A stretch of 64,000 nucleotides of DNA from the NCBI GenBank assembly GCA_023159155.1, contig JAJNNX010000003.1, positions 558,001-622,000 of the forward strand, given 5' to 3'. Below, in pieces: positions 1-64,000 of the stretch. The notes under the pieces were generated by a model. It saw only the letters and a program-made list of their open reading frames with translations, had not been told where the DNA came from and made no database searches. Made by a program: the position numbers and the translations under genes. The stretch's first letter is position 1. The number at the start of each line of letters is the position of its first letter. Origin of the DNA: Ustulina deusta. Lineage: Eukaryota; Ascomycota; Sordariomycetes; Xylariales; Xylariaceae.

Positions 1-894
1 TAGCATCAAATGCAAGAAATTAGTAGTCCTCGTGGACCGCTTCAAACCCGTTCGATTATTCCTAAAATAGCCAATTACATAACTTGGCTTGTGACACCAG
101 ATAAGCTTCAAGAAGTAGATCCCGCCACACCTTGGTTCGCAAGACAGCTCGCAACACTGCGATTTAACACGAGAGTAAATCTCTCCATTGGACTATCTAA
201 AGTTAGGGTTTACGCCTCCTTACCCGCTGACTGGTGGTACTCAAGCAAACTTGGTAAAGTTTGACCCTCCCAAGAAGGTTTTCGCTTTACCCATCTACAA
301 TACACACGCTAATGTCGAGAATCTTGAAGTGTACTATCATTGTAATATTCTGCAAAGAGGTGCATTATTGTCTGTGACCTTCCAGCCGGGGGTGTAAACT
401 GGAGGCCTCCCCGTTCTTCCAGTTTGGCGAGCGGCTTTAATCAATACTTCTAATCTTAAGATCAGCAGTCATATCTATAGTACACCTCATGCTCTCCACT
501 TTGCAGAAAGGGGCTTAAACAAGGAAAATACGCATTTACGCAACTTTATATTGACTGTACATTGTACCCCTGGCTACACAGTCTCAGATTGAGGGGATGT
601 CTGGTGATGCTATTTGGCCCTCATCTCTCTTTCACGTCGGGCCCTTGCTGCCGCCTCCCACTATAGGAATCTATAATATCAAGATGCGACATCGCATATA
701 GATGGAGAATATCAAAGAACTTGAAAATGACCATACGCCAGTGCCTCGGTAAACATAGATAGATAGAGAACCCAGCGTATATAAACCGAATCTAACAGCT
801 GTCCAAATTTCCATCCAACTAAATCTGATCTGGTGATCTAACAGTTGATAGTACATGATATCCCATCCTTAGCATCATAGACATTTCTATCGCC
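1..894. other. Intergenic, no gene recognised
   Basis: Only short unsupported ORFs are present and none has a recognisable motif. The last ~200 bp are probably the promoter and leader of the endoglucanase at 895. A gene reaching in from the left edge cannot be excluded. Confidence 0.5.
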
Positions 895-2428
895 ATGAAG
901 CCCGCGATTGCTTCAACTGCGACCTTAGTCGCGAGTGTATCTGCACTGCCACACGCGAACCCTTCCACGTCCGTAAATGCTGCTCATAGAGATTGGAGCT
1001 TCTCACGAGAGTATGGGAGTAAAGTCTACGGGATATCGAGTTCGTATATTCTCCGATTCGCAGTATTATTCCATGACACTAAAGTATAGCCATGACCAAC
1101 TTCAGATCGAGCAGCTGGTGTCCAGTACTTTGGTGTCAACATCGCTGGGTTCGATTTCGGGTGTGCGACAGATGTGAGCAAATCCTCTTGCGATCCTTTC
1201 CATGAAAATAAAGCTAACAAGAATTAGGGAACTTGCGTTACGACTAAAGTATACCCACCCCTGGCAGCACTTGGTGGTCCTGATGGGTGAGACTTCGCAT
1301 AATTATCCAACCCAGCGACAAGATCTATATGCTTACACACGGTTTAGGGGAGGTCAAATGTCGCACTTCGTAAATGATAAATCTATGAACATTTTCCGAC
1401 TACCCGTAGGATGGCAGTACGTATTTTCAGTTATTTACTCGGCGTCCTGGCATGTTTTTGCCATCCCATCCCATATGTTTCTAAATAATCTCGAGCCCAA
1501 TCCTCAACCAACACCTCGTATACTTTCTATATCTGACAATTTCTAACTTGCTATCTGATAGATTCCTCGTAAACAACCAGCTAGGAGGCACGCTTGATTC
1601 CAATAACTTTGACCAGTTCGACCAGCTTGTCAAAGCATGCTTGGGTACCGGTGCTACTTGCATTATTGATGTGAGCGATCAAAACCGGCGTCTTCTTATG
1701 ATTTCCAGTCACTGATCCAAGATAACTCGTAGATCCACAACTACGCCCGTTGGAATGGGCAGATTATCGGACAAGGCGGCCCAACCGACGACGAATTCGC
1801 CAATCTCTGGAGCCAGCTGGCGACGAAATATGCTTCTGAGGAGAAGATCATGTTCGGGCTCATGAATGAACCTCATAATGTACCAGACATCGACGCATGG
1901 GCGAAGAGCGCGCAAGCTGCCGTGACGGCAATCCGCCAGGCCGAGACGGAGGCCAGCGGCTCGGCACACACGATCTTGATTCCAGGCAACGACTGGACCT
2001 CGGCAGCGGCTTTTCCAACGAACAGCGGTCCCGCCCTCTTGAGCGTTGTGAACCCGGATAACACCACGACAGGGCTCGTATTCGATGTGCATAAGTATTC
2101 AGACAGTGACAACTCGGGAACGCACACGGATTGCACGACGGACAATATCTCGTCGGCGTTCGCACCGCTCGCAGACTGGCTTCGCACCAACAAGAGACAG
2201 GCCATAAACACGGAAATGGGCGGCGGTAACACGGAGTCCTGCGAGAAGTATATCTGCGACCAGATAGCATATCTTAACGAGAACGCTGATGTCTACTTGG
2301 GTTACGTTGGCTGGGCGGCAGGGTCATTCGATCCTCAGACTTATGAGCTCAGTGAAGTTCCGACGAAGAGCGGCGATGCCTGGACTGATAGCTCTCTAGT
2401 TCAGGCGTGTTTCAAGAAGTCTGTTTAA
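895..2428 (+). CDS. Secreted GH5 endoglucanase (cellulase), six exons
   Basis: Predicted to cleave internal beta-1,4 bonds of cellulose outside the cell. My model is join(895..1018,1115..1173,1228..1286,1348..1416,1562..1670,1733..2428), 371 aa, with all phases consistent; the 1019-1114 intron boundaries are the least certain. An N-terminal signal peptide is visible (residues ~1-18). The mature protein starts with GVQYFGVNIAGFDFGC, a hallmark of fungal EGII-type GH5 (subfamily 5) enzymes. The catalytic acid/base is E186 in MNEPHN and the nucleophile is E301 in NTEMGGGN; DVHKY and YLGYVGWAAGSF are also conserved. There is no cellulose-binding module and no Ser/Thr linker, so it is a catalytic-domain-only enzyme. 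It stands alone, far from core genes. Family assignment is very secure; substrate is inferred from the family. Confidence 0.93.
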
Positions 2429-2922
2429 GAAGCGTGGTTTGGGGCCCGAGTTCTCATACGGGCGAGCCGAGTTAGGTAATAACGAGGGGCACAAAGGCGA
2501 GTTGATGTGAAATGAAAGTTCGAAACATTCTAATTTTTCTCTTGCTTAATAAAGACTTATACATGTAACAAAACCAATCAACCTGCTGGCCAACTTGTTT
2601 AACAACCTGACCTTTAGCACAGCGACCATATCCCAAGTATATCAGGGCACTATAGGCCTGTTAGCTACTCAAGGGACATCATTGGTATCTTCATGATTAT
2701 CACGAAACTTGAATTTCGGGATCAAGTTGCTGCCACGAATTGTTAGATACAGGGGTGCTGCAGGATCACTGGCGTAAACCCGGCAACGGGAGTAGCTAGC
2801 TGTAAAGGATCTAAAAGGGTAGACCTAAAAGCACGTAATGCTTATTGGATTTAACGCTTGGTTAATAGTGTGACAACGAGCCCCTGAGTTACTTATGAGG
2901 GGATCGCCTAGTTATATAAGTA

Positions 2923-2951
2923 CTTGGCTTAAAGGGTGTGGCTAAGCCAAG
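2923..2951. repeat. Inverted repeat, 9-bp arms
   Basis: CTTGGCTTA at 2923-2931 is matched by TAAGCCAAG at 2943-2951 around an 11-bp loop. It lies alone in AT-rich intergenic DNA. No role is evident. Confidence 0.6.
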
Positions 2952-3114
2952 AATTCTGTACATAACAACAGTAAACAACGTGATCTTTATAGGAATACGT
3001 GGCTAGATCTACATCAATAAAACCTAACGTATTCTGACAGGCTGAAGTACCGTTAATTACAAGTAGTGATGTGGGAAATAGTAAATAGAGCGTGCTAGCA
3101 TAGGGAAATACTTA

Positions 3115-3385
3115 CCTTACCCTTATACTAGGAGACGCCAAACCTACACTTCTTGGCATAATTATAAATATGAGTATTAGGAAACCTAACAATCAAGATA
3201 GAATGCAAATTTGTCATTCAACGCAAATGCTAGCTAGGGGCTAGTTGCTGGCCCTTTGTAATACAACAAAGCAGAGCATGGCGTTTTATACACCTCCCAT
3301 ATTTAAAGCCACCTTGTGGCTTTCCCTTATCTCAAGCCACTTTATTCTACACACACCACTACGACTACTGAACTTGGTCCCAGCT
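3115..3385. repeat. Diverged dispersed repeat, copy A
   Basis: It shares the order of blocks with copy B: ACTAGGAGA, then CCAAACCTACACTT, an AATCAAG block, GCTAGCTAG, then GCCACC..GTGGC followed by CCACTTTATTC. The match is clearly worse than between copies B and D. Type of element unknown. Confidence 0.5.
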
Positions 3386-4254
3386 TTAACCCTGAGTACC
3401 AACCATCACCACCTACCACCGCCTTTTTTTATTTTTATTTTTAATTTTTAGGCAATCTGTAAACACAGCAAAGTTAGTACTAACTCGCCTGCTAAGAAGC
3501 TGTAATGGATAAGGAGCAACGGAAGCTAGAATGCTTCATTAGATCATCATTAGAGCTGGCTTCGCTTAAATAAATGGGCACGTGGTGGCCATACCTCCGT
3601 CTTACAAGCTCTTAGCATGGTATGATGACATGATGCACTAAGTTAGAAGCTCTACGCCCTTTCGAGAGTCTCGATGGGGGGGGATGGTGTCGGAAACAGG
3701 GTAACAGCACAGGCGGACTGGTTCGCCCTGGCTCCACCATGGGCCTCGCGAGTTTGCCTTGCAGTTTCTGTGTGTAGGTCGCGTCCTAATGTTGTCGTAT
3801 TTAGAACCTTATGTCGCAACGGACAAGCCTTTCTAGCTCATTCCGTCTAAATCTCCCCCTTCCTGGCTGCGGATGGGATGTACCGGCGATAGCGGTGTTG
3901 CTATTATACTAATCTTGCCCAGCATAGTGTGCTAGTTGTTGGAGGATTTGTCCCCTTGCACTTTTCTGCTGGGCAATCTACTGTTACATCTTCGACACGT
4001 CTATACTACACTATAATATACCGAAACAGTCGACAGATGACCTGCAAGCTGCAACCCTCTGAAACGACTGTACTGCTGACTGAACCAATAGACGTCTTGG
4101 CTGGCAATTTCTCACCATCGCGTGCCACGAACATCAAGTTGAGCTTAATAATAATACTGTCACCTTCGGTGGCGTGGGCCCGCGAGTCCGTGACCCTCCG
4201 CATCTGTTTGTACGCCCCTTGTGGCATGTCTCATCATACAACGCTATAGACTAT

Positions 4255-4575
4255 GTATTGAAGTGGGCGACCGTAAATAGCGGTTCACAAATCATAGAGA
4301 CATTACAGCGCCCCTGCACTAGGAGATAGGCCGAACCTACACTTCCTAGCATAGTAATCACTCTATTCTCTCGGGGAATCAATTGATCAAGTGTAGCAAA
4401 TAAGAAATCCGAATTCATTCGCAGTTGCTGCTATGTTGTACATGCCCCCTTCCAAAATTGGCATGAAAATCAACGCCCATGATGTTTATATCCTATACGA
4501 GTAAAGCCACCAAGTAGCTTATGCATGTACTAAACCCCGGTAATCCACTCATACCACTTCAGTATCAACCACTCT
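4255..4575. repeat. Diverged dispersed repeat, copy B (matches 61.7 kb)
   Basis: By eye about 170 bp (4262-4440) align well with 61735-61912, including CAGCGCCCCTGCACTAGGAG and CGGGGAATCAATTGATCAAG. The right part (4500-4575) repeats the GCCACC/CCACTCATACCACTTCA block of copies A and C. Inside it, CTAGGA..TAGG..CCTA..TCCTAG forms a nested inverted repeat. No ORF. Confidence 0.65.
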
Positions 4576-5004
4576 TACTGCTTTCTCGGATGACTAAGGC
4601 TGCCAGTTCCTAATCTGAGTGGTTGAATATATAGATAGTCATGCAATGGTATCGCTAAGTAGTACTTAAAATAAAAACATGGCTGACTAATATTAGCGTG
4701 TGAAAAAATGTCATAATTTACGCAACACATTTACAAAGAGCACTGGAACACGCTTACACACAATATACAATGTATTAATTGCAACTGTTTATTCTAAATT
4801 CCTCCATTATCTTTTATTTTTATTACCAATGGTGATTATTACATGGGCGGTTTATTAGGGTGTTTAGTTGATCTCTAAGGTGTGCTGTTTAGTTGGCTTC
4901 GGCCTATTTGATCAAAGGTGGCTCACCAACCTTTTTGGGGTGTTGAAGGTATTATGATCCTTCTAGCTAGTGTCGAGAGTATTCCCCATGGTGTTTTATC
5001 CTCC

Positions 5005-5170
5005 CATACTAGCATAGCCACCAGGTGGCTTGAGCATGTGCTTGCTTATGTAATCCACTCACACCACTTCATTAGACAAGGAGATAGGCCCTACACTTCC
5101 CAGTATAATTACTAGACTTTTTAATAGGGGAACTAGACACTCATAATAGAACGCAGTTGACTAGCTAAAA
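5005..5170. repeat. Diverged dispersed repeat, copy C (blocks reordered)
   Basis: The GCCACCAGGTGGC and CCACTCACACCACTTCA block comes first here and AGGAGATAGGCCCTACACTTC follows, the reverse of the order in copies A and B. This could mean a tandem or circularly permuted unit. No ORF. Confidence 0.5.
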
Positions 5171-5841
5171 GAGTGTCTGGTGAAGTTCTAATACAGAGAC
5201 TGACCAGATTGACCCTGTTGGCTAGACAGTTCCATAATCAGCTACTTATACTCAACTCCCTTTTCTTCACTATTGATTTATGAATACACATCGTGTTGTG
5301 CCTTAGGCAATTCTAATGTACCTTTGTGCCTTATTATCGAACAGAAACGCGCATCGAGATGACGCCCTGCTTAGTAGAGTGAAATGTCATGTCCTTACCA
5401 CAAATGAGCTCAAGCGTATCGGCTAGCAATAATTAGCACAGTTACGAAAATTCGAAGATATGATGTAAGTCGGGAATCTTTCTGACAGATCTGATGTTGC
5501 TCCTAGTTTCCCTGCTAAGTGCAAGCATCTTCTTGTATTCCGTCTAGACCCTGGATGTCAGGAGTTCAAGAACCGGAGTTACAGCCTTGGTAAAATCTGA
5601 CTCAAGACTTCCTTCTCTACGCTGTTGAGAGGCATGCGGTTGAAATATGATTAGGGGAAGCCAAGGCTATCGACAGTGTTGACCTATTTCATATACACAT
5701 GATCGGTGGTTGGTATGGAGGTTAGGACCAGAAGTTCTAGGATCCAAACTTGAAGTGTCTTAACCACTTGCGGCCCTCCCGAAGCCGAAAGTCCCACCTT
5801 AGGCGACCGAGATTGGGGCTATCACGGAAAAAAAAACGACG

Positions 5842-5973
5842 CCGTTAATCCCATGAGTGGATTAACGGTATATATGGGGCACTCCGCGACAGGGGCTGGC
5901 TTGAATAATATAATTCGCGGAGCCCACATTCTCACGTCACGACCCCTTCCGATGGATAATTTTGGAGACGTGA
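5842..5973. repeat. Cluster of three inverted repeats
   Basis: CCGTTAATCC (5842-5851) pairs perfectly with GGATTAACGG (5859-5868). CTCCGCGA (5882-5889) pairs with TCGCGGAG (5915-5922). TCACGTC (5932-5938) pairs with GACGTGA (5967-5973). It could be a miniature inverted-repeat element or a group of palindromic regulatory sites at the left border of the RiPP locus. Confidence 0.6.
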
Positions 5974-6689
5974 TATTATGAAAGAAGTGCCAGAATAGTG
6001 AAGGAGGTTCAACAACCCGAGAAGGGCTTAACCTCGATACACTTCGTTATATCTTCTCTCATTCCGAAAGTACCACGTTCGTCTCCCTTCCCTCCAGCGT
6101 CCCGAATACCAGTTCTAGAGGTCTCGACGAGGTCAAAATGGGGTTCCACCTTAAAAGCCCTCAAGAGCTCCAAGAGCCCGCTAAAAGAAACCGGAGGCAA
6201 CCCTAACGTGCTCGGAGTAGGATGTATCATCGTCTTGCTCTAGCCATTTAGACACATTACTACGGACATGCGCACAACGATCTCAGGGAATGATATTCTC
6301 ATTATCCAGAAATTGGTTGTAAGTAGATGCTACAGGCTCTGGGCTAGAGACGAGGGGTATGTGCTCGCTTAGTTACACACGACAGGACCATATAACACGC
6401 GGTTCCACGAGCGAGAGAAAATGATCTACTATTATTATTCTTGGAAAATACAATTATCGCTGAATTTCATTCGCAGAACTGGGTAAACCACATTCGTTTA
6501 CTATGGATGTGTCTGAGCGTATGCTTGAAACCAGTAGGCTGGCTGGTGGATGACGCCGAGCCCGCTTTCCTCGAAGAGAAGTTCAACATATTGAAAGTAT
6601 GACAATAAAGGGGAAGAAGCAGAAATATATCTCCACTTGCAGATGCGTCTACGTCACGATACTCCACGTCACATCTTAGCGCTTGGAGG
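5974..6689. other. Intergenic, no gene recognised
   Basis: Only short ORFs on both strands (for example 5998-6243) with no recognisable family. Part of it may be the lost 5' end of the UstYa-like relic that follows. Confidence 0.4.
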
Positions 6690-7258
6690 CGTGTTGCTGA
6701 GCTCTGGTTTCTTCCACGGTAGCCGCTCCCCAGCTCAGCTACAACGTTCTTGGTGTAAGTCTATCAAGTAAACTAGGCCTCTCCTCGCTAACCCAGGGCT
6801 GATGAGGTCGTACCTCCTTTTCAGGACCTCATCGAGTACGAAGTGAGTGCCGAGCACGGAATAGATCCTTGCCATTACAGCGTATATTCTGGTCCTCCCT
6901 CAGAACAGGAGGAGGCTTGGGGTCGCTTGGTCACATGTGCATCATTCAGAAAACACTAGATTCGGATATTAGGCGATGAGGAACTAAATGCCCTGCAGCT
7001 GTCTATTTCAACATTAGCCGTGATGAGTTGACAAGGACCGGAGAGGCGTTCGAAGATATCATCGAGCTCACAGGAGGCGGTTATCCTGCCAGCGCCATAG
7101 AAGTCTAGACCACCAACACGGCAGTTTTACGGCCATACGACAAGGATTCAAAGCCATGGACAGTATTTCAAAGAATGAAAGAAAGGCAATGAGTGTTACA
7201 AGCAATGCCCTAATGTAAGCGATTTTTCTCGATTTCGTCAAACTAGAATAGTGCACGA
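6690..7258 (+). pseudogene. Degenerate UstYa/DUF3328-like gene (relic)
   Basis: Fragments in the plus direction resemble the UstYa oxidase family. After a plausible acceptor at about 6829, a stretch reads LIEYEV and then YSGPPSEQEEAWGRL, the family's GPPSxExxxAW region. Further on come FNISRDELTRTG and ELTGGGYPASAIEV, which correspond to the region just before the family's first HxxHC motif. At that point the frame hits a stop (7107-7109), and the bases beyond spell only a damaged remnant of the metal-binding motif, lacking the Leu and Cys codons. The downstream HC..R..MC motif was not found. It converges on the flavin monooxygenase gene. I read it as a broken third copy; an unusual intron arrangement cannot be ruled out. 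Confidence 0.5.
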
Positions 7259-7292
7259 TGAGCAAGCTGAGATACAGAAGTGGTGGGGGGTT

Positions 7293-8813
7293 TTACGCCG
7301 AGAAATGCAGATCACTTGTATAGTCTCCCCATCGAGCGTGAACGTAATCGATGGGTGGACGATTCCTAGGTTTCCAGTTCCCTGCCATTCCATACACCGG
7401 CAGATTGTCGTCAGCTGCGAGTGCATACGATGAACTTAGTTGCCACATACGTTGTGTACCAGTTGCTGCTTCAGGAGAAACTCGAGCCACAGCCGACTTC
7501 TTGCCACTTTTCTCCATGTGTTTCAAAAGCCTAGTAAGAACGATCGCTGTGTCGTCGACGCCGAGAGTCCAGGCGTGGTTTGTGTATCCGAGCATGAACA
7601 TCATGTTTGGGACGGAATCCAACATGGCTCCGTTCCAGATGAACCGCTTTCTCCACGAGATTGGCGACCCATCAGCCTTCAAATCAATCTTTCCGCCCAT
7701 TGCCATGCGGAGGCCTGTTGCGGTGACAATAATGTCAGCAGCGATCACCTCACCGCTTTTCATGCGGATTGCATCCTCAGTCACTGTTTCAATTTTCCCA
7801 GTAACGATTTCAACATTTGGTAGGTGCAGCGCTTTGTAGAATGCAGCGTCCGAGTCCAGGCAGATGCGTTGCTCCCAAGGATTATACCGTGGTTTGAAAT
7901 GAGTATCAAAGTCAACATTCTTCGGTAGTTGCGCCACGATGTTTTCCCGAAGCCCAGCTCTGACAACATCGGGTAGGTAGTGGCACAGGAGTACAAACAG
8001 GTAGAGTAAAACGATGGAACAAATACGTCGGCAGAGGTTGACGAGTGATTTCGGAAGAAAACTTGGAGCCCATCTGGTGTTCGGGGTGGCCACTATATAG
8101 GTTGGGCTTCGCTGAATCATGGTAACTTGAGTGGCTCTATCGGGCAGTGCGGGTAAGAGACTGACAGCGGTGGCGCCGCTCCCTATGATGGCGATCTTCT
8201 TTTTGGTGTAATCAAGGCCCTTTGGCCAGAATTGCGGATTCACCACCTCACCTGTAAAAGATATTAGAGTAGTCGGTCCCCAATATTTGAACAGCGATCA
8301 AACCAGCATGCCTTTGAAAGAGTCTAAGCCGGTAATAATAGGTTGAAGTGGGGATTCATAATCATAGTAGCCAGTGCCGAAGACAACCCAGCGAGAGTTG
8401 ATCCTCTTGGTTTCTTTATCGCCATGGGCAACTGACAAAGTCCAAGATCGGTCTGCCGAAGACCAGTTCGCAGACAAGACTTGGTGGCGAAAGCGGATGA
8501 ATTGGTCCAGATGGTACTTTGACACAGCATCCGTAAGATACTCCATGATTTGGTCTCCTGTGGCGATGGGGTAGTCGAAAGGCCAAGGTTGCCACGAAAA
8601 TCCCAAAGTGTCCATCTCGGAATCGGATCGCACTCCAGGGTATCGATATAGATCCCAGGTCCCGCCAATGTTCTCGCGAGCCTCGAGGATCGCAAAATTG
8701 AGGTGAGGTAGCTCTGTCAGTAACCGGTATGCACAGTTGATGCCGGATATTCCTGCTCCGACGATGATAACATCAAAGGCTTCAACATCGGAAGACGAGA
8801 ATAGAGGTGCCAT
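7293..8813 (-). CDS. FAD/NAD(P)-dependent monooxygenase (Baeyer-Villiger/FMO type)
   Basis: Flavoprotein that would insert one oxygen atom into a small-molecule or peptide substrate using NADPH and O2. About 486 aa. The FAD-binding GxGxxG (VIIVGAGISGINCAYRLL) is at the N-terminus. GGTWDLYRYPGVRSD, typical of Baeyer-Villiger enzymes, follows, and the NADPH-binding IAIIGSGATAVSLLP is in exon 2. The single intron is ambiguous. A GC-AG model (exons 7293-8251 and 8312-8813) gives FKGEVVNPQFWP, which fits the fingerprint FxGxxxHxxxW exactly except that His is Asn. A GT-AG model (7293-8246, 8304-8813) shifts the spacing by one. An internal hydrophobic stretch (LYLFVLLCHYL) may be a membrane anchor. 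Ustiloxin clusters contain flavin monooxygenases of this broad class (UstF1/F2), so a role in the RiPP locus is plausible but inferred. Confidence 0.87.
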
Positions 8814-9225
8814 CTTAGATGCACGCTGACGCTAGTATAAATTCGAGGGATTCCGTTCTGTGGCGTTTCTGTGCTGGCGTTAGTGGCACAAGAAAGAAGA
8901 CTAAAAGCCTGACAGTGAGATTGGAGACTGATCAGATTCAACCACCTACCCAGGCATGCGATGTATTGGTTGCATCTAGGGTATGATACGTCTCGGGTAT
9001 GATACAGTATCATTCCTGTGCGCCACAGAGCCACACTTACAAGCCACAAAAGCCACAAAAACCACAGTCCGAACAGTCGTAAGACGCAGGGACCGAAGCC
9101 CCTAAGACATCCGATTAAGTAGGTACCTAGGTAAGTAGGTAAGTACCTAGGAGCGTCAAGTCTTCCCCTCTCGCCAATTCTACCCCATTGGGAGCGCCAT
9201 TGCCCCTCTCCTGACAATTGCTCAA

Positions 9226-11304
9226 TCACTGGATTTCAAACTCTTCCTCCAGCGACAGTGATCCATTCGCAGAACAGCGATGAACTGCTTGCCCTTCCAT
9301 TACCCCGTCAACGTAGGCCTCGCCAACCAATTCCCAGCAGACCCTCGGAGCCATCCGCATATGACTCCGCGGATGCGCTCTGAGTACTACCGGAACGCTG
9401 CAGCCAAATAAGATGCAGATCTTGTCTCCCACTTGAGTTTGCCGTGGTGCCAGGCCCATAAACTTTTCGTCCGGACCGGGCCGTCCCGGTGAGCGAAATA
9501 CCCTGCGGTTCCATATAACAGACTGTACTCTCTTCAGGAAGTCCTCAATATATTTTGGCTGATTTGAGCTCAGAAGATCCTCGGTGTCGAGGCTGGTCAG
9601 ACAGGTGTTCCGAGGTAAGAGTTGAAGTAAGGATAGACGATACAGAGACGGTGCTCGACTCCCAAGAGTATCCCTATTTGCGCATAAAATACGCCAGAGC
9701 GAGTCAGAGATATCGCATATAGTCCCATTGTCGTCTTTGGTGATGCCGCCGATCATTTCCAGGCATTCTTTTAGTACGATTCCGTCCGCCATGCGTGTCG
9801 ACAGATGCTGAACTTCGCCCAGAACAATCCCTTTTGCAAAAAGAGAACCAGTGTAGGTTTTTCTGGCATCGTCAACGCCGAATCGAACCTCGGCAATCGT
9901 TCCACCATTGGCGTTGTAGATCCCCTGTGAAGGCCCTCCAACGAGGGAATCTGCGTTGACTCGGTTCTTGCAATTAAGTTTTGGTTCACCGAAAGGCATG
10001 CATCCCAGGACAGCGATCCAAGAAGGGACGGCAAATCGGAGATCCGGATCCACCAGATCGCATTGCCAAGGCTGTCTCTTCACATCCGCCCAGGGCCGCA
10101 CAATGACATCCAATGACCCTGAAGTCCGGGCACAGTACAGAACGAAATCCGTGAAGACCTCAAGATTGGAGCGGTTGTAGTCGGGCTCCCACGAGGGAAG
10201 CCCGCTGATCTGGTTTCGTACCGAGTGAGAAAGGTCAGCGGAGGAGAGCAAAGAATAAATGTGATCCCTCGGATCTGTAGTCTGGAACTGCCTGAAATTG
10301 TGCACCAGAGTTTCCAGATTTGTTCTCGAGCAAATGATGTTGCCGTCATTTGACTTCAAGAAAAGGTCCTTGAGTGTGTCCAGGAGCTTGATTGACCTCG
10401 AGTTTTCCAAGTCATCGAGAAGCCCCTCGTAGGCAGGGTAATACGGTGACCGTTGGAACGATACGCGGATATCAGCCAATCTGGACCGAACGATATCAAC
10501 CGAGTCAGCGAGATCAGAAAAATGGCATTCTCTTCCCCCGCAAACGATGATAGCTTCCTTCGCAAAAGCCACTTCCTGGATCACCCACTTCCGCGAGAAC
10601 CACGTCCTGTTCAGCAACCCAGCTAGCGCGAGTACCCCAAAATCATCAAGCCATTTGTCTTGTGAAAGGAACTCCCAATCCTGAATTTGTGATATGAAAT
10701 TCATCGCATGGTTGCTAGTAACGTCTTCCTCGCCAAGGTAAACCAAGGTTCGTTCAGCGGCCCTATAAATGCTGGCTATCTTTGCTACTTGCACACTCTT
10801 CTCCGGCGTGGAATTTTGGTTGATGCAAATTGCATCAACCCACACATACAACCCTTGAACTTCATTTCTGATCTGGCGAAGTAAGCTGTGCAAGTTTGGT
10901 TGAACATAAAACTCGGCATTACCAACCAGGATCGAGGATGTCTTGGGAGCGACCCCCCAAACATAACTCAATGCTTCGAATGTGGGATTGTCGCTCTGCT
11001 TGACTGTTTCCAAACTACAATGTATGCGGTCACTCCAGATACCAGGCTGGATGTAAAGAAGGCGAATGCTGTCTGCATCGATGGGCGAATACAGGTATTC
11101 GTTTCGGGGCAGGGCGATGTCACTCAGTTCCGGTTGTGAGGTTGACTTAGATGCGGGTTGGACGCGATACGGCATTCCCGTCGAACGTCTCGCTCTCTCC
11201 GGAGGCTTGTATGCCCTCCTTTTTGACGGAGGATCTTCGTTCGTATTGGCACCCTCATCCACAGTGTCGGGTTCCCGCCGCTTCAGTCCGCGATTGTTCT
11301 CCAT
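9226..11304 (-). CDS. HET-domain (heterokaryon incompatibility) protein
   Basis: HET domains act in fungal non-self recognition and programmed cell death. Single exon, 692 aa from the ATG at 11304; the frame is open further upstream, but this Met precedes a normal polar N-terminus. Residues 1-60 are charged, with a possible nuclear signal (PPSKRRAYKPPERARR). The HET domain shows FEALSYVWG (about 109-117), YVWVDAICINQNS (about 154-166) and RTWFSRKWVIQEVAFA. The C-terminal ~400 residues follow the usual layout of long fungal HET proteins (FRQFQTTDPRDHIYSLL; GEAYVDGVMEG near the end). It lies between the monooxygenase and UstYa-A. Whether it belongs to the RiPP locus or is an unrelated neighbour is open; HET genes are common in variable regions. 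Confidence 0.92.
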   Translation of the reverse strand: MENNRGLKRREPDTVDEGANTNEDPPSKRRAYKPPERARRSTGMPYRVQPASKSTSQPELSDIALPRNEYLYSPIDADSIRLLYIQPGIWSDRIHCSLETVKQSDNPTFEALSYVWGVAPKTSSILVGNAEFYVQPNLHSLLRQIRNEVQGLYVWVDAICINQNSTPEKSVQVAKIASIYRAAERTLVYLGEEDVTSNHAMNFISQIQDWEFLSQDKWLDDFGVLALAGLLNRTWFSRKWVIQEVAFAKEAIIVCGGRECHFSDLADSVDIVRSRLADIRVSFQRSPYYPAYEGLLDDLENSRSIKLLDTLKDLFLKSNDGNIICSRTNLETLVHNFRQFQTTDPRDHIYSLLSSADLSHSVRNQISGLPSWEPDYNRSNLEVFTDFVLYCARTSGSLDVIVRPWADVKRQPWQCDLVDPDLRFAVPSWIAVLGCMPFGEPKLNCKNRVNADSLVGGPSQGIYNANGGTIAEVRFGVDDARKTYTGSLFAKGIVLGEVQHLSTRMADGIVLKECLEMIGGITKDDNGTICDISDSLWRILCANRDTLGSRAPSLYRLSLLQLLPRNTCLTSLDTEDLLSSNQPKYIEDFLKRVQSVIWNRRVFRSPGRPGPDEKFMGLAPRQTQVGDKICILFGCSVPVVLRAHPRSHMRMAPRVCWELVGEAYVDGVMEGQAVHRCSANGSLSLEEEFEIQ

Positions 11305-12511
11305 CTTTTCGGTATGAGGACCGGTCTTCGTAGCACAGCGCACGCGAGGGATGGTGATTTCGATTAGAACAAGACAGCAAGATGATGAGGACAGCCGGTC
11401 TTGGGACGCGATACAGATATTTGTCGTGCAGCAGGGAGGCTGGTTTGAAAGCGGAAACAAGTGAACTCTTGGTAGTCGGAGCAGCAGGACCGGGGTCACC
11501 AATAACTCGGCGACTAGTTGTGACACGGAGGTGCAACCAGTATTAAATTGTACTACTTATTGAAAGCAATTTAACAATGTCGCAAATATAATATTTAGAC
11601 AAGAATTCACAGAATAACTGGGGGGGGGGATTGTATAGAAAGGAGTTGTTTCCAGCCTCGATTCTAGAGTTGAAGGGCCTGCGAAGACATAAATGCCGCC
11701 GTTGATGAGATGGTGTACAGCACATGTGCCCGCCAAGTGGCCGGCGGCCTCTTCCACACTGCCTGACTGCCTCACCGCCACACTGCGCCACAACTAGAGA
11801 AAGTGAAAACTTGAACGGGTTCTATAGTCTCTAGTATGAGGAGTAGATGTTGTATTGATAATAGTCTTGAAGTTTACTAGTTTAGTCTGAACTATCTACC
11901 TATCTACTCCTGGTTATATGATCGGCCTACACACAGCAAAACCCCTTTCCAAAAGGGACTAACAAGTTTAGGAAAACAATGTAAGCAATTATTGCAATAA
12001 AGAAAGGATTGGCGGAGTTCATTCTTATTATAAACTACTAAGTTGTGTGTGAAAAGTAGTTAACTATTTAAAAGATCTAAATTTATAGAGGGAAAATAAG
12101 GCAATAACTGCATAACTATTGCTAGTTGTATTATTGGTGTTGAGTGGGCGGCTGGTGGGGGGCCGCTACTCGTTGTGCCTCCCCTAGGCATAGTTTTCTA
12201 TTATTTTAGTCCAGTTCTGTTCTATTGGTCTACTTCACTACGCCAATATATTTCTGCTCGTTCCAAGGCTCAATTTTTTTACCGCGCTAAATATCTGAAG
12301 TTAGGTATTTAATCATTGCCAATATGTACTACTACTGTGTTCTCCTATGATTACATGTCCTAAAATCAACTTCAGATTCATACCGAACCTCTTCCCGCCA
12401 CCGAAATTTCGCGCAAAATAAGTTCTTAGGTTCGAGTTCACAGGCATTCGTGGCCGACCACGGTTGGTGGGCTTTCAATTGCGGCCAAACCTTCTAAATT
12501 CCGCTTTCCCC
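11305..12511. other. Intergenic, AT-rich, no gene seen
   Basis: It contains the promoter side of the HET gene (to ~11.5 kb, still open in frame), then AT-rich DNA (11.8-12.3 kb) with no motif-bearing ORF. The right end would hold the 3' untranslated region of UstYa-A. Confidence 0.5.
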
Positions 12512-13559
12512 CTAACTCTGTCTCGGGTGGGCATTGGCGTCTCTTGCCAGAGTCCACTCGTGTATCTTCTCAAAGTCACGACAAGTGTGCACAACCTCAG
12601 TGTCTTGTAGTATCCGGTCACGCTTCGTAGACCATTGGACTGGGATCATCGTCAGGTCGGCGGCACACATGACGCCTTGTCGGAGATAGTCGACGCAGTG
12701 TTCTGCAGATTTCAATCAGCGCTTTCCGGTGATTCTTTTGGAAACGGGCCTGACTACTCACCTACGTGCATGGTATGCACAGGCTCAGGATTGGGAGGAG
12801 TATAGTAGTCTGGACGAAGAGCTTTGCGAATGACATCCTTTTATTAGGTTAGTACATCGATATTGAGGAAGCGGGGGGGTTCGAGCACTTACTAGACAAT
12901 GAAGCTGGTGGAATGAGTCTGGTCCAGTCAGGTACCAGCCCCCGGGTTTCTGATACGTTATATCGGCGACGCTCTCTGCTTCCTGGCCCCTCAAGTCAAC
13001 GGCTTGGCCTGGGAACATTGTCAGTCGGTTTACAGATATGCACTATAAGATGCGTCCTCTCACCTCTGATCAGTGATCTCCAGCGTCGGTCCATTTCATC
13101 GCTCGGTTCGCCTACGTATTGCGGGACGCCCGGCTGGATGGCCCGGTAGGTCGTACCGTTCTCATGAAACTTTAGACCACCCGTGAATTTGACCTTTTTA
13201 AGATATATTGAGGAGCGTAGAGGTTCTGTGTAGGTTACGGATGTTAGTTCGATTACCTCTGCGAGACGTAAGAGCTCTTGTCACTCACCGAGATCAGTGT
13301 CGAAGCCAGTTTCGTAGCTGTATCTACGGGGCGACGGTCTGATCGCCGTTGTGAACCATGATGTGAAGGCCAAAGATAAGAGCCATAGAATAACGATGAA
13401 TCCGTACTTTGTACGACGCCTTCGTCTTTCAAAATCACTTAGTTGCCATCTCCCATTGGTACTGCCTGGCGTTATAGTGGTAGTCGACGCGATCTCTGGA
13501 TCCTTTTCGGCTCCTGAGTATTGAGACGCCACGTCTATGCTCTCCTTTCTAGAACCCAT
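12512..13559 (-). CDS. UstYa/DUF3328-family oxidase (UstYa-A), five exons
   Basis: UstYa-family proteins are copper-type oxidases that cyclise or modify ribosomal peptides in the ustiloxin, phomopsin, asperipin and related pathways. My model is complement(join(12512..12702,12762..12837,12893..13008,13064..13258,13289..13559)), 282 aa, with all phases closing. The N-terminus is short and polar, followed by RRRRR and one membrane segment (YGFIVILWLLSLAFTSWF, about residues 51-68), as expected for a type II membrane protein of the secretory pathway. The luminal part has FTGGLKFHENGTTY, YVGEPSDEMDRRWRSL, the first metal motif FHQLHCL, and the second motif EHCVDYLRQGVMC followed by a variant of the usual TPITW, here LTMIPVQW. 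Both HxxHC/HC motifs are intact. The precursor lies 2.2 kb upstream of its start, on the same strand. Confidence 0.92.
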
Positions 13560-14049
13560 CGTGAGGCTCAATAGTAGACCAATATGCTACTCTTCGCTTG
13601 GTAGAAAGATCTTCAGCTCGTCTGCAGGACAGGAACTGGGAAAACGAAAGACTTGTGAAACTTTACATCAAGAAACCGAGCGACCCTTCTTCTCAGGAGG
13701 GCCGCGTGAGCTCCACGCGGACAGTGCGCGAGATGCCTTTGAATCAAAAGATACATCAGCCAGCTCTATCACCACCCATGAAACTTGAGATAGAATGAAT
13801 CTCGCAGCATCGTATAAGTTTACACCTTCCTAAAACTGCCAGGCGACTACGAAGAGCTGGAGCGATGCCTCCGTGATCGGTGGGATGGTACAGCGGAATC
13901 TCAGCGCCAACATGTGTTAGTTGCCCACTTTTGCTATCCGCAACTAGTTTAAGATGCTGACGTGCGACATGTCTTGGTCTAGGCGCTCGATGAAAATCCG
14001 GGGTAGACACAAGACGGCCATCTTGCATCAGAGATGTATGGGTCAACCT

Positions 14050-14130
14050 ATTCCAGCCAACACGCTAGTTAGCTTAAAGTTAGGACTTTAGATACGAAGC
14101 AACGCCACGAGATTACGCTTGCCGAAGGAC
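14050..14130. repeat. Diverged direct repeat, left copy, with imperfect palindrome
   Basis: TTCCAGCC..ACACGCTAGTTAG, then TAAAGTTAGGACTTTA (14075-14090), then AACGCCACGAG and GCTTGCCGAAG. It matches 14281-14368 in block order, about 230 bp away. Confidence 0.6.
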
Positions 14131-14280
14131 CAATAGAAACCCTAATTTCACAGGGGTAATGCCATCGTCAACAATATTATTTGGGAAATCAACCCAAATC
14201 GTGTCTTCATTAGAAATACAACTTCGTTTCTGGCCCACTTATAGTAACCATCAATCCCCTTGCATGACCTTATTAAGCCT

Positions 14281-14368
14281 ATTCTAGCTGATACGCTGCT
14301 CGCTTAAAGTTCGAACTTTACTATGTAGATAGAAAAAACAACGCCACTAGCTTTCGCTCACCGAAGCG
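14281..14368. repeat. Diverged direct repeat, right copy, with perfect 16-bp palindrome
   Basis: TTCTAGCTGATACGCTGCTCG, then the perfect palindrome TAAAGTTCGAACTTTA at 14305-14320, then AACGCCACTAG and GCTCACCGAAG. The palindrome is kept in both copies while the flanks diverged. It may be a transcription-factor site or part of a small transposon relic. Confidence 0.6.
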
Positions 14369-15802
14369 CCTGGCTTGGCATTGCATTCTCGCCTGCGCCT
14401 AGCCATAACGTAAGCACCACTTGTGTGCACAACCTAACGGCTCCATCCCGCAACTTTAACGGCATGTGTCACAAGACAACCCGAAATGGAACCCATTAGC
14501 TCCGATCGTAACGGATCTAGCCGAGAATAAATCCTTTTGGCTCGTTAAAAATGCAACGAGGTTACTCAAGGCATCTGGAGAGAATGATGTTGAATCGGTG
14601 ATTAATTGCCTACATTGCGAATGAATCATGGAACTATCATTTCAAGTCACTTGACCATATTACACGGAATGCAGGAGTATTCCAGAACTTCGGCGCCTAT
14701 CGTGCGTCTCTAAGATAGAGGTCGCGGCCACAAGTATCACACAATTATGGATCTACCGTAGTTCTATGTAGGATGTGCTTGAGCTAGGTGCAATGTTGCT
14801 TGGTGTAAGACGCGAATAGTAGGCAACTAGCCCTGGCCACAATTGGCTCTCGGCAGGGGTCCCCTGCAAATCGCAATAGCTGAGATAACCGCGCACCATA
14901 TTTCCGTGTAAGTCGTCATACTCACGCAATCGTATGCTGTTATTATCGCATGCAGAGTCTATTGATGCAGAAACTAGATAGTAAAGTTGTAGGATTGCTG
15001 AGGTGTACTACTCTACATATCAGAGTTAGGAAACGAAATTAGGTTAGGTAATGGGTTGTTGAGGCCCCTTGTGTTGTCACGTCGTCTGTCTGGTGATTGC
15101 TCTAAATTAGATCATAGTAATATTAGCCAATGCCGCTCTGTTATCGACACATAGCCACAAATGAAGAAAAAAAGGAAGAAAAATTCCCAGTAGCCACAGA
15201 ATTCAAAACTTTGCCATCGAAATTCTGTTATCTGTTAGTCTCAAACAAATATGTTCTAGAGTGAAAGTTGAAAGCCAAAAGGAGCAAACAGGATCACACT
15301 ATGTTGTTTCTATGGGAATAACAACGGCTTTACTAAGGACTTAAAGGATATACCTGATTTCGCAATAATCTTCTATGGCACTAAAGGTCCGTTACCGTTC
15401 CAAGATCTGTGGAGATCAGGCAGGAATATTAAGGCTATCTCATCGATACACCATGTTACCTAACAAATTCTAAGCCGGAGCCCGCCCGTCCTTCTCCCTC
15501 TGTATGTCTAATTCTAAGCGAGAGCCGGATAGCCAGGTCCGAGGCTTAGTGCGTATGACAGCACTAACAAAGAGTTGTCACGAGTCATATAGGATTACGT
15601 AAAAGGATGTTAAGCGTGACAAGTGTTCATATGATTGAGCTATCCTGCGGACGAAGAGAAGTGAGGTAGCTATCCATCGATCATATTTCCATGTTCATCC
15701 CAAAACCCCGTGAACCTATCCTCCTTTCCCAAACCCAATATCACAACCGATCCACCACAGCCGACCGAGATAGATATAGAAAGCAGCAGTGGACAATCTT
15801 AT

Positions 15803-16600
15803 CTAGTAGAGGATGTTGATAAACGCATCCACAGACTCGTCTGAGGTGCGCTTGTAAACTGTGTTCTGAACAGCATCAACCTCCGCCGAACCCCTCTTGT
15901 AGACGGTGTTCTGAACAGCATCGACTTCTACCGGATCCCTCTTGTAGACAGTGTTCTGAACAGCATCGACTTCTACCGGGTCCCGCTTGTAAACGGTGTT
16001 CTGGACAGCATCGACCTCGGCCTCACCAGCGCGCTTCTCCTTGTATAGGAGGTTGATGAAGGTATCCACATCCTTATCTGAGGAACGCTTGTAGACGGTG
16101 TTCTGGACGGCATCGACCTCGGCCTCGCTAGCACGCTTCTCCTTGTATAGAAGGTTGATGAAGGCGTCCACGTCCTCGTCCGTGGCACGTTTGTAGACGG
16201 TGTTCTGGACAGCGTCGACCTCGGCCTCGCTAGCGCGCTTCTCTTTGTACAGAAGGTTAATGAAGGCATCCACATCCTCGTCTGTGGCGCGCTTGTAGAC
16301 AGTGTTCTGAACAGCATCAACCTCCGCACCGCCAGCACGCTTCTTGTATAGAAGGTTGATGAATGTGTCCACATCCTTGTCTGAGGCACGCTTGTAGACG
16401 GTGTTCTGAATAGCATCGACCTCACCGGTCCCTCGCTTGTAAACGGTGTTCTGAACAGCATCGACCTCACTGGCCTCTCGCTTATAAACGGTGTTTTGGA
16501 TCGCGTCAACCTGTTCGACGGCCCGCTTGTTGTTGGGAGTTGGTGCGGCAGAAGCCAAAGCGGCCATGATGGCGACTACGGTGGTGACTTGGAAATGCAT
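15803..16600 (-). CDS. Kex2-processed repeat precursor peptide (candidate dikaritin-type RiPP precursor)
   Basis: Single exon, 265 aa. Residues 1-19 form a signal peptide; NNKR at 23-26 is the first Kex2 site. Residues 27-265 are 15 tandem units of 14-18 residues, all but the last ending in KR. Ten units (1,2,3,5,7,9,11-14) carry core type A, VDA[VI]QNTVY. Five (4,6,8,10,15) carry type B, VD[AT]FIN[LI]LY. All 15 fit VD[AT]xxNx[VL]Y. Type A is followed by KR; type B by KKR or KEKR; the final unit stops right after its Tyr. Units 4-11 alternate B and A strictly. Signal peptide, KR-separated repeats and an invariant Tyr are hallmarks of fungal KEP/dikaritin precursors such as UstA, and two UstYa-type oxidases flank it. 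Product structure is unknown. An alpha-pheromone precursor is the main alternative, but the UstYa neighbours and Tyr-ended cores argue against it. Confidence 0.9.
   Translation of the reverse strand: MHFQVTTVVAIMAALASAAPTPNNKRAVEQVDAIQNTVYKREASEVDAVQNTVYKRGTGEVDAIQNTVYKRASDKDVDTFINLLYKKRAGGAEVDAVQNTVYKRATDEDVDAFINLLYKEKRASEAEVDAVQNTVYKRATDEDVDAFINLLYKEKRASEAEVDAVQNTVYKRSSDKDVDTFINLLYKEKRAGEAEVDAVQNTVYKRDPVEVDAVQNTVYKRDPVEVDAVQNTVYKRGSAEVDAVQNTVYKRTSDESVDAFINILY
15806..16522 (-). repeat. 15-unit coding tandem repeat of the precursor
   Basis: Units of 42-54 bp encode residues 27-265. Units 6 and 8 encode the same 18-residue peptide yet differ at seven positions, all silent; units 12 and 13 are nearly identical at DNA level. 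The array therefore shows both recent copying and older copies held constant at protein level. Confidence 0.9.
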
Positions 16601-17498
16601 GATGTAAGATATCTGGTTGAGATTGTGATTGTGATGATGGTGGCTGGTGGATGGAGGATGGAGGGTGCGGGCTGGTGTGTCTCTGAAGGACTATCAACTC
16701 TGGGGATGCAGGAGATCTCGTCGACTTTATACCACACCGGGAGGAATAATATCTCGCAGGAGGCTCGACTCCTCGCTTGCAGCGCTACAAGGTCTTTCTC
16801 CTCAAGTTCGCCATTTCCTATTGCTGGCGGTCCTCTAGCCGGTCTACCAGGTACTTCCCGCAGAAGCGTGCACACTCATCATCTCCGACTTGAGACGACG
16901 GATTCTCCGCGATTTGTCTTCTCTCCCGATCTCGCTTCCCGTCATCAAGACCTTCCTTCCCGTGCTTAGTCGCGTGATTGCGATATCTACACCTTGGTGC
17001 TCGCCAAGCTAGACAACACTTGCCTGGTTGGCCGGGATAGTTGGCTGCTGACATACAGAACGGCATGTAGCCCCGCCGGCATGCAGCGTTGCTACCGTTC
17101 AAGGCGATTACAATGGTGTTTTCCCCACGAAAGCCTAGATGTCAAACCGCGTGTCGTGATGGGGCGTCTATTTGACGCCGTTGATGGTGATAGTCTTACT
17201 AATAAATGTAACTTACCAATAATAACGCATGCAGCATGCCAGCTCAGCTGCGACCCTTGCTGCATGCTCTCTAGACCCAGACGCTCGGAAAGACTCCACG
17301 CTGCCATAATCGGCCCCAGGCCGTACAACTCAAACTGTGCACATCGGGTCCATGAATATGGATGATTCCAATTGTTACCGATAGCTCTATCTCAATATCA
17401 CTGGTCCTCTCCCATGCGCGTTTTATTGACTTTCACTTCCCGCAGCCATCGAGATTCTCTTTCACGCCCTCACTAATTCTCGTGTGCCTCTTCTCACT
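16601..17498. promoter_or_regulatory. Divergent promoter region: precursor (left) and UstYa-B (right)
   Basis: About 900 bp separate the two divergent start codons, so one shared regulatory region could drive both. On the minus strand TATAAAG lies at 16725-16731, about 125 bp before the precursor ATG, giving a plausible leader of ~95 nt. ORFs in this interval show no motif and I do not call a gene. Confidence 0.55.
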
Positions 17499-18707
17499 AT
17501 GGCTTCATCCAAGGAGTCAAATTACAGTCTCGTCAGAGACAGCGAGTCCAAAGACTCTGACTCTGACTCCGAATCTATCGGACTTCTGCGGGAAGCGATG
17601 TCCCAGCGTAGCCGACGGCGCGCTCTTTGGCCTTGGATTGCCCATATAGTTATATTTACCACATCCCTTACCCTATTCGTTACGGGCACTATTCGTTATA
17701 ATAAGTCTATAAAATCCGAGGCATCGGTAGAGCCTGGATGGACTCAGGAATATGGTATGAAATCGTGTCTATCTTACCTTGCCCGTCACTAACACCGCAA
17801 TAGGCCCCGCAGTCCGCGCCGTTGGCCAACGACATGGTTGGCAACTACTAGGAGCCTTCGATCAGCCCTCACCTTGGCGAGGAGAGCCAAACCCAGAGCT
17901 TGATGAAGCATGGGAGAAGATTACACATGGTAAGTTGGGCCATCTTCGTGTAGTATTCGATATTAACGCCGAGATGTCAGCCGGAGTGTTCTCCGTTACA
18001 GCAGAAGAAATTGAGCGGGTAGGCAAGATGGACAATAGCACAGTGCTGCTCCCAGAAGAGTCCGGCGGTGGTTACATGGCATCTCTAGAAGCCACGCATC
18101 AGTTACATTGCCTGGTAGGCCAATCACATCTACGTATCACTCACCACGACAGCCACATTCTAATCCGGTGTGGCGCGTAGGATATGCTGCGAAAGTTTTC
18201 TTTCCGGGACTACTACGCGGACAAAGCAGCTCCATTTTCTGATGCCCACAAGTTACGAACACATATGGGTAAGTAAGCCCACATCCAACTGAAGTGATAT
18301 TGGCTGATGCATTCCGTAGACCACTGCACCGAGATGCTACGACAAGTCATCATGTGTAATGCCGACTTGCGTAAGTAATTTCCAGAGTCTTTATAGCCCT
18401 TCTTCCCCGGTCCAATTGTTTCTTTTTCTGTCGCGCTATTACTTCATACCTTCTGGCTTTCGATTCAGATTATATTTCCTGACATGCTTGTTTTGTAGAC
18501 ATCATTACGTATAATTGGGTCGGTCACGTCGACTACCCTTGGCCCAACTTCAGCATCAACAGGCAGTGCCGAAGCTGGGATAACATGATGGATTGGATTA
18601 TGGAGCGCACCGCACATACAAAGGAGAAGAATGGGTTGATTCGCCGACCACCCGGTGCTGCCATCATGGACGTCAACCCCGTCGAGTATGTGCATATAGA
18701 CTTTTGA
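17499..18707 (+). CDS. UstYa/DUF3328-family oxidase (UstYa-B), six exons
   Basis: Second intact UstYa-family oxidase, predicted to act on the peptide released from the neighbouring precursor. My model is join(17499..17754,17804..17929,17981..18114,18181..18268,18320..18370,18499..18707), 287 aa, with all phases closing and introns mostly of 49-66 bp. The N-terminus is acidic (KDSDSDSES), with one membrane segment at about residues 42-64 (LWPWIAHIVIFTTSLTLFVT). The luminal part has WRGEPNPELDEAWEKI, GGVF-like AGVFSVTAEEIERVG, GGGYMASLEATHQLHCLDML with the first HxxHC, and DHCTEMLRQVIMCNADL with the second motif. It ends with a longer tail than UstYa-A. The N-terminal luminal part differs strongly from UstYa-A, so the two are old paralogues rather than a recent duplication. 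Confidence 0.92.
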
Positions 18708-19316
18708 GAGTCGAACGTTCGGGAGTCGCTACTAAGAGCGAGGTGATGGCAGCAAGGTAGCAGAGTTTGAGGGAGAATTTATGGATCACTTGTATAAAGG
18801 AAGCCGGTGTGTTTTTGGCTAAATTAGAACGGTTTAGAAATCTAACAAATTCTATTTCTTACAATCCTGACAGAATGAGCGCCTTGCCAATGCAATCACT
18901 CCAAACATATCCGCCGCCCTTCTCGACCCTAAGTCAAGGTCTGCAACCCAACCGAACTCCGTTTCTTCTCATTCAGACTCCTAGCTATAAGCCCTGCAGG
19001 GAGGATTAAGACCGATTCAAGCGACCGGTCCCTCGCAAAGAAATGCAAAACAAAGACAATCTCTAACACACCGAGTAGTTGTGGCAGAGCTCGAAGAAGA
19101 ATCGAGAAAATATTGTTGGTCGATGTAATTACATCAACCGTAAAGAAAGACAGACCCCGTTCCACATCCCTAAAGGCCCTCGTATGCCCAGCCTCCAGGA
19201 AGCCGCAAAATCAAATATGTCTCGAGGTGCAATGCTCGAATTTCACTGGCCGTTCTATGCGATCATTAGCATCATTGTCTCTCCCTTAGCAGTGATTAGC
19301 GGTGACTTACGTGCAG
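18708..19316. other. Intergenic, no gene seen
   Basis: About 600 bp between UstYa-B and the gene ending at 19317, which run toward each other. Presumably two 3' untranslated regions; nothing else recognised. Confidence 0.5.
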
Positions 19317-20947
19317 CTAATAGTGATTCAATATATATCGCAATTGTAGCCGCGCTGAGGATGGTACCGATGACGACGACGCCCGTGATGATGATGATGC
19401 CGATGAAAAAGAAGAGACCGGTTGGCTATGCAATGCGGGAGCCATTGAGGCTCGCGATGACGATGGTGCTGCCGATGGAGGAGGATAATACACGCTTGCG
19501 GCATGTATCTGTAGTAATAGAGACTGTGTCGAATTTTGTGATTCCCATGATTCGTAGACGTCTTGCGGATTGGCTCGAGGTACAACCTGTGTTGGAGTTT
19601 GTGATGGCATGTATTGCGACTGATGCAACAATGGTGGTGATGAAAAGCCTCGCTGGTTTTCTTGCGGAGGAAATGATGTTGACGCTTGTGGTGCCCGTGG
19701 CGTCGATGGTGCATGGATGCCTTGCGAATTTCTAGGAGATACAAATTGTGTTGGTCTTGGTGATGGCACATAAAATGAACGACCCATCATTGGTAATGGA
19801 GGATAACCATTTAGCAGGTTTCCTTGCGGTAGAGTGGGTGTTGAAGCTCGTGGCGCCGATGGTAGATGGACGTCTTGTGGATTTCCAGGAGATCCAAATG
19901 GTGCTGGAGTTCGCGATAGCTGCGACATTGTATGGGGAGACGAAGCCATTCGCCAACGTTCTAGAGATGTAAACGTGGTTGAATATCGTGAAGGCACTTC
20001 AAGTAATTGAGGCATCGAAGGAGATCGTATTGAAGCTTGTGGTGTCGATGGCACGGAGGGGTCCGGCTGATATTCTTGTGCGGAAGTCCTCTGTGCCCTT
20101 CGTAGCCTGCGATCAGCATTTCGTTCACGTCGTCGCTTTTGGCGCTTCTCCTTTCGATACCAGAATGACATAGTGCCATTATAGCCGATATCCGATTCGG
20201 AAGCAGAGTCAGAAGAATAATCAAGAGAAGGGCAAGAAGGAGGGCAAGAAGGAGGGCCAGAAGGAGGACCAGAAGGAGGACCAGAAGGAGGACCAGAAGT
20301 AGGACCAGAAGTAGGGTCGGAAAAAGGGCCAGAAGAAGGCTCGGGAAAAGCCTCCGAGTCAGAGTCTTCAGGTTCCGCCTTTATATCCCGAGGTGACAAT
20401 TGCCTGAATGTTTCCGAGTCGCTATCATAGCCATCACTCCCCTCATCAGACTCCCTGGCTCTCTTCGTCCCCCGACTTGGATTGGCGGCCCAATCAGGGC
20501 CGTAGGGATCATTGACAGACGGGCGATTTTCCATCTGTGAAGGTTGTGGGACGGAGAAGAAATTAAGACTTGTTCCAGAATTCTGCGAGAAGTAAAACGG
20601 AGAGTTGAGCACGGAGTCTTGAAGCGAGGCGAAAGGGGGATGTGAGATGTCCGGGCCGAAATCCATCGTGATCGCTTCAGCTTTCTCTTCTAGAGCCTCG
20701 ACTACAGCTAGGTCAGTTAAGGCACACTCTCCGAGCTTTGCTGAAAAGGATTATTACCATTTGCTTTCTGTGGATGGCCAAATGCAACGTCGTTCAAAAC
20801 CTGCATCTCTGTCGCGTTTTCTCGCCCACCCATCTCTTCCCTGGAATTTGGGCTGTCACTTTGGTACCTCGCGGTGAGGTCGGCGGGGACAGCGTATAAC
20901 GAGGGATCATAGGGTCTTCGGCGGCCAACTGCCCAACTGGAAGCCAT
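19317..20947 (-). CDS. Disordered Pro/Ser-rich protein with nuclear-type basic region, unknown function
   Basis: I do not recognise a family. Two exons joined in frame, complement(join(19317..20701,20758..20947)), 524 aa, with donor GTAATA and a CTGAC branch site in the 56-bp intron. The sequence is largely low-complexity: an acidic SDSE-rich part, a (GPPS)n tandem array, a basic block (KEKRQKRRRERNADRRLRRAQR) and three degenerate ~50-residue Pro-rich repeats with [GR]NxQ[DG][VI]H.PS.PRA. It ends in a poly-Ser stretch. The basic block and KRARE suggest nuclear location. No DNA-binding domain is visible, so calling it the cluster regulator would be a guess. The 449-aa exon alone could be the whole gene if the intron is not real. 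Confidence 0.65.
20233..20335. repeat. 12-bp tandem repeat encoding (GPPS)n
   Basis: Repeats of AGAAGGAGGACC on the plus strand encode the GPPS/CPPS array of the minus-strand protein. Copy number is likely to vary between strains. Confidence 0.75.
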
Positions 20948-22690
20948 GTTGTTGATATGTGTAGTGTTTTATTGGGATCGTTAAGTTGGGCAAGTTGAGG
21001 ATGGAGCTGGGAAGAGGTCTGCTGGAGAACAGATGAGGGAAATGTGGGTAGTCTGGGTAGTCTGGGTAGTCTGGGTAGTCTGGGTGACAGAAGATCCGTC
21101 CCTGGTGAGACGAAAGCGTTGTAAGGTAGGATTTTTCCAACAACTATGGGTACAGTAAAATTCTGTGATAGTGATGGGGGTTGTAGAGGTTGTAGAGGTT
21201 GTGGTGGGTGATGTTGAGTGTTGAAGTTGTTCAAACTGCAGCAATGTGTGTGTGTGGCAGCAGGATCCTAATGGTGCGCAAGAGTGGTCAAGAAGAGGAT
21301 GATAAATAACGAGAAAAAAATTTTCATCCAAGTCTGAGTAACAGATATGATTGTAGAATGTTACCGAGTCTTTGCAGTCGTCGTGACTAGGGGTCAAAGC
21401 TTGGTATGGTCGCTGTGCGGTTATCTGGTTGCGAATTCACAATCTGTTGCAAAATGAAGTGGAAATATTTAATAGGAGGAAGTGAATACAACTTGCTTGA
21501 TATAACAAAGGATTCTGATATTAGGAATTCAATCACCCTCGAGGACCGGACAGGACGAATAGCACTTTTTGCTTTAAAGTTTTGAAGTTTATATTGTGAT
21601 TAAGATCTGTTTATTGGCCGGAACAGTTTCGATAGGAGGCACTATATTGTGAGTTCGTTAATTGACCCTTTTCGGTCTATTTTTTGCTTAGGGTCAGTGA
21701 TGTTGATATTGCATAACCTTGAAAGGTCTAGCAAGTTACTTGACTCAAACTCAAAAAGGCCAATAATTGGTGGCTAGAAAGCCTCTGCCATGAAGCATGT
21801 ATAGTTAATATATGTTGCTTGCAAACTCTATCATGTCTATCTTTAATTCTTATATTTATTCACAATATTATTATGTAATATACAAACAAATAGTTAATAG
21901 TTAATAATAATAAACTAATTATTTAACTATCAAAGCCTCACATGTGGAAAATAGAATGACAACACAGACAACAAAACAAATCACACTATTAGAGAAGCAA
22001 TATTAATAGTGGTACATTTGATGTCATTAACATGGCCTAGGTTAATTCCTCAGTCAGGACAGTTGCAGGGCTTGAAGACAATCAATGGATTCAGCTGATT
22101 GGTATGGTGGCCAAACATATCAGGATGCAAGTTCACATTATATTTGTCTCCATACTAACCAGCAAAGTCCTACATACTATATATGGTTTAATAAAATCCT
22201 CCAGACACCTAAATGGTGGTCAAGTATCCACAATGCGATCAAGGTGAAGCCAGTTGCTGCTTCTGGCATGACTCACCCTACGTACAACCAAACTGGTATG
22301 AGTAATTAACTTGCAGATAAAGTTCTATGTCTAACATTAGGTAAATACATAGCCATACATACTCCAGCCTAGCCTAGATTTAAGGTACGTCGCCATGCCA
22401 AAACAGCCCAGGGGTTGGGCGGTGGGTAATTCTGCCATCGTAGGCCCCTATACTGGGACCTAGACTGATCACGAAGCTGAGGGACCCAGGTAGGCATACC
22501 AAATACACTAAATAGCACCTACCTATCTACATGTTGGGGAGTAGAGGCCGGAGCTGGGCTGGATCCGTACATCTAGGCACCCAACGCATATGTATATATA
22601 TACAAAGCTAAGAGGTTTTTTTGACTCTTGTACTCCTGATCAATCAGCTATTGTGGAGTTGAAACAGACACCCCACCCCAATCAACAAAA
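20948..22690. other. Intergenic, AT-rich; no gene recognised
   Basis: The first ~450 bp form the leader/promoter of the gene at 20947 and contain a 9-bp tandem repeat. From 21.4 to 22.6 kb the DNA is AT-rich with short ORFs only (for example 22085-22309, plus strand, no motif). It looks like old non-coding DNA. Confidence 0.5.
21044..21087. repeat. 9-bp tandem repeat (TCTGGGTAG)n, about 4-5 copies
   Basis: Consecutive TCTGGGTAG units lie about 100 bp upstream of the start codon at 20947. Minisatellite; no role apparent. Confidence 0.8.
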
Positions 22691-24465
22691 TCACGAGCTA
22701 TTCGCGAAGAACTTTGTAATCTTTTGAGTCCCAGCCGGTTTTGAAGCTTTGGTAGGACTCCTGCTCTTGTTGCTCGTGGCACTGATTTTCTGCCTGCCGC
22801 TCCCTTTCTGTGGCGACGGTTCCACGTTCTTCGCGCCATGCCTCTTCTCCAGCGTGGTGCTCGCGAGCTTCTTAGGCGGTTCCTCATCCATCAATTCTTC
22901 CCCTGCTTCCCGCTTGACGCCCACAGACGCGTCCTCATACTTCACTTTAGACTCCCTCTCTTTAATATTGCCTTCGGCTACGAATTCTTTGATCCCGGCA
23001 ACTTCAATCTCCGGCTGTTCTGTTTTAACATCCCTATCTGGAATGTTATTTTCTTCCTTCCCTCCTTCCCTCCTTTCCTTTCTAGCCTCCTTTGTTGCAG
23101 CACCTTTTGCGAAGAAATTCGCAATGTTAGACTTATTTTCCTTGCTGTCGATGGGAATGATGAAAGCGGGCGAGTTGTTACCGACTTTTCCCACATCTTT
23201 GCTCACGGGATATACCTCCAACTCCCCGTCATATGGAACTAGGAGTGATTGTAACTCCTTCGACCACTCATAGCGTTTGGGGTCGAGCCATTTGCGCATC
23301 TTTTCGGAGCCATTATCCATGATCACGGGCATGCGATCGTGTAGGAAGTTCAGCTGCTTATTCGATCCCGTCGTTATGATAGTGTACGTGTACTGTTTCT
23401 CCTCGTCGTCTAGTGCCCGCTATCAGCTTTTGAATTCGGGATGTTTCGTCACGAAATTCACGAACGACACAGCGCCATTCCACCCAGTGCTAGGGAAATT
23501 CCCAAACAAGGCAGATCCGATATGAATTTGGAGTTAACTTACTTTCATACTGCACCACATCCCACAAACCTGCAAGGCACATCAACTTGCCATCCTTGCG
23601 CCTGACATAATGTGGTATCTTCTCGCGGCCACCATCCTTCTTCAACCACTCGTAGAACCCTTGCACAGTAACAATGCACCGCTTCCGCGCCTTCATCGAG
23701 CTCCACTATAGTTCGTTGGAGTCAGTAATTACTCGAGACACGCTTATCGCCCTAACAGGAAAGTTTTACCTCCGCAAGCGACTATTACAGGAAGAAAATG
23801 ACTCCAGGGATAGCTTACCATGCCACCGCTCAGCGCCAACGAGTCGTCGCGGCAGTTGATTGTTTTCATTACGGAGCCGAAGCCGGGATTACGCTTGGTC
23901 CAGAAAGGGATGAGGCCCCATTTCATAGTTTGCAGTTTGTAGTGCACATCGCTGTCGTCTGCAGAGGCATGCTGTTCGTCTGTATCTTTGTTTTGTTGTC
24001 TCGTGTTTGTTGCGCTCGGAGAAGATGGTAGCGCGCCATCGGTATCAGTCGAAGCATGTCCACTGCGCCGAGATCGAGGCCCCGCGCCGTAGTCCGGCAC
24101 ATCGGCTCGGTACACTACGCCGCGGTAGGTTGGGGCAAAGTTGTAGCTCTGCCTTGGACCGTTATATTCCTCCGCTCCCCGTCCTCCGCCGCCAGCATTC
24201 TCATCGCCGCCGCCGTCGGGGTCATCAGGAGCCTCGTAAACCGGCATATTGTCATCTTCTAGCATTCGGCGGATCTGGCTAGGCCGCTATGTACCAGTAA
24301 GTCGCCGCAAGTGGAACATGTGGGTGGAGGATGTATAGATATGACGAAAATGGATGAGGGGTAGAGAGTGACGATGAGATGGTGAGATTGGTTGGGACGG
24401 CTTGTGATCTATGAGAATGCGGTTTACACAATACATACCAGAGCCAGCGCGTACCGTCCACACAT
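22691..24465 (-). CDS. SRAP/HMCES-family abasic-site DNA-protein crosslink protein
   Basis: SRAP proteins (HMCES in animals, YedK in bacteria) bind abasic sites in single-stranded DNA through Cys2 and shield them at replication forks. Model: complement(join(22691..23409,23543..23705,23819..24286,24439..24465)), 458 aa. The first exon encodes only MCGRYALAL, which supplies the catalytic Cys2 after Met removal; this decides the start. Other family marks are NFAPTYRGVV, KWGLIPFW, NCRDDSLA, CIVTVQGFYEWLK (catalytic Glu) and LHDRMPVIM (catalytic His). The C-terminal ~150 residues are charged and disordered, with KR/PSP stretches and a terminal TQKITKFF that resembles a PCNA-interacting peptide. 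All introns close in phase. Confidence 0.9.
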
Positions 24466-25272
24466 CCTTCAATTGCCAAATATGGGTGTTTCGCTGCTGC
24501 GTGATGATGAAGGTGTACCCATTCCTCGGCTGCAGAGAGAGTTTGGTCGGTTTAGAGGATTCACGTCATTGCCCGCTAGCGTCCACGCTCTGATGTTGGC
24601 GACCGAGATAAAATGGGACTATCTCGAAGACCGAGGGTACTGGGTTTGACAAATTCAGTGGTGCATATAATTTTGATGGGAAACCGTCCGCCTGGTGAAG
24701 AAAAAGTCTTAATGAATTATAAATGATAATACACATGTCCTCCGAAGTGAGCGAGCTGCCCAGGCTGAACGTGGGGTAGACCCGCGCTTTAACGAGATAG
24801 CTACCTCCTAATAGTAAACTAGGTTAGAGAATTCGCGAGATCAGGTGACCCTGGTCATCGAAGCAGTTTCTTGCCCCCGACTAGTCATAATGCGAAATTT
24901 CCCCAACACCCATGTGAGTGTAAACCCATTCATGATAAAATGTTCAACAAGAGACATAGGAAAGCAAAATCAGTATTACGGTTCAATCATCAGTCGCCGA
25001 AGGGCATCATTAATCGAGGCTGTCACCGAATCGTAGTGTCATCAAGTTAAATGTGTGATATTTGTTTTATCACCAAGCTTGGGCTCTGAGCTGGTAGTAT
25101 GCCACGAATGGCGTGATATCTCAATTCATAAGCTTTTCCCTGATCCCGAACCACGCCAGAAATGCTAAACCCAGCCCCGAACATAGTATTTGCCCTCCCA
25201 GTAGCCGCAGGCTCTGACGGTATACGCGGAAGGGACTCGATGACACATGACCAACTCCAGCTAAGCCTCCGC
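24466..25272. other. Intergenic, no gene seen
   Basis: About 800 bp between the start of the SRAP gene and the 3' end of the eL18 gene. Short ORFs only, without motifs. Confidence 0.5.
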
Positions 25273-26265
<993 letters not shown>

Positions 26266-27184
26266 CTTGACGGTGACGTGCCGGCGGTCTCAAGAGTCGA
26301 CAGGATGCTGTGGTGGTTGGTGGTTAGAGGAGTCGATGGAGGAAATTTAATTGTCAGAGTCAAGCGAGAGTTCGAATTGGAAGTGGGATTGTGTGCGGGT
26401 GGGGCGGTGAGGAGCGGCAATTGCGATAAGCACGACTATTAATTGCGACCAATGAGAGGTACCTACCTACGCGCAGTCGATAGGTCAATACCTACCTACC
26501 TCGGTACATGTTAAGGTGCAGCAACAGCTTACAGCGACAGCTAACAGTGTATAACCCATAGCCTGGAAGACAGAATATTTAAGTACGAATAGATCACGAC
26601 ACTATCACCAATGAACGTGTATAAAGGAAGTAGATATATTTCCTCTTACGACAAATAATTGGTACAAGGCGGAATATTGGTATCTACCACTCGTATTGTT
26701 GTCCCATGACTTTAGCAAAAGTAGGTGGATGAATAAACCATCCCTCGCGCATCCATCTCTATGATCCAGATATACTGCTAGGTGCCTATCAACGTAATTG
26801 GTTCATCTATATGCAAACCGGGCACTTGGGCCTTATTCCCAAGAGCTCTACTTAGTATGCGCTCAGCCGCCAGTGTACATTGAAACGTAAACCTTCTAGC
26901 GAATAATACATAGTGAGTCCGCTGCAGAAACCCTGTTTCCCAATGCTCTGCCCGTCTATCGCGTCCCAATACCGTTCCGGAACCAGGTTACTCGACGCAT
27001 CTTAACCCCTTACAACTTCCATCGTCAATTTCGAGCGCTTTTCAAGGCTTGACTCGCCCGTTTCTTGCTGCTCGCCGCCTGGGGGAATCAATCAGTATGA
27101 AGTGTAGGTCTAATGTTATTTGATCCGAAACTTGACGCCGCGAATGCTTGGTCGTCTCTCTCCCGTGCTTGGCCGCATTGCCTA
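26266..27184. other. Intergenic with TAGGTA/TACCTA-rich stretch
   Basis: Contains the eL18 promoter. At 26457-26505 there is a run rich in ACCTACCTA. No gene recognised. Confidence 0.5.
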
Positions 27185-28458
27185 CTATAAGTTGATGGGC
27201 TCTTCCTTCAGTGCGACGAGGAAATCCCGTGTGAGTTCGAAGCTGAGCCAATTAGCAGCCATGCTAGGGGCAACTTTGAGTAGATTCGGAACGAGGCCCT
27301 TATACAAGCCGCGAATGCCTTCTTGGGTTACGATAACCCTGACAGCGTCTCCAATAGATTTATACTCATAACCCATGCCGGACATGGTATTGATTTGGAA
27401 CCGCCGCCTCAGTACATCACTCAAAATATGTCAGCTCGATACGCCAAGATGGTACTGAAACCAAAACTCACAATGGGTACGTGCAAGTTTGAGCTACGGC
27501 GCCAGAGATTGCGCCGGCAAGAAGTTTTCGTGCTGCACTGGGGTTCTGGTCCCCCTCCGGCGTTAGATACTTGCGGACAAATTCATATGTCATGAAGTTC
27601 AATCCAACCTAATCCACAGTAAGCATTGGTGATCGTTTGTTCCTGCTACGCGAGTCCAGTAAGGTCAAACATACGTATGGAGCTACACCCGCGACCGTCG
27701 GTATGATACCACGATACAGTGCTGCCATACCGCCTTCGGACTTGTACATCAGCACCAGTGTCGTCCACATGCCGGGAAGCTTGTCTTTAGGTACTTCTCC
27801 TAACGCAGCGAAAGAAGCCGTCTGTATGGAAAGCCGGGTTCGAATGATGTCGAGCGGATACGTAAAAACGACGGAGGTGATGCCTGCTACCCCGCCACAG
27901 AATAATCTTTCGAGGGGGGTCATGACCGTGCCTGGCTCTTTCTCGAAGAATTGCTAGAACAACGTCAGGGTATACGTCACGATGTACAACAAGACGTCGA
28001 CGAGGGGAGAACCTAGGACAAACTCACCCTCCTGTAGAGATTGTAGCTCCCAAACTGGACAGCGGAATAGGGAACTATGCGGATGCAATTGGTGCCGTTG
28101 CCGCGCATGAAGCCTTTCCAACCCTCTTCTTTCCACATCTTCCCGAGCGCCTTGCCCACTGATAACTTGTATTCGGTATGTCCGGCGCTTTGGACTTGCA
28201 ACAGAATCTTGAGGCGTTCGAGAGGCGATACAACAGTTCGTGAAACAGCACCGGCGACACCACCGGCGCAAAAAGCGGCCATCACCGGTTGGGATATGAA
28301 ATCCACAAACTGGGCGGTCCTGTTTGCAGGCGCGAACTTCGCCTTTACGGCATCAACATTTTCGGAAATCTAGAGTTGATAATTAGCCCTAGCGATAGAG
28401 AAACTCGTGACTAGGTTGCTGAATTGCCGGGCCGGCCAGGAGGACGTACAGGCGACAT
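27185..28458 (-). CDS. Mitochondrial carrier (SLC25 family, YPR011C-like)
   Basis: Six-helix transporter of the inner mitochondrial membrane. Model: complement(join(27185..27419,27472..27608,27675..27953,28028..28369,28450..28458)), 333 aa. The first exon is only nine bases (M-S-P). The three SLC25 repeats are seen through [22 protein letters not shown] and [11 protein letters not shown]. The sequence [20 protein letters not shown] with [18 protein letters not shown] and TRLSIQTAS closely resembles yeast YPR011C, reported to carry adenosine 5'-phosphosulfate and PAPS; related carriers move adenine nucleotides or CoA. Substrate is therefore inferred. All introns are in phase. Confidence 0.93.
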
Positions 28459-30700
28459 ATTCGAGACTTAATTGACCAGTCCCGATCAAAGAAACAGCAC
28501 AGCTAGGAAAGAGGTGGGTTCCTCGTCGCGAGTGGCAGATGGCAATTTCGTGGTTGGGTATAAGAGCATCTAAGAATGGCTGCCCCCAAATAGCAATAAC
28601 GATGTGGTAAAGAGGGCGGTGAGGATTTGGTCGGCTGCTTCGACGACACACGATCTTCGTTAGGAGCGAATCAACAATTTAGGCGACATAGTCGATTGTC
28701 CTGGTAAGGTGCGTCGAGGGCCAACATAGATAGGAGAAGGGCGAAGAGTTCGAACCGACAAGAAGATGCGCGCGAACAAGTTGTTGTTGTCGTCGTCTCC
28801 GTTATCGCTTGAAAGGATCGATCGGGACTGAGATCGGCTATAAATGACGGAGGAGGCTGTGGAGTCAATGTTGGTGCCGAGAGGCAAACGAGTGTGGTGC
28901 AATAGATACTAAGAAGCAATAAGATGAAGCGTCGCGGTAAAAAGAAGTAACGTGTGAAAGGTGGCGATGTCAAGAACAAACCGGCGGTTGATATTGAGCC
29001 CAGCTGCTGAAGATCACAAGACCTGGGTTAGTTTGGCCCTACGTATCCGCGGGATGGTGATCATCTCTAAGCAGGAAAAAGGCGGGTTATATGGCCCAGG
29101 GCGGCTGAAAGTTTGAAATTTTAGTTACCTATCTACCTACCTGGTTAGGTAGATCTAGGTAGGCCTAGATAGACTACCTAATCTAGATAGAGCCTGGTCG
29201 GGTGGACCACACTGGTCGCCTCGTTTATCGTTTATCGCTGCGCGGCGCGCTTGCTTGCATCAGCCGACCCCCAAAACCCACCCGCCTGGAATTGTCACAA
29301 GCCCGAAATCCAAATCATGTCTATCAATTACAGAGCCAGACAATAGATGAATTGGTGCCCCTTTTGAAGAAGGATGTCAAGCAACAAAGAAACTTGCAAT
29401 TCCAATTTGCCCTCACTACCTCGGCCCTTAGGTATCTATCGGTTAGCGTAACGATCAACGCCTAATAATACTACCGGTAGTCCACGAACAATTGTGACCA
29501 GTCTTTTGCAGCAGCTGCACGGACACCCGATTACCTAGGTAGATATGGTATCCAAAGCACAAATGCCTAAAAAAAGAGAATCGCCACGTACAGATGTCTT
29601 GCGCCCTAGTATATGAAACTTTGCGCAAAATTATATATATATATATATAAAGAGAAGGATTTGAAAATGAATAAATAATAAATAAGAAAATAATAAATAA
29701 TAAAAATAAAAACGTTTGCATTCATGGAAGAATGTTTCATGTTGAAGGGAGTTGTTAGTTGCCCGGGGGTGTATCAGAGAGAGGTAGGTACCTGATCATG
29801 TATGTAGTTCCAAGGGGGCGGGAAACGCTTTGCTACTCCCTTCTGGCCTGCCAAGTATTCCTGCGTCTCTCCAGACCCTTGTTGCTATGGACATGACGTT
29901 ACTCGACATGAAGATTGAGGAGACATAAGTATCACTTCCAATGAGAGGTCCGCTCTCTGGCTTCCACCAGCTATCTCGCTTAGGTGCCTGTTTAATATAT
30001 CCCTGTTCAGTGGCCTTCGAGCGCACCACGTCCTGTAGGTGGTAGTCATGACAGTCAATAGCCACGCTACCAAGACCCCTCGACCAGCCATCTCACAACA
30101 CCGTCTAGTATCGGCTTTGAATGTCATGAGGGTTACCTCTGTTGGTCGGTCATATTAGGCATTTAAGGGCGATCAGCCAACACCTCGAGACGGTAATTAT
30201 GATGTAGTTCTGTCATATTTTAACTCCAGCTACCCTGAGATTGCATTCCAGATGAACTGTGGTCTATCTATACATACGTATGTAAATTCTCATACGCTTA
30301 ATTAAATTACTTCCATCAGGTGGTCATGAAAGCACGTTCCACTGGGTTCGGAACACATGTGTAACAGTACACACAAAGGAAAATGAATTGTACTACCTAA
30401 TAACTTCACCAAACATGACCCGCTCCTTGTAGTGAAAAGCTGTGGTTGTGTATCGTTCTTAAACTGCTAAGACATTTCGGTCGGCGGAAGACTAGATGAT
30501 GAGCAACAGTCCAACGGGGATAAAAACTAAAAGCCCACGGTGACATATAAACCTGCCTCGCACCCGGACAAGTTACGAGGGCCACAACCACTATGTAAGA
30601 TGTACCTTTCAGTCAGCAACATCCAAGTCATCATGCTGAGGCGGAGGACTTTCGACAGCTATAAAAAACGGTTAGCCAAATTTACCAATGCTCTGATCAA
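28459..30700. other. Intergenic, no gene recognised; TAGGTA motifs and microsatellites
   Basis: About 2.2 kb. Overlapping minus-strand ORFs at 28660-28979 lie just upstream of the carrier and probably lie in its leader. TAGGTAG/CTACCTA runs occur at 29127-29185 and near 29535 and 29785. A (TA)n run lies near 29633-29650 and an ATAA-rich run at 29665-29712. No motif-bearing protein found. Confidence 0.5.
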
Positions 30701-31826
30701 TTAGGCAGCACCTTTGCGATCATCGCCATTCGTGCCATTCTCACGACGATCACGATCATCACGGTCATCACGATCGCGGTCACTACAATTAGTTGCAGTT
30801 AGCTCAAGCTTAGACAGATCCTATTCGGGAGGGGTAGACCGCATACCGAGTGTCTGGGCTACGAGAGCGATCTCGGGTGTCACGGCGCTCGTAATCCCGG
30901 TCCCGGTCACGGTCACGGCGATCATCTTTCCTTGGAGAGTAGTCGCGAATACTACGACGAGGAGAGGGAGAACGGCCGCGGCGAGGAGATCGAGCCCCAC
31001 GAGCGCCGTCACGCCGATCGCGGTCACGACCAGAGTCAAAGCGCCAAGAGGCTGAGGGAGGCGTACGAGCCCACTAGAGTACATGTTAGATGGATTGACT
31101 CGAAGACTAGACTCAAGGGCGCATACCTCAATCTTCAGGACATCGTCCCGACCGATACGCTTATTGTGCATCTCATGATAGGCATCGTCGGCATCCCGTC
31201 GATCCTCATACTCCACGAAAGCAAAGCTATCCCTCACGTTAGTCAGACTTGTCGTCCATTATCGAGCTCAATCAAAACTTACAGTCGGCTACTGGCGCTT
31301 CTAGGCGCAGGAATGTCGCAACGGACTAGGCGACCATAGCTACAAGTGGTAAGGTCAGCAATCTCACAAAATATATAGTACTTTCCCGATAATTCGCATC
31401 AACTGCGGTTCAGCTTTGTTGTCCTGCCACGACAGACAGGCGACTCGGCGCGCGCGATGCAACTGATGATTTATCCGACCGCTCGATCATAGGGGAGTGA
31501 CAACTGAAATGGGTGGTGGGCGTGCGTGGGAGGTGGGAGCGTGGACAAGGAGACGGCTCGAGGACTCGACGAAGCCAAGAACGACGAAGACGGAAGACAG
31601 GCAGATCCCGGGACAGGTGGACGAGGAGGCACAGGTGTAGATGTGGTGGCATCGGACACCGTTTCCGCAGGTTGGACGGTCGATCGATCTCACCGCGCGC
31701 GGGGACGAGGACGAGGACGACGAGGATAGCTTAGCTGACATACCGTTCGAATTCGTAGGCGAGGTCGCGAGCACGCGTGCCTTGGCTGAAGCCAGTCACG
31801 TAGAGCGTGGTACCACCTCGAGACAT
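30701..31826 (-). CDS. SR-family splicing factor, single RRM (Srp1-like)
   Basis: RNA-binding protein acting in pre-mRNA splicing. Model: complement(join(30701..30782,30847..31073,31127..31226,31283..31339,31744..31826)), 182 aa. The N-terminal RRM has RNP2 in TTLYVTGFSQGT and RNP1 in SRLFAFVEYEDRRDA; YERYGRLVRCDIPAPR-like sequence lies between them across a splice site. After KIEWARTPPSASWRF comes a tail of RD and RS dipeptides (SPRRGRSPSPRR, DRDRDD), the usual SR domain though richer in RD than RS. The large first intron (~400 bp) is typical of such genes and may be a site of regulated splicing. Nuclear location is expected. Confidence 0.92.
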
Positions 31827-32693
31827 GGCGTCTGATGTGGGTTGACTGACAGAAAAAGAGAGGGAAGCACAACAAGAAAAGGGGATGGGAGACCAAAGTC
31901 AAATCAACCTCGATGGCCGTTCGAGGTTGGAGTGAAGAATACTGATGATGGGTTAGAAATCCTGATGGCAGAAGAAGTAGACTTCTCCGTGGCCAGGTGG
32001 TGTGTTGTTTCGGTCAAGTGCTGGAGAAAGTTTGACAGTGGTTGGCTGGGAGCTGTAAGTTCCAGAGCCGGGGGATCCTCGGGGCCATGCACTATTTCAG
32101 ACCTGATTTCCCAATGGGGATTAGCTCCGCTATGACGTCCGTTTGTCAAATTATGAACACCTAGCCAATGAAATACGTGCATACTACCTAGCTTTGGAAT
32201 CTGTAGCTACCTAAGGTAAGGTAAGTGCGTGCTAGCACAGGTCTTTTTTTTTCTTTTTTTTTTCTTTTTTGCTTCTGCTAGCCATTGGTTCAATAGAGGT
32301 ACCTAGGTAGGTACTTAGGCATCCACGTAGGGGAGGTATGCATATCAAAATACACCTATTCCTGCTCATGTTGAATGTTGATTGATACCGATGTCAATGG
32401 ACCGATCCTTCCACCCAGAAACAAAGATTCTACGTCCCAGACAGGTAGGTAGGAAAAGTACGATGACAATACCTACTCTTTCCAAGCGTAAGTTTATCGA
32501 CTATACAGTCCAAGTTGGTCTGCCTATTCCATCTCCACATTCTCTTCAAACCTAAGCTTTCCATCCTTTCAAATCCGCAACATAGATGACCCATTTCATA
32601 CCCGGATACAACTTCTTTTGGATTTAGCACGGATTCTGTTATTGTCCCTATCTATTTAGAACACACCTGCAGCCGAAGTATCAGGATTGCCTC
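31827..32693. other. Intergenic; polypyrimidine tract and TAGGTA motifs
   Basis: Promoter of the SR gene, then a C/T-rich tract at about 32245-32272 and TAGGTA-type runs near 32210, 32298 and 32442. No gene recognised. Confidence 0.5.
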
Positions 32694-33365
32694 GTGAGCC
32701 CTACATCACGATCCCCTCACGCGGCCATTACGTTCCGTCAGACCTCTTCAACTAGCTCCCATCACAAGCAGTGCCAGGCCATCAGCAATACCAAAGCAGC
32801 AATGGACACTTCTCCCGCTGCACCCCTCGCACAGTGCCTATCGACCAACCCAGCACCTCCAATTCCATTTGGTCCTGCGGCTGCGCCGCTGAGTACATGC
32901 GGGACAACAAGTGCTACTATATTCAATTATGGGGAGCCTCCCGAGGCGCACATAGGGAGTCAAGCTGGTGTCGAAGGTATCACACTGGTACCGGCCAGAT
33001 ATGAGTCCACCACAGAATCGTCCCTCGGAAAGGGACCTGACAAAAAACAGCGTTCGCCCTGGACCAAGTTCTAGAAGCCTTGGTTCTGGATTACTGCCGG
33101 GGTATACGTGATCAACAAGGTTAGACTCCGCCGCCGCAACAAAAAGAGGGAAGCGGCCTGTCGTAGTGCGCAGGAGGATGTCCGAGAGAGACGGCGAGCA
33201 GCCAGAGCAGAGCCCACTGAGGACCCCTTGGAGTTGGCGGGCGAATTCCTATCGATGGCCGAGACTAGACTCTATGATGAGGCGCACCAGGTACGCCGGG
33301 GACCGGCTGTTAAGTATTGGTTGAAAAAGAAGACTACTAGGGTAAAAACGAGGGTGCGTGTCTAG
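32694..33365 (+). pseudogene. Hypothetical ORF interrupted by one in-frame TAG
   Basis: Two open stretches in the same frame, 32694-33074 (126 aa) and the codons after it to 33365, are separated only by the TAG at 33072-33074. The first half is Pro/Ala/Thr-rich. The second begins with KPWFWITAGVYVINKVRLR, a possible short membrane segment with a basic flank, followed by a highly basic, Arg/Glu-rich region. I do not recognise the family. It may be a recently disabled gene, a gene with an intron across the stop, or chance. No good intron spanning the stop was found by eye. Confidence 0.35.
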
Positions 33366-34300
33366 AAGCACGTCTACCTACGAAAGCGTCAACCACCTCG
33401 CCACTTCCCGAGACGATGGAAGTTCGCGGAGCGAGTTGAGGAGGCCCTTCAATCGGCAAATTGACCCTGCTCCTGCTCTCTCTAGGCTGGAGCGTGTGCG
33501 TCCCCGACTGTCCGAAACCTTTCACCGAAAGTCGGAGTTCCCATGTATTAGACGCCGCAAGAGCGCATAAGTTCGTGGCCTTGGATTATTGTCCGGACTT
33601 TTCGATCAAGGCGAGGGGGATTGCATATCGGATAGCCAAGGAGGGCCAACCCATAATTTGCTTAACGGGCAACGAGCAACAGCGTGGGGGGAACGCCAGC
33701 GTTTTTTTGTAGAATTCATTATGATAGCGTATGCATAGTGGCGCCATGGATATCGTATCGCCTTGAAGCATCATATTCAACATAGCAAGATAGAATATAA
33801 TAGTTTCTACTCAGCTGGACTCGCTATTCATCTCTCATTTGGAAACCCCGCATCAGAGACGTGCGCCCGCGCCCCCGTGCACATTTAGGCAGACAAAAAG
33901 GGGAAGATGTTGCCCTATAAACAAAACCTCCGGTCAGGCTCACCAAAAAGGCCTCTCTCCAGCGGCCTTACTAAGGCCGGCGATTACGGTCAGGGACCTC
34001 CTCGGCATCTTCTCGTCATGCCATAGTCCTCGGGTAGTGCGTTAGTATTTCCAGACCATCACCATACTTTGTTTCACGGAGCGATATTCTCACGGGGATC
34101 ATTACCAAAGCCGTCGATTCAAAAATCCCAAGCGGGCATTATTTTTGGCTAGGTACTTACTCACTATACACCGGACATCCATCTACCCATCTCGCCGCCA
34201 AACAAACAATCTGGCATTCACATCCCTTTAAAGAATCCCCGTCTCCGTCCCCCATTTCCCCCGGCCCAAAGCACCGAAAAAACGCCCTCGCCTCCGCGCA
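33366..34300. other. Intergenic, no gene recognised
   Basis: Only short ORFs without motif. The right end lies beyond the stop of the sterol acyltransferase and should be its 3' untranslated region. Confidence 0.5.
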
Positions 34301-37000
34301 TCAGAGAATCAGATACAAACTGCAGAGCAGGCTCGGCCCCGTCAAGATGCCGGTCCAGAAGATGGCGTTCCCGAGGACCTTCTTGTCGCGCAGCCAGCGC
34401 GTGCGGCTCAGCCGCACGAGGGGCAGCTGGAACATCTGCATGGCGAGCAGGTAGCCGCGGAGCTTTTTGAAAATACACCACATCAGCAGCTCGTGGACGC
34501 ACGCCGACAGGAAGAAGGTTATCAGCGTCGCCGTGTGCTTGTCCACGCGCATCGAGGAGATCGAGCTGTGGTACACGTGCCTGAGGAGAAAGTTGTGGAC
34601 TGGCCTGTTCCAGTCTCGCGCGAATTGGTCCCAGGATACTTGGGAGATGTCAGTCTTTCCTGATGGGAGTGTGGTTTTTCCATCGTGTTTTGATTTAGCA
34701 AGGTCAATTGAATTAGCTCTTCGAGCTAGACCGTTATGAGAGTGGGAATGTGTATTGGGTAGGGAGAGAGAGGAGGTGCATTGAAAGAGCAAGAGGACGT
34801 ACCGCTGTTCCACCATGCGTCGTAGAAGCTCCGGTCCGCGAAGAACGTGAGCTCCGCGAGGATGTTGAGCACGGTTTCCCAGATGAGATACCACGCCAGC
34901 TAGACGTGTAGCAACCGACAAATCAGCCATGTCCTCGTCTCGACCTATTCACGCGCGACGAACGAAGTCCGGTCTCACGAAAGTGGATTTCGGCTGGACG
35001 ACGGCGGTCGGACTTACCAGATACTCCATCATAAATGGAAACACGAGATCGCTCAGGAGCCAAGGGAACTCAGCGAACCGCTGCGCGGTAGTGTAACCCA
35101 TCTCCTTCATCGCGACGGTGCGCATGACCACGGGGTAGATGAATGTCTGCGACACCATGATCATGACGAAGATGACGCCGAACGTCGCTGCCGCCTTCTC
35201 GGCTACGTACAGAGAATTGATGCTGTCGGAGCGCGGATACTGCAGCTCGTAGACGACAGTCGGGAGGAAGATGTACTCGTAGTGATTCTTGACGCTCAAG
35301 TTGTTGGGGTAATAGTGCGAGGGTTGTGTGGCTTTGCCCCTGAGCTCGTCTGCGAGAGCGTCGATTTCCCATCTATCAGCTTGTTAGCGTCATGTTGTTT
35401 TTCTTCTTGCGAGTGGCAATTCTCATCGATATTTCGAGCATTGTTCTTCGTAGCTACTATAAAATGGGCCTAGGGCAGAGAGGGGAAACTTACTTAATAA
35501 GCCTTTCGAACATTAAGACCTGATCTAGATCAAGTGGTTGACCGTCTTCGATCACCCGCGAAATGCTTTCAATGTCATCCGGCTCGTGCGGCTGTGACCG
35601 TGCTAGGGAGTTCCGCCTCTCTCGGTATCTGGCAGCCGAAGGACGGCGTGCTAGATGCGAAGTCGAGAGCATAGAGATCTGTGGTGTAGTTGTCGACTCC
35701 CCTTCGACAGGCTCCCTACTCTCAAGTTTCTTTAGTTCCGCGAGGAGGGCCTGTCGCTTCTTGTATACGGAAGATAAGTAGCCGTTGTAAAATGCATATG
35801 AGTGTTGTTTCATCAGCATTACGAGGCCATGTAGGACGAAGAACACCGTGTGCGTCCATGGCCAATCCCGGACCAGAGTCAATCCGATCACGTTTGCGAT
35901 GAACAGCGATTGCCAAATCTATAATCATTGATCAGTAATGGCGTCAGAGAGTTGACAAGGGATTCTCACGTTCTGAACGACCCACCCCGTTCTGTTCCAG
36001 TCCATGTAGTCATGGAGGACAAGAAACTGGATGACCCAGCTCATGCCCGTCAGTACGCACATGACGCCGTCTGATATGAGAAGGACAATCACTGTCTGTG
36101 TTAATACCATGCTATGCTGTATCCCATAGTAATAAACGACTGTAGACTCCATAATAGGTATGCATCGAGATGAAGTACTGATACCGAGAACAAGTAACCT
36201 GGAAGGGAAGAGACTCACCATCTCGGCGAAACATAGTCTTCATAATCTCGTTTTTGCCTAATGGGCTGCCCGTCTTCCGCCAATTGTCTGCCGCCATCTT
36301 GATAATCCAGAACACGACCGCGATCCAAAACAGAACGTAGAAGCCGTAGAATGGACTGTTCGCCGCATGCTGATGTTGTCTGTCAAAGGTCGAAAACTGG
36401 CGGGTGAAAAGCAGCTCCCTGAATTTCCCGTGTCTTGAAGGGGCGCCCTTGTTTTCCTCTTGTCCCTGATCATATTTCGTTAGCCATGAGTGATTCTTGG
36501 CGACGGAGTGCATAAGAGGGGTATAAGAGAAAAAATGAGTGGCAAAAATAGCTGGAGCTCACCCTTTCCAATCCGCGTCTTAATATGTCCCTCAATTCAG
36601 CATCATCCGAAGCAACGGCATATGTCTTCTTTTCATTATCTTTGCTACGGTTTCTCGCCGATTGAGGGAGATCCTCAAAACTTGGTGTCTGAACTAGGCT
36701 TGACTTATCCAAGGGCAATAATATCTCTGGTGTTTCGATGGTTGAGCTGTCGTACGAATCGGAAGTTGTTCTACGCCGTAGCAGAACAGGTATTGGTGGT
36801 CTCTTCCTAGCCACCCCCTCTTCTGTTTCGCTGCCGCCGCCCGAGTATGTATGAAGACGACACTCCGCAGAGTGGAGGGCTTTCGCCAGCGCTTCTCGCC
36901 CATGAATTGTATTAACAGACCCCCTCCTCGAAGCGCCATCGTGCTCCATATGATATTCTTTATTACTGGGAGAGAACGAGCCCATTTGACCTGTTGACAT
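34301..37000 (-). CDS. Sterol O-acyltransferase (ACAT/ARE family, MBOAT)
   Basis: Integral ER membrane enzyme that makes sterol esters from acyl-CoA for lipid droplets. Model: complement(join(34301..34638,34803..34899,35018..35372,35494..35918,35970..36139,36219..36465,36563..37000)), 689 aa; the 36139 acceptor is the least certain. The N-terminal ~150 residues are soluble and Ser-rich. Membrane segments follow (FYGFYVLFWIAVVFWI, TFGVIFVMIMVSQTFIYPVV). Diagnostic motifs are HYEYIFLPTVVYELQYPR, FFADRSFYDAWWNSVSWDQF (the FYxDWWN motif, with Ala where Asp is usual) and ACVHELLMWCIFKKLRGYL with the catalytic His. The end, FWTGILTGPSLLCSLYLIL, matches yeast Are1/Are2. A diacylglycerol acyltransferase is less likely given the sequence pattern. 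Confidence 0.93.
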
Positions 37001-37731
37001 GATTTGATGATGGCCAGGAATTGGCGATAATACTTGATTTCAAATATGATGTATTCCGAGATTTGGTGCTGGGCTATGAGAAGCGTGATTTCTCCTCCGC
37101 TTGTCCTCCAAAGGAGATGGGTAATGTTCAAATTAGATAACTGTGAGACACATGCAATATTAGTTATCTAGGTACTTAGTTATGAGTGTCTCACTAAGTT
37201 GAGGCTGTTTCTGCACTTATATCCAAGAACGGAAGTGTCGGGAACGTAGAACTTCGCGCGCCCCATCCGGTCTATTTCGTGGTCCGATCAGTAGTCCGAT
37301 CTCCCAAACGGTTCTGGTAGATATAGGGTGGCAAGAAACCATTACGGAGTGGTCTGACGTCGGTGATCCTTGTGGCTGAAAGCCCAGAAACGACCGTCCC
37401 GTGTACACGCACTGATTGGTTGAATTGGGCAAATTGGTCATGTAGGTACCATTGGCGATCTAGGTAGTTTTCTCAGAGAACAGCGGGGTAACAGTGTATT
37501 TCCGTGAGGAATTCGGCTCGTGGACCATGGTCCTAGGCCGCCTCTACGGTAGTGAAATATGAGGGATTGAGCACACTTATTTTGTGTTAATTTGCATGCC
37601 AAGTTGCGCCTGTGAAAATACATAGAGCTTAAAATTAACTCGCAAACGTAGACGCATCGTCGCCGTACCCCGGTACCTTTTTTAGTTCCCAATTTATCCT
37701 CTCCCAGTTATGGTTGAATACAATCTGATAT
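37001..37731. other. Intergenic, no gene seen
   Basis: Promoter of the sterol acyltransferase gene and 3' region of the fimbrin gene, both on the minus strand. No motif-bearing ORF. Confidence 0.5.
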
Positions 37732-39882
37732 CTACTGCATCTTTTCGTAGGTGGCCATTAGAGAACCTGTGAGTGGATTTTGTCAGCTATTAAACTCTCC
37801 TGGTTTATCGCAGATGTTCCTTACCAATGAATGTTGTAACTAGTCGGCTGCGAACTTGGCAGATGTCCTCAGGAACTAGCCAGATTGTAGCCCCCAATTT
37901 CCTGGCAATACTGATGCTGAGCTTGGCATTTAGGTAAGCCTCCTCATCAGTCCGCCCAGAGGTAACAAGTTCGTAATCGACATAAGCACTCTTCATGCCG
38001 TTGAGCACATCGAGGAAGAAGATACCGCTGCCGATTGAAGGGTCTTTAAAGGAACGGATCGATGAGTTTCGCCCTCCCTTTTGCGACATCTCGTTGGCCC
38101 ACCTCACCATTTCAGCATCTGTGATCTCACGTTTGCCGAGACGTCGGGCTAGAGCGGATAATGTTAAAGTGATGTTCTTTCGCATGAGCTGCCAGACCAA
38201 ACCAAGCGTCAGCATCTTTTGCCCATCCGTGATGTCGGCGCCTTGAATCCCAACTAGGGAGAAACCATTCTGTTTGCCAAGCTCGACAGCATAGTTTGTG
38301 TTCTCAACTGCCTTAAATCTTAACATCTCTGCCCCAGTTGCTGGGCGTTTGTTCACATGCCTCCAGTTTACGGAATCCTTGATGACCTTACCGTAGGTTT
38401 GCAACAAGATAGTACCATCACGAAGGTCGTCAAAGAAGGACACTACAGCTGGCTGTACATCCAGACTGTTCAACCACAATGTGAATACTCTTGCTTCTCG
38501 TTCTCCCTCGGCGTCGAAATCTTCCACTTCTTGCTTCTCTTCCTCTGTGATTGGATCCAGTGCGGGGTGATTGTTAAACAGATTTGCGACAAAGGCAAGA
38601 TTGAGCTTCGGATTTCCAGCGACCAGGGACTTTGGGGTGAGGAATTTCCGGCAACCCAACTTATCAGCATCAACCAAGACCTCCTCAGCCCGTTGGTTTA
38701 AATCCTGGGTCTGTAGAGGGGCTCGAGTACAACCGTAGTCGCGCCCGATTTGTGCAAGCAAGACCGCATAATTCTCCCCATCCTTTACATCGGAAGAGAA
38801 GTTGGAAACCCTGCGGTGCCAGCCAGCGGCGTTCAGATGATAATTGAACCATCGCAGAAGAATCTGCTCGGGCGGTAGACGTAGGAACTGTTCTAGCGTC
38901 TCATCCTCCTCCAAAAGCCGGTACAGTTCTGGGTGAAGCTTGATGTCGATCTTTCCCAGCAGACCTCTCCGAATGACCTGCCAGATCAGACCTAGGATAA
39001 GGTGCTCTCGCACTTCAATAATATCGCCACTCCCGATGTTGACAACTGAACAACCAATACCCTTGGCAGATTCGATGACGATGTTGTTGTTCTCGGTCAT
39101 ATGGAAAGCATTGAGCTTCTTGATTTTCTTTCCGGCTACATTGAGCACACGCTCATCAATCGTGTCCGGTACGCTGTCATTGATAAGCTTGGCAAGCACC
39201 AGGCCGTCTTTGCACTCATCGAACATCTCAAAAGTGTCTGTCGGGAAGGGTAGCCGGTGTCCTATATCGCCATCGCCTGCTAGGACAGCATTGATGTGGC
39301 GCGTGAACTCAGTCCGCTCGTCTTCATTAATAGTGTGGGTGCTATTCGCAAAGGAACCGACATGAATCTTGCCGACACTTGGTTTGGGGGCGTGGCGGCT
39401 GTTACCATGACGGCCATTGCCAGTCAGTTGGGCGACTATGCCAACTGGAGATAGAGGGGGATTGCTGCCGCCCGTGCTCATGCGCTTCTGGGCAGGCGAC
39501 GATTCGCGCAGTTTCGCGATGAGCTAAGGCAAGTCAGTATACACGCTCGCAACTACGTGCGTGGCGGACGCAGCAAGTTACTTACGCTGACATAATCTTC
39601 CAACTCGACTCTTCGGGACGAGTCTAGCTCGACCTCCTTCAAGGCTTGTCGCACAACATCGTACGGTTGTCTCTCGCTGGTCTGCGTAGCTTTGATGGCG
39701 GTGGCCTCGTCGACATAGCCTTTGTCGTCGATGTCGAGTTTGCGGAAGGCATCAGCAAAGCCGAAGATATCAACCTGCTGGAATTGGGGATATTTCCTGG
39801 TGGTAAAAGGTCAGGTTGAGGCGGGGTTTGGTGGGACAGGAGCGGGTTGGCGGACATACTTCTGCAACTTGAGCACATTCAT
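37732..39882 (-). CDS. sac6: Fimbrin (actin-bundling protein), four exons
   Basis: Cross-links actin filaments in patches and cables, needed for endocytosis. Model: complement(join(37732..37766,37825..39523,39586..39796,39860..39882)), 655 aa. The first exon gives MNVLKLQK. The N-terminal ~70 residues (VDIFGFADAFRKLDIDDKGYVD) form an EF-hand-like part. Then come four calponin-homology domains arranged as two actin-binding units, with TEFTRHINAVLAGDGDIGHRLPF, KDGLVLAKLINDSVPDTIDERVLN, RWFNYHLNAAGW, DGENYAVLLAQI, DLRDGTILLQTYGKVI and MLTLGLVWQLMRKNI visible. The protein ends with GSLMATYEKMQ, as in other fungal fimbrins. Length is normal for fungi. Highly secure. Confidence 0.96.
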
Positions 39883-41293
39883 GGCTGAGGCAGGTTGCGA
39901 GTCGCCGTCAATGAGTAGTGTTGGTAAGTAGGCAAGCGATCTATCTATGTGGGCAGTCGAGGCGGAGGATGCGTGTATTTCGGTTCGCGTGGCTGGGATC
40001 TTGCGGAGAGCGTCGGGTGTTTTCCAAGGGAGCGGAATTGTTCGAGGGGCGGTGGTAGCGATGGAGATTCAAACTGGTGGCGACTAACTGGTATTATAGC
40101 CAGCCAGACTTAGGCGTCAGTTTGGGCGATGTGGACGTGATGTAGGAGGCGCTTGTGCGAAGAGAGGTGGAATCGAATGGAGATGTAGGGACAAGAGTCC
40201 GCCTTGTCCAGCTGTCAGCTCAACGTGGTAGAAGCCTGGTGGGGGAGCGGAGGATCAAGCAGCCCACTCCACCGACCACCACTGATGTAATGCTTCCATG
40301 CTTGGGTGCTCGCTCCCGGCTCGCTCCAGCCTAAAAGGCTTGGCGGTGCTGCATCAGCCACAATTACTTGCGTAAGGACCCAACGCAAGCATGACACGCA
40401 GCCTTCAGGCACCAGAATACAGGCCTAGGCACCTACTGGACAGAGATCGGTCTATATTATTAGCGCCAACGCCCCGCCCGACAGCTGCCCGCACTCGCCC
40501 ATCTCAGATCTGCTGAAGTGTTCTTGACAGCAAGCCTGCGGTCCAGGTACAGGCATCCTATAAATACCCTGCCTGACCTTGTGTGTTTATTGCAGCCTAA
40601 CCATCAAAAACGGGTTGTTCAACTCAAATCTAACCACCTACCTGGTTACAGAACTATGCGCAAGAGACCAAGAGATGCCGTGGCCAGCCATCGAGAACAT
40701 GTGAGGAACACAGCTCGCTTCTTCCATCTCAACATTCGTATTTGATGCGAGTCGCGCTACGTCGCCCAGCCTCGGACCACACGAGATGGCAGCATTGCAA
40801 GAGTCGCACGCAGGGCGATGCAATACCGTGGTGGGCATACTTTGCGAGAAGCTTCAAGTGGTGGACAAAGTCCGCATCGCAATATCACTGTACAGCTCAG
40901 CTTCCTAATGGCGTGATCTTCAACAAGCATTCTATTAGCGGATAAACCCTGCCCTTGTGGTTTGTCTCCAGATGGTCGGGCATTACTCTCATTACCCCCG
41001 GTATTATCAGTGCTCATAAATACAGATAGTAACGTCTTGATGTACGCAGATGGCCATTATTGGGAAGCATCGAACCGATCGCTAACCTTCGCCGTGGTGA
41101 CGAGCCAGCAAGCAGTAGCCCTTCAAGTCCCACTGCGTACAACTTCAGTCTCCCCAGTTCGAAAATAACCCTCCTCGTTTAGGCGTCCAGACGGCTTCTT
41201 ACCCGGTGGGTCGCACCACGAGCCTCGTCGCCTGCAATCGCCCGAGCCCGCCGAGCGCGGTTGGATGTCGGCGTGGACCGAACCTCGCATCCT
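39883..41293. other. Intergenic, no gene recognised
   Basis: About 1.4 kb between the fimbrin start and the stop of the small secreted protein. Several short ORFs on both strands have no recognisable motif. Confidence 0.5.
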
Positions 41294-41890
41294 CTACGCT
41301 ACACCAGTGATCTCGGTGGGAGTGATGGTAAAGTTCTGCAGCGGCGCGGCGAATTGGTTGTAGAACGAGTCCGCATGTCCTGTGAAGTTCCACCAGGTCG
41401 TACTATGCCCTGTATTAGCGAGCTTTGCTTCCACCCGGGCGCCACGATTACGAGGCAGCACTCACGACGAATAGATATCCGTGTACTTCAAAGATACCTG
41501 GATTTTAGCGTGGCGTGTGCCGTTGGTTGTGGTGCTTGGGAGAAGCTTCGCGACGACGATGGCATCAGTGTCTTCCTCATCCAATCTTTGGCAAAGTCTG
41601 TAAGGAGAGCCCTCGCCATCGCCCGAGCAATAGGCTTTGAATGCCGGTGTCGCAGGTCTGGATGTGAGGTTTTCAGCACCCGTGACGTTGAAATCTACAA
41701 CAATAATCAGCAGAATGACACCATAGGGGGAACTCTCGCTCGAACCGTAGTAGCACCCCGCTCGCGCGCAGCCGGCACTCCAGCCCGTAACCGCCCAGTC
41801 ATATTCTATACTATCAGCTGCGATCCTCATGACCGCAGCGGATGCGGAGCTCACGCCCGCTAGAGCTGTAAGGAGAATATCAGCGCGCAT
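41294..41890 (-). CDS. Small secreted cysteine-containing protein (possibly AA1-like)
   Basis: Model: complement(join(41294..41402,41466..41694,41746..41890)), 160 aa, phases closing. It starts with a signal peptide (MRADILLTALAGVSSASA). The mature part has YDWAVTGWSAGCARAGCYYDFNVTG, later FKAYCSGDG and YRLCQRLDEED, giving four cysteines that could pair as two disulfides, and several N-glycosylation sites (NVT, NLT, NFT). The order W..C..C.Y.F.V.G..C..C and the beta-rich look recall the AA1-like (Alt a 1-like) secreted protein family, but I cannot confirm this. Secretion is well supported; function is unknown. Effector or cell-surface roles are possible. Confidence 0.72.
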
Positions 41891-44797
41891 TTTTATGACG
41901 TGATGGGACTTCTTCGACGTTGGTATTCGACGTTGAACAAGGCACGCAAGCTGAGGAAACGAGGTAAGAACTTGTGGCAATTCAGAGACAAAGGGTTCGT
42001 TTAAATACCACTCTCGCCGGGATTTGAGGTTGGCCGCATTCCCTTCGCCGGTGGATCATCAGGGAACAATGGGTTGCATAGTGTACCTACCGCAAATGTA
42101 ACCGATCATCCAATACTACCCCTGCTCGTTTCTGGATTCACACGGTTACCCGTTGCGATTTTATTGGAGCAAACAAGCGGCCAAGCAGGTAGGTATGTGA
42201 TGTTGCTATACCGGGATCAAAATGGAGCTTCTGGCATTACATATCGTGCGTTCTAGGTCCGTATTTACCAATACGACTTTCATGCAGCCTCGCTCAGTCG
42301 GGTCCCATAACCTCCAAGTTTGTAGCGGGAGTGGATTGAACGTCTTGGCGTAGGTGCCAATTCATTGCTTCGCTTCGATCGGCCGAGAAGTCGTAGACGA
42401 GGTATACAGGTAGGTGGTTATCTACGAGTCGGTGCCCCCGTACCAGTTTCTTATGTACTTACCTAGATGTACTGTAGGTAGGTTCAATGTCGTTCATACA
42501 TTGTTACTGTCTCAGGCTTCTGCCTACCTATCCTAGCATAGCACCATCCCTATTTGCAGCAACTTATCCCTTTGAAGGTGTCACTTGGGTGGTGTTGCCC
42601 CGAAAAACAATTCCAAAAATACATGCATTAATTTACCATGCACTAAGTAGGTAGGTAGGGATTGAACATCCAGCGTGGTGGGCAAGAGACCCTTACCTAC
42701 ATTCTCGTATCGAATAGCTGTGGGGCCGGCATTGGCCTAAAACGCGATATTCATTGCAGATCCGAACACGTCTGTAAGTACGAGTATTTCCAGTGAACCA
42801 CCCGTCCGTGCACGGTAACCTACATTGACAGGAAGCCATCATCAGAGTACGGCGGTTTTCAGGTCAGATTTTTGCTGCATCAAATGTTGGATACCACAAG
42901 ACAAACCACACTATTGGAGATGACACCAGGTCTACTCAACATGACAAGATAAGTTTCACACAGCTCGGAACCACAGTGAAGACCCCATCATCGTCACCAA
43001 TCTAACATGCTTCGCGCCATACTTGGCCCTCTAGTTGCAATATATGTTACTCTTTCTGGAAGTGCCCTGTTGCTGCTGTTGGCGCCAGCTGACGCCTATT
43101 GGATTACGAAGAACGAGCCCCCCGCGCAACGGTGAACGGAAGACGGGCCGCCACGTTGTGCGGGTGATATCCATTGCAACCGTTGTGACCTCGACTCTCG
43201 TGCTCGACGTGGTAGGGACCCAAGGCCTAGGTGCAATGTTCGGGTTTCGTGCCCACAGCAGCTAGGTATCGGCTGCAAGACATCGACGTAGCGTGGCCTG
43301 GGCAAACTTATGGTGCAGTGTCCGTGCCTGGTCGTGCCTTGTCGTGCGAAGCCGCGGATATGCTTCCGACACGGGTTCGTCAAACCCCTTGAAGGCTCCC
43401 GCCATGTCGATACTGAAGCACACCCTCCCCTTGGCGTTGCCGAGATCCGAGAGCCGAGAGGTATCAACGGAATGCGCCTTGCCTTTGGCAACTAGGTACT
43501 TGGATCGTGGAAGTTGGAATGCCCTTCAGAACGAGCGGTCTGTACCTGCCTAGGCGCTCTCGTGGATCCTCAAGACGTACTTGGCCTCATAGCTCTGTCC
43601 ATATCGTGACTATGGGCGCCTACTTACACTAGATTATCAATGCTTAGAATTTCAGCCACGAAACAATCAGGGCAAGAAAAGGCAACAACGGCCATCATTT
43701 GCTTTTCCTCCTCTCCTCCTGACTCTCTGACGTCCCGTTGCGCTTAACCCTTGAACCGGATCTCCATCGCTTCTATCATCCCATGCCCATGTACGCCTAG
43801 AGCAAGCGATGTTTCGTCTCAGAAGTATCGTACCGCGACCTCGTCGCCAGATTCCGAGGTGGATTTCGTGGCTTAAAGCGGATTGCTTTCATCACAGACG
43901 ATGCTAATCTGCACTATATTACGCTCTGGGTGTGAGCCGTGATGACCACATCTCCTCATTCTGAGAGGCGGAGGTTGTGAGAAGAGGTTGAGCACATTTT
44001 CCCCCTTCGGGGTTCCGGGGGGAGCTGACGAAAAGGAAGTTTGCCCATTTTAGGTCCTCGACAACTTTCCTTCTGCCAACGTTTGTAGCTCACCTACATG
44101 TGCCAGGGATCCACCACGCTTATGGTAGGGCCGGGATAGTACATACGATGTTAAGTTAATAGAACAGAGCAGTACACCCAATGATGCATTTTATGTTATG
44201 GACTAAAATGGGTTAAATTATCACTTTTGCGCTACCGTATGAAGCTCGCTACGAACGAAATCCTTGAGGCATAAGTTATGCTGAAAGATCTTAGTTCGGG
44301 GTAGGTGACGGAGCTATGTTTGAAAATTTAAAGCAAATGAGAGAATACGAAATGTGCGTAGATTCAGTTGTTATTCTGACATTACCCTACTACTAGCCTG
44401 ATGTGAAATATATTATGGAGAAAGGTAGCATAGTTGTTTTCCCGGTGCTAAGTAGAAACAAAGTTTCCAGTGAGGTATAAGCCTAGTAAGGGGGTTGGTT
44501 GTTCAGCAACATGCTGACCCAACGGTGGACATACATATTCCACAACAAGCGTGACACTAACACATCAACCCCCAATGCCACGTCTTCTCGTGCAAGGGAT
44601 AAGGCCTGCTTATGTGGTTGGGCCATCTCATGCTAGAGACCTCGCGATAATCGGGAGAGATTGGGCGTATATACGACCGTGTATTCCCAGCCCGACCCAA
44701 GGCCTGAAAACCGCCCAACTCCTATTCTCCCGAGGAGCGATGAGAAAGTAGGTAGGCAGCCTGTCTAACAGACATGACAGCGGTGCCTCTTAGCCAT
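41891..44797. other. Long intergenic region, TAGGTA-rich
   Basis: About 2.9 kb. It contains many TAGGTAGG-type motifs (near 42187, 42412, 42477, 42648), one possible small secreted ORF (listed at 43007) and otherwise unremarkable short ORFs. The 43.7-44.7 kb part shows nothing recognisable. Confidence 0.5.
43007..43135 (+). CDS. Possible short secreted peptide or first exon
   Basis: A 42-codon ORF with a strong signal-peptide-like core (IYVTLSGSALLLLLAPADA) and a short hydrophilic end (YWITKNEPPAQR). Its last codons overlap a possible splice donor (GTGAAC), so it may be only a first exon, but I found no matching second exon. Weak evidence. Confidence 0.25.
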   Translation: MLRAILGPLVAIYVTLSGSALLLLLAPADAYWITKNEPPAQR

Positions 44798-45364
44798 TCA
44801 TGACTTGCTATGAACACATAATGCAATACCAGTCAAGGATAACATCATCCCTATCCATGTATCTAGCGCTCGATGAGGGATGTTTCACTCTTTAGGGGGG
44901 GGTTGAAGACTCACTGCGATCGATTACCTTCTTGTCCACCCACCAATCCCCGAGCACAGTAAACAGAAATGCCAGCGTGTTCACTATGGGGACAGTCAAG
45001 CTCAGTTCTACAACGTCACGTCAGTCAACGAAGCTAATTTCCGGGGGTACAAGCGGGCAAACTCACCAGCCTGGCCGATGAGGAGGAAGAACCACACGCT
45101 CCCGGTGAGATTGATCAAGAGAGGCACGGCATAGCCGGGATTCCGCAACAGATCAACGACAGCAAAGAAAGTACCACAGAGCTTGCTCTTTAGCCAGCTC
45201 GCCCTGATGTCGTCTCTGGCGAGTAGTGGATGGTCCGGTGGATTGTGCGTCTTGGCTGCGCGACGGATGAAGGGCGTCGTCAGCCCCCAGGCAACCCCGA
45301 CGAGCAGGAAACCTGCCACGTAGTTGATGGCTGGAGGGTGAGGTGGTGCAACTGGGGACGGCAT
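44798..45364 (-). CDS. TMEM234-like small membrane protein (DUF/EamA-type)
   Basis: Model: complement(join(44798..44862,44915..45007,45067..45364)), 151 aa, phases closing. Four hydrophobic segments: NYVAGFLLVGVAWGLTTPFI, YAVPLLINLTGSVWFFLLI, LTVPIVNTLAFLFTVLGDW and the C-terminal IGMMLSLTGIALCVHSKS. The family signature GxxWGxTxPFI at the start, NxxGSxxFFxxL in the middle and the WIGMxLxxxGIxLC end match eukaryotic TMEM234 proteins, which resemble half of a drug/metabolite transporter. The function is not well known; location is probably an internal membrane. The third exon was found by homology of its C-terminus. Confidence 0.8.
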
Positions 45365-47183
45365 GACACGAGATATGCTTATCTTTAGAACGACGTAGCG
45401 AATAAACAACAATCGGCCCTAACAGCCGGGAGACAAAGATCTTGAATCGTTGTGCTGCGCCAGACCAGTGGGGTTCTGTTACACCATGACGTGGAGTTGG
45501 CGCTTCCAGGTGTGGCTCGTCAATGTGTGGCTGGTAGTCTAGTTGCCAGAGCGTGGCTCGGCAGGTTCCACTCTTCGGCAATGAATACCGCCTTTTCCCT
45601 TGGAGTTTGAGGTGGATGTCTTGAATACGAGGCCCGGTACTTTAAGTAGCCAACCTTCGCGTCGGCGATCTATCTCGTAGGTACTACGCTGCATGGGTAT
45701 GAAATATGCCCAGACCAATAAACCAAGTCACCTCGGTGGAAAATGGGTCGTGCTCTGATCAGCCCATCTCTGGCGAGGTTGATGATTCATCAAGTTTCAC
45801 GAGAAGACGGTGAATGCCGGAATTACCGTGCTGTAGGTACACGAGATATGAGAATTGCTTGGATGGTGGCCGGCCAGCGGTCTTTGTTTACTATGGCTAT
45901 TCGAATTCTATGGTTGCTTTGACTTTCAGGTCTAGTCCATCACACTACATCAACCAACGGAAAAGCACCACAGACTCACTCACTACCAGTGGTTATATCT
46001 AGATTGCCTAGTTCGTGGATCGACATCTCCAGGATAATCATACAATGTTTCTTTTGAAGAGTGTGCATTATTATGCCCAATATATGTTGGAGCCCGATCT
46101 CGCGAATCTCTCTTGCCTCCACGACATAATCAGGCTCGTTATTGGAATATCTGCACGCTGATTCCCATGTGGCCGATTCTGGCCCGAGTCGGTCATGAGA
46201 TGTAGTATAGTCTCAAATTGTGTTGCGAGGAAATCTCCTTTGCTCACGGTTTCCTCTCTTGACGGAAATCATAATCCAGCTCTATAATTCATAAATCCCA
46301 CTGTCTTCTTGTGCTTAGTCACTCCTCGGGAGGATGTCAACCTGTCTTTATCTGCGTCCATACGATCCAGCGAGGTGAGTCGCCATCCCAAGTATGCCAA
46401 GTTAATCAGCGTTCCCGCTTTACGGCATCTCAAAACAACAAAGCCCGCAACCGCCTCTTCATGTCATGAATCACCTCTAGGGCCTGAGGTCGGGGTTGGT
46501 CCCTGCACGGTTGACTAGTGTACAGTCTACCCCCCTGTATTTTCAGTCCCCTAGTCCGAGTAGTTGCAGAAAGAGCATCATCGCTACAGCAAAATATAAG
46601 CTCTATCTACTAGGTGGCATACTTATATACCGGCTTACATGCCCAAGGCGAGTTGCGGTCGACACATTACATCGGTTGGATTACGGCCTATGCTGGGTTG
46701 ATTCTAGCTGCCCCAGGTTACACTAGGTATCACAGGTGCGTGGCAAAACAAGAGCGCTCTCTTAGAATTATGTTATCAGAGATATTGCTTCTTGGCTATT
46801 TACCGCCTAGAATCTTTTCTCTAGAGATCAACGTTAGTTGCCTTTATTTTTTTGGGTTTAGTTCCCCAGTGATGATGATATGACTTGGGGTGCTAGATAG
46901 CGGTGGCGTCATGATGGAGATATCTCGTTGATCTATAACTTTAAGTACATAGCGGATAGGTGAAGGGATGAGCTCTAGGATACTCTAATTTTCAATTAAA
47001 ACCCACTGGTCGATCCCTAAGCATCGCTCCTAGATTCATGTATAAGAACTCACTAGACTCCGGCTCAGGTTACCAATCCATCAACACACCCATAAGTACA
47101 TTCAATACATGCTCTGCATAGCAATATCTATCAAACAATCGAAAATTTAATCTCGCTACTATCTCACTACATAATACTTGATC
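45365..47183. other. Intergenic, no gene recognised
   Basis: About 1.8 kb containing the promoters of the TMEM234-like gene and of con-6. CON-6 family genes are generally developmentally controlled, so part of the long upstream region may be regulatory. No coding motif found. Confidence 0.5.
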
Positions 47184-47571
47184 ATGGCTTCCGAAGCTCA
47201 GATCGCTGGTGGTCACAAGGCGAACCTCAGCAATCCCAACACCTCGGAGGAGTCCAAGCAGCACTCTCGCGAAATCCTCGAAAACGAGTTCAACTACGAT
47301 GTCGGTAAGACTTGTTGCGATGTCCGCGTACACACTACGCTACTCTACCTTTGCAAGCCACGCTCTTTGAATTACACGTTGAAACAATCAATTTAAGACA
47401 AATTCATATGAAAAAAACAGCTAAATTGATCCTAATATAGCTCCCGATGTCAACGATAACCAGGACAAGAATCCCAACAACGTCGCCGGCGGCCTCAAGG
47501 CCACTATCAAGAATCCGAATGTCTCCGAGGAGGCCAAGGAAAGCGCCAGAGAACGGCTCGATCAGATGTAA
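47184..47571 (+). CDS. con-6: Conidiation-specific protein 6 (CON-6 family)
   Basis: Small hydrophilic protein accumulating in conidia and under stress in filamentous ascomycetes. Model: join(47184..47304,47441..47571), 83 aa. It consists of two copies of the CON-6 repeat: GGHKANLSNPNTSEESKQHS and then GLKATIKNPNVSEEAKESAR, each followed by a short charged helix. The start at 47184 is preferred over an upstream in-frame Met because it gives the canonical short N-terminus. Biochemical role is unknown. Homology is clear. Confidence 0.93.
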
Positions 47572-48402
47572 CCGTGGATACATACGCAAAGCGGGATAGA
47601 TAAAGGTATTGCGAATCAACAATATCTGTCATTGGTTGTATAATTAGTTGCCGATGCTGCCATTTGACGATTAGTCGCTGATCGTCATCCATCCGGCTGG
47701 GTAATCTGGTTGTAACTGCAGAGGGCATTGAAAATCTGAGGCTCCATGAACTTCTCTCTTCTCCTATGTAGCTATTGTTGAGAGTTGCTGCGAGCAAGGC
47801 TATGACCTAAGTGGTTTACGCATTGAGATTCAATATGCTCTTTTCATGATTTCTTCAAAAATATCCCACTTAGGCGCTTCCAGGCAGGAGATACTAACGT
47901 TACCACACTATCCCATCTAATAAACCCTAGGGGTAAGAGGACTTGGAAATGAGTCGAGCTAGATTCACTGGACTGTGTAATGTAAATATGGAATTTTTCT
48001 CATATTGAGGCATGAAGACGTCGTATAGAGTACACTTGAGGACTGGGTGGCTTGTAGCCTGGTAGTAGCGGGGTAGTCCCAGGGCGGCCAATGCACCGAG
48101 CGGAAACTCTGTTCAAAATCCTCTAAGGATTTCTTCAATTGCTTGCGGGCACCCATAGCCAAATCCCGAGGTGAAAAGGGACAGAAAATCGCACAACGCA
48201 TGGCATCGGGGGAGGAACAAGGCCTGAGGACGATGAAACTTGGCGAAGTATTTATATATGGCTGAAGTAAATGCTCAATTCCTTATTTTTGTAGGTTCGC
48301 CGTATGTGGTATGTTCATATCATCGGCGGTAATATACAGCGCGGGAAGCATTGCGTAGTCTCGATACTTTTGCAATTTTCGCACGCACGCGACTTTAATG
48401 CC
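47572..48402. other. Intergenic, no gene seen
   Basis: 3' regions of two convergent genes (con-6 and the MIM2-like gene). No supported ORF. Confidence 0.5.
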
Positions 48403-48795
48403 TCAAAGAGTTGCCGCCGCCTCGATGGCACCTGCGGCCTTGAATGTCTTCTTGTTTGTCCAATTGATCTCGACGTCATGTGACCATTCCATGTAACGTG
48501 CCCAACCTAACCAACCAATCAGTTAGTAAAACACGTAGAACTGGATGGTAGCAGAGTCCAGCGCCGACGTACTCCAGTATGCAAACTTGCGACCAAAATA
48601 TTTCCCGGCGAAAGGGACTATTATCATAGTCAGTAGGAGCTGTAGCTGCTCTAAGCTCTGCTCCCACTCCTTTTGGGCGTCGTAGTCATCGTCGTCCGAC
48701 TCGAAACTTTCGGTAGAAGAGGAGGGTAGGGAATCGACGTCGTCGAGGTCAGAGACGGAGAGATCGGGTATGGTAAAGGAATCAGAGAGAGACAT
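48403..48795 (-). CDS. MIM2-like mitochondrial outer-membrane import protein
   Basis: Mim2 works with Mim1 to insert alpha-helical proteins into the mitochondrial outer membrane. Model: complement(join(48403..48506,48573..48795)), 108 aa. An acidic N-terminus (SDLDDVDSLPSSSTESFESD) leads to WEQSLEQLQLLLTMIIVPFA, then GKYFGRKFAYWSWARYMEW spanning the splice site. That stretch matches the fungal MIM2 pattern of an acidic Trp-containing segment, one membrane helix and a basic aromatic end. The tail after it is short. Assignment rests on this pattern only, without a search. Confidence 0.75.
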
Positions 48796-50229
48796 GGCTT
48801 CGTTTGGAGAGGGAGATATTGCGAGTAGCAGGTCGGCTCGGGGGTTAAAGCAGCGGTCGGAGCGCTACTGGCTGAAGGCCTGATGACGCATCGGACTTCG
48901 ATATGCCTCGAAACGGGATAGACAGTAGACCGTCGGAAGAAAAGGGGAAGAGGAGGCAATAGTAGGGACGGGACGCGTAAAGCGTGGAGCTCGCTGGTGT
49001 GCGAGGACGTCGTCGATGAACAACAGGCACTTTTTTCTCTTTTGTCTGAGGATGTCGTCAGTCAGGCTTGGCAGCTGTATGGGTTCGCAGGTTGCAGGTT
49101 GCTCTGCGGGATCGGAGATAGCGGTGTTATTGAGTACTTAGTGTAGGTACCTATAATTACCGTCTTAAACCAAGGCTAAGTATCCTCTGTTTGTACCTAT
49201 TGTACAATGTACTTATATACATATGTATATGTAGTATACGTGCCTAACCCTTTGGTGGACAACCTTACCTGGAATATTTTTGGCGGGCCGTCAACAGTCC
49301 ACTTCGACAGGTTGAGGTCCCGTAGAGAGTGACTCAGCGGTTGACCAGCTGAACTATGCGTGAGTAGGCAGTATATCGCCTCCTCCTCTACCGAATTTAT
49401 TTACCTTCATCCTTGCCGTCACCGAGCAGTCCAGCTCACCCAACTCTTTATCATACAAATAAATATCACAACAAACAGCACAACTATACCTTCGGTTGAA
49501 GCCGGTCCCTCGACTAGCCACCTAAGCATCAATACTTATACTTCTACTTCCGGCGGCTCTTCGACACACAATCAGTCATACACGTTCCAGATAAGGTGCC
49601 CCGAGTCAGGCGTTCAAGATGGATGCCGCAGAGACAGCAAGTGTAAGCATCCACGTTTGTCCATTTGTTGCATGTGTGATGTTGTGTCGTGCCGCACTGT
49701 CTTGTTTTATGTGCCACTCCTTTTTGCTTTGGTTCTTTCCTTCGCTCGCCTCCAGCACCGGAGAATCGCCGCTGCAACCCCTCCCAGGTATATCCCCCTT
49801 CCACATCCGCCTTATCACCCGTCTTATCGCCTACGCCCGCTATCGTATCCCCTAAGGCTTGCCCCTCCCCCATCCGGTCCCGTCCTGTGCGCCCCACCAA
49901 AAACCACCGTCTCTTTTAGAAATTCCTGAGTCAAGCCCCCAAAAAGAGTCATCGTCATCAGCCGACAGAACTCTATTTCGCCTTTCGCCTTTTACCTTCC
50001 TCTCTCTCTTATTTCCATTTCCACAATCACGTGACACCACTCTCTAGGCCATTGCGTGTTTCTTGTTTAGCTCTGGACCTTGGAGACATCCACCCACTCA
50101 ACAACAAAGCAACCACACTGCTAAACAGCCACTCAGGAATCTCGGCCTTCTCTCCCCGAACGCAAACAGCGGAAATCCGTCGTCTTCAGCACCGAAGCCA
50201 TTGTTGTCCAACCCGACGGACAACTCACA
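48796..50229. other. Intergenic; leader of eIF2-beta on the right
   Basis: Low-complexity ORFs on both strands at 49360-50040 have no motif. A C-rich pyrimidine stretch at 49860-50050 and the following ~180 bp are likely the promoter and leader of the eIF2-beta gene. A T/A-rich patch with TAGGTACCTA is at 49143-49152. Confidence 0.5.
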
Positions 50230-51694
50230 ATGTCGTCCACCGAGGAGAACAAGGAGGCCACTGCCATCTCCCACTCCACCCCCGCCGAGGAGGAGGAGCC
50301 TACCTCGCCGCCTGAAGATGGCAGTGCCCTAGACCTTGGAAAGAAGAAGAAGAAGAAGCCCAAGAAGGATGCTGACGAAGATGGCGAAGCGCCTGCCGAT
50401 GATACCGCCGCTGCCGATGGCGGCATTGACCTGTTACTCAAGAAGAAGAAAAAGAAGAAGCCCAAGACGGATAATGAATTCGCCGCCAAACTTGCTGCTC
50501 TAGATCTCGATAAGGAGGGTGAAGAGAAGTCGGACGAGCAAGCCGGCGATTCGGAGAAGGGCACTGGCATTTGGCAACACGGCCAGACAACTCCCATCAC
50601 CTACAACCTATTACTCGGACGTTTCTTCGATCTCCTCGCCGAAAAGAACCCCGACCACGCTTCTACTGGCTCTCGAAGTTACAAGATCCCACCTCCGCAA
50701 TGCCTTCGTGAAGGCAATAAGAAGACTATATTCGCCAATATTGAGGACATCACTAAGCGAAGTGAGTGCAGATTGGCGCGCGATTCACATTTTCCCTGCC
50801 ATATTATTTACTAACAATATACTACAGTGAAGCGAAGCTCCGAGCATGTGACCGCCTATCTGGTCAGTTTTCCGCTTATGTCCTCTCTTTTTCCTCTAAT
50901 TCAGGCGATAAACTGCTAACTTGGCTCAGTTTACGGAATTAGGTACAACGTGAGTGATGCTCCGTAGGGTTGTGTTCTTAAGCATTGTTGACATTACGCC
51001 AAGACCCCTTCATTCCCACATTCCATATAATATCACGTTACTAACTGCAGATGAAACAGTGGCTCGGTAGACGGATCAAAACGATTGGTCATCAAGGGCC
51101 GTTTCCAACAGTACGTTATTGAACGGATGCACTTTTTATACCATGACTAATGCCATCCAAGGAAGCAACTTGAGAGTATGTTGCGGAAATACATTATTGA
51201 GTACGTGACGTGTCGTACCTGCAAGAGCCCCGACACAACTCTCGAGAAAGGAGAGAACCGCCTCTGTGAGTCCAACACACCCTCCCCCACAACACGTACC
51301 CTAGTTAGGAAATATGGCTGTGCACGCCAACATCTGAGAGTACAAGGTCCGCTTTGCGGTCCGTATGTTTCAGTGCAGCGTTTTTGAAAAATTTCTTCTC
51401 TGAGGTTCCTATACGTATTCTCCTATAGACAAGAAAAACTTGCTAACAAGAAGGATTTTCAGATTTCATGACTTGCAATAGTGTAAGTTATAACTCAAAA
51501 GCGCCCAGGTCACCTTGTTTCCCATTCGGTAGCAACAAGAAACTTCAAGCCGGAATTTTCACTCCTAGTTAACTACCCGAAATTTGTGAGGAATTTGTTA
51601 CTAATATCATACACAGTGTGGTTCGCGTCGCTCTGTTACCGCGATCAAGAGTGGTTTCACAGCCCAAGTTGGCAAGAGGAAAAAGATGCAGTAA
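50230..51694 (+). CDS. Translation initiation factor eIF2 subunit beta, seven exons
   Basis: Part of the eIF2 complex that brings initiator tRNA to the 40S subunit; the beta subunit binds eIF5 and eIF2B and mRNA. Model: join(50230..50761,50828..50862,50930..50949,51060..51110,51162..51265,51463..51482,51617..51694), 279 aa, all phases closing. Two lysine blocks (KKKKKKPKK and KKKKKKKPK) in the N-terminal part are the eIF5/eIF2B contacts; the third block of yeast is not seen. The core has [20 protein letters not shown] and [17 protein letters not shown] zinc ribbon follows (CRTC..CNSCGS), then [14 protein letters not shown] at the end. Two 20-nt exons are notable. Very secure. Confidence 0.95.
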
Positions 51695-53207
51695 ATGTTC
51701 TAGCGTTTTGCTCGGGATTCTACTTTTTCTTCGGTCACATGATATCTGCATCTGGACGCATCTGGGCCTATAAATGGTTTTATGGAATGAGACGGTATGA
51801 GATGATACGACCTTTATCACGAGACAAAATTCGCTCCACGCCCATGACCCGGTGGACTGAATCGCATGTTTATGCCAACCATCGAGTTCACGACGCTATT
51901 CATAATTGGCTACCTATGAGTGAGAACAATTCTAGGGGATATCGCAGAATGCGACTAGATTAGTCATTGCAAGGATTCCCATATTCAGACATCAAATATA
52001 AATTGTGAAGTACCAATCAGTCGCCATGGCATTGTCTACATTTTTATGACCTAGGTAGCGCTTGCTACTCTAACTTAATGACAGCAGCTAAGCCATTTGC
52101 ATCTCGGAATTGACTCCCAGTAAATTTCGTCGTGAGGACACGCTGCTACGTTTCCCTCGGAAAAAAGGGTTACCAATGCATGGTGGAGTATGTGTCAGAG
52201 CACTAGACCGTTCGTCGAAGAATAAGCAGGGCCCTCCTATTACTCCTTGTGCGCAAACACACGAAATACTTGGGACTCGGAGGTTGTGCATCAGTAACTT
52301 GATAGGATATGTCGCAAAACAGACTGCAACGCTATACTATCATACATACTACCAGCAAATGTAAAACGTTGTTAAATTGGGAACTCGATAGAGTGGTAAT
52401 ACCTACACACACGGTATGAATGCGCAGTTTGTGCTTGGATCTCTCCCTCAGTGCAACGCATCATTCCACATCTCGCGCGGTTATCCAATAGTTTTCATCT
52501 GGCAATATACCATTCAGCGCAATGACCTCTATGCCGACCACACTAACCTTACCAGTTTATTGGAGTGCTGTTGCCCGTGTGTCCTGGTTAGACCTTATGA
52601 GCAGGGATCATTCACTCACTCCCTGGATACTTCGGCGCTAGATAAGCATATATATACTAGTAGGTATCTCGGAAGATTGGACATGAGGATGTGTCACAGA
52701 CCACCACACAGTGACCACATATCATGTACAAAAGTTTCCTATCTCATTTCCTAAACTCTCCACTAAGCTCTTCTTCATGGAACGATAGCAAACTTAGAGT
52801 TCTCATCTATTTTCCAGGTCGGTGTTCTCATCACGGGGCAGTTGGAAACCGGCACGCCAAAACTACCTACCTAGTAGACTTACATACTCATGAGTGAAGC
52901 TCAGACCATGACCTAGTGTAGGTTTACCACCGGCGACTGCTGGGTTCACTAGGTTCAATTCGGTCGGATTTAGGGAAAGTCCCAGATGAGTGGAAAGTCT
53001 CACGGAAACCTTCTAGGTAAAAAGAATCGATCAGTCATGCCGAACCCTGGTTGCAGACACGCCGAGGCTGGCCAGTGGCCTTTTTGAGATCGGCAGTCTC
53101 TACTTATCCCGCGCGGTTGTTGTGGTGACGTGCTAATAGTGGAGTTGGTTGGTAATGTAAGAGCGAAAATCTTTTATAAATAATTTGGTACTATTTTATG
53201 GTATTCT
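51695..53207. other. Intergenic, no gene recognised
   Basis: About 1.5 kb, AT-rich in parts. Short ORFs on both strands without motif. Confidence 0.5.
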
Positions 53208-55413
53208 CTACTTCTTTTCTTCGACCACGACTTCCTCTTCCGAATTGTTCTTTACTACTACGTCCAAAATATCTATAAAGGGGTGTGACAACTCCTCGGT
53301 TGTCTCATCGTCGCTGTCATACTCGTCGTCAATGAAGACACGCTCAACAGAGATGTATATGTCTGTGACACCGACGATGCTGATACGCCATTCATCTCGA
53401 GGTACAGCCATGTCGTGTGTATAATGTAGGTCTTGCCACCGATCGAAGCAGTAAGATACCGCTGCTTCACTTGTTCGAAAAGTAAGTGGGTTGAACTGTT
53501 CTTTGGTGGCCGGTGCTCCCGAATCGCCCTGTTTGTTCAATATGGTGAGGGGAGCTTTTGGAGGATCGCCTTCCTGTGAAACCACAATAGGGTGCACCCC
53601 AAATCTCAACCTCCCACACTCTCTTCCCTGATCAGGGTCTTCATGTGAATGATCTAGATCATCGAGACGTACGACGGCGATCATGAACAGGCGCTTCGCA
53701 TCAGGGCCATATTCGTAACATAAAAGCGTGCCACTGGCTGAGCTGTGCGGGCTGATTACACCATCAACGTAGGATATACTGACATCATTTAGTGTCCGGC
53801 TTGACCATTGGTAGGCCGTGGAATGTCTCCTTATGATTAAATTCGTAGTTCGCGGAGAAGGCGCGGGGTGCGGTGAAATGGTAAATTTCCGCATCTGAGC
53901 CGCCAATTGTGCACCCGAATACTCATTGTGAACAAATCTGTCGCCAACAACTATCTCGTTTGTCCGGGAAGTGTGGCCATTGCTATCGGCGATCGGGATG
54001 GATACGTAGTGGAATTTTTTGTTCGAATCGTCCCATTGCCCGCATAGAATTACAATATGGCGGATATAAATCATTCGGACTAAGATGCAGGACTTATTAA
54101 CCATTGCGCAGCTGGGAGAATGGCGGATCCTGATGTCTGGGGCATTCGGATTTGAAGAACCAGTTAGAGACCTCGAGACTACTTACCGATTGGTGGATAC
54201 TGAACACTGCAAGAGATGAAGAGTTAGAAAACACCGTTTATCGGGAAAAAATTGATGTATACATAGGGTCTTTCAGGAGCATGCATGCGAATACGACACA
54301 TAGGAGCATAATTTTCCGGGGAACAAATGATTCAGAAATACTAACTGAAAAGCAACATGGGGTCCGATATCGAACTGCGGTAATTCCACATGGGCGGTGC
54401 GGCCGATCACACTGGAAACTGAGGGCATCTTTGATCCGACGTAGAAATATTTGGCCGCCGTCGGTGCAATTACGAACCGGCCAGAGTGCTCAAAGTCGTT
54501 AGGGCCATCGGCGAGCAGGCCCAAAAATTCCTCGACTACTCTGTCAGGTTCATGTTTGATATGTGTCGTCCCCCATATGTGCTCATAGTCGTATACCGCA
54601 GTCGAGGGTTGCCTGACGACTTTCCCCCAAGCGAATAGGGAGTGGTCCTGGGGGTATTCACGGATAAGAGTCTCTTGAAGTCGGCGGAAAGCCTTCGGGC
54701 CCTCGCCATATATGAGTGGCATATTGACGTTGAAAATACCAAGTAGGCAGTAGGCCATATCCTCTTCTCGCGATGTCGTTCGCTTTGCCGCCCACGACAT
54801 CCGCTGCGCAATGCTAGCATTATCAAGGCTTCTTCCGGTTAAAAAAGGTTCATTAATACGAGTAATAGCTGCGAGATGACCCGAGAGCTGGGAGCGCGTT
54901 CCAAGGGCCTCCCAGCGACTCGAGTAGAAAACTATCTCGCGAGGGGCGATCAGCTCCTGTAGCGTCCACCCCCGGGTTACCCAGCGGCTCTTGGCGAAGT
55001 CGAGCTCGGAGCTTTCCGAAATGTCGGAGAGATATGCATAACAGACGGCGGCATTTTTATACCACTGAAACATTGAATTAATGGCTTCCGATAGTTCAGC
55101 GCTGCTTCTTTTGTCGATACAGCAGCTTGACGGCAATGGATTAGCGGCTCACTGGTCTAGTTTTCGCTTCATTCTCGGGTGCTCACGTATCAATCCAAAC
55201 CCATTCGAAGCCGTCGGCAGCTGCCTGTTGGCAGCAAAACTTGATCTTAGTAAAGCCGTCTTTCCCCCCAACATCCCTCATAGGTTCGTATTGCCATTCT
55301 CGAAACGATACTTCCTCGTCGCCCCAGGTATGCGACAGAATGGCGTAAGGTGGCGCTTGCTTATTTGAGATGAACTCTTTCATCTCCCAGGTGCAAGAGT
55401 TGAGCAGCCACAT
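53208..55413 (-). CDS. HET-domain protein with NLR-type N-terminus and unknown C-terminal part
   Basis: HET domains trigger incompatibility cell death in fungi. Model: complement(join(53208..54129,54187..54206,54342..55125,55187..55413)), 650 aa, phases closing. The N-terminus MWLLNSCTWEMKEFI, APPYAILSHTWGDEEVSF, FEWVWIDTCCIDK (across intron 1), WYKNAAVCYAYLSDI, WVTRGWTLQELIAPREIVFY and REEDMAYCLLGIFNVNMPLI is the classic form found in HET proteins of the NWD/HET-E class. Instead of a NACHT and WD repeats, the rest is ~400 residues without a family I recognise, ending in an acidic tail (DDEYDSDDETTEE; EEEVVVEEKK). The small 20-nt third exon is the weakest part of the model. Confidence 0.9.
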
Positions 55414-57438
55414 TGTACAGTGAATACATAAACATGTGCGTATATAGGTAGGCTAGTTGATAATTACACGGTAACAGCTGTATTGTGAAAAGGAGCGCAG
55501 AAGAAGGACCGTACGATGATGAGTCTCAATTGGAAGGGGAGGAGGAGCAGCTCTATTTCTTGCAGTATTTATTCCTCGCGGTCTGTCGCGGGGCTGTTTT
55601 GTTGTCCCTGCCTATAGGCATCCAGGGAAGAGATCCTTCGAAGTTAGACTCTAACACGGAAACGGCTAGTCGAGTCCTCGATTCCAATCTACCCCCGATC
55701 TACACTACCTAGGTACAGTCACATCTCCGACTCGCCGCCAATCAGAGTCTTTGGCTTAGACCGCACTTTTCGCTATATTGCTGACAGCCAAGTCCCAATA
55801 TCGCTGTACCGTCAACGTCTTACCTTAAAAATTGATCGAACGCCTGCGGAGCTCCAAGTCCGTTTGAACATCTTTCTACTATTTCACCAGGAGCAAGTAA
55901 TCCGTGGTTCTATTACTACTATTAGATTCGATTTGCTATCTCGCGCCTTCGATCTTCTATATCTGTCATGCGATCGGCCGGACGAAGAGTATGACTGTCT
56001 GGGGTCCATTTTTAACAGACTCTCACCGCATACGTTAAGGAGTGATTGTGTTATGAATACTGTGTTGTTAACAGCACGAGAGGCTCCAACTTCGCTAATA
56101 GCTGATCCCAACTAACAGCATACAGACCACTGTTTTTTCTCTCTAAAAGTAGTGTCATGGCAGTTTCCATAGGGATGAGTTTGGCATTTCGTGCTGATCT
56201 ATTCCCGAGGAACTATTCCTGGACAGTAGAAATCGACGTTAGAAGGATCAGCCCATCAGCCCAACGACTGCTCTATTTAGGGAATATCAAATCAAATTTC
56301 TCATAGTTCGTAGTGGGTTAAAATTTACCGTGCATAACCTGTAGGGCTGGGGGGATGGAACTCAGAGGCCCAGCACCCATGTCCTTCGGAACCCATAGCA
56401 AATACAAATCACTATGGCACAAACCCCTATCACAAGTTACTAAGAGGAAATGTTATAGCACGGTTCTCCGTGTGACGTGTGCATGCAGCCAGTGGTGAAG
56501 CAGTAGAGTGGGAAATAAGGGTTGGCGTAGTCTCGAAAAAGCCATCCGTGACTATACAGATATATTCTTTGCCACCGATCCTACGGATAAATATATGTAT
56601 GTATGCTCACCATTATCTCAGTCATTGTTCTCACACACAGAATCTCAACCAATACCCACTAATATAGACAGTCGAAGTGTTCAGACAACCCGGCAAGTTT
56701 ATTGCAGGTAGATACAGGTTCGTATTTTTAGGGACTGTCATTGACTACTACTGTTGCTATGTTTGTGCTACGGATTCTAAACTCCCTTGCTGGTTCACCC
56801 TTGATTATATAATGACATGGCTCATCTGAGATCTTCAGTGTGTTCTAGCTGTCGCACATCAATCTTTCTACTTAGGTTATATAAAACCCATTACGGGGTG
56901 ATTTAATTTAGCGGCAAGTATTTCATCAGATAACTGCATCTATGAAACCGAAACGGCGATAGATAGCAGTTAACATGCTAAAATTTTTTTTGTACACCTG
57001 GGAAGCTGTAATACTGGGAGGCTTAGTGATTTCTGATGACTAGACTCGGGGGAATTGGGAACGTCTAATCTAGACCTTGAATTTGTATCACAAGCATACC
57101 GTCTACGCGAGCTAGGCTGATAGCTAGAATCCTAATGCACAAAGTTTTCTCAAAACCTACTAGTAGCATTCTCTTAACTCTACTGGACCATAATGCCCCT
57201 AAGTTAGTTAACGCGCTACAAACCTAAATTAATTTTTGCTGCCGAGTAAACAACATTACTGCTGCCTTGAAATCTTGTCAAGCCCATAGAGCAAACGTTC
57301 TAGGTCGTCTGTTCGCTGCTGCACAGATCCAATAACAAGCTCTATATAACCTTCTACAATAGAGCCCTTCGCGAGGGCCGTACCCCTTTCCGCATCTCTA
57401 CAAAACATCTCGTACTAGTCTTGACATATTACTACCAT
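55414..57438. other. Intergenic, AT-rich, no gene recognised
   Basis: About 2 kb. Short ORFs (for example 55864-56115, plus strand) lack motifs. Between 56.7 and 57.4 kb the DNA is AT-rich, with many stops in every frame. Confidence 0.5.
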
Positions 57439-59737
57439 TCACTTCGTGGTGTTCCCCATCATGACTCTGAAGGTCTCCTGTCCATCTTCCAACTTCTTGA
57501 TCCGGTCGTTGAGAAAGTCCCTCAGGCTCCTTGTAGGGAGCGGCTCAGAAGCAATGGCTTCGACTTCAACATTCAACATAGAATTGACGACTAGGGGCGA
57601 AAAGATGTCCTCAAGACCACGGACAATATGACGTTCAATGACTTGGGTAGTAATGTTGGCGAGGAATGTCTTTTGTAACTCCTACACATTGAATAGTCAG
57701 ATTAGCAAGTGATGGTATACTGGGGCCAACCCTGAGCCAGGGGCAGGGGGAGCTGACCTTGTAAATGGCGAATAAACAGTCGAGAGCATCCTCACAACTG
57801 AAATTCTCCATGTCTGGGTCAATACGCTCTGTGAAATTTGTAATAACTTTCTCAATATCGACCTCGGCAGAAGTGTGGTCTGACTGGCAGCCCGGGAGCT
57901 TGTGATGCTCTGTACTATATTCTAAGGCTTGAGCAAGAGAGGCTTTTTGTCTCTCTTGGCGGCGCTTGGTGATAGTGTCGGTATAGTAGTGGTTGTAGTT
58001 GATTGGGAAGGATCTACTATCCTTCCAGATCAGGTGCAGTTCGCGATGTGCGGCTTGGCGACGACCTTTCAAGGCATCCGAGAGTTTCGAGGAGAACAAC
58101 CTCGACCTTACTTCTTTAGGTGCCTTGGCATCCAAGAGGAGGCCCAGAAACTTCTCACAAACGCGCGAGACCTCTTCGATATGGTCGACTGCAAGCTGCT
58201 CCCAGCCACTAGATTGCTCCCAAAATAACTCGCCGATGAGGAGGGGGTTGAAGTTCCCGACAAGCTCCTTGCCCCTAGTGCGAACGAGAACCTTCCGAAC
58301 CCAATCGAGTGCCTCTTCCTTTGATAGCTTGATCCGGCCATCGTCATCCTGCTGGGTTGGTGTTCGCTGGGTCGACGATTCATCAGATAGGTCGACCTGG
58401 AACTTATGACCACATAGTCGAAAATTTTTGGCGAAATCTGTGTTCAGCTGTTGAATGACGGCTCTTAATCTGATAACAGCAACGTTGGACTTAGAGGAGA
58501 ACTCTTCGTCAGAGCTGAAATGAAAAAAACTCCCCTCATAGAACCCGTGAACGGCCGCTTTGCAGAGTTCGTAGTAATCGAGGCTCAGTTGCGCTAAGTA
58601 AGACCTACATTCCTCGCTGCTAGATCGAGGGGCTCCGAGGAGATCTCTCTCCTCGTGCGCGTCGCGGAGGGCCTCCTCGAGGTCTTGTCTAAGCTTGGGG
58701 AGTTCGTGCTTAACGTGCTCGAAGAGAAGCACACTCAAGCGAGTTCTCAGAGCGTCAATCCCGACACACTCCTTTGGCAGAGACTTGAAGTTGGAGGTGC
58801 GGAAGAACTTTGCCTCTTCTTGATTTCTCTCGATGAGTGAGTTGGCGCTCTCTTCAAATTTGCGGTTCCTCAGTACATGCCAACCGAGTTTGAAGAACAC
58901 GTTCTCGTTGCGAGCTAGCTCAAGAAACGCATTCGCTGATCCGGAGCCAGCCGGGGGGATGTCCGGCTTGGTAATGATACCCAGCGTTCGATCTCCTTGA
59001 GGATCAACCCGTCGAACTTTGGTGAGAATAGTTTGATTTGCTACATCGTTGGCAGCAGAAATCACGGCAAGGCAGATTGTTCGTGGTTGTGAGATGTAGT
59101 GCTCGGTGATCTCGGCTACGAGAGCCACATCCGTGTCGCTGATTCCTTTCGTCGACGTATGAATGAGTCCCGGAATATCAACGACGGTGAGCTGAGGACG
59201 CGATGGCCCCTCAATTTCAATACTCAGTGTATCCCTAGCGAAGGCTCGCATCGGGACTTGCATGTCTGGCTCATCTTTGTTCGCAATTCCCATGGCAACT
59301 ATTGCCAGGTCCATAACCCGGGGCAAGTCATCGAAGTCCGTAATGGACTCGACAAAAGCCTTGATCGACTCCTTTTCCTTCGGAGGCCGGGCTTCATCAG
59401 GGATGATTCTGATGGTCAGTGTGTCGCTAGGGCCACGACGAAGACTGATCTCCGTGGCAAACCGGGTACACAGATTGTCATTCCGTGGGAATGGAATCTC
59501 GGTGAGAGCCTCAAGCACAGAACTTTTACCTGCAGACTGATCTCCGCAGACCACGAGCTGTGGGAGGGATAAAATGCTCTCGAGTCCGCATTTTCGGACT
59601 TGAGCAATGGTGTCAAGGACTAGTCGCTGTTCGTCGGTCTGAAGTTCATCGAGGGAAGATGTGTTGCAAAATTCATCGATCTGATGAAGGGTCTGTAGGC
59701 TTGTCAGAGAGTCTGAAGACTCTGTGGGCGACTGCAT
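57439..59737 (-). CDS. Dynamin-like (Mx-type) large GTPase, two exons
   Basis: Dynamin-superfamily proteins assemble on membranes and use GTP to reshape or cut them. Model: complement(join(57439..57681,57758..59737)), 740 aa. GTPase motifs: G1 VVCGDQSAGKSSVLEAL (about 62-78), G2 Thr in DNLCTRFATEI, G3 TVVDIPGL, G4 ITKPD. A middle helical region follows, and a C-terminal effector-like region (ELQKTFLANITTQVIERHIV..LRDFLNDRIKKLE) is encoded mostly by exon 2. No PH or proline-rich domain is present, so it resembles the Mx-like proteins frequent in fungal accessory genomes rather than Vps1 or Dnm1. It is next to the HET gene, with ~2 kb between. Cellular role unknown. Confidence 0.92.
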
Positions 59738-61689
59738 TGTATTGAGTGCTCGAGAGGGTGCTTATTGGAGAAGGACGTGGAGTAGAATAGATGATGGGAT
59801 TTCGTTGGCCTTTATACAACAGCAACGAACGGCTGTTGGAACCTGCGATGCTTTCCCAATGAGCTATTATACTTCCTAGGAGAGGTGGAAAGACACCCTT
59901 ATATACCTTCAAAATCCGGACACCCTTGTCCTTTCCCGTCCCTTCGTTTTGTGCAGTGCATGAGGTGATGGCCCAGGAATGCGCCTCATCCAGAGGCACA
60001 GACTTCCCTGATTAAACGTGAACTCAGTAGATACGGCATCCCCAAACACTACATACAAACAGACCAGACGCAGTTGACCAATCGGCATAAATGGATGCAA
60101 CGCGCCTAGCAACATATTGGGCACCTTGCAGTTTTCCGCGGCGCTAATTCTGTTGTCATCTACTCTTGGGCCCGATGCCGCGGCTCACTCTCGTGAGTCG
60201 ATAGACCGGGAGGCTTGGTGCATTTTCACTAAGGCGGTCATCGGCTTCGGCAAACGGAGAAGATACGAGATGTCACGGAACCGGAATGCAGCACCATACC
60301 ACAACATTTCCAAAAGTAGAACGTTGTCAAGTCGGGAACTCGACCGCCTGCACCCACTATATCATGCGCACTGTGACACAAAACAACGAGAGGCGTGCGG
60401 TCTGCCGAATGTTGAAGTGGCATCAACGTCTTATTTTTCCCCATTGCTGATGCTATATCGGACGTATCGTGCGCCAGAATTTTCAAACCTAGCTGCTTAC
60501 CAGCATTTACATTCACTTTCCTAGCCGTGCCGTGGTCACCGTTTCCGTTTGCAGCCGAATCCTCGTGTTTAGGGGGTGATAGACGAGCCCTTGGTTTACA
60601 CATAGCACATGTTCTAAGCCTGGGGGGGGGGGGAGACGAGCTAGCTGTCCGTCCCTACCACCTCGCCTGAACGTGTAGATTCACGATGCGGACTACCTAC
60701 CACGCCAAGATCACCGCTTCTCTTGACGTTTGGGCCGCTCATAAATGCCCCGCTGCTGGACTATTTATTGCAACCAAAATAACCGATTAGTCACCTAAAT
60801 TCTGTTATTGTCCCGTCTATATCCCGGACCCAGGTAGATAGCTGCTTCACACTTGAGTATCTTTCTTACTAACTAGGAACAACTAGTTCAAACGGCGACG
60901 CTAGTTCTCTATTCAAAAAAATTTAACATTTCTCGATGGCGTCATTGCAGCCTAGATAATGCACGGCGCCTGTCTGCGTGGAAAGGCATGTTGGCGTAGA
61001 GTGAGCAAACATATCAATCGAAGCACGCGTCGCCAATCCAAACGACGCCAGTAGTCTTGACCGCCACTAATCTCATAATGCGTCTGCTTCAATATTTCGA
61101 GCTAACTTCATTGGCAGAAGCAGAATTGGTTTTTTTTTACGTGCGTTCCCACGCTCCAAATTGGTCTGTCAAGTTGTTGGGATAAGCTAGCACGGAAGGC
61201 TGGCCGCTTACATATTGATGTAGGAATGAGTTGACTCATGAAGTAATGTGGCAACCCTTCGATAAGTTCCATAAATCTCCAACACACCGGCATTACTACC
61301 AAAACGCAACTCCCCGGGGTGGAGTTACATGCTTAGCCGCCAGCCTTTTCCAGCAGGACACACACCCTTCTCTACGTTGCTGAAGTAAGACCTATGGTAT
61401 TGTCGTATGAAGCCCTTGAAGAGCTCGGTCTGAAATTGCGGGATTAGCAAGAAACCCACCTTCTTCGGTTACTCTTCGTTTGTACGGCTTGCCGCATCGG
61501 GTCAGTAGCGACGTATTTCCGTCCGCATGGCATCGGGCATGCAAATGAAAAAAAGACCGGAAGGACGCACCCCTTGTATATTTTAGAAGAGACCTAACGG
61601 ATATCGATACAAACAAATATCAGAGGCCTGATTGCTTCGCAGAGAAAAAGAAGCCAGGGTTATCATTCTCTCTATTACAAAGGTCCCAT
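59738..61689. other. Intergenic, no gene recognised
   Basis: Promoter of the dynamin-like gene and further short ORFs (for example 60117-60524) with no motif. A G-run is at 60622-60632. Confidence 0.5.
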
Positions 61690-61734
61690 ACAATCTCACC
61701 ATGTATGAGTGGCGTTTCCATAATGACGTGGCAA

Positions 61735-61904
61735 CTGTAGATAGCTGTTCGCAACATATAGAGACATAACAGCGCCCCTACACTAGGAGATAGGCCAAAC
61801 CTACACTTCCTAGCATATTAATCACTCCATTCTCTTGGGGAATCAATTGATCAAGTGCATGAAATGAGAAATATGAGTCCATTCGCAGTGCTAGCTATTA
61901 TGTG
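61735..61904. repeat. Dispersed repeat, copy D (matches copy B at 4.3 kb)
   Basis: Same orientation and block order as 4262-4440: CAGCGCCCCTACACTAGGAG, GGCCAAACCTACACTTCCTA, GGGGAATCAATTGATCAAG, then CATTCGCAG. Differences are scattered single bases. It ends next to a possible LTR. Confidence 0.7.
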
Positions 61905-62059
61905 TGTTGTCACGGATAGGTGGATCCAAGGGATCCACGAGAGCGGATCAATGCTAATTACTCCGAGAGATCCCGTATATATACAGCTCATTCTATTTCC
62001 TATGTTGTAACTAGAACGTAGACCTTAGATCATCTGAATAGACTTCTGTTGATCACACA
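61905..62059. mobile_element. Possible solo LTR of a retrotransposon
   Basis: A ~155-bp segment starts TGTTGTCACGG and ends in CACACA, with an internal GGATCCAAGGGATCC palindrome and a TATATATA box, as in LTRs of fungal Ty1/copia-like elements. I see no clear target-site duplication and no internal retroelement genes, so this remains a suggestion. Confidence 0.35.
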
Positions 62060-62427
62060 TGGAATATGCACTGGTCCCCTGCTTTCACTAGATCGCAACT
62101 CCACACCTCCGTGGAACCTAGTATTAAAAATGAATTAGCTTTTTATTATTTTATTTTAAATAACTGCAAGGCTAACCAGGACACATTGATTCTTAATGGG
62201 CTAGCTCCATTACTGGGTTCAGTTGTTACGCTTTATCGCCCTGCCTGCCAGTAATGAACATAGAGGTCTTGAGAGCCTTGATTAATGCAACCGCGTCCTA
62301 TTAGAAATAACATCTATCATTAACGTAGCTACCCAATACTAAAGTCGAAAGCTTTAATTCTGGCATAAAATATTCAAATGATTCCGCCGGGATAAATGAG
62401 TATGTCCCCTCAATCATGTTCTGACAC
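62060..62427. other. Intergenic, AT-rich
   Basis: No gene seen. Probably further element debris and the 3' region of the gene ending at 62428. Confidence 0.5.
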
Positions 62428-63781
62428 TCATATTCCTCTAGCTCTCCATCTGGCGATATTTCTTTTCTCTTGCTGGATAGAAGGGTCGTTAGGAAGGTGT
62501 TCAGCAGCAAGATTAATGCATTGCTCGGCGACATCGATGTTGTCTTGGGCAATACGGTGAGCGCAGGCCAGTCTGTAGCACAATTTGACCTCCTGCTCTA
62601 ATGTTGGCCGCCAATTGGTATCAAACACCTGGGGAGCTGTCGATGCATTCTGAGCGGCATTGTAAAGAGAGCCAGCGTACTGACACGCTAACTCCGGGTC
62701 TGTTCGTTCCACTTCCCGCATTGTGCGCAACGTGTTGGCGGCAAGATTGCAATTCAACTGGAAAAAGATTTCTGTCAAACTGTTGCTCCAACTGTCGGCC
62801 GACTCAGCTTTCATTCGTGCCCACAGGTCACTGCGGACCAGCCGCAACAGCTTCAGCGAAGCCTTGGCCCAGGTCTCCGATGCCATTTTGCTGTTACGTT
62901 CGTCGAAGTATTTCTTCCCAAGCTCCTTCTGCTGCTGCATATCCCGTAGGAGGCCTTGGAGATCTTGGATCGGCTCCTGTTTCACTTCCCGTGTGACCGC
63001 CGCCGCTAAGCTTGATTTCACATTACCCGCAATCCTGAATGAGGTGAAACCTCGGAGGTGCTTCCGGTATGGTTGCAGCAGACGTTCCTATGAAAAGATA
63101 ACTGAGGTTAGCACTCATACTCGTCGGTTTCAGTGTAGCGAGCTGCCAAGAAGAATTTCTTCGCTAATGGAGTGATGGTCGTGGGGACTTTCGATGTGGA
63201 AAGCAATCTCTGATATATAGAAAGTAGCTTGCCTGATTCTGTAGATCCAAGTAATTGGGCATCGAAGTGGTAGCAAACGGATTGTGAATCGTCACACAAT
63301 GCTTGGACTGCGTGCTGAAGTTTGTAATGCTGCATCCTGCGACAGCTTGGCAGAAAAGATCGAGGTCCCTATGAAGAATCATCATGTGGCAAGACGGGAA
63401 GATTTCATAGTCCAGCATCTCAATTGAATGGCTCATGACGTAGCCTTTGAAGGCATCTACAACCGACACCCCCTCTGCAACGATGGGGACCTGCTTTGAC
63501 ATCATGAGTGAGCGCACGTGCACCCCGCGAGTCACGACCCGAATGAAGAGGTTCCCCTTTGTGAGGACATCGACAGCGTCACAAGAGATTTTGTGATTGG
63601 TGAGCAGGATCCCAATGTCGATCTTGTGATGGATATAAGCCAATTGGTCAGGGACGACAGCCAGCTGCCTCTTCTCGTCATACGTGGACTGGGGAGGCGG
63701 CCATGTGCAGAGAATGATTCGATAGACTCGATCTTGGATCTCTGGAGGAAGATCCACAAAGCGGAATGCGTCCGTGGGCAT
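62428..63781 (-). CDS. Conserved-type fungal protein with F-box-like N-terminus, two exons, unknown function
   Basis: Model: complement(join(62428..63087,63233..63781)), 402 aa. The intron uses a GC donor (CAG|GCAAGC) and a TAG acceptor; without it the protein cannot continue into the second exon. The N-terminus FVDLPPEIQDRVYRIIL is the F-box-like/2EXR-type start common in Pezizomycotina proteins. The middle has a repeated hydrophobic pattern. The C-terminal ~200 residues (LQGLLRDMQQQKELGKKYF; ETWAKASLKLLRL; CYRLACAHRIAQDNIDVAEQ) look all-helical and TPR-like. I cannot name a function; a ubiquitin-ligase adaptor role would be a guess from the N-terminus. Confidence 0.75.
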
Positions 63782-64000
63782 GGTTGTTTTTATTTCAGGA
63801 GACGGTGCTCTCGTGAGATAGGACGATGCTTCGGGGGGCAGTTAATGGGAAAGCTGGGAGCGCGATGTTTGGTTGTTTGGTGTTTGGATGAGCAAGGGAC
63901 AAGAGGAAGTGCGAGAATGAGACCTAAAGAGGTTAGGCTTCCCAATCGATTAGTCAGCCAATTGGTGACCCCAATGCACGGACCTCTAACCCCTTATGAT
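63782..64000. other. Promoter side of the preceding gene; nothing else seen
   Basis: Window end. No ORF of note. Confidence 0.5.

What the first reader, a model, noticed from the sequence alone, without database searches (positions are those of the whole stretch)
6690..18707. Candidate new dikaritin/ustiloxin-like RiPP locus with a minimal gene set
A KR-repeat precursor sits between two intact UstYa-type oxidases, with a flavin monooxygenase and a broken third UstYa-like gene nearby. Seen: all these genes and their motifs. Known: ustiloxin, phomopsin and asperipin pathways combine such precursors with UstYa oxidases, and flavin monooxygenases occur in ustiloxin clusters. Inferred: they make one modified peptide family here. 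The peptidase, tyrosinase and methyltransferase of the ustiloxin cluster are absent, so the product should differ.
Basis: partly seen in the sequence, partly recalled or inferred. Interest (0 to 1): 0.92.

Follow-up and report, generated by a model that had tools for sequence, protein, structure and literature searches.

The report
Fungal crosslinked-peptide gene cluster (dikaritin type)
A fungal gene encoding many copies of two short tyrosine-ending peptides sits between two genes for enzymes of a peptide-crosslinking family; it looks like a genuine but ordinary-type member of a widespread class of fungal peptide gene clusters, and the same genome holds at least eight more loci of this kind with unrelated peptides.

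Summary
An intact 265-aa secreted-type precursor (16600..15806, -) carries 15 units between Kex2-type sites, ten ending NTVY and five INLLY/INILY. It lies between two complete UstYa (PF11807/DUF3328) genes, A (13559..12511, -; 143.5 bits) and B (17499..18707, +; 188.3 bits), each with two HxxHC motifs. Among units the core codons vary mostly synonymously (NTVY class: pN 0.026, pS 0.479). In the same 56-Mb genome PF11807 gives 26 loci; of the 19 I could read, 9 (window included) hold a tandem dibasic-repeat precursor, each within 3 kb of a UstYa domain. So precursor plus UstYa recurs, and this is a dikaritin-type locus whose core I found in no held paper. Not supported: the flavin monooxygenase is Baeyer-Villiger-like, separated by a HET gene, and FMO-like hits are near 1 of the 9 loci; the 'third UstYa' is a weakly supported relic. 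Lack of tyrosinase and S41 peptidase is the rule (0 of 9 by search), so no sign of special chemistry. Most likely: Kex2 release, then UstYa-catalysed tyrosine crosslinking of two related peptides; chemistry and role unproven. New member of a known kind.

The parts
15803..16600 (-). Precursor (KEP) gene: signal-peptide-like N-terminus and 15 Kex2-delimited units, 10 ending NTVY and 5 ending INLLY/INILY; stop codon 15805..15803
   Evidence: Frame, units and codon analysis; repeats; no other match in the genome
12511..13559 (-). UstYa-A oxidase, 5 exons (13559-13289, 13225-13064, 13008-12893, 12837-12762, 12702-12511), motifs HQLHC and HVEHC
   Evidence: Splice model; PF11807 143.5 bits
17499..18707 (+). 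UstYa-B oxidase, 6 exons (17499-17754, 17804-17929, 17981-18114, 18181-18268, 18320-18370, 18499-18707), hydrophobic N-terminal segment, motifs HQLHC and HMDHC
   Evidence: Splice model; PF11807 188.3 bits
16601..17498 (.). Intergenic region between the divergent precursor and UstYa-B genes, possible shared promoter
   Evidence: Gene orientation; no regulatory test made
6819..7105 (+). Two pieces resembling UstYa, no HxxHC motif: probable relic, not a working part
   Evidence: Frames; no Pfam match; shuffle test, one piece of two supported
7293..8813 (-). Baeyer-Villiger-type flavin monooxygenase, neighbour; membership in the cluster not supported
   Evidence: First exon matches PF00743 and NAD_binding_8; second exon's best solved relatives are cyclohexanone/Baeyer-Villiger/steroid/phenylacetone monooxygenases; near 1 of 9 precursor loci
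9226..11304 (-). HET-domain gene separating the flavin monooxygenase from UstYa-A
   Evidence: PF06985 102.1 bits

Best explanation
A three-gene dikaritin-type RiPP locus. The precursor enters the secretory pathway (inferred from its N-terminus), is cut at KR by a Kex2-type protease (inferred from the sites), and yields two related peptide classes sharing V-D-[A/T]-x-x-N-x-x-Y: a VDAVQNTVY class (ten units) and a VDAFINLLY class (five units). UstYa-A and UstYa-B, probably membrane-anchored (hydrophobic segment seen by eye), then crosslink or otherwise oxidise the peptide, most likely through the side chain of the C-terminal Tyr to an internal Val, Ile, Leu or Phe (inferred from ustiloxin, asperipin, epichloecyclin and victorin). 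Shown: the genes, the repeat structure, amino-acid constraint on the core, two HxxHC motifs in each oxidase, and recurrence of precursor-next-to-UstYa in the genome. Inferred: processing, crosslink, co-expression, export. Biological role unknown.
For: Uninterrupted genes and PF11807 matches. Ten NTVY units: 45 pairs, 135 synonymous against 24 non-synonymous differences, pS 0.479, pN 0.026; five INLLY units: 10 pairs, 27 against 17, pS 0.435, pN 0.082. Within the genome 9 of 19 readable UstYa loci (26 in all) hold a tandem dibasic-repeat precursor; gap from repeat frame to nearest UstYa domain 622-2084 bp. Across fungi 1758 of 7878 such precursors have DUF3328 genes among the 15 nearest genes, at 3.09 genes on average, and 65.6% of repeats in those contain Tyr against 38.2% in the rest (PMC7329392, section 7).
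Against: No expression, mass-spectrometry or cross-species data could be obtained; the protein database was switched off. 10 of the 19 UstYa loci read gave no precursor by my scan, and UstYa proteins also act outside RiPP pathways, in cyclochlorotine, atpenin and astin clusters (PMC12048977 section 22), so neighbours alone do not prove the chemistry. UstYa-A lies 2.2 kb from the precursor's stop.
Confidence: 0.78

Rival explanations
1. The precursor makes linear, unmodified secreted peptides (pheromone-like, hormone-like or repellent-like) and the UstYa genes beside it serve something else.
For: Alpha-pheromones and repellents have the same signal-peptide-plus-Kex2-repeat build (PMC6339444 passages); 6120 of 7878 KEPs lack a UstYa neighbour (PMC7329392).
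Against: Two complete UstYa genes flank it, and UstYa lies within 3 kb of all 9 precursors found here, though only regions around UstYa were scanned. KEPs annotated as mating factors or pheromones lack DUF3328 neighbours with three exceptions (PMC7329392 abstract).
Confidence: 0.13
2. A larger dikaritin cluster from the relic UstYa to UstYa-B, including the flavin monooxygenase as a tailoring enzyme.
For: Flavin monooxygenase and a UstYa relic lie within 12 kb; a flavoprotein monooxygenase figures in the published ustiloxin B scheme (PMC6514808 figure legend). One other UstYa locus, C80, has an FMO-like hit about 10 kb away, but no precursor was found there.
Against: A HET gene intervenes; the enzyme is closest to Baeyer-Villiger monooxygenases; FMO-like hits are near 1 of 9 precursor loci, the window itself.
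Confidence: 0.1
3. A decaying cluster: the relic shows that the locus is losing genes and may no longer make a product.
For: UstYa-like relic at 6819-7105; uncertain splicing of the monooxygenase.
Against: Precursor and both UstYa genes are uninterrupted and the repeats show strong amino-acid constraint.
Confidence: 0.08

Closest known systems
KEP + DUF3328 loci surveyed in fungi (Umemura 2020, PMC7329392; abstract and sections 6 part 1, 7, 13 seen)
   Same: Signal peptide, at least 3 tandem repeats of 8 or more aa between Kex2 sites, UstYa genes next door, Tyr in the core
   Different: A full-text search for NTVYKR, QNTVY, FINLLY, VDAVQNTVY and NTVYKRD listed five papers, none on fungal peptides by title and abstract; the survey's supplementary table of KEPs was not read, so a homologue may be listed there
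Asperipin-2a cluster (PMC6514808 passages)
   Same: Small cluster with a UstYa homologue; core ending in Tyr
   Different: Core FYYTGY and one UstYa homologue with a transporter and a reductase; here two UstYa and unrelated cores
Ustiloxin and phomopsin clusters
   Same: Kex2-repeat precursor with two (ustiloxin) or five (phomopsin) UstYa-family proteins (PMC7329392)
   Different: No EDYXI core (sequence; motif from PMC6339444), no tyrosinase or S41 peptidase hit on the contig
Victorin and epichloecyclins (PMC9233826 passages)
   Same: Multicore Kex2 precursor; C-terminal aromatic crosslinked to an internal Leu (victorin); several related peptides from one imperfect-repeat precursor (epichloecyclins)
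   Different: Different core sequences (victorin and epichloecyclin cores recalled); chlorination and methylation genes not looked for here
The other eight precursor loci of this genome (C34, C59, C75, C45, C65, C42, C47:1.018M, C1:2.157M)
   Same: Tandem dibasic repeats within 3 kb of UstYa
   Different: Unrelated cores, e.g. APWPLYVAKDA, VDVPNYSNSYLD, KDNDDIWLW

Membership tests
Dikaritin-type (KEP + UstYa/DUF3328) | At least 3 tandem repeats of 8 or more aa between Kex2 sites | tested here: met
   15 units; definition PMC7329392 section 13
Dikaritin-type (KEP + UstYa/DUF3328) | N-terminal signal peptide on the precursor | tested here: inconclusive
   Hydrophobic N-terminus seen by eye; no SignalP available
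Dikaritin-type (KEP + UstYa/DUF3328) | UstYa gene(s) beside the precursor | tested here: met
   Two, 143.5 and 188.3 bits against cut-off 25
Dikaritin-type (KEP + UstYa/DUF3328) | HxxHC motif in the oxidases (PMC12048977 abstract) | tested here: met
   HQLHC and HVEHC in A, HQLHC and HMDHC in B (sequences)
Dikaritin-type (KEP + UstYa/DUF3328) | Side-chain crosslinked product | not testable with these tools
   Needs mass spectrometry
Ustiloxin/phomopsin proper | EDYXI core | tested here: not met
   Absent from the precursor; motif from PMC6339444
Ustiloxin/phomopsin proper | Tyrosinase in the cluster | tested here: not met
   23 PF00264 hits in the genome, none on contig C47
Ustiloxin/phomopsin proper | S41 peptidase in the cluster | tested here: not met
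   5 PF03572 hits, none on C47; all weak (best E 1.2e-6), so a split or distant member could be missed
Ustiloxin/phomopsin proper | Methyltransferase in the cluster | not tested
   Only 20 frames or pieces of the window were scanned with Pfam; no methyltransferase among their matches
Asperipin-2a | FYYTGY core | tested here: not met
   Absent from the precursor
Asperipin-2a | Transporter and reductase genes | not tested
   No dedicated search
Linear pheromone/repellent KEP | No UstYa neighbour | tested here: not met
   Two UstYa neighbours

The most novel reading that the evidence does not exclude
One precursor feeds two oxidases with two interleaved substrates: the NTVY and FINLLY cores (same frame VDAxxNxxY, different interiors, different spacers KR and KKR/KEKR) are each handled by one of UstYa-A and UstYa-B, giving two differently crosslinked peptides in a fixed two-to-one ratio that act together.
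Probability: 0.12. Interest if true: 0.6.

Novelty: new member of a known kind. Interest (0 to 1): 0.32.

Why it matters
It adds an apparently undescribed core-peptide family to the fungal UstYa RiPPs and shows that one genome can hold at least nine such loci with unrelated cores and no tyrosinase or S41 peptidase hit on the contig of any of them. Such a set would let one compare which UstYa acts on which core. By itself the locus is not surprising: nine dikaritin clusters in one genome has a precedent (PMC9632046 passages).

Tried and rejected
Homologues in public protein sets: the database is switched off, so conservation in other species is untested. Paralogues of the precursor: none besides itself at E up to 1. 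PDB relatives of UstYa-B: none at E up to 1. Structure prediction of a UstYa paralogue alignment: failed, then switched off. Relatives of the 13.65-15.70 kb gap: two short pieces elsewhere, 71 and 74% identical; of the relic region: none. Spurious Pfam and NCBIfam matches to the repeats were ignored. Precursor scan: the first, stricter scan found 4 loci besides the window; the looser one added C65 among the same loci and C42 in a locus fetched meanwhile; one search added two in four further loci. Rows dropped before counting: three other-frame readings of repeats already counted (two in L023, one in the window). Rejected: flavin monooxygenase as a shown cluster member; 'missing tyrosinase and peptidase' as a sign of special chemistry.
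Full report
WHAT IS THERE. The window is part of a 56.06-Mb genome in 123 contigs, G000:C47:558001-622000. The precursor gene is a single open frame of 265 codons, 16600..15806 on the minus strand, followed by TAG. After a hydrophobic N-terminus ending in KR come 15 units: 1-3 NTVY, 4 INLLY, 5 NTVY, 6 INLLY, 7 NTVY, 8 INLLY, 9 NTVY, 10 INLLY, 11-14 NTVY, 15 INILY. Ten units read VDA[V/I]QNTVY and five VD[A/T]FIN[L/I]LY, so both follow V-D-[A/T]-x-x-N-x-x-Y. NTVY units end directly in KR; INLLY units have KKR (one) or KEKR (three), except the last, which ends the protein.

SELECTION. Within the nine core codons the ten NTVY units differ by 135 synonymous and 24 non-synonymous changes summed over 45 pairs (pS 0.479, pN 0.026), the five INLLY units by 27 and 17 over 10 pairs (pS 0.435, pN 0.082). 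Pairs are not independent, but the contrast shows that the amino acids, not just the DNA repeat, are kept.

OXIDASES. UstYa-A (13559..12511, minus, five exons) and UstYa-B (17499..18707, plus, six exons) translate without interruption and match PF11807 over nearly its whole length with 143.5 and 188.3 bits against a cut-off of 25. Each has two HxxHC motifs (HQLHC, HVEHC; HQLHC, HMDHC). In an alignment of 12 paralogue pieces from this genome the H, H and C of the first motif are invariant and the two H of the second nearly so. UstYa-B and the precursor are divergent with 0.9 kb between them.

NEIGHBOURS. Beyond UstYa-A lies a HET-domain gene (11304..9226; 102.1 bits), then the flavin monooxygenase (8813..7293). 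Its second exon's best solved relatives are cyclohexanone, Baeyer-Villiger, steroid and phenylacetone monooxygenases. The in-frame GT-AG introns found for it start at a weak donor; a GC donor is possible by eye. The UstYa relic at 6819-7105 is supported by one of its two pieces only (0 of 300 shuffles against 37 of 300), has no HxxHC motif, no Pfam match and was not listed by the genome search.

RECURRENCE IN THE GENOME. PF11807 gives 45 hits (exon by exon, a lower bound) that group into 26 loci when joined within 10 kb. In these 19, a scan for frames with at least three copies of a tetrapeptide spaced 7-70 residues apart with dibasic sites between found precursors at 9: the window, C34, C59, C75, C45, C65, C42, C47 near 1.018 Mb and C1 near 2.157 Mb. 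The other 10 gave none by this criterion, which would miss spliced or few-copy precursors. For six of the eight others I looked for a Met-plus-hydrophobic start upstream and saw one in 6 of 6, in the same frame at C75 and C65, elsewhere in another frame or piece that would need splicing (no null made); the last two were not examined. The nearest UstYa domain is 622 to 2084 bp from the repeat frame in all nine. Of the scanned 322.8 kb, 46% lies within 3 kb of a UstYa domain, so 9 of 9 has probability 0.0009 under random placement. Only regions around UstYa were scanned, so precursors elsewhere in the genome are not counted. The precursor of the window has no paralogue by sequence. At C42 too the precursor lies between two UstYa hits.

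ACCESSORY GENES. Tyrosinase: 23 hits, none on a contig bearing one of the 9 precursors; S41 peptidase: 5 weak hits, likewise none. FMO-like: 24 hits; only the window's own lies near a precursor locus. C1 and C59 have hits hundreds of kilobases from theirs; C80 has one about 10 kb from a UstYa locus without a detected precursor. So precursor plus one or two UstYa genes is the usual set here as far as these three families go. Methyltransferases and transporters were not searched for.

COMPARISON. Umemura found 7878 KEPs in 1345 of 1461 strains, 1758 with DUF3328 genes among the 15 nearest, on average 1.7 such genes and 3.09 genes away (PMC7329392 abstract and section 7). Venturia inaequalis has nine dikaritin clusters (PMC9632046 passages). 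Asperipin-2a comes from a four-gene cluster with one UstYa homologue (PMC6514808 passages). Victorin is cyclised between a C-terminal Phe and an internal Leu, epichloecyclins between Ile and Tyr (PMC9233826 passages): the basis for proposing a C-terminal Tyr crosslink here. Ustiloxins and phomopsins share EDYXI (PMC6339444 passages), absent here. A full-text search for NTVYKR, QNTVY, FINLLY, VDAVQNTVY and NTVYKRD found five papers, none on fungal peptides by title and abstract; supplementary tables and deposited annotation were not searched.

VERDICT. A real locus, above chance, of a well-described kind; the core peptides seem new; the interleaved two-core precursor with two oxidases is its one feature worth a targeted test. 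Product and role remain unproven. On re-checking I lowered the main confidence from 0.80 to 0.78 and raised the linear-peptide rival from 0.12 to 0.13, because 10 of 19 UstYa loci showed no precursor and only UstYa regions were scanned.

Noticed in passing
G000:C13:72540-79038 (L033): A UstYa locus with two tyrosinase hits (C13:74403-74465 and 74945-75145) between its UstYa hits, the only UstYa locus with a tyrosinase hit inside it; no tandem dibasic-repeat precursor found in 70000-79900 by the scan.
   Followed up: partly
G000:C66:158133-163866 (L024, L025): Four UstYa hits within 6 kb, probably three genes, and no precursor found by the scan; possibly a non-RiPP use of UstYa.
   Followed up: no
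L034 2009-2521 and L035 1202-1723: Precursors with unusual cores: KDNDDIWLW (Trp, no Tyr; KK as well as KR sites) and a unit of about 35 residues containing DIPIAAIVSLIGGNTKAGAYDEDVAAADPAEVLG.
   Followed up: no
window 15318-15485: Short stretch between UstYa-A and the precursor with copies on C58 (74%) and C46 (71%), perhaps an old dispersed repeat.
   Followed up: no
window 54276-55148 (-): Second, weak HET-domain match (21.0 bits, below cut-off 22.5).
   Followed up: no
window 8240-8320 (-): Exon junction of the flavin monooxygenase: weak GT donor or a GC donor, and Asn where Baeyer-Villiger enzymes usually have a fingerprint His (motif recalled, from no call).
   Followed up: partly
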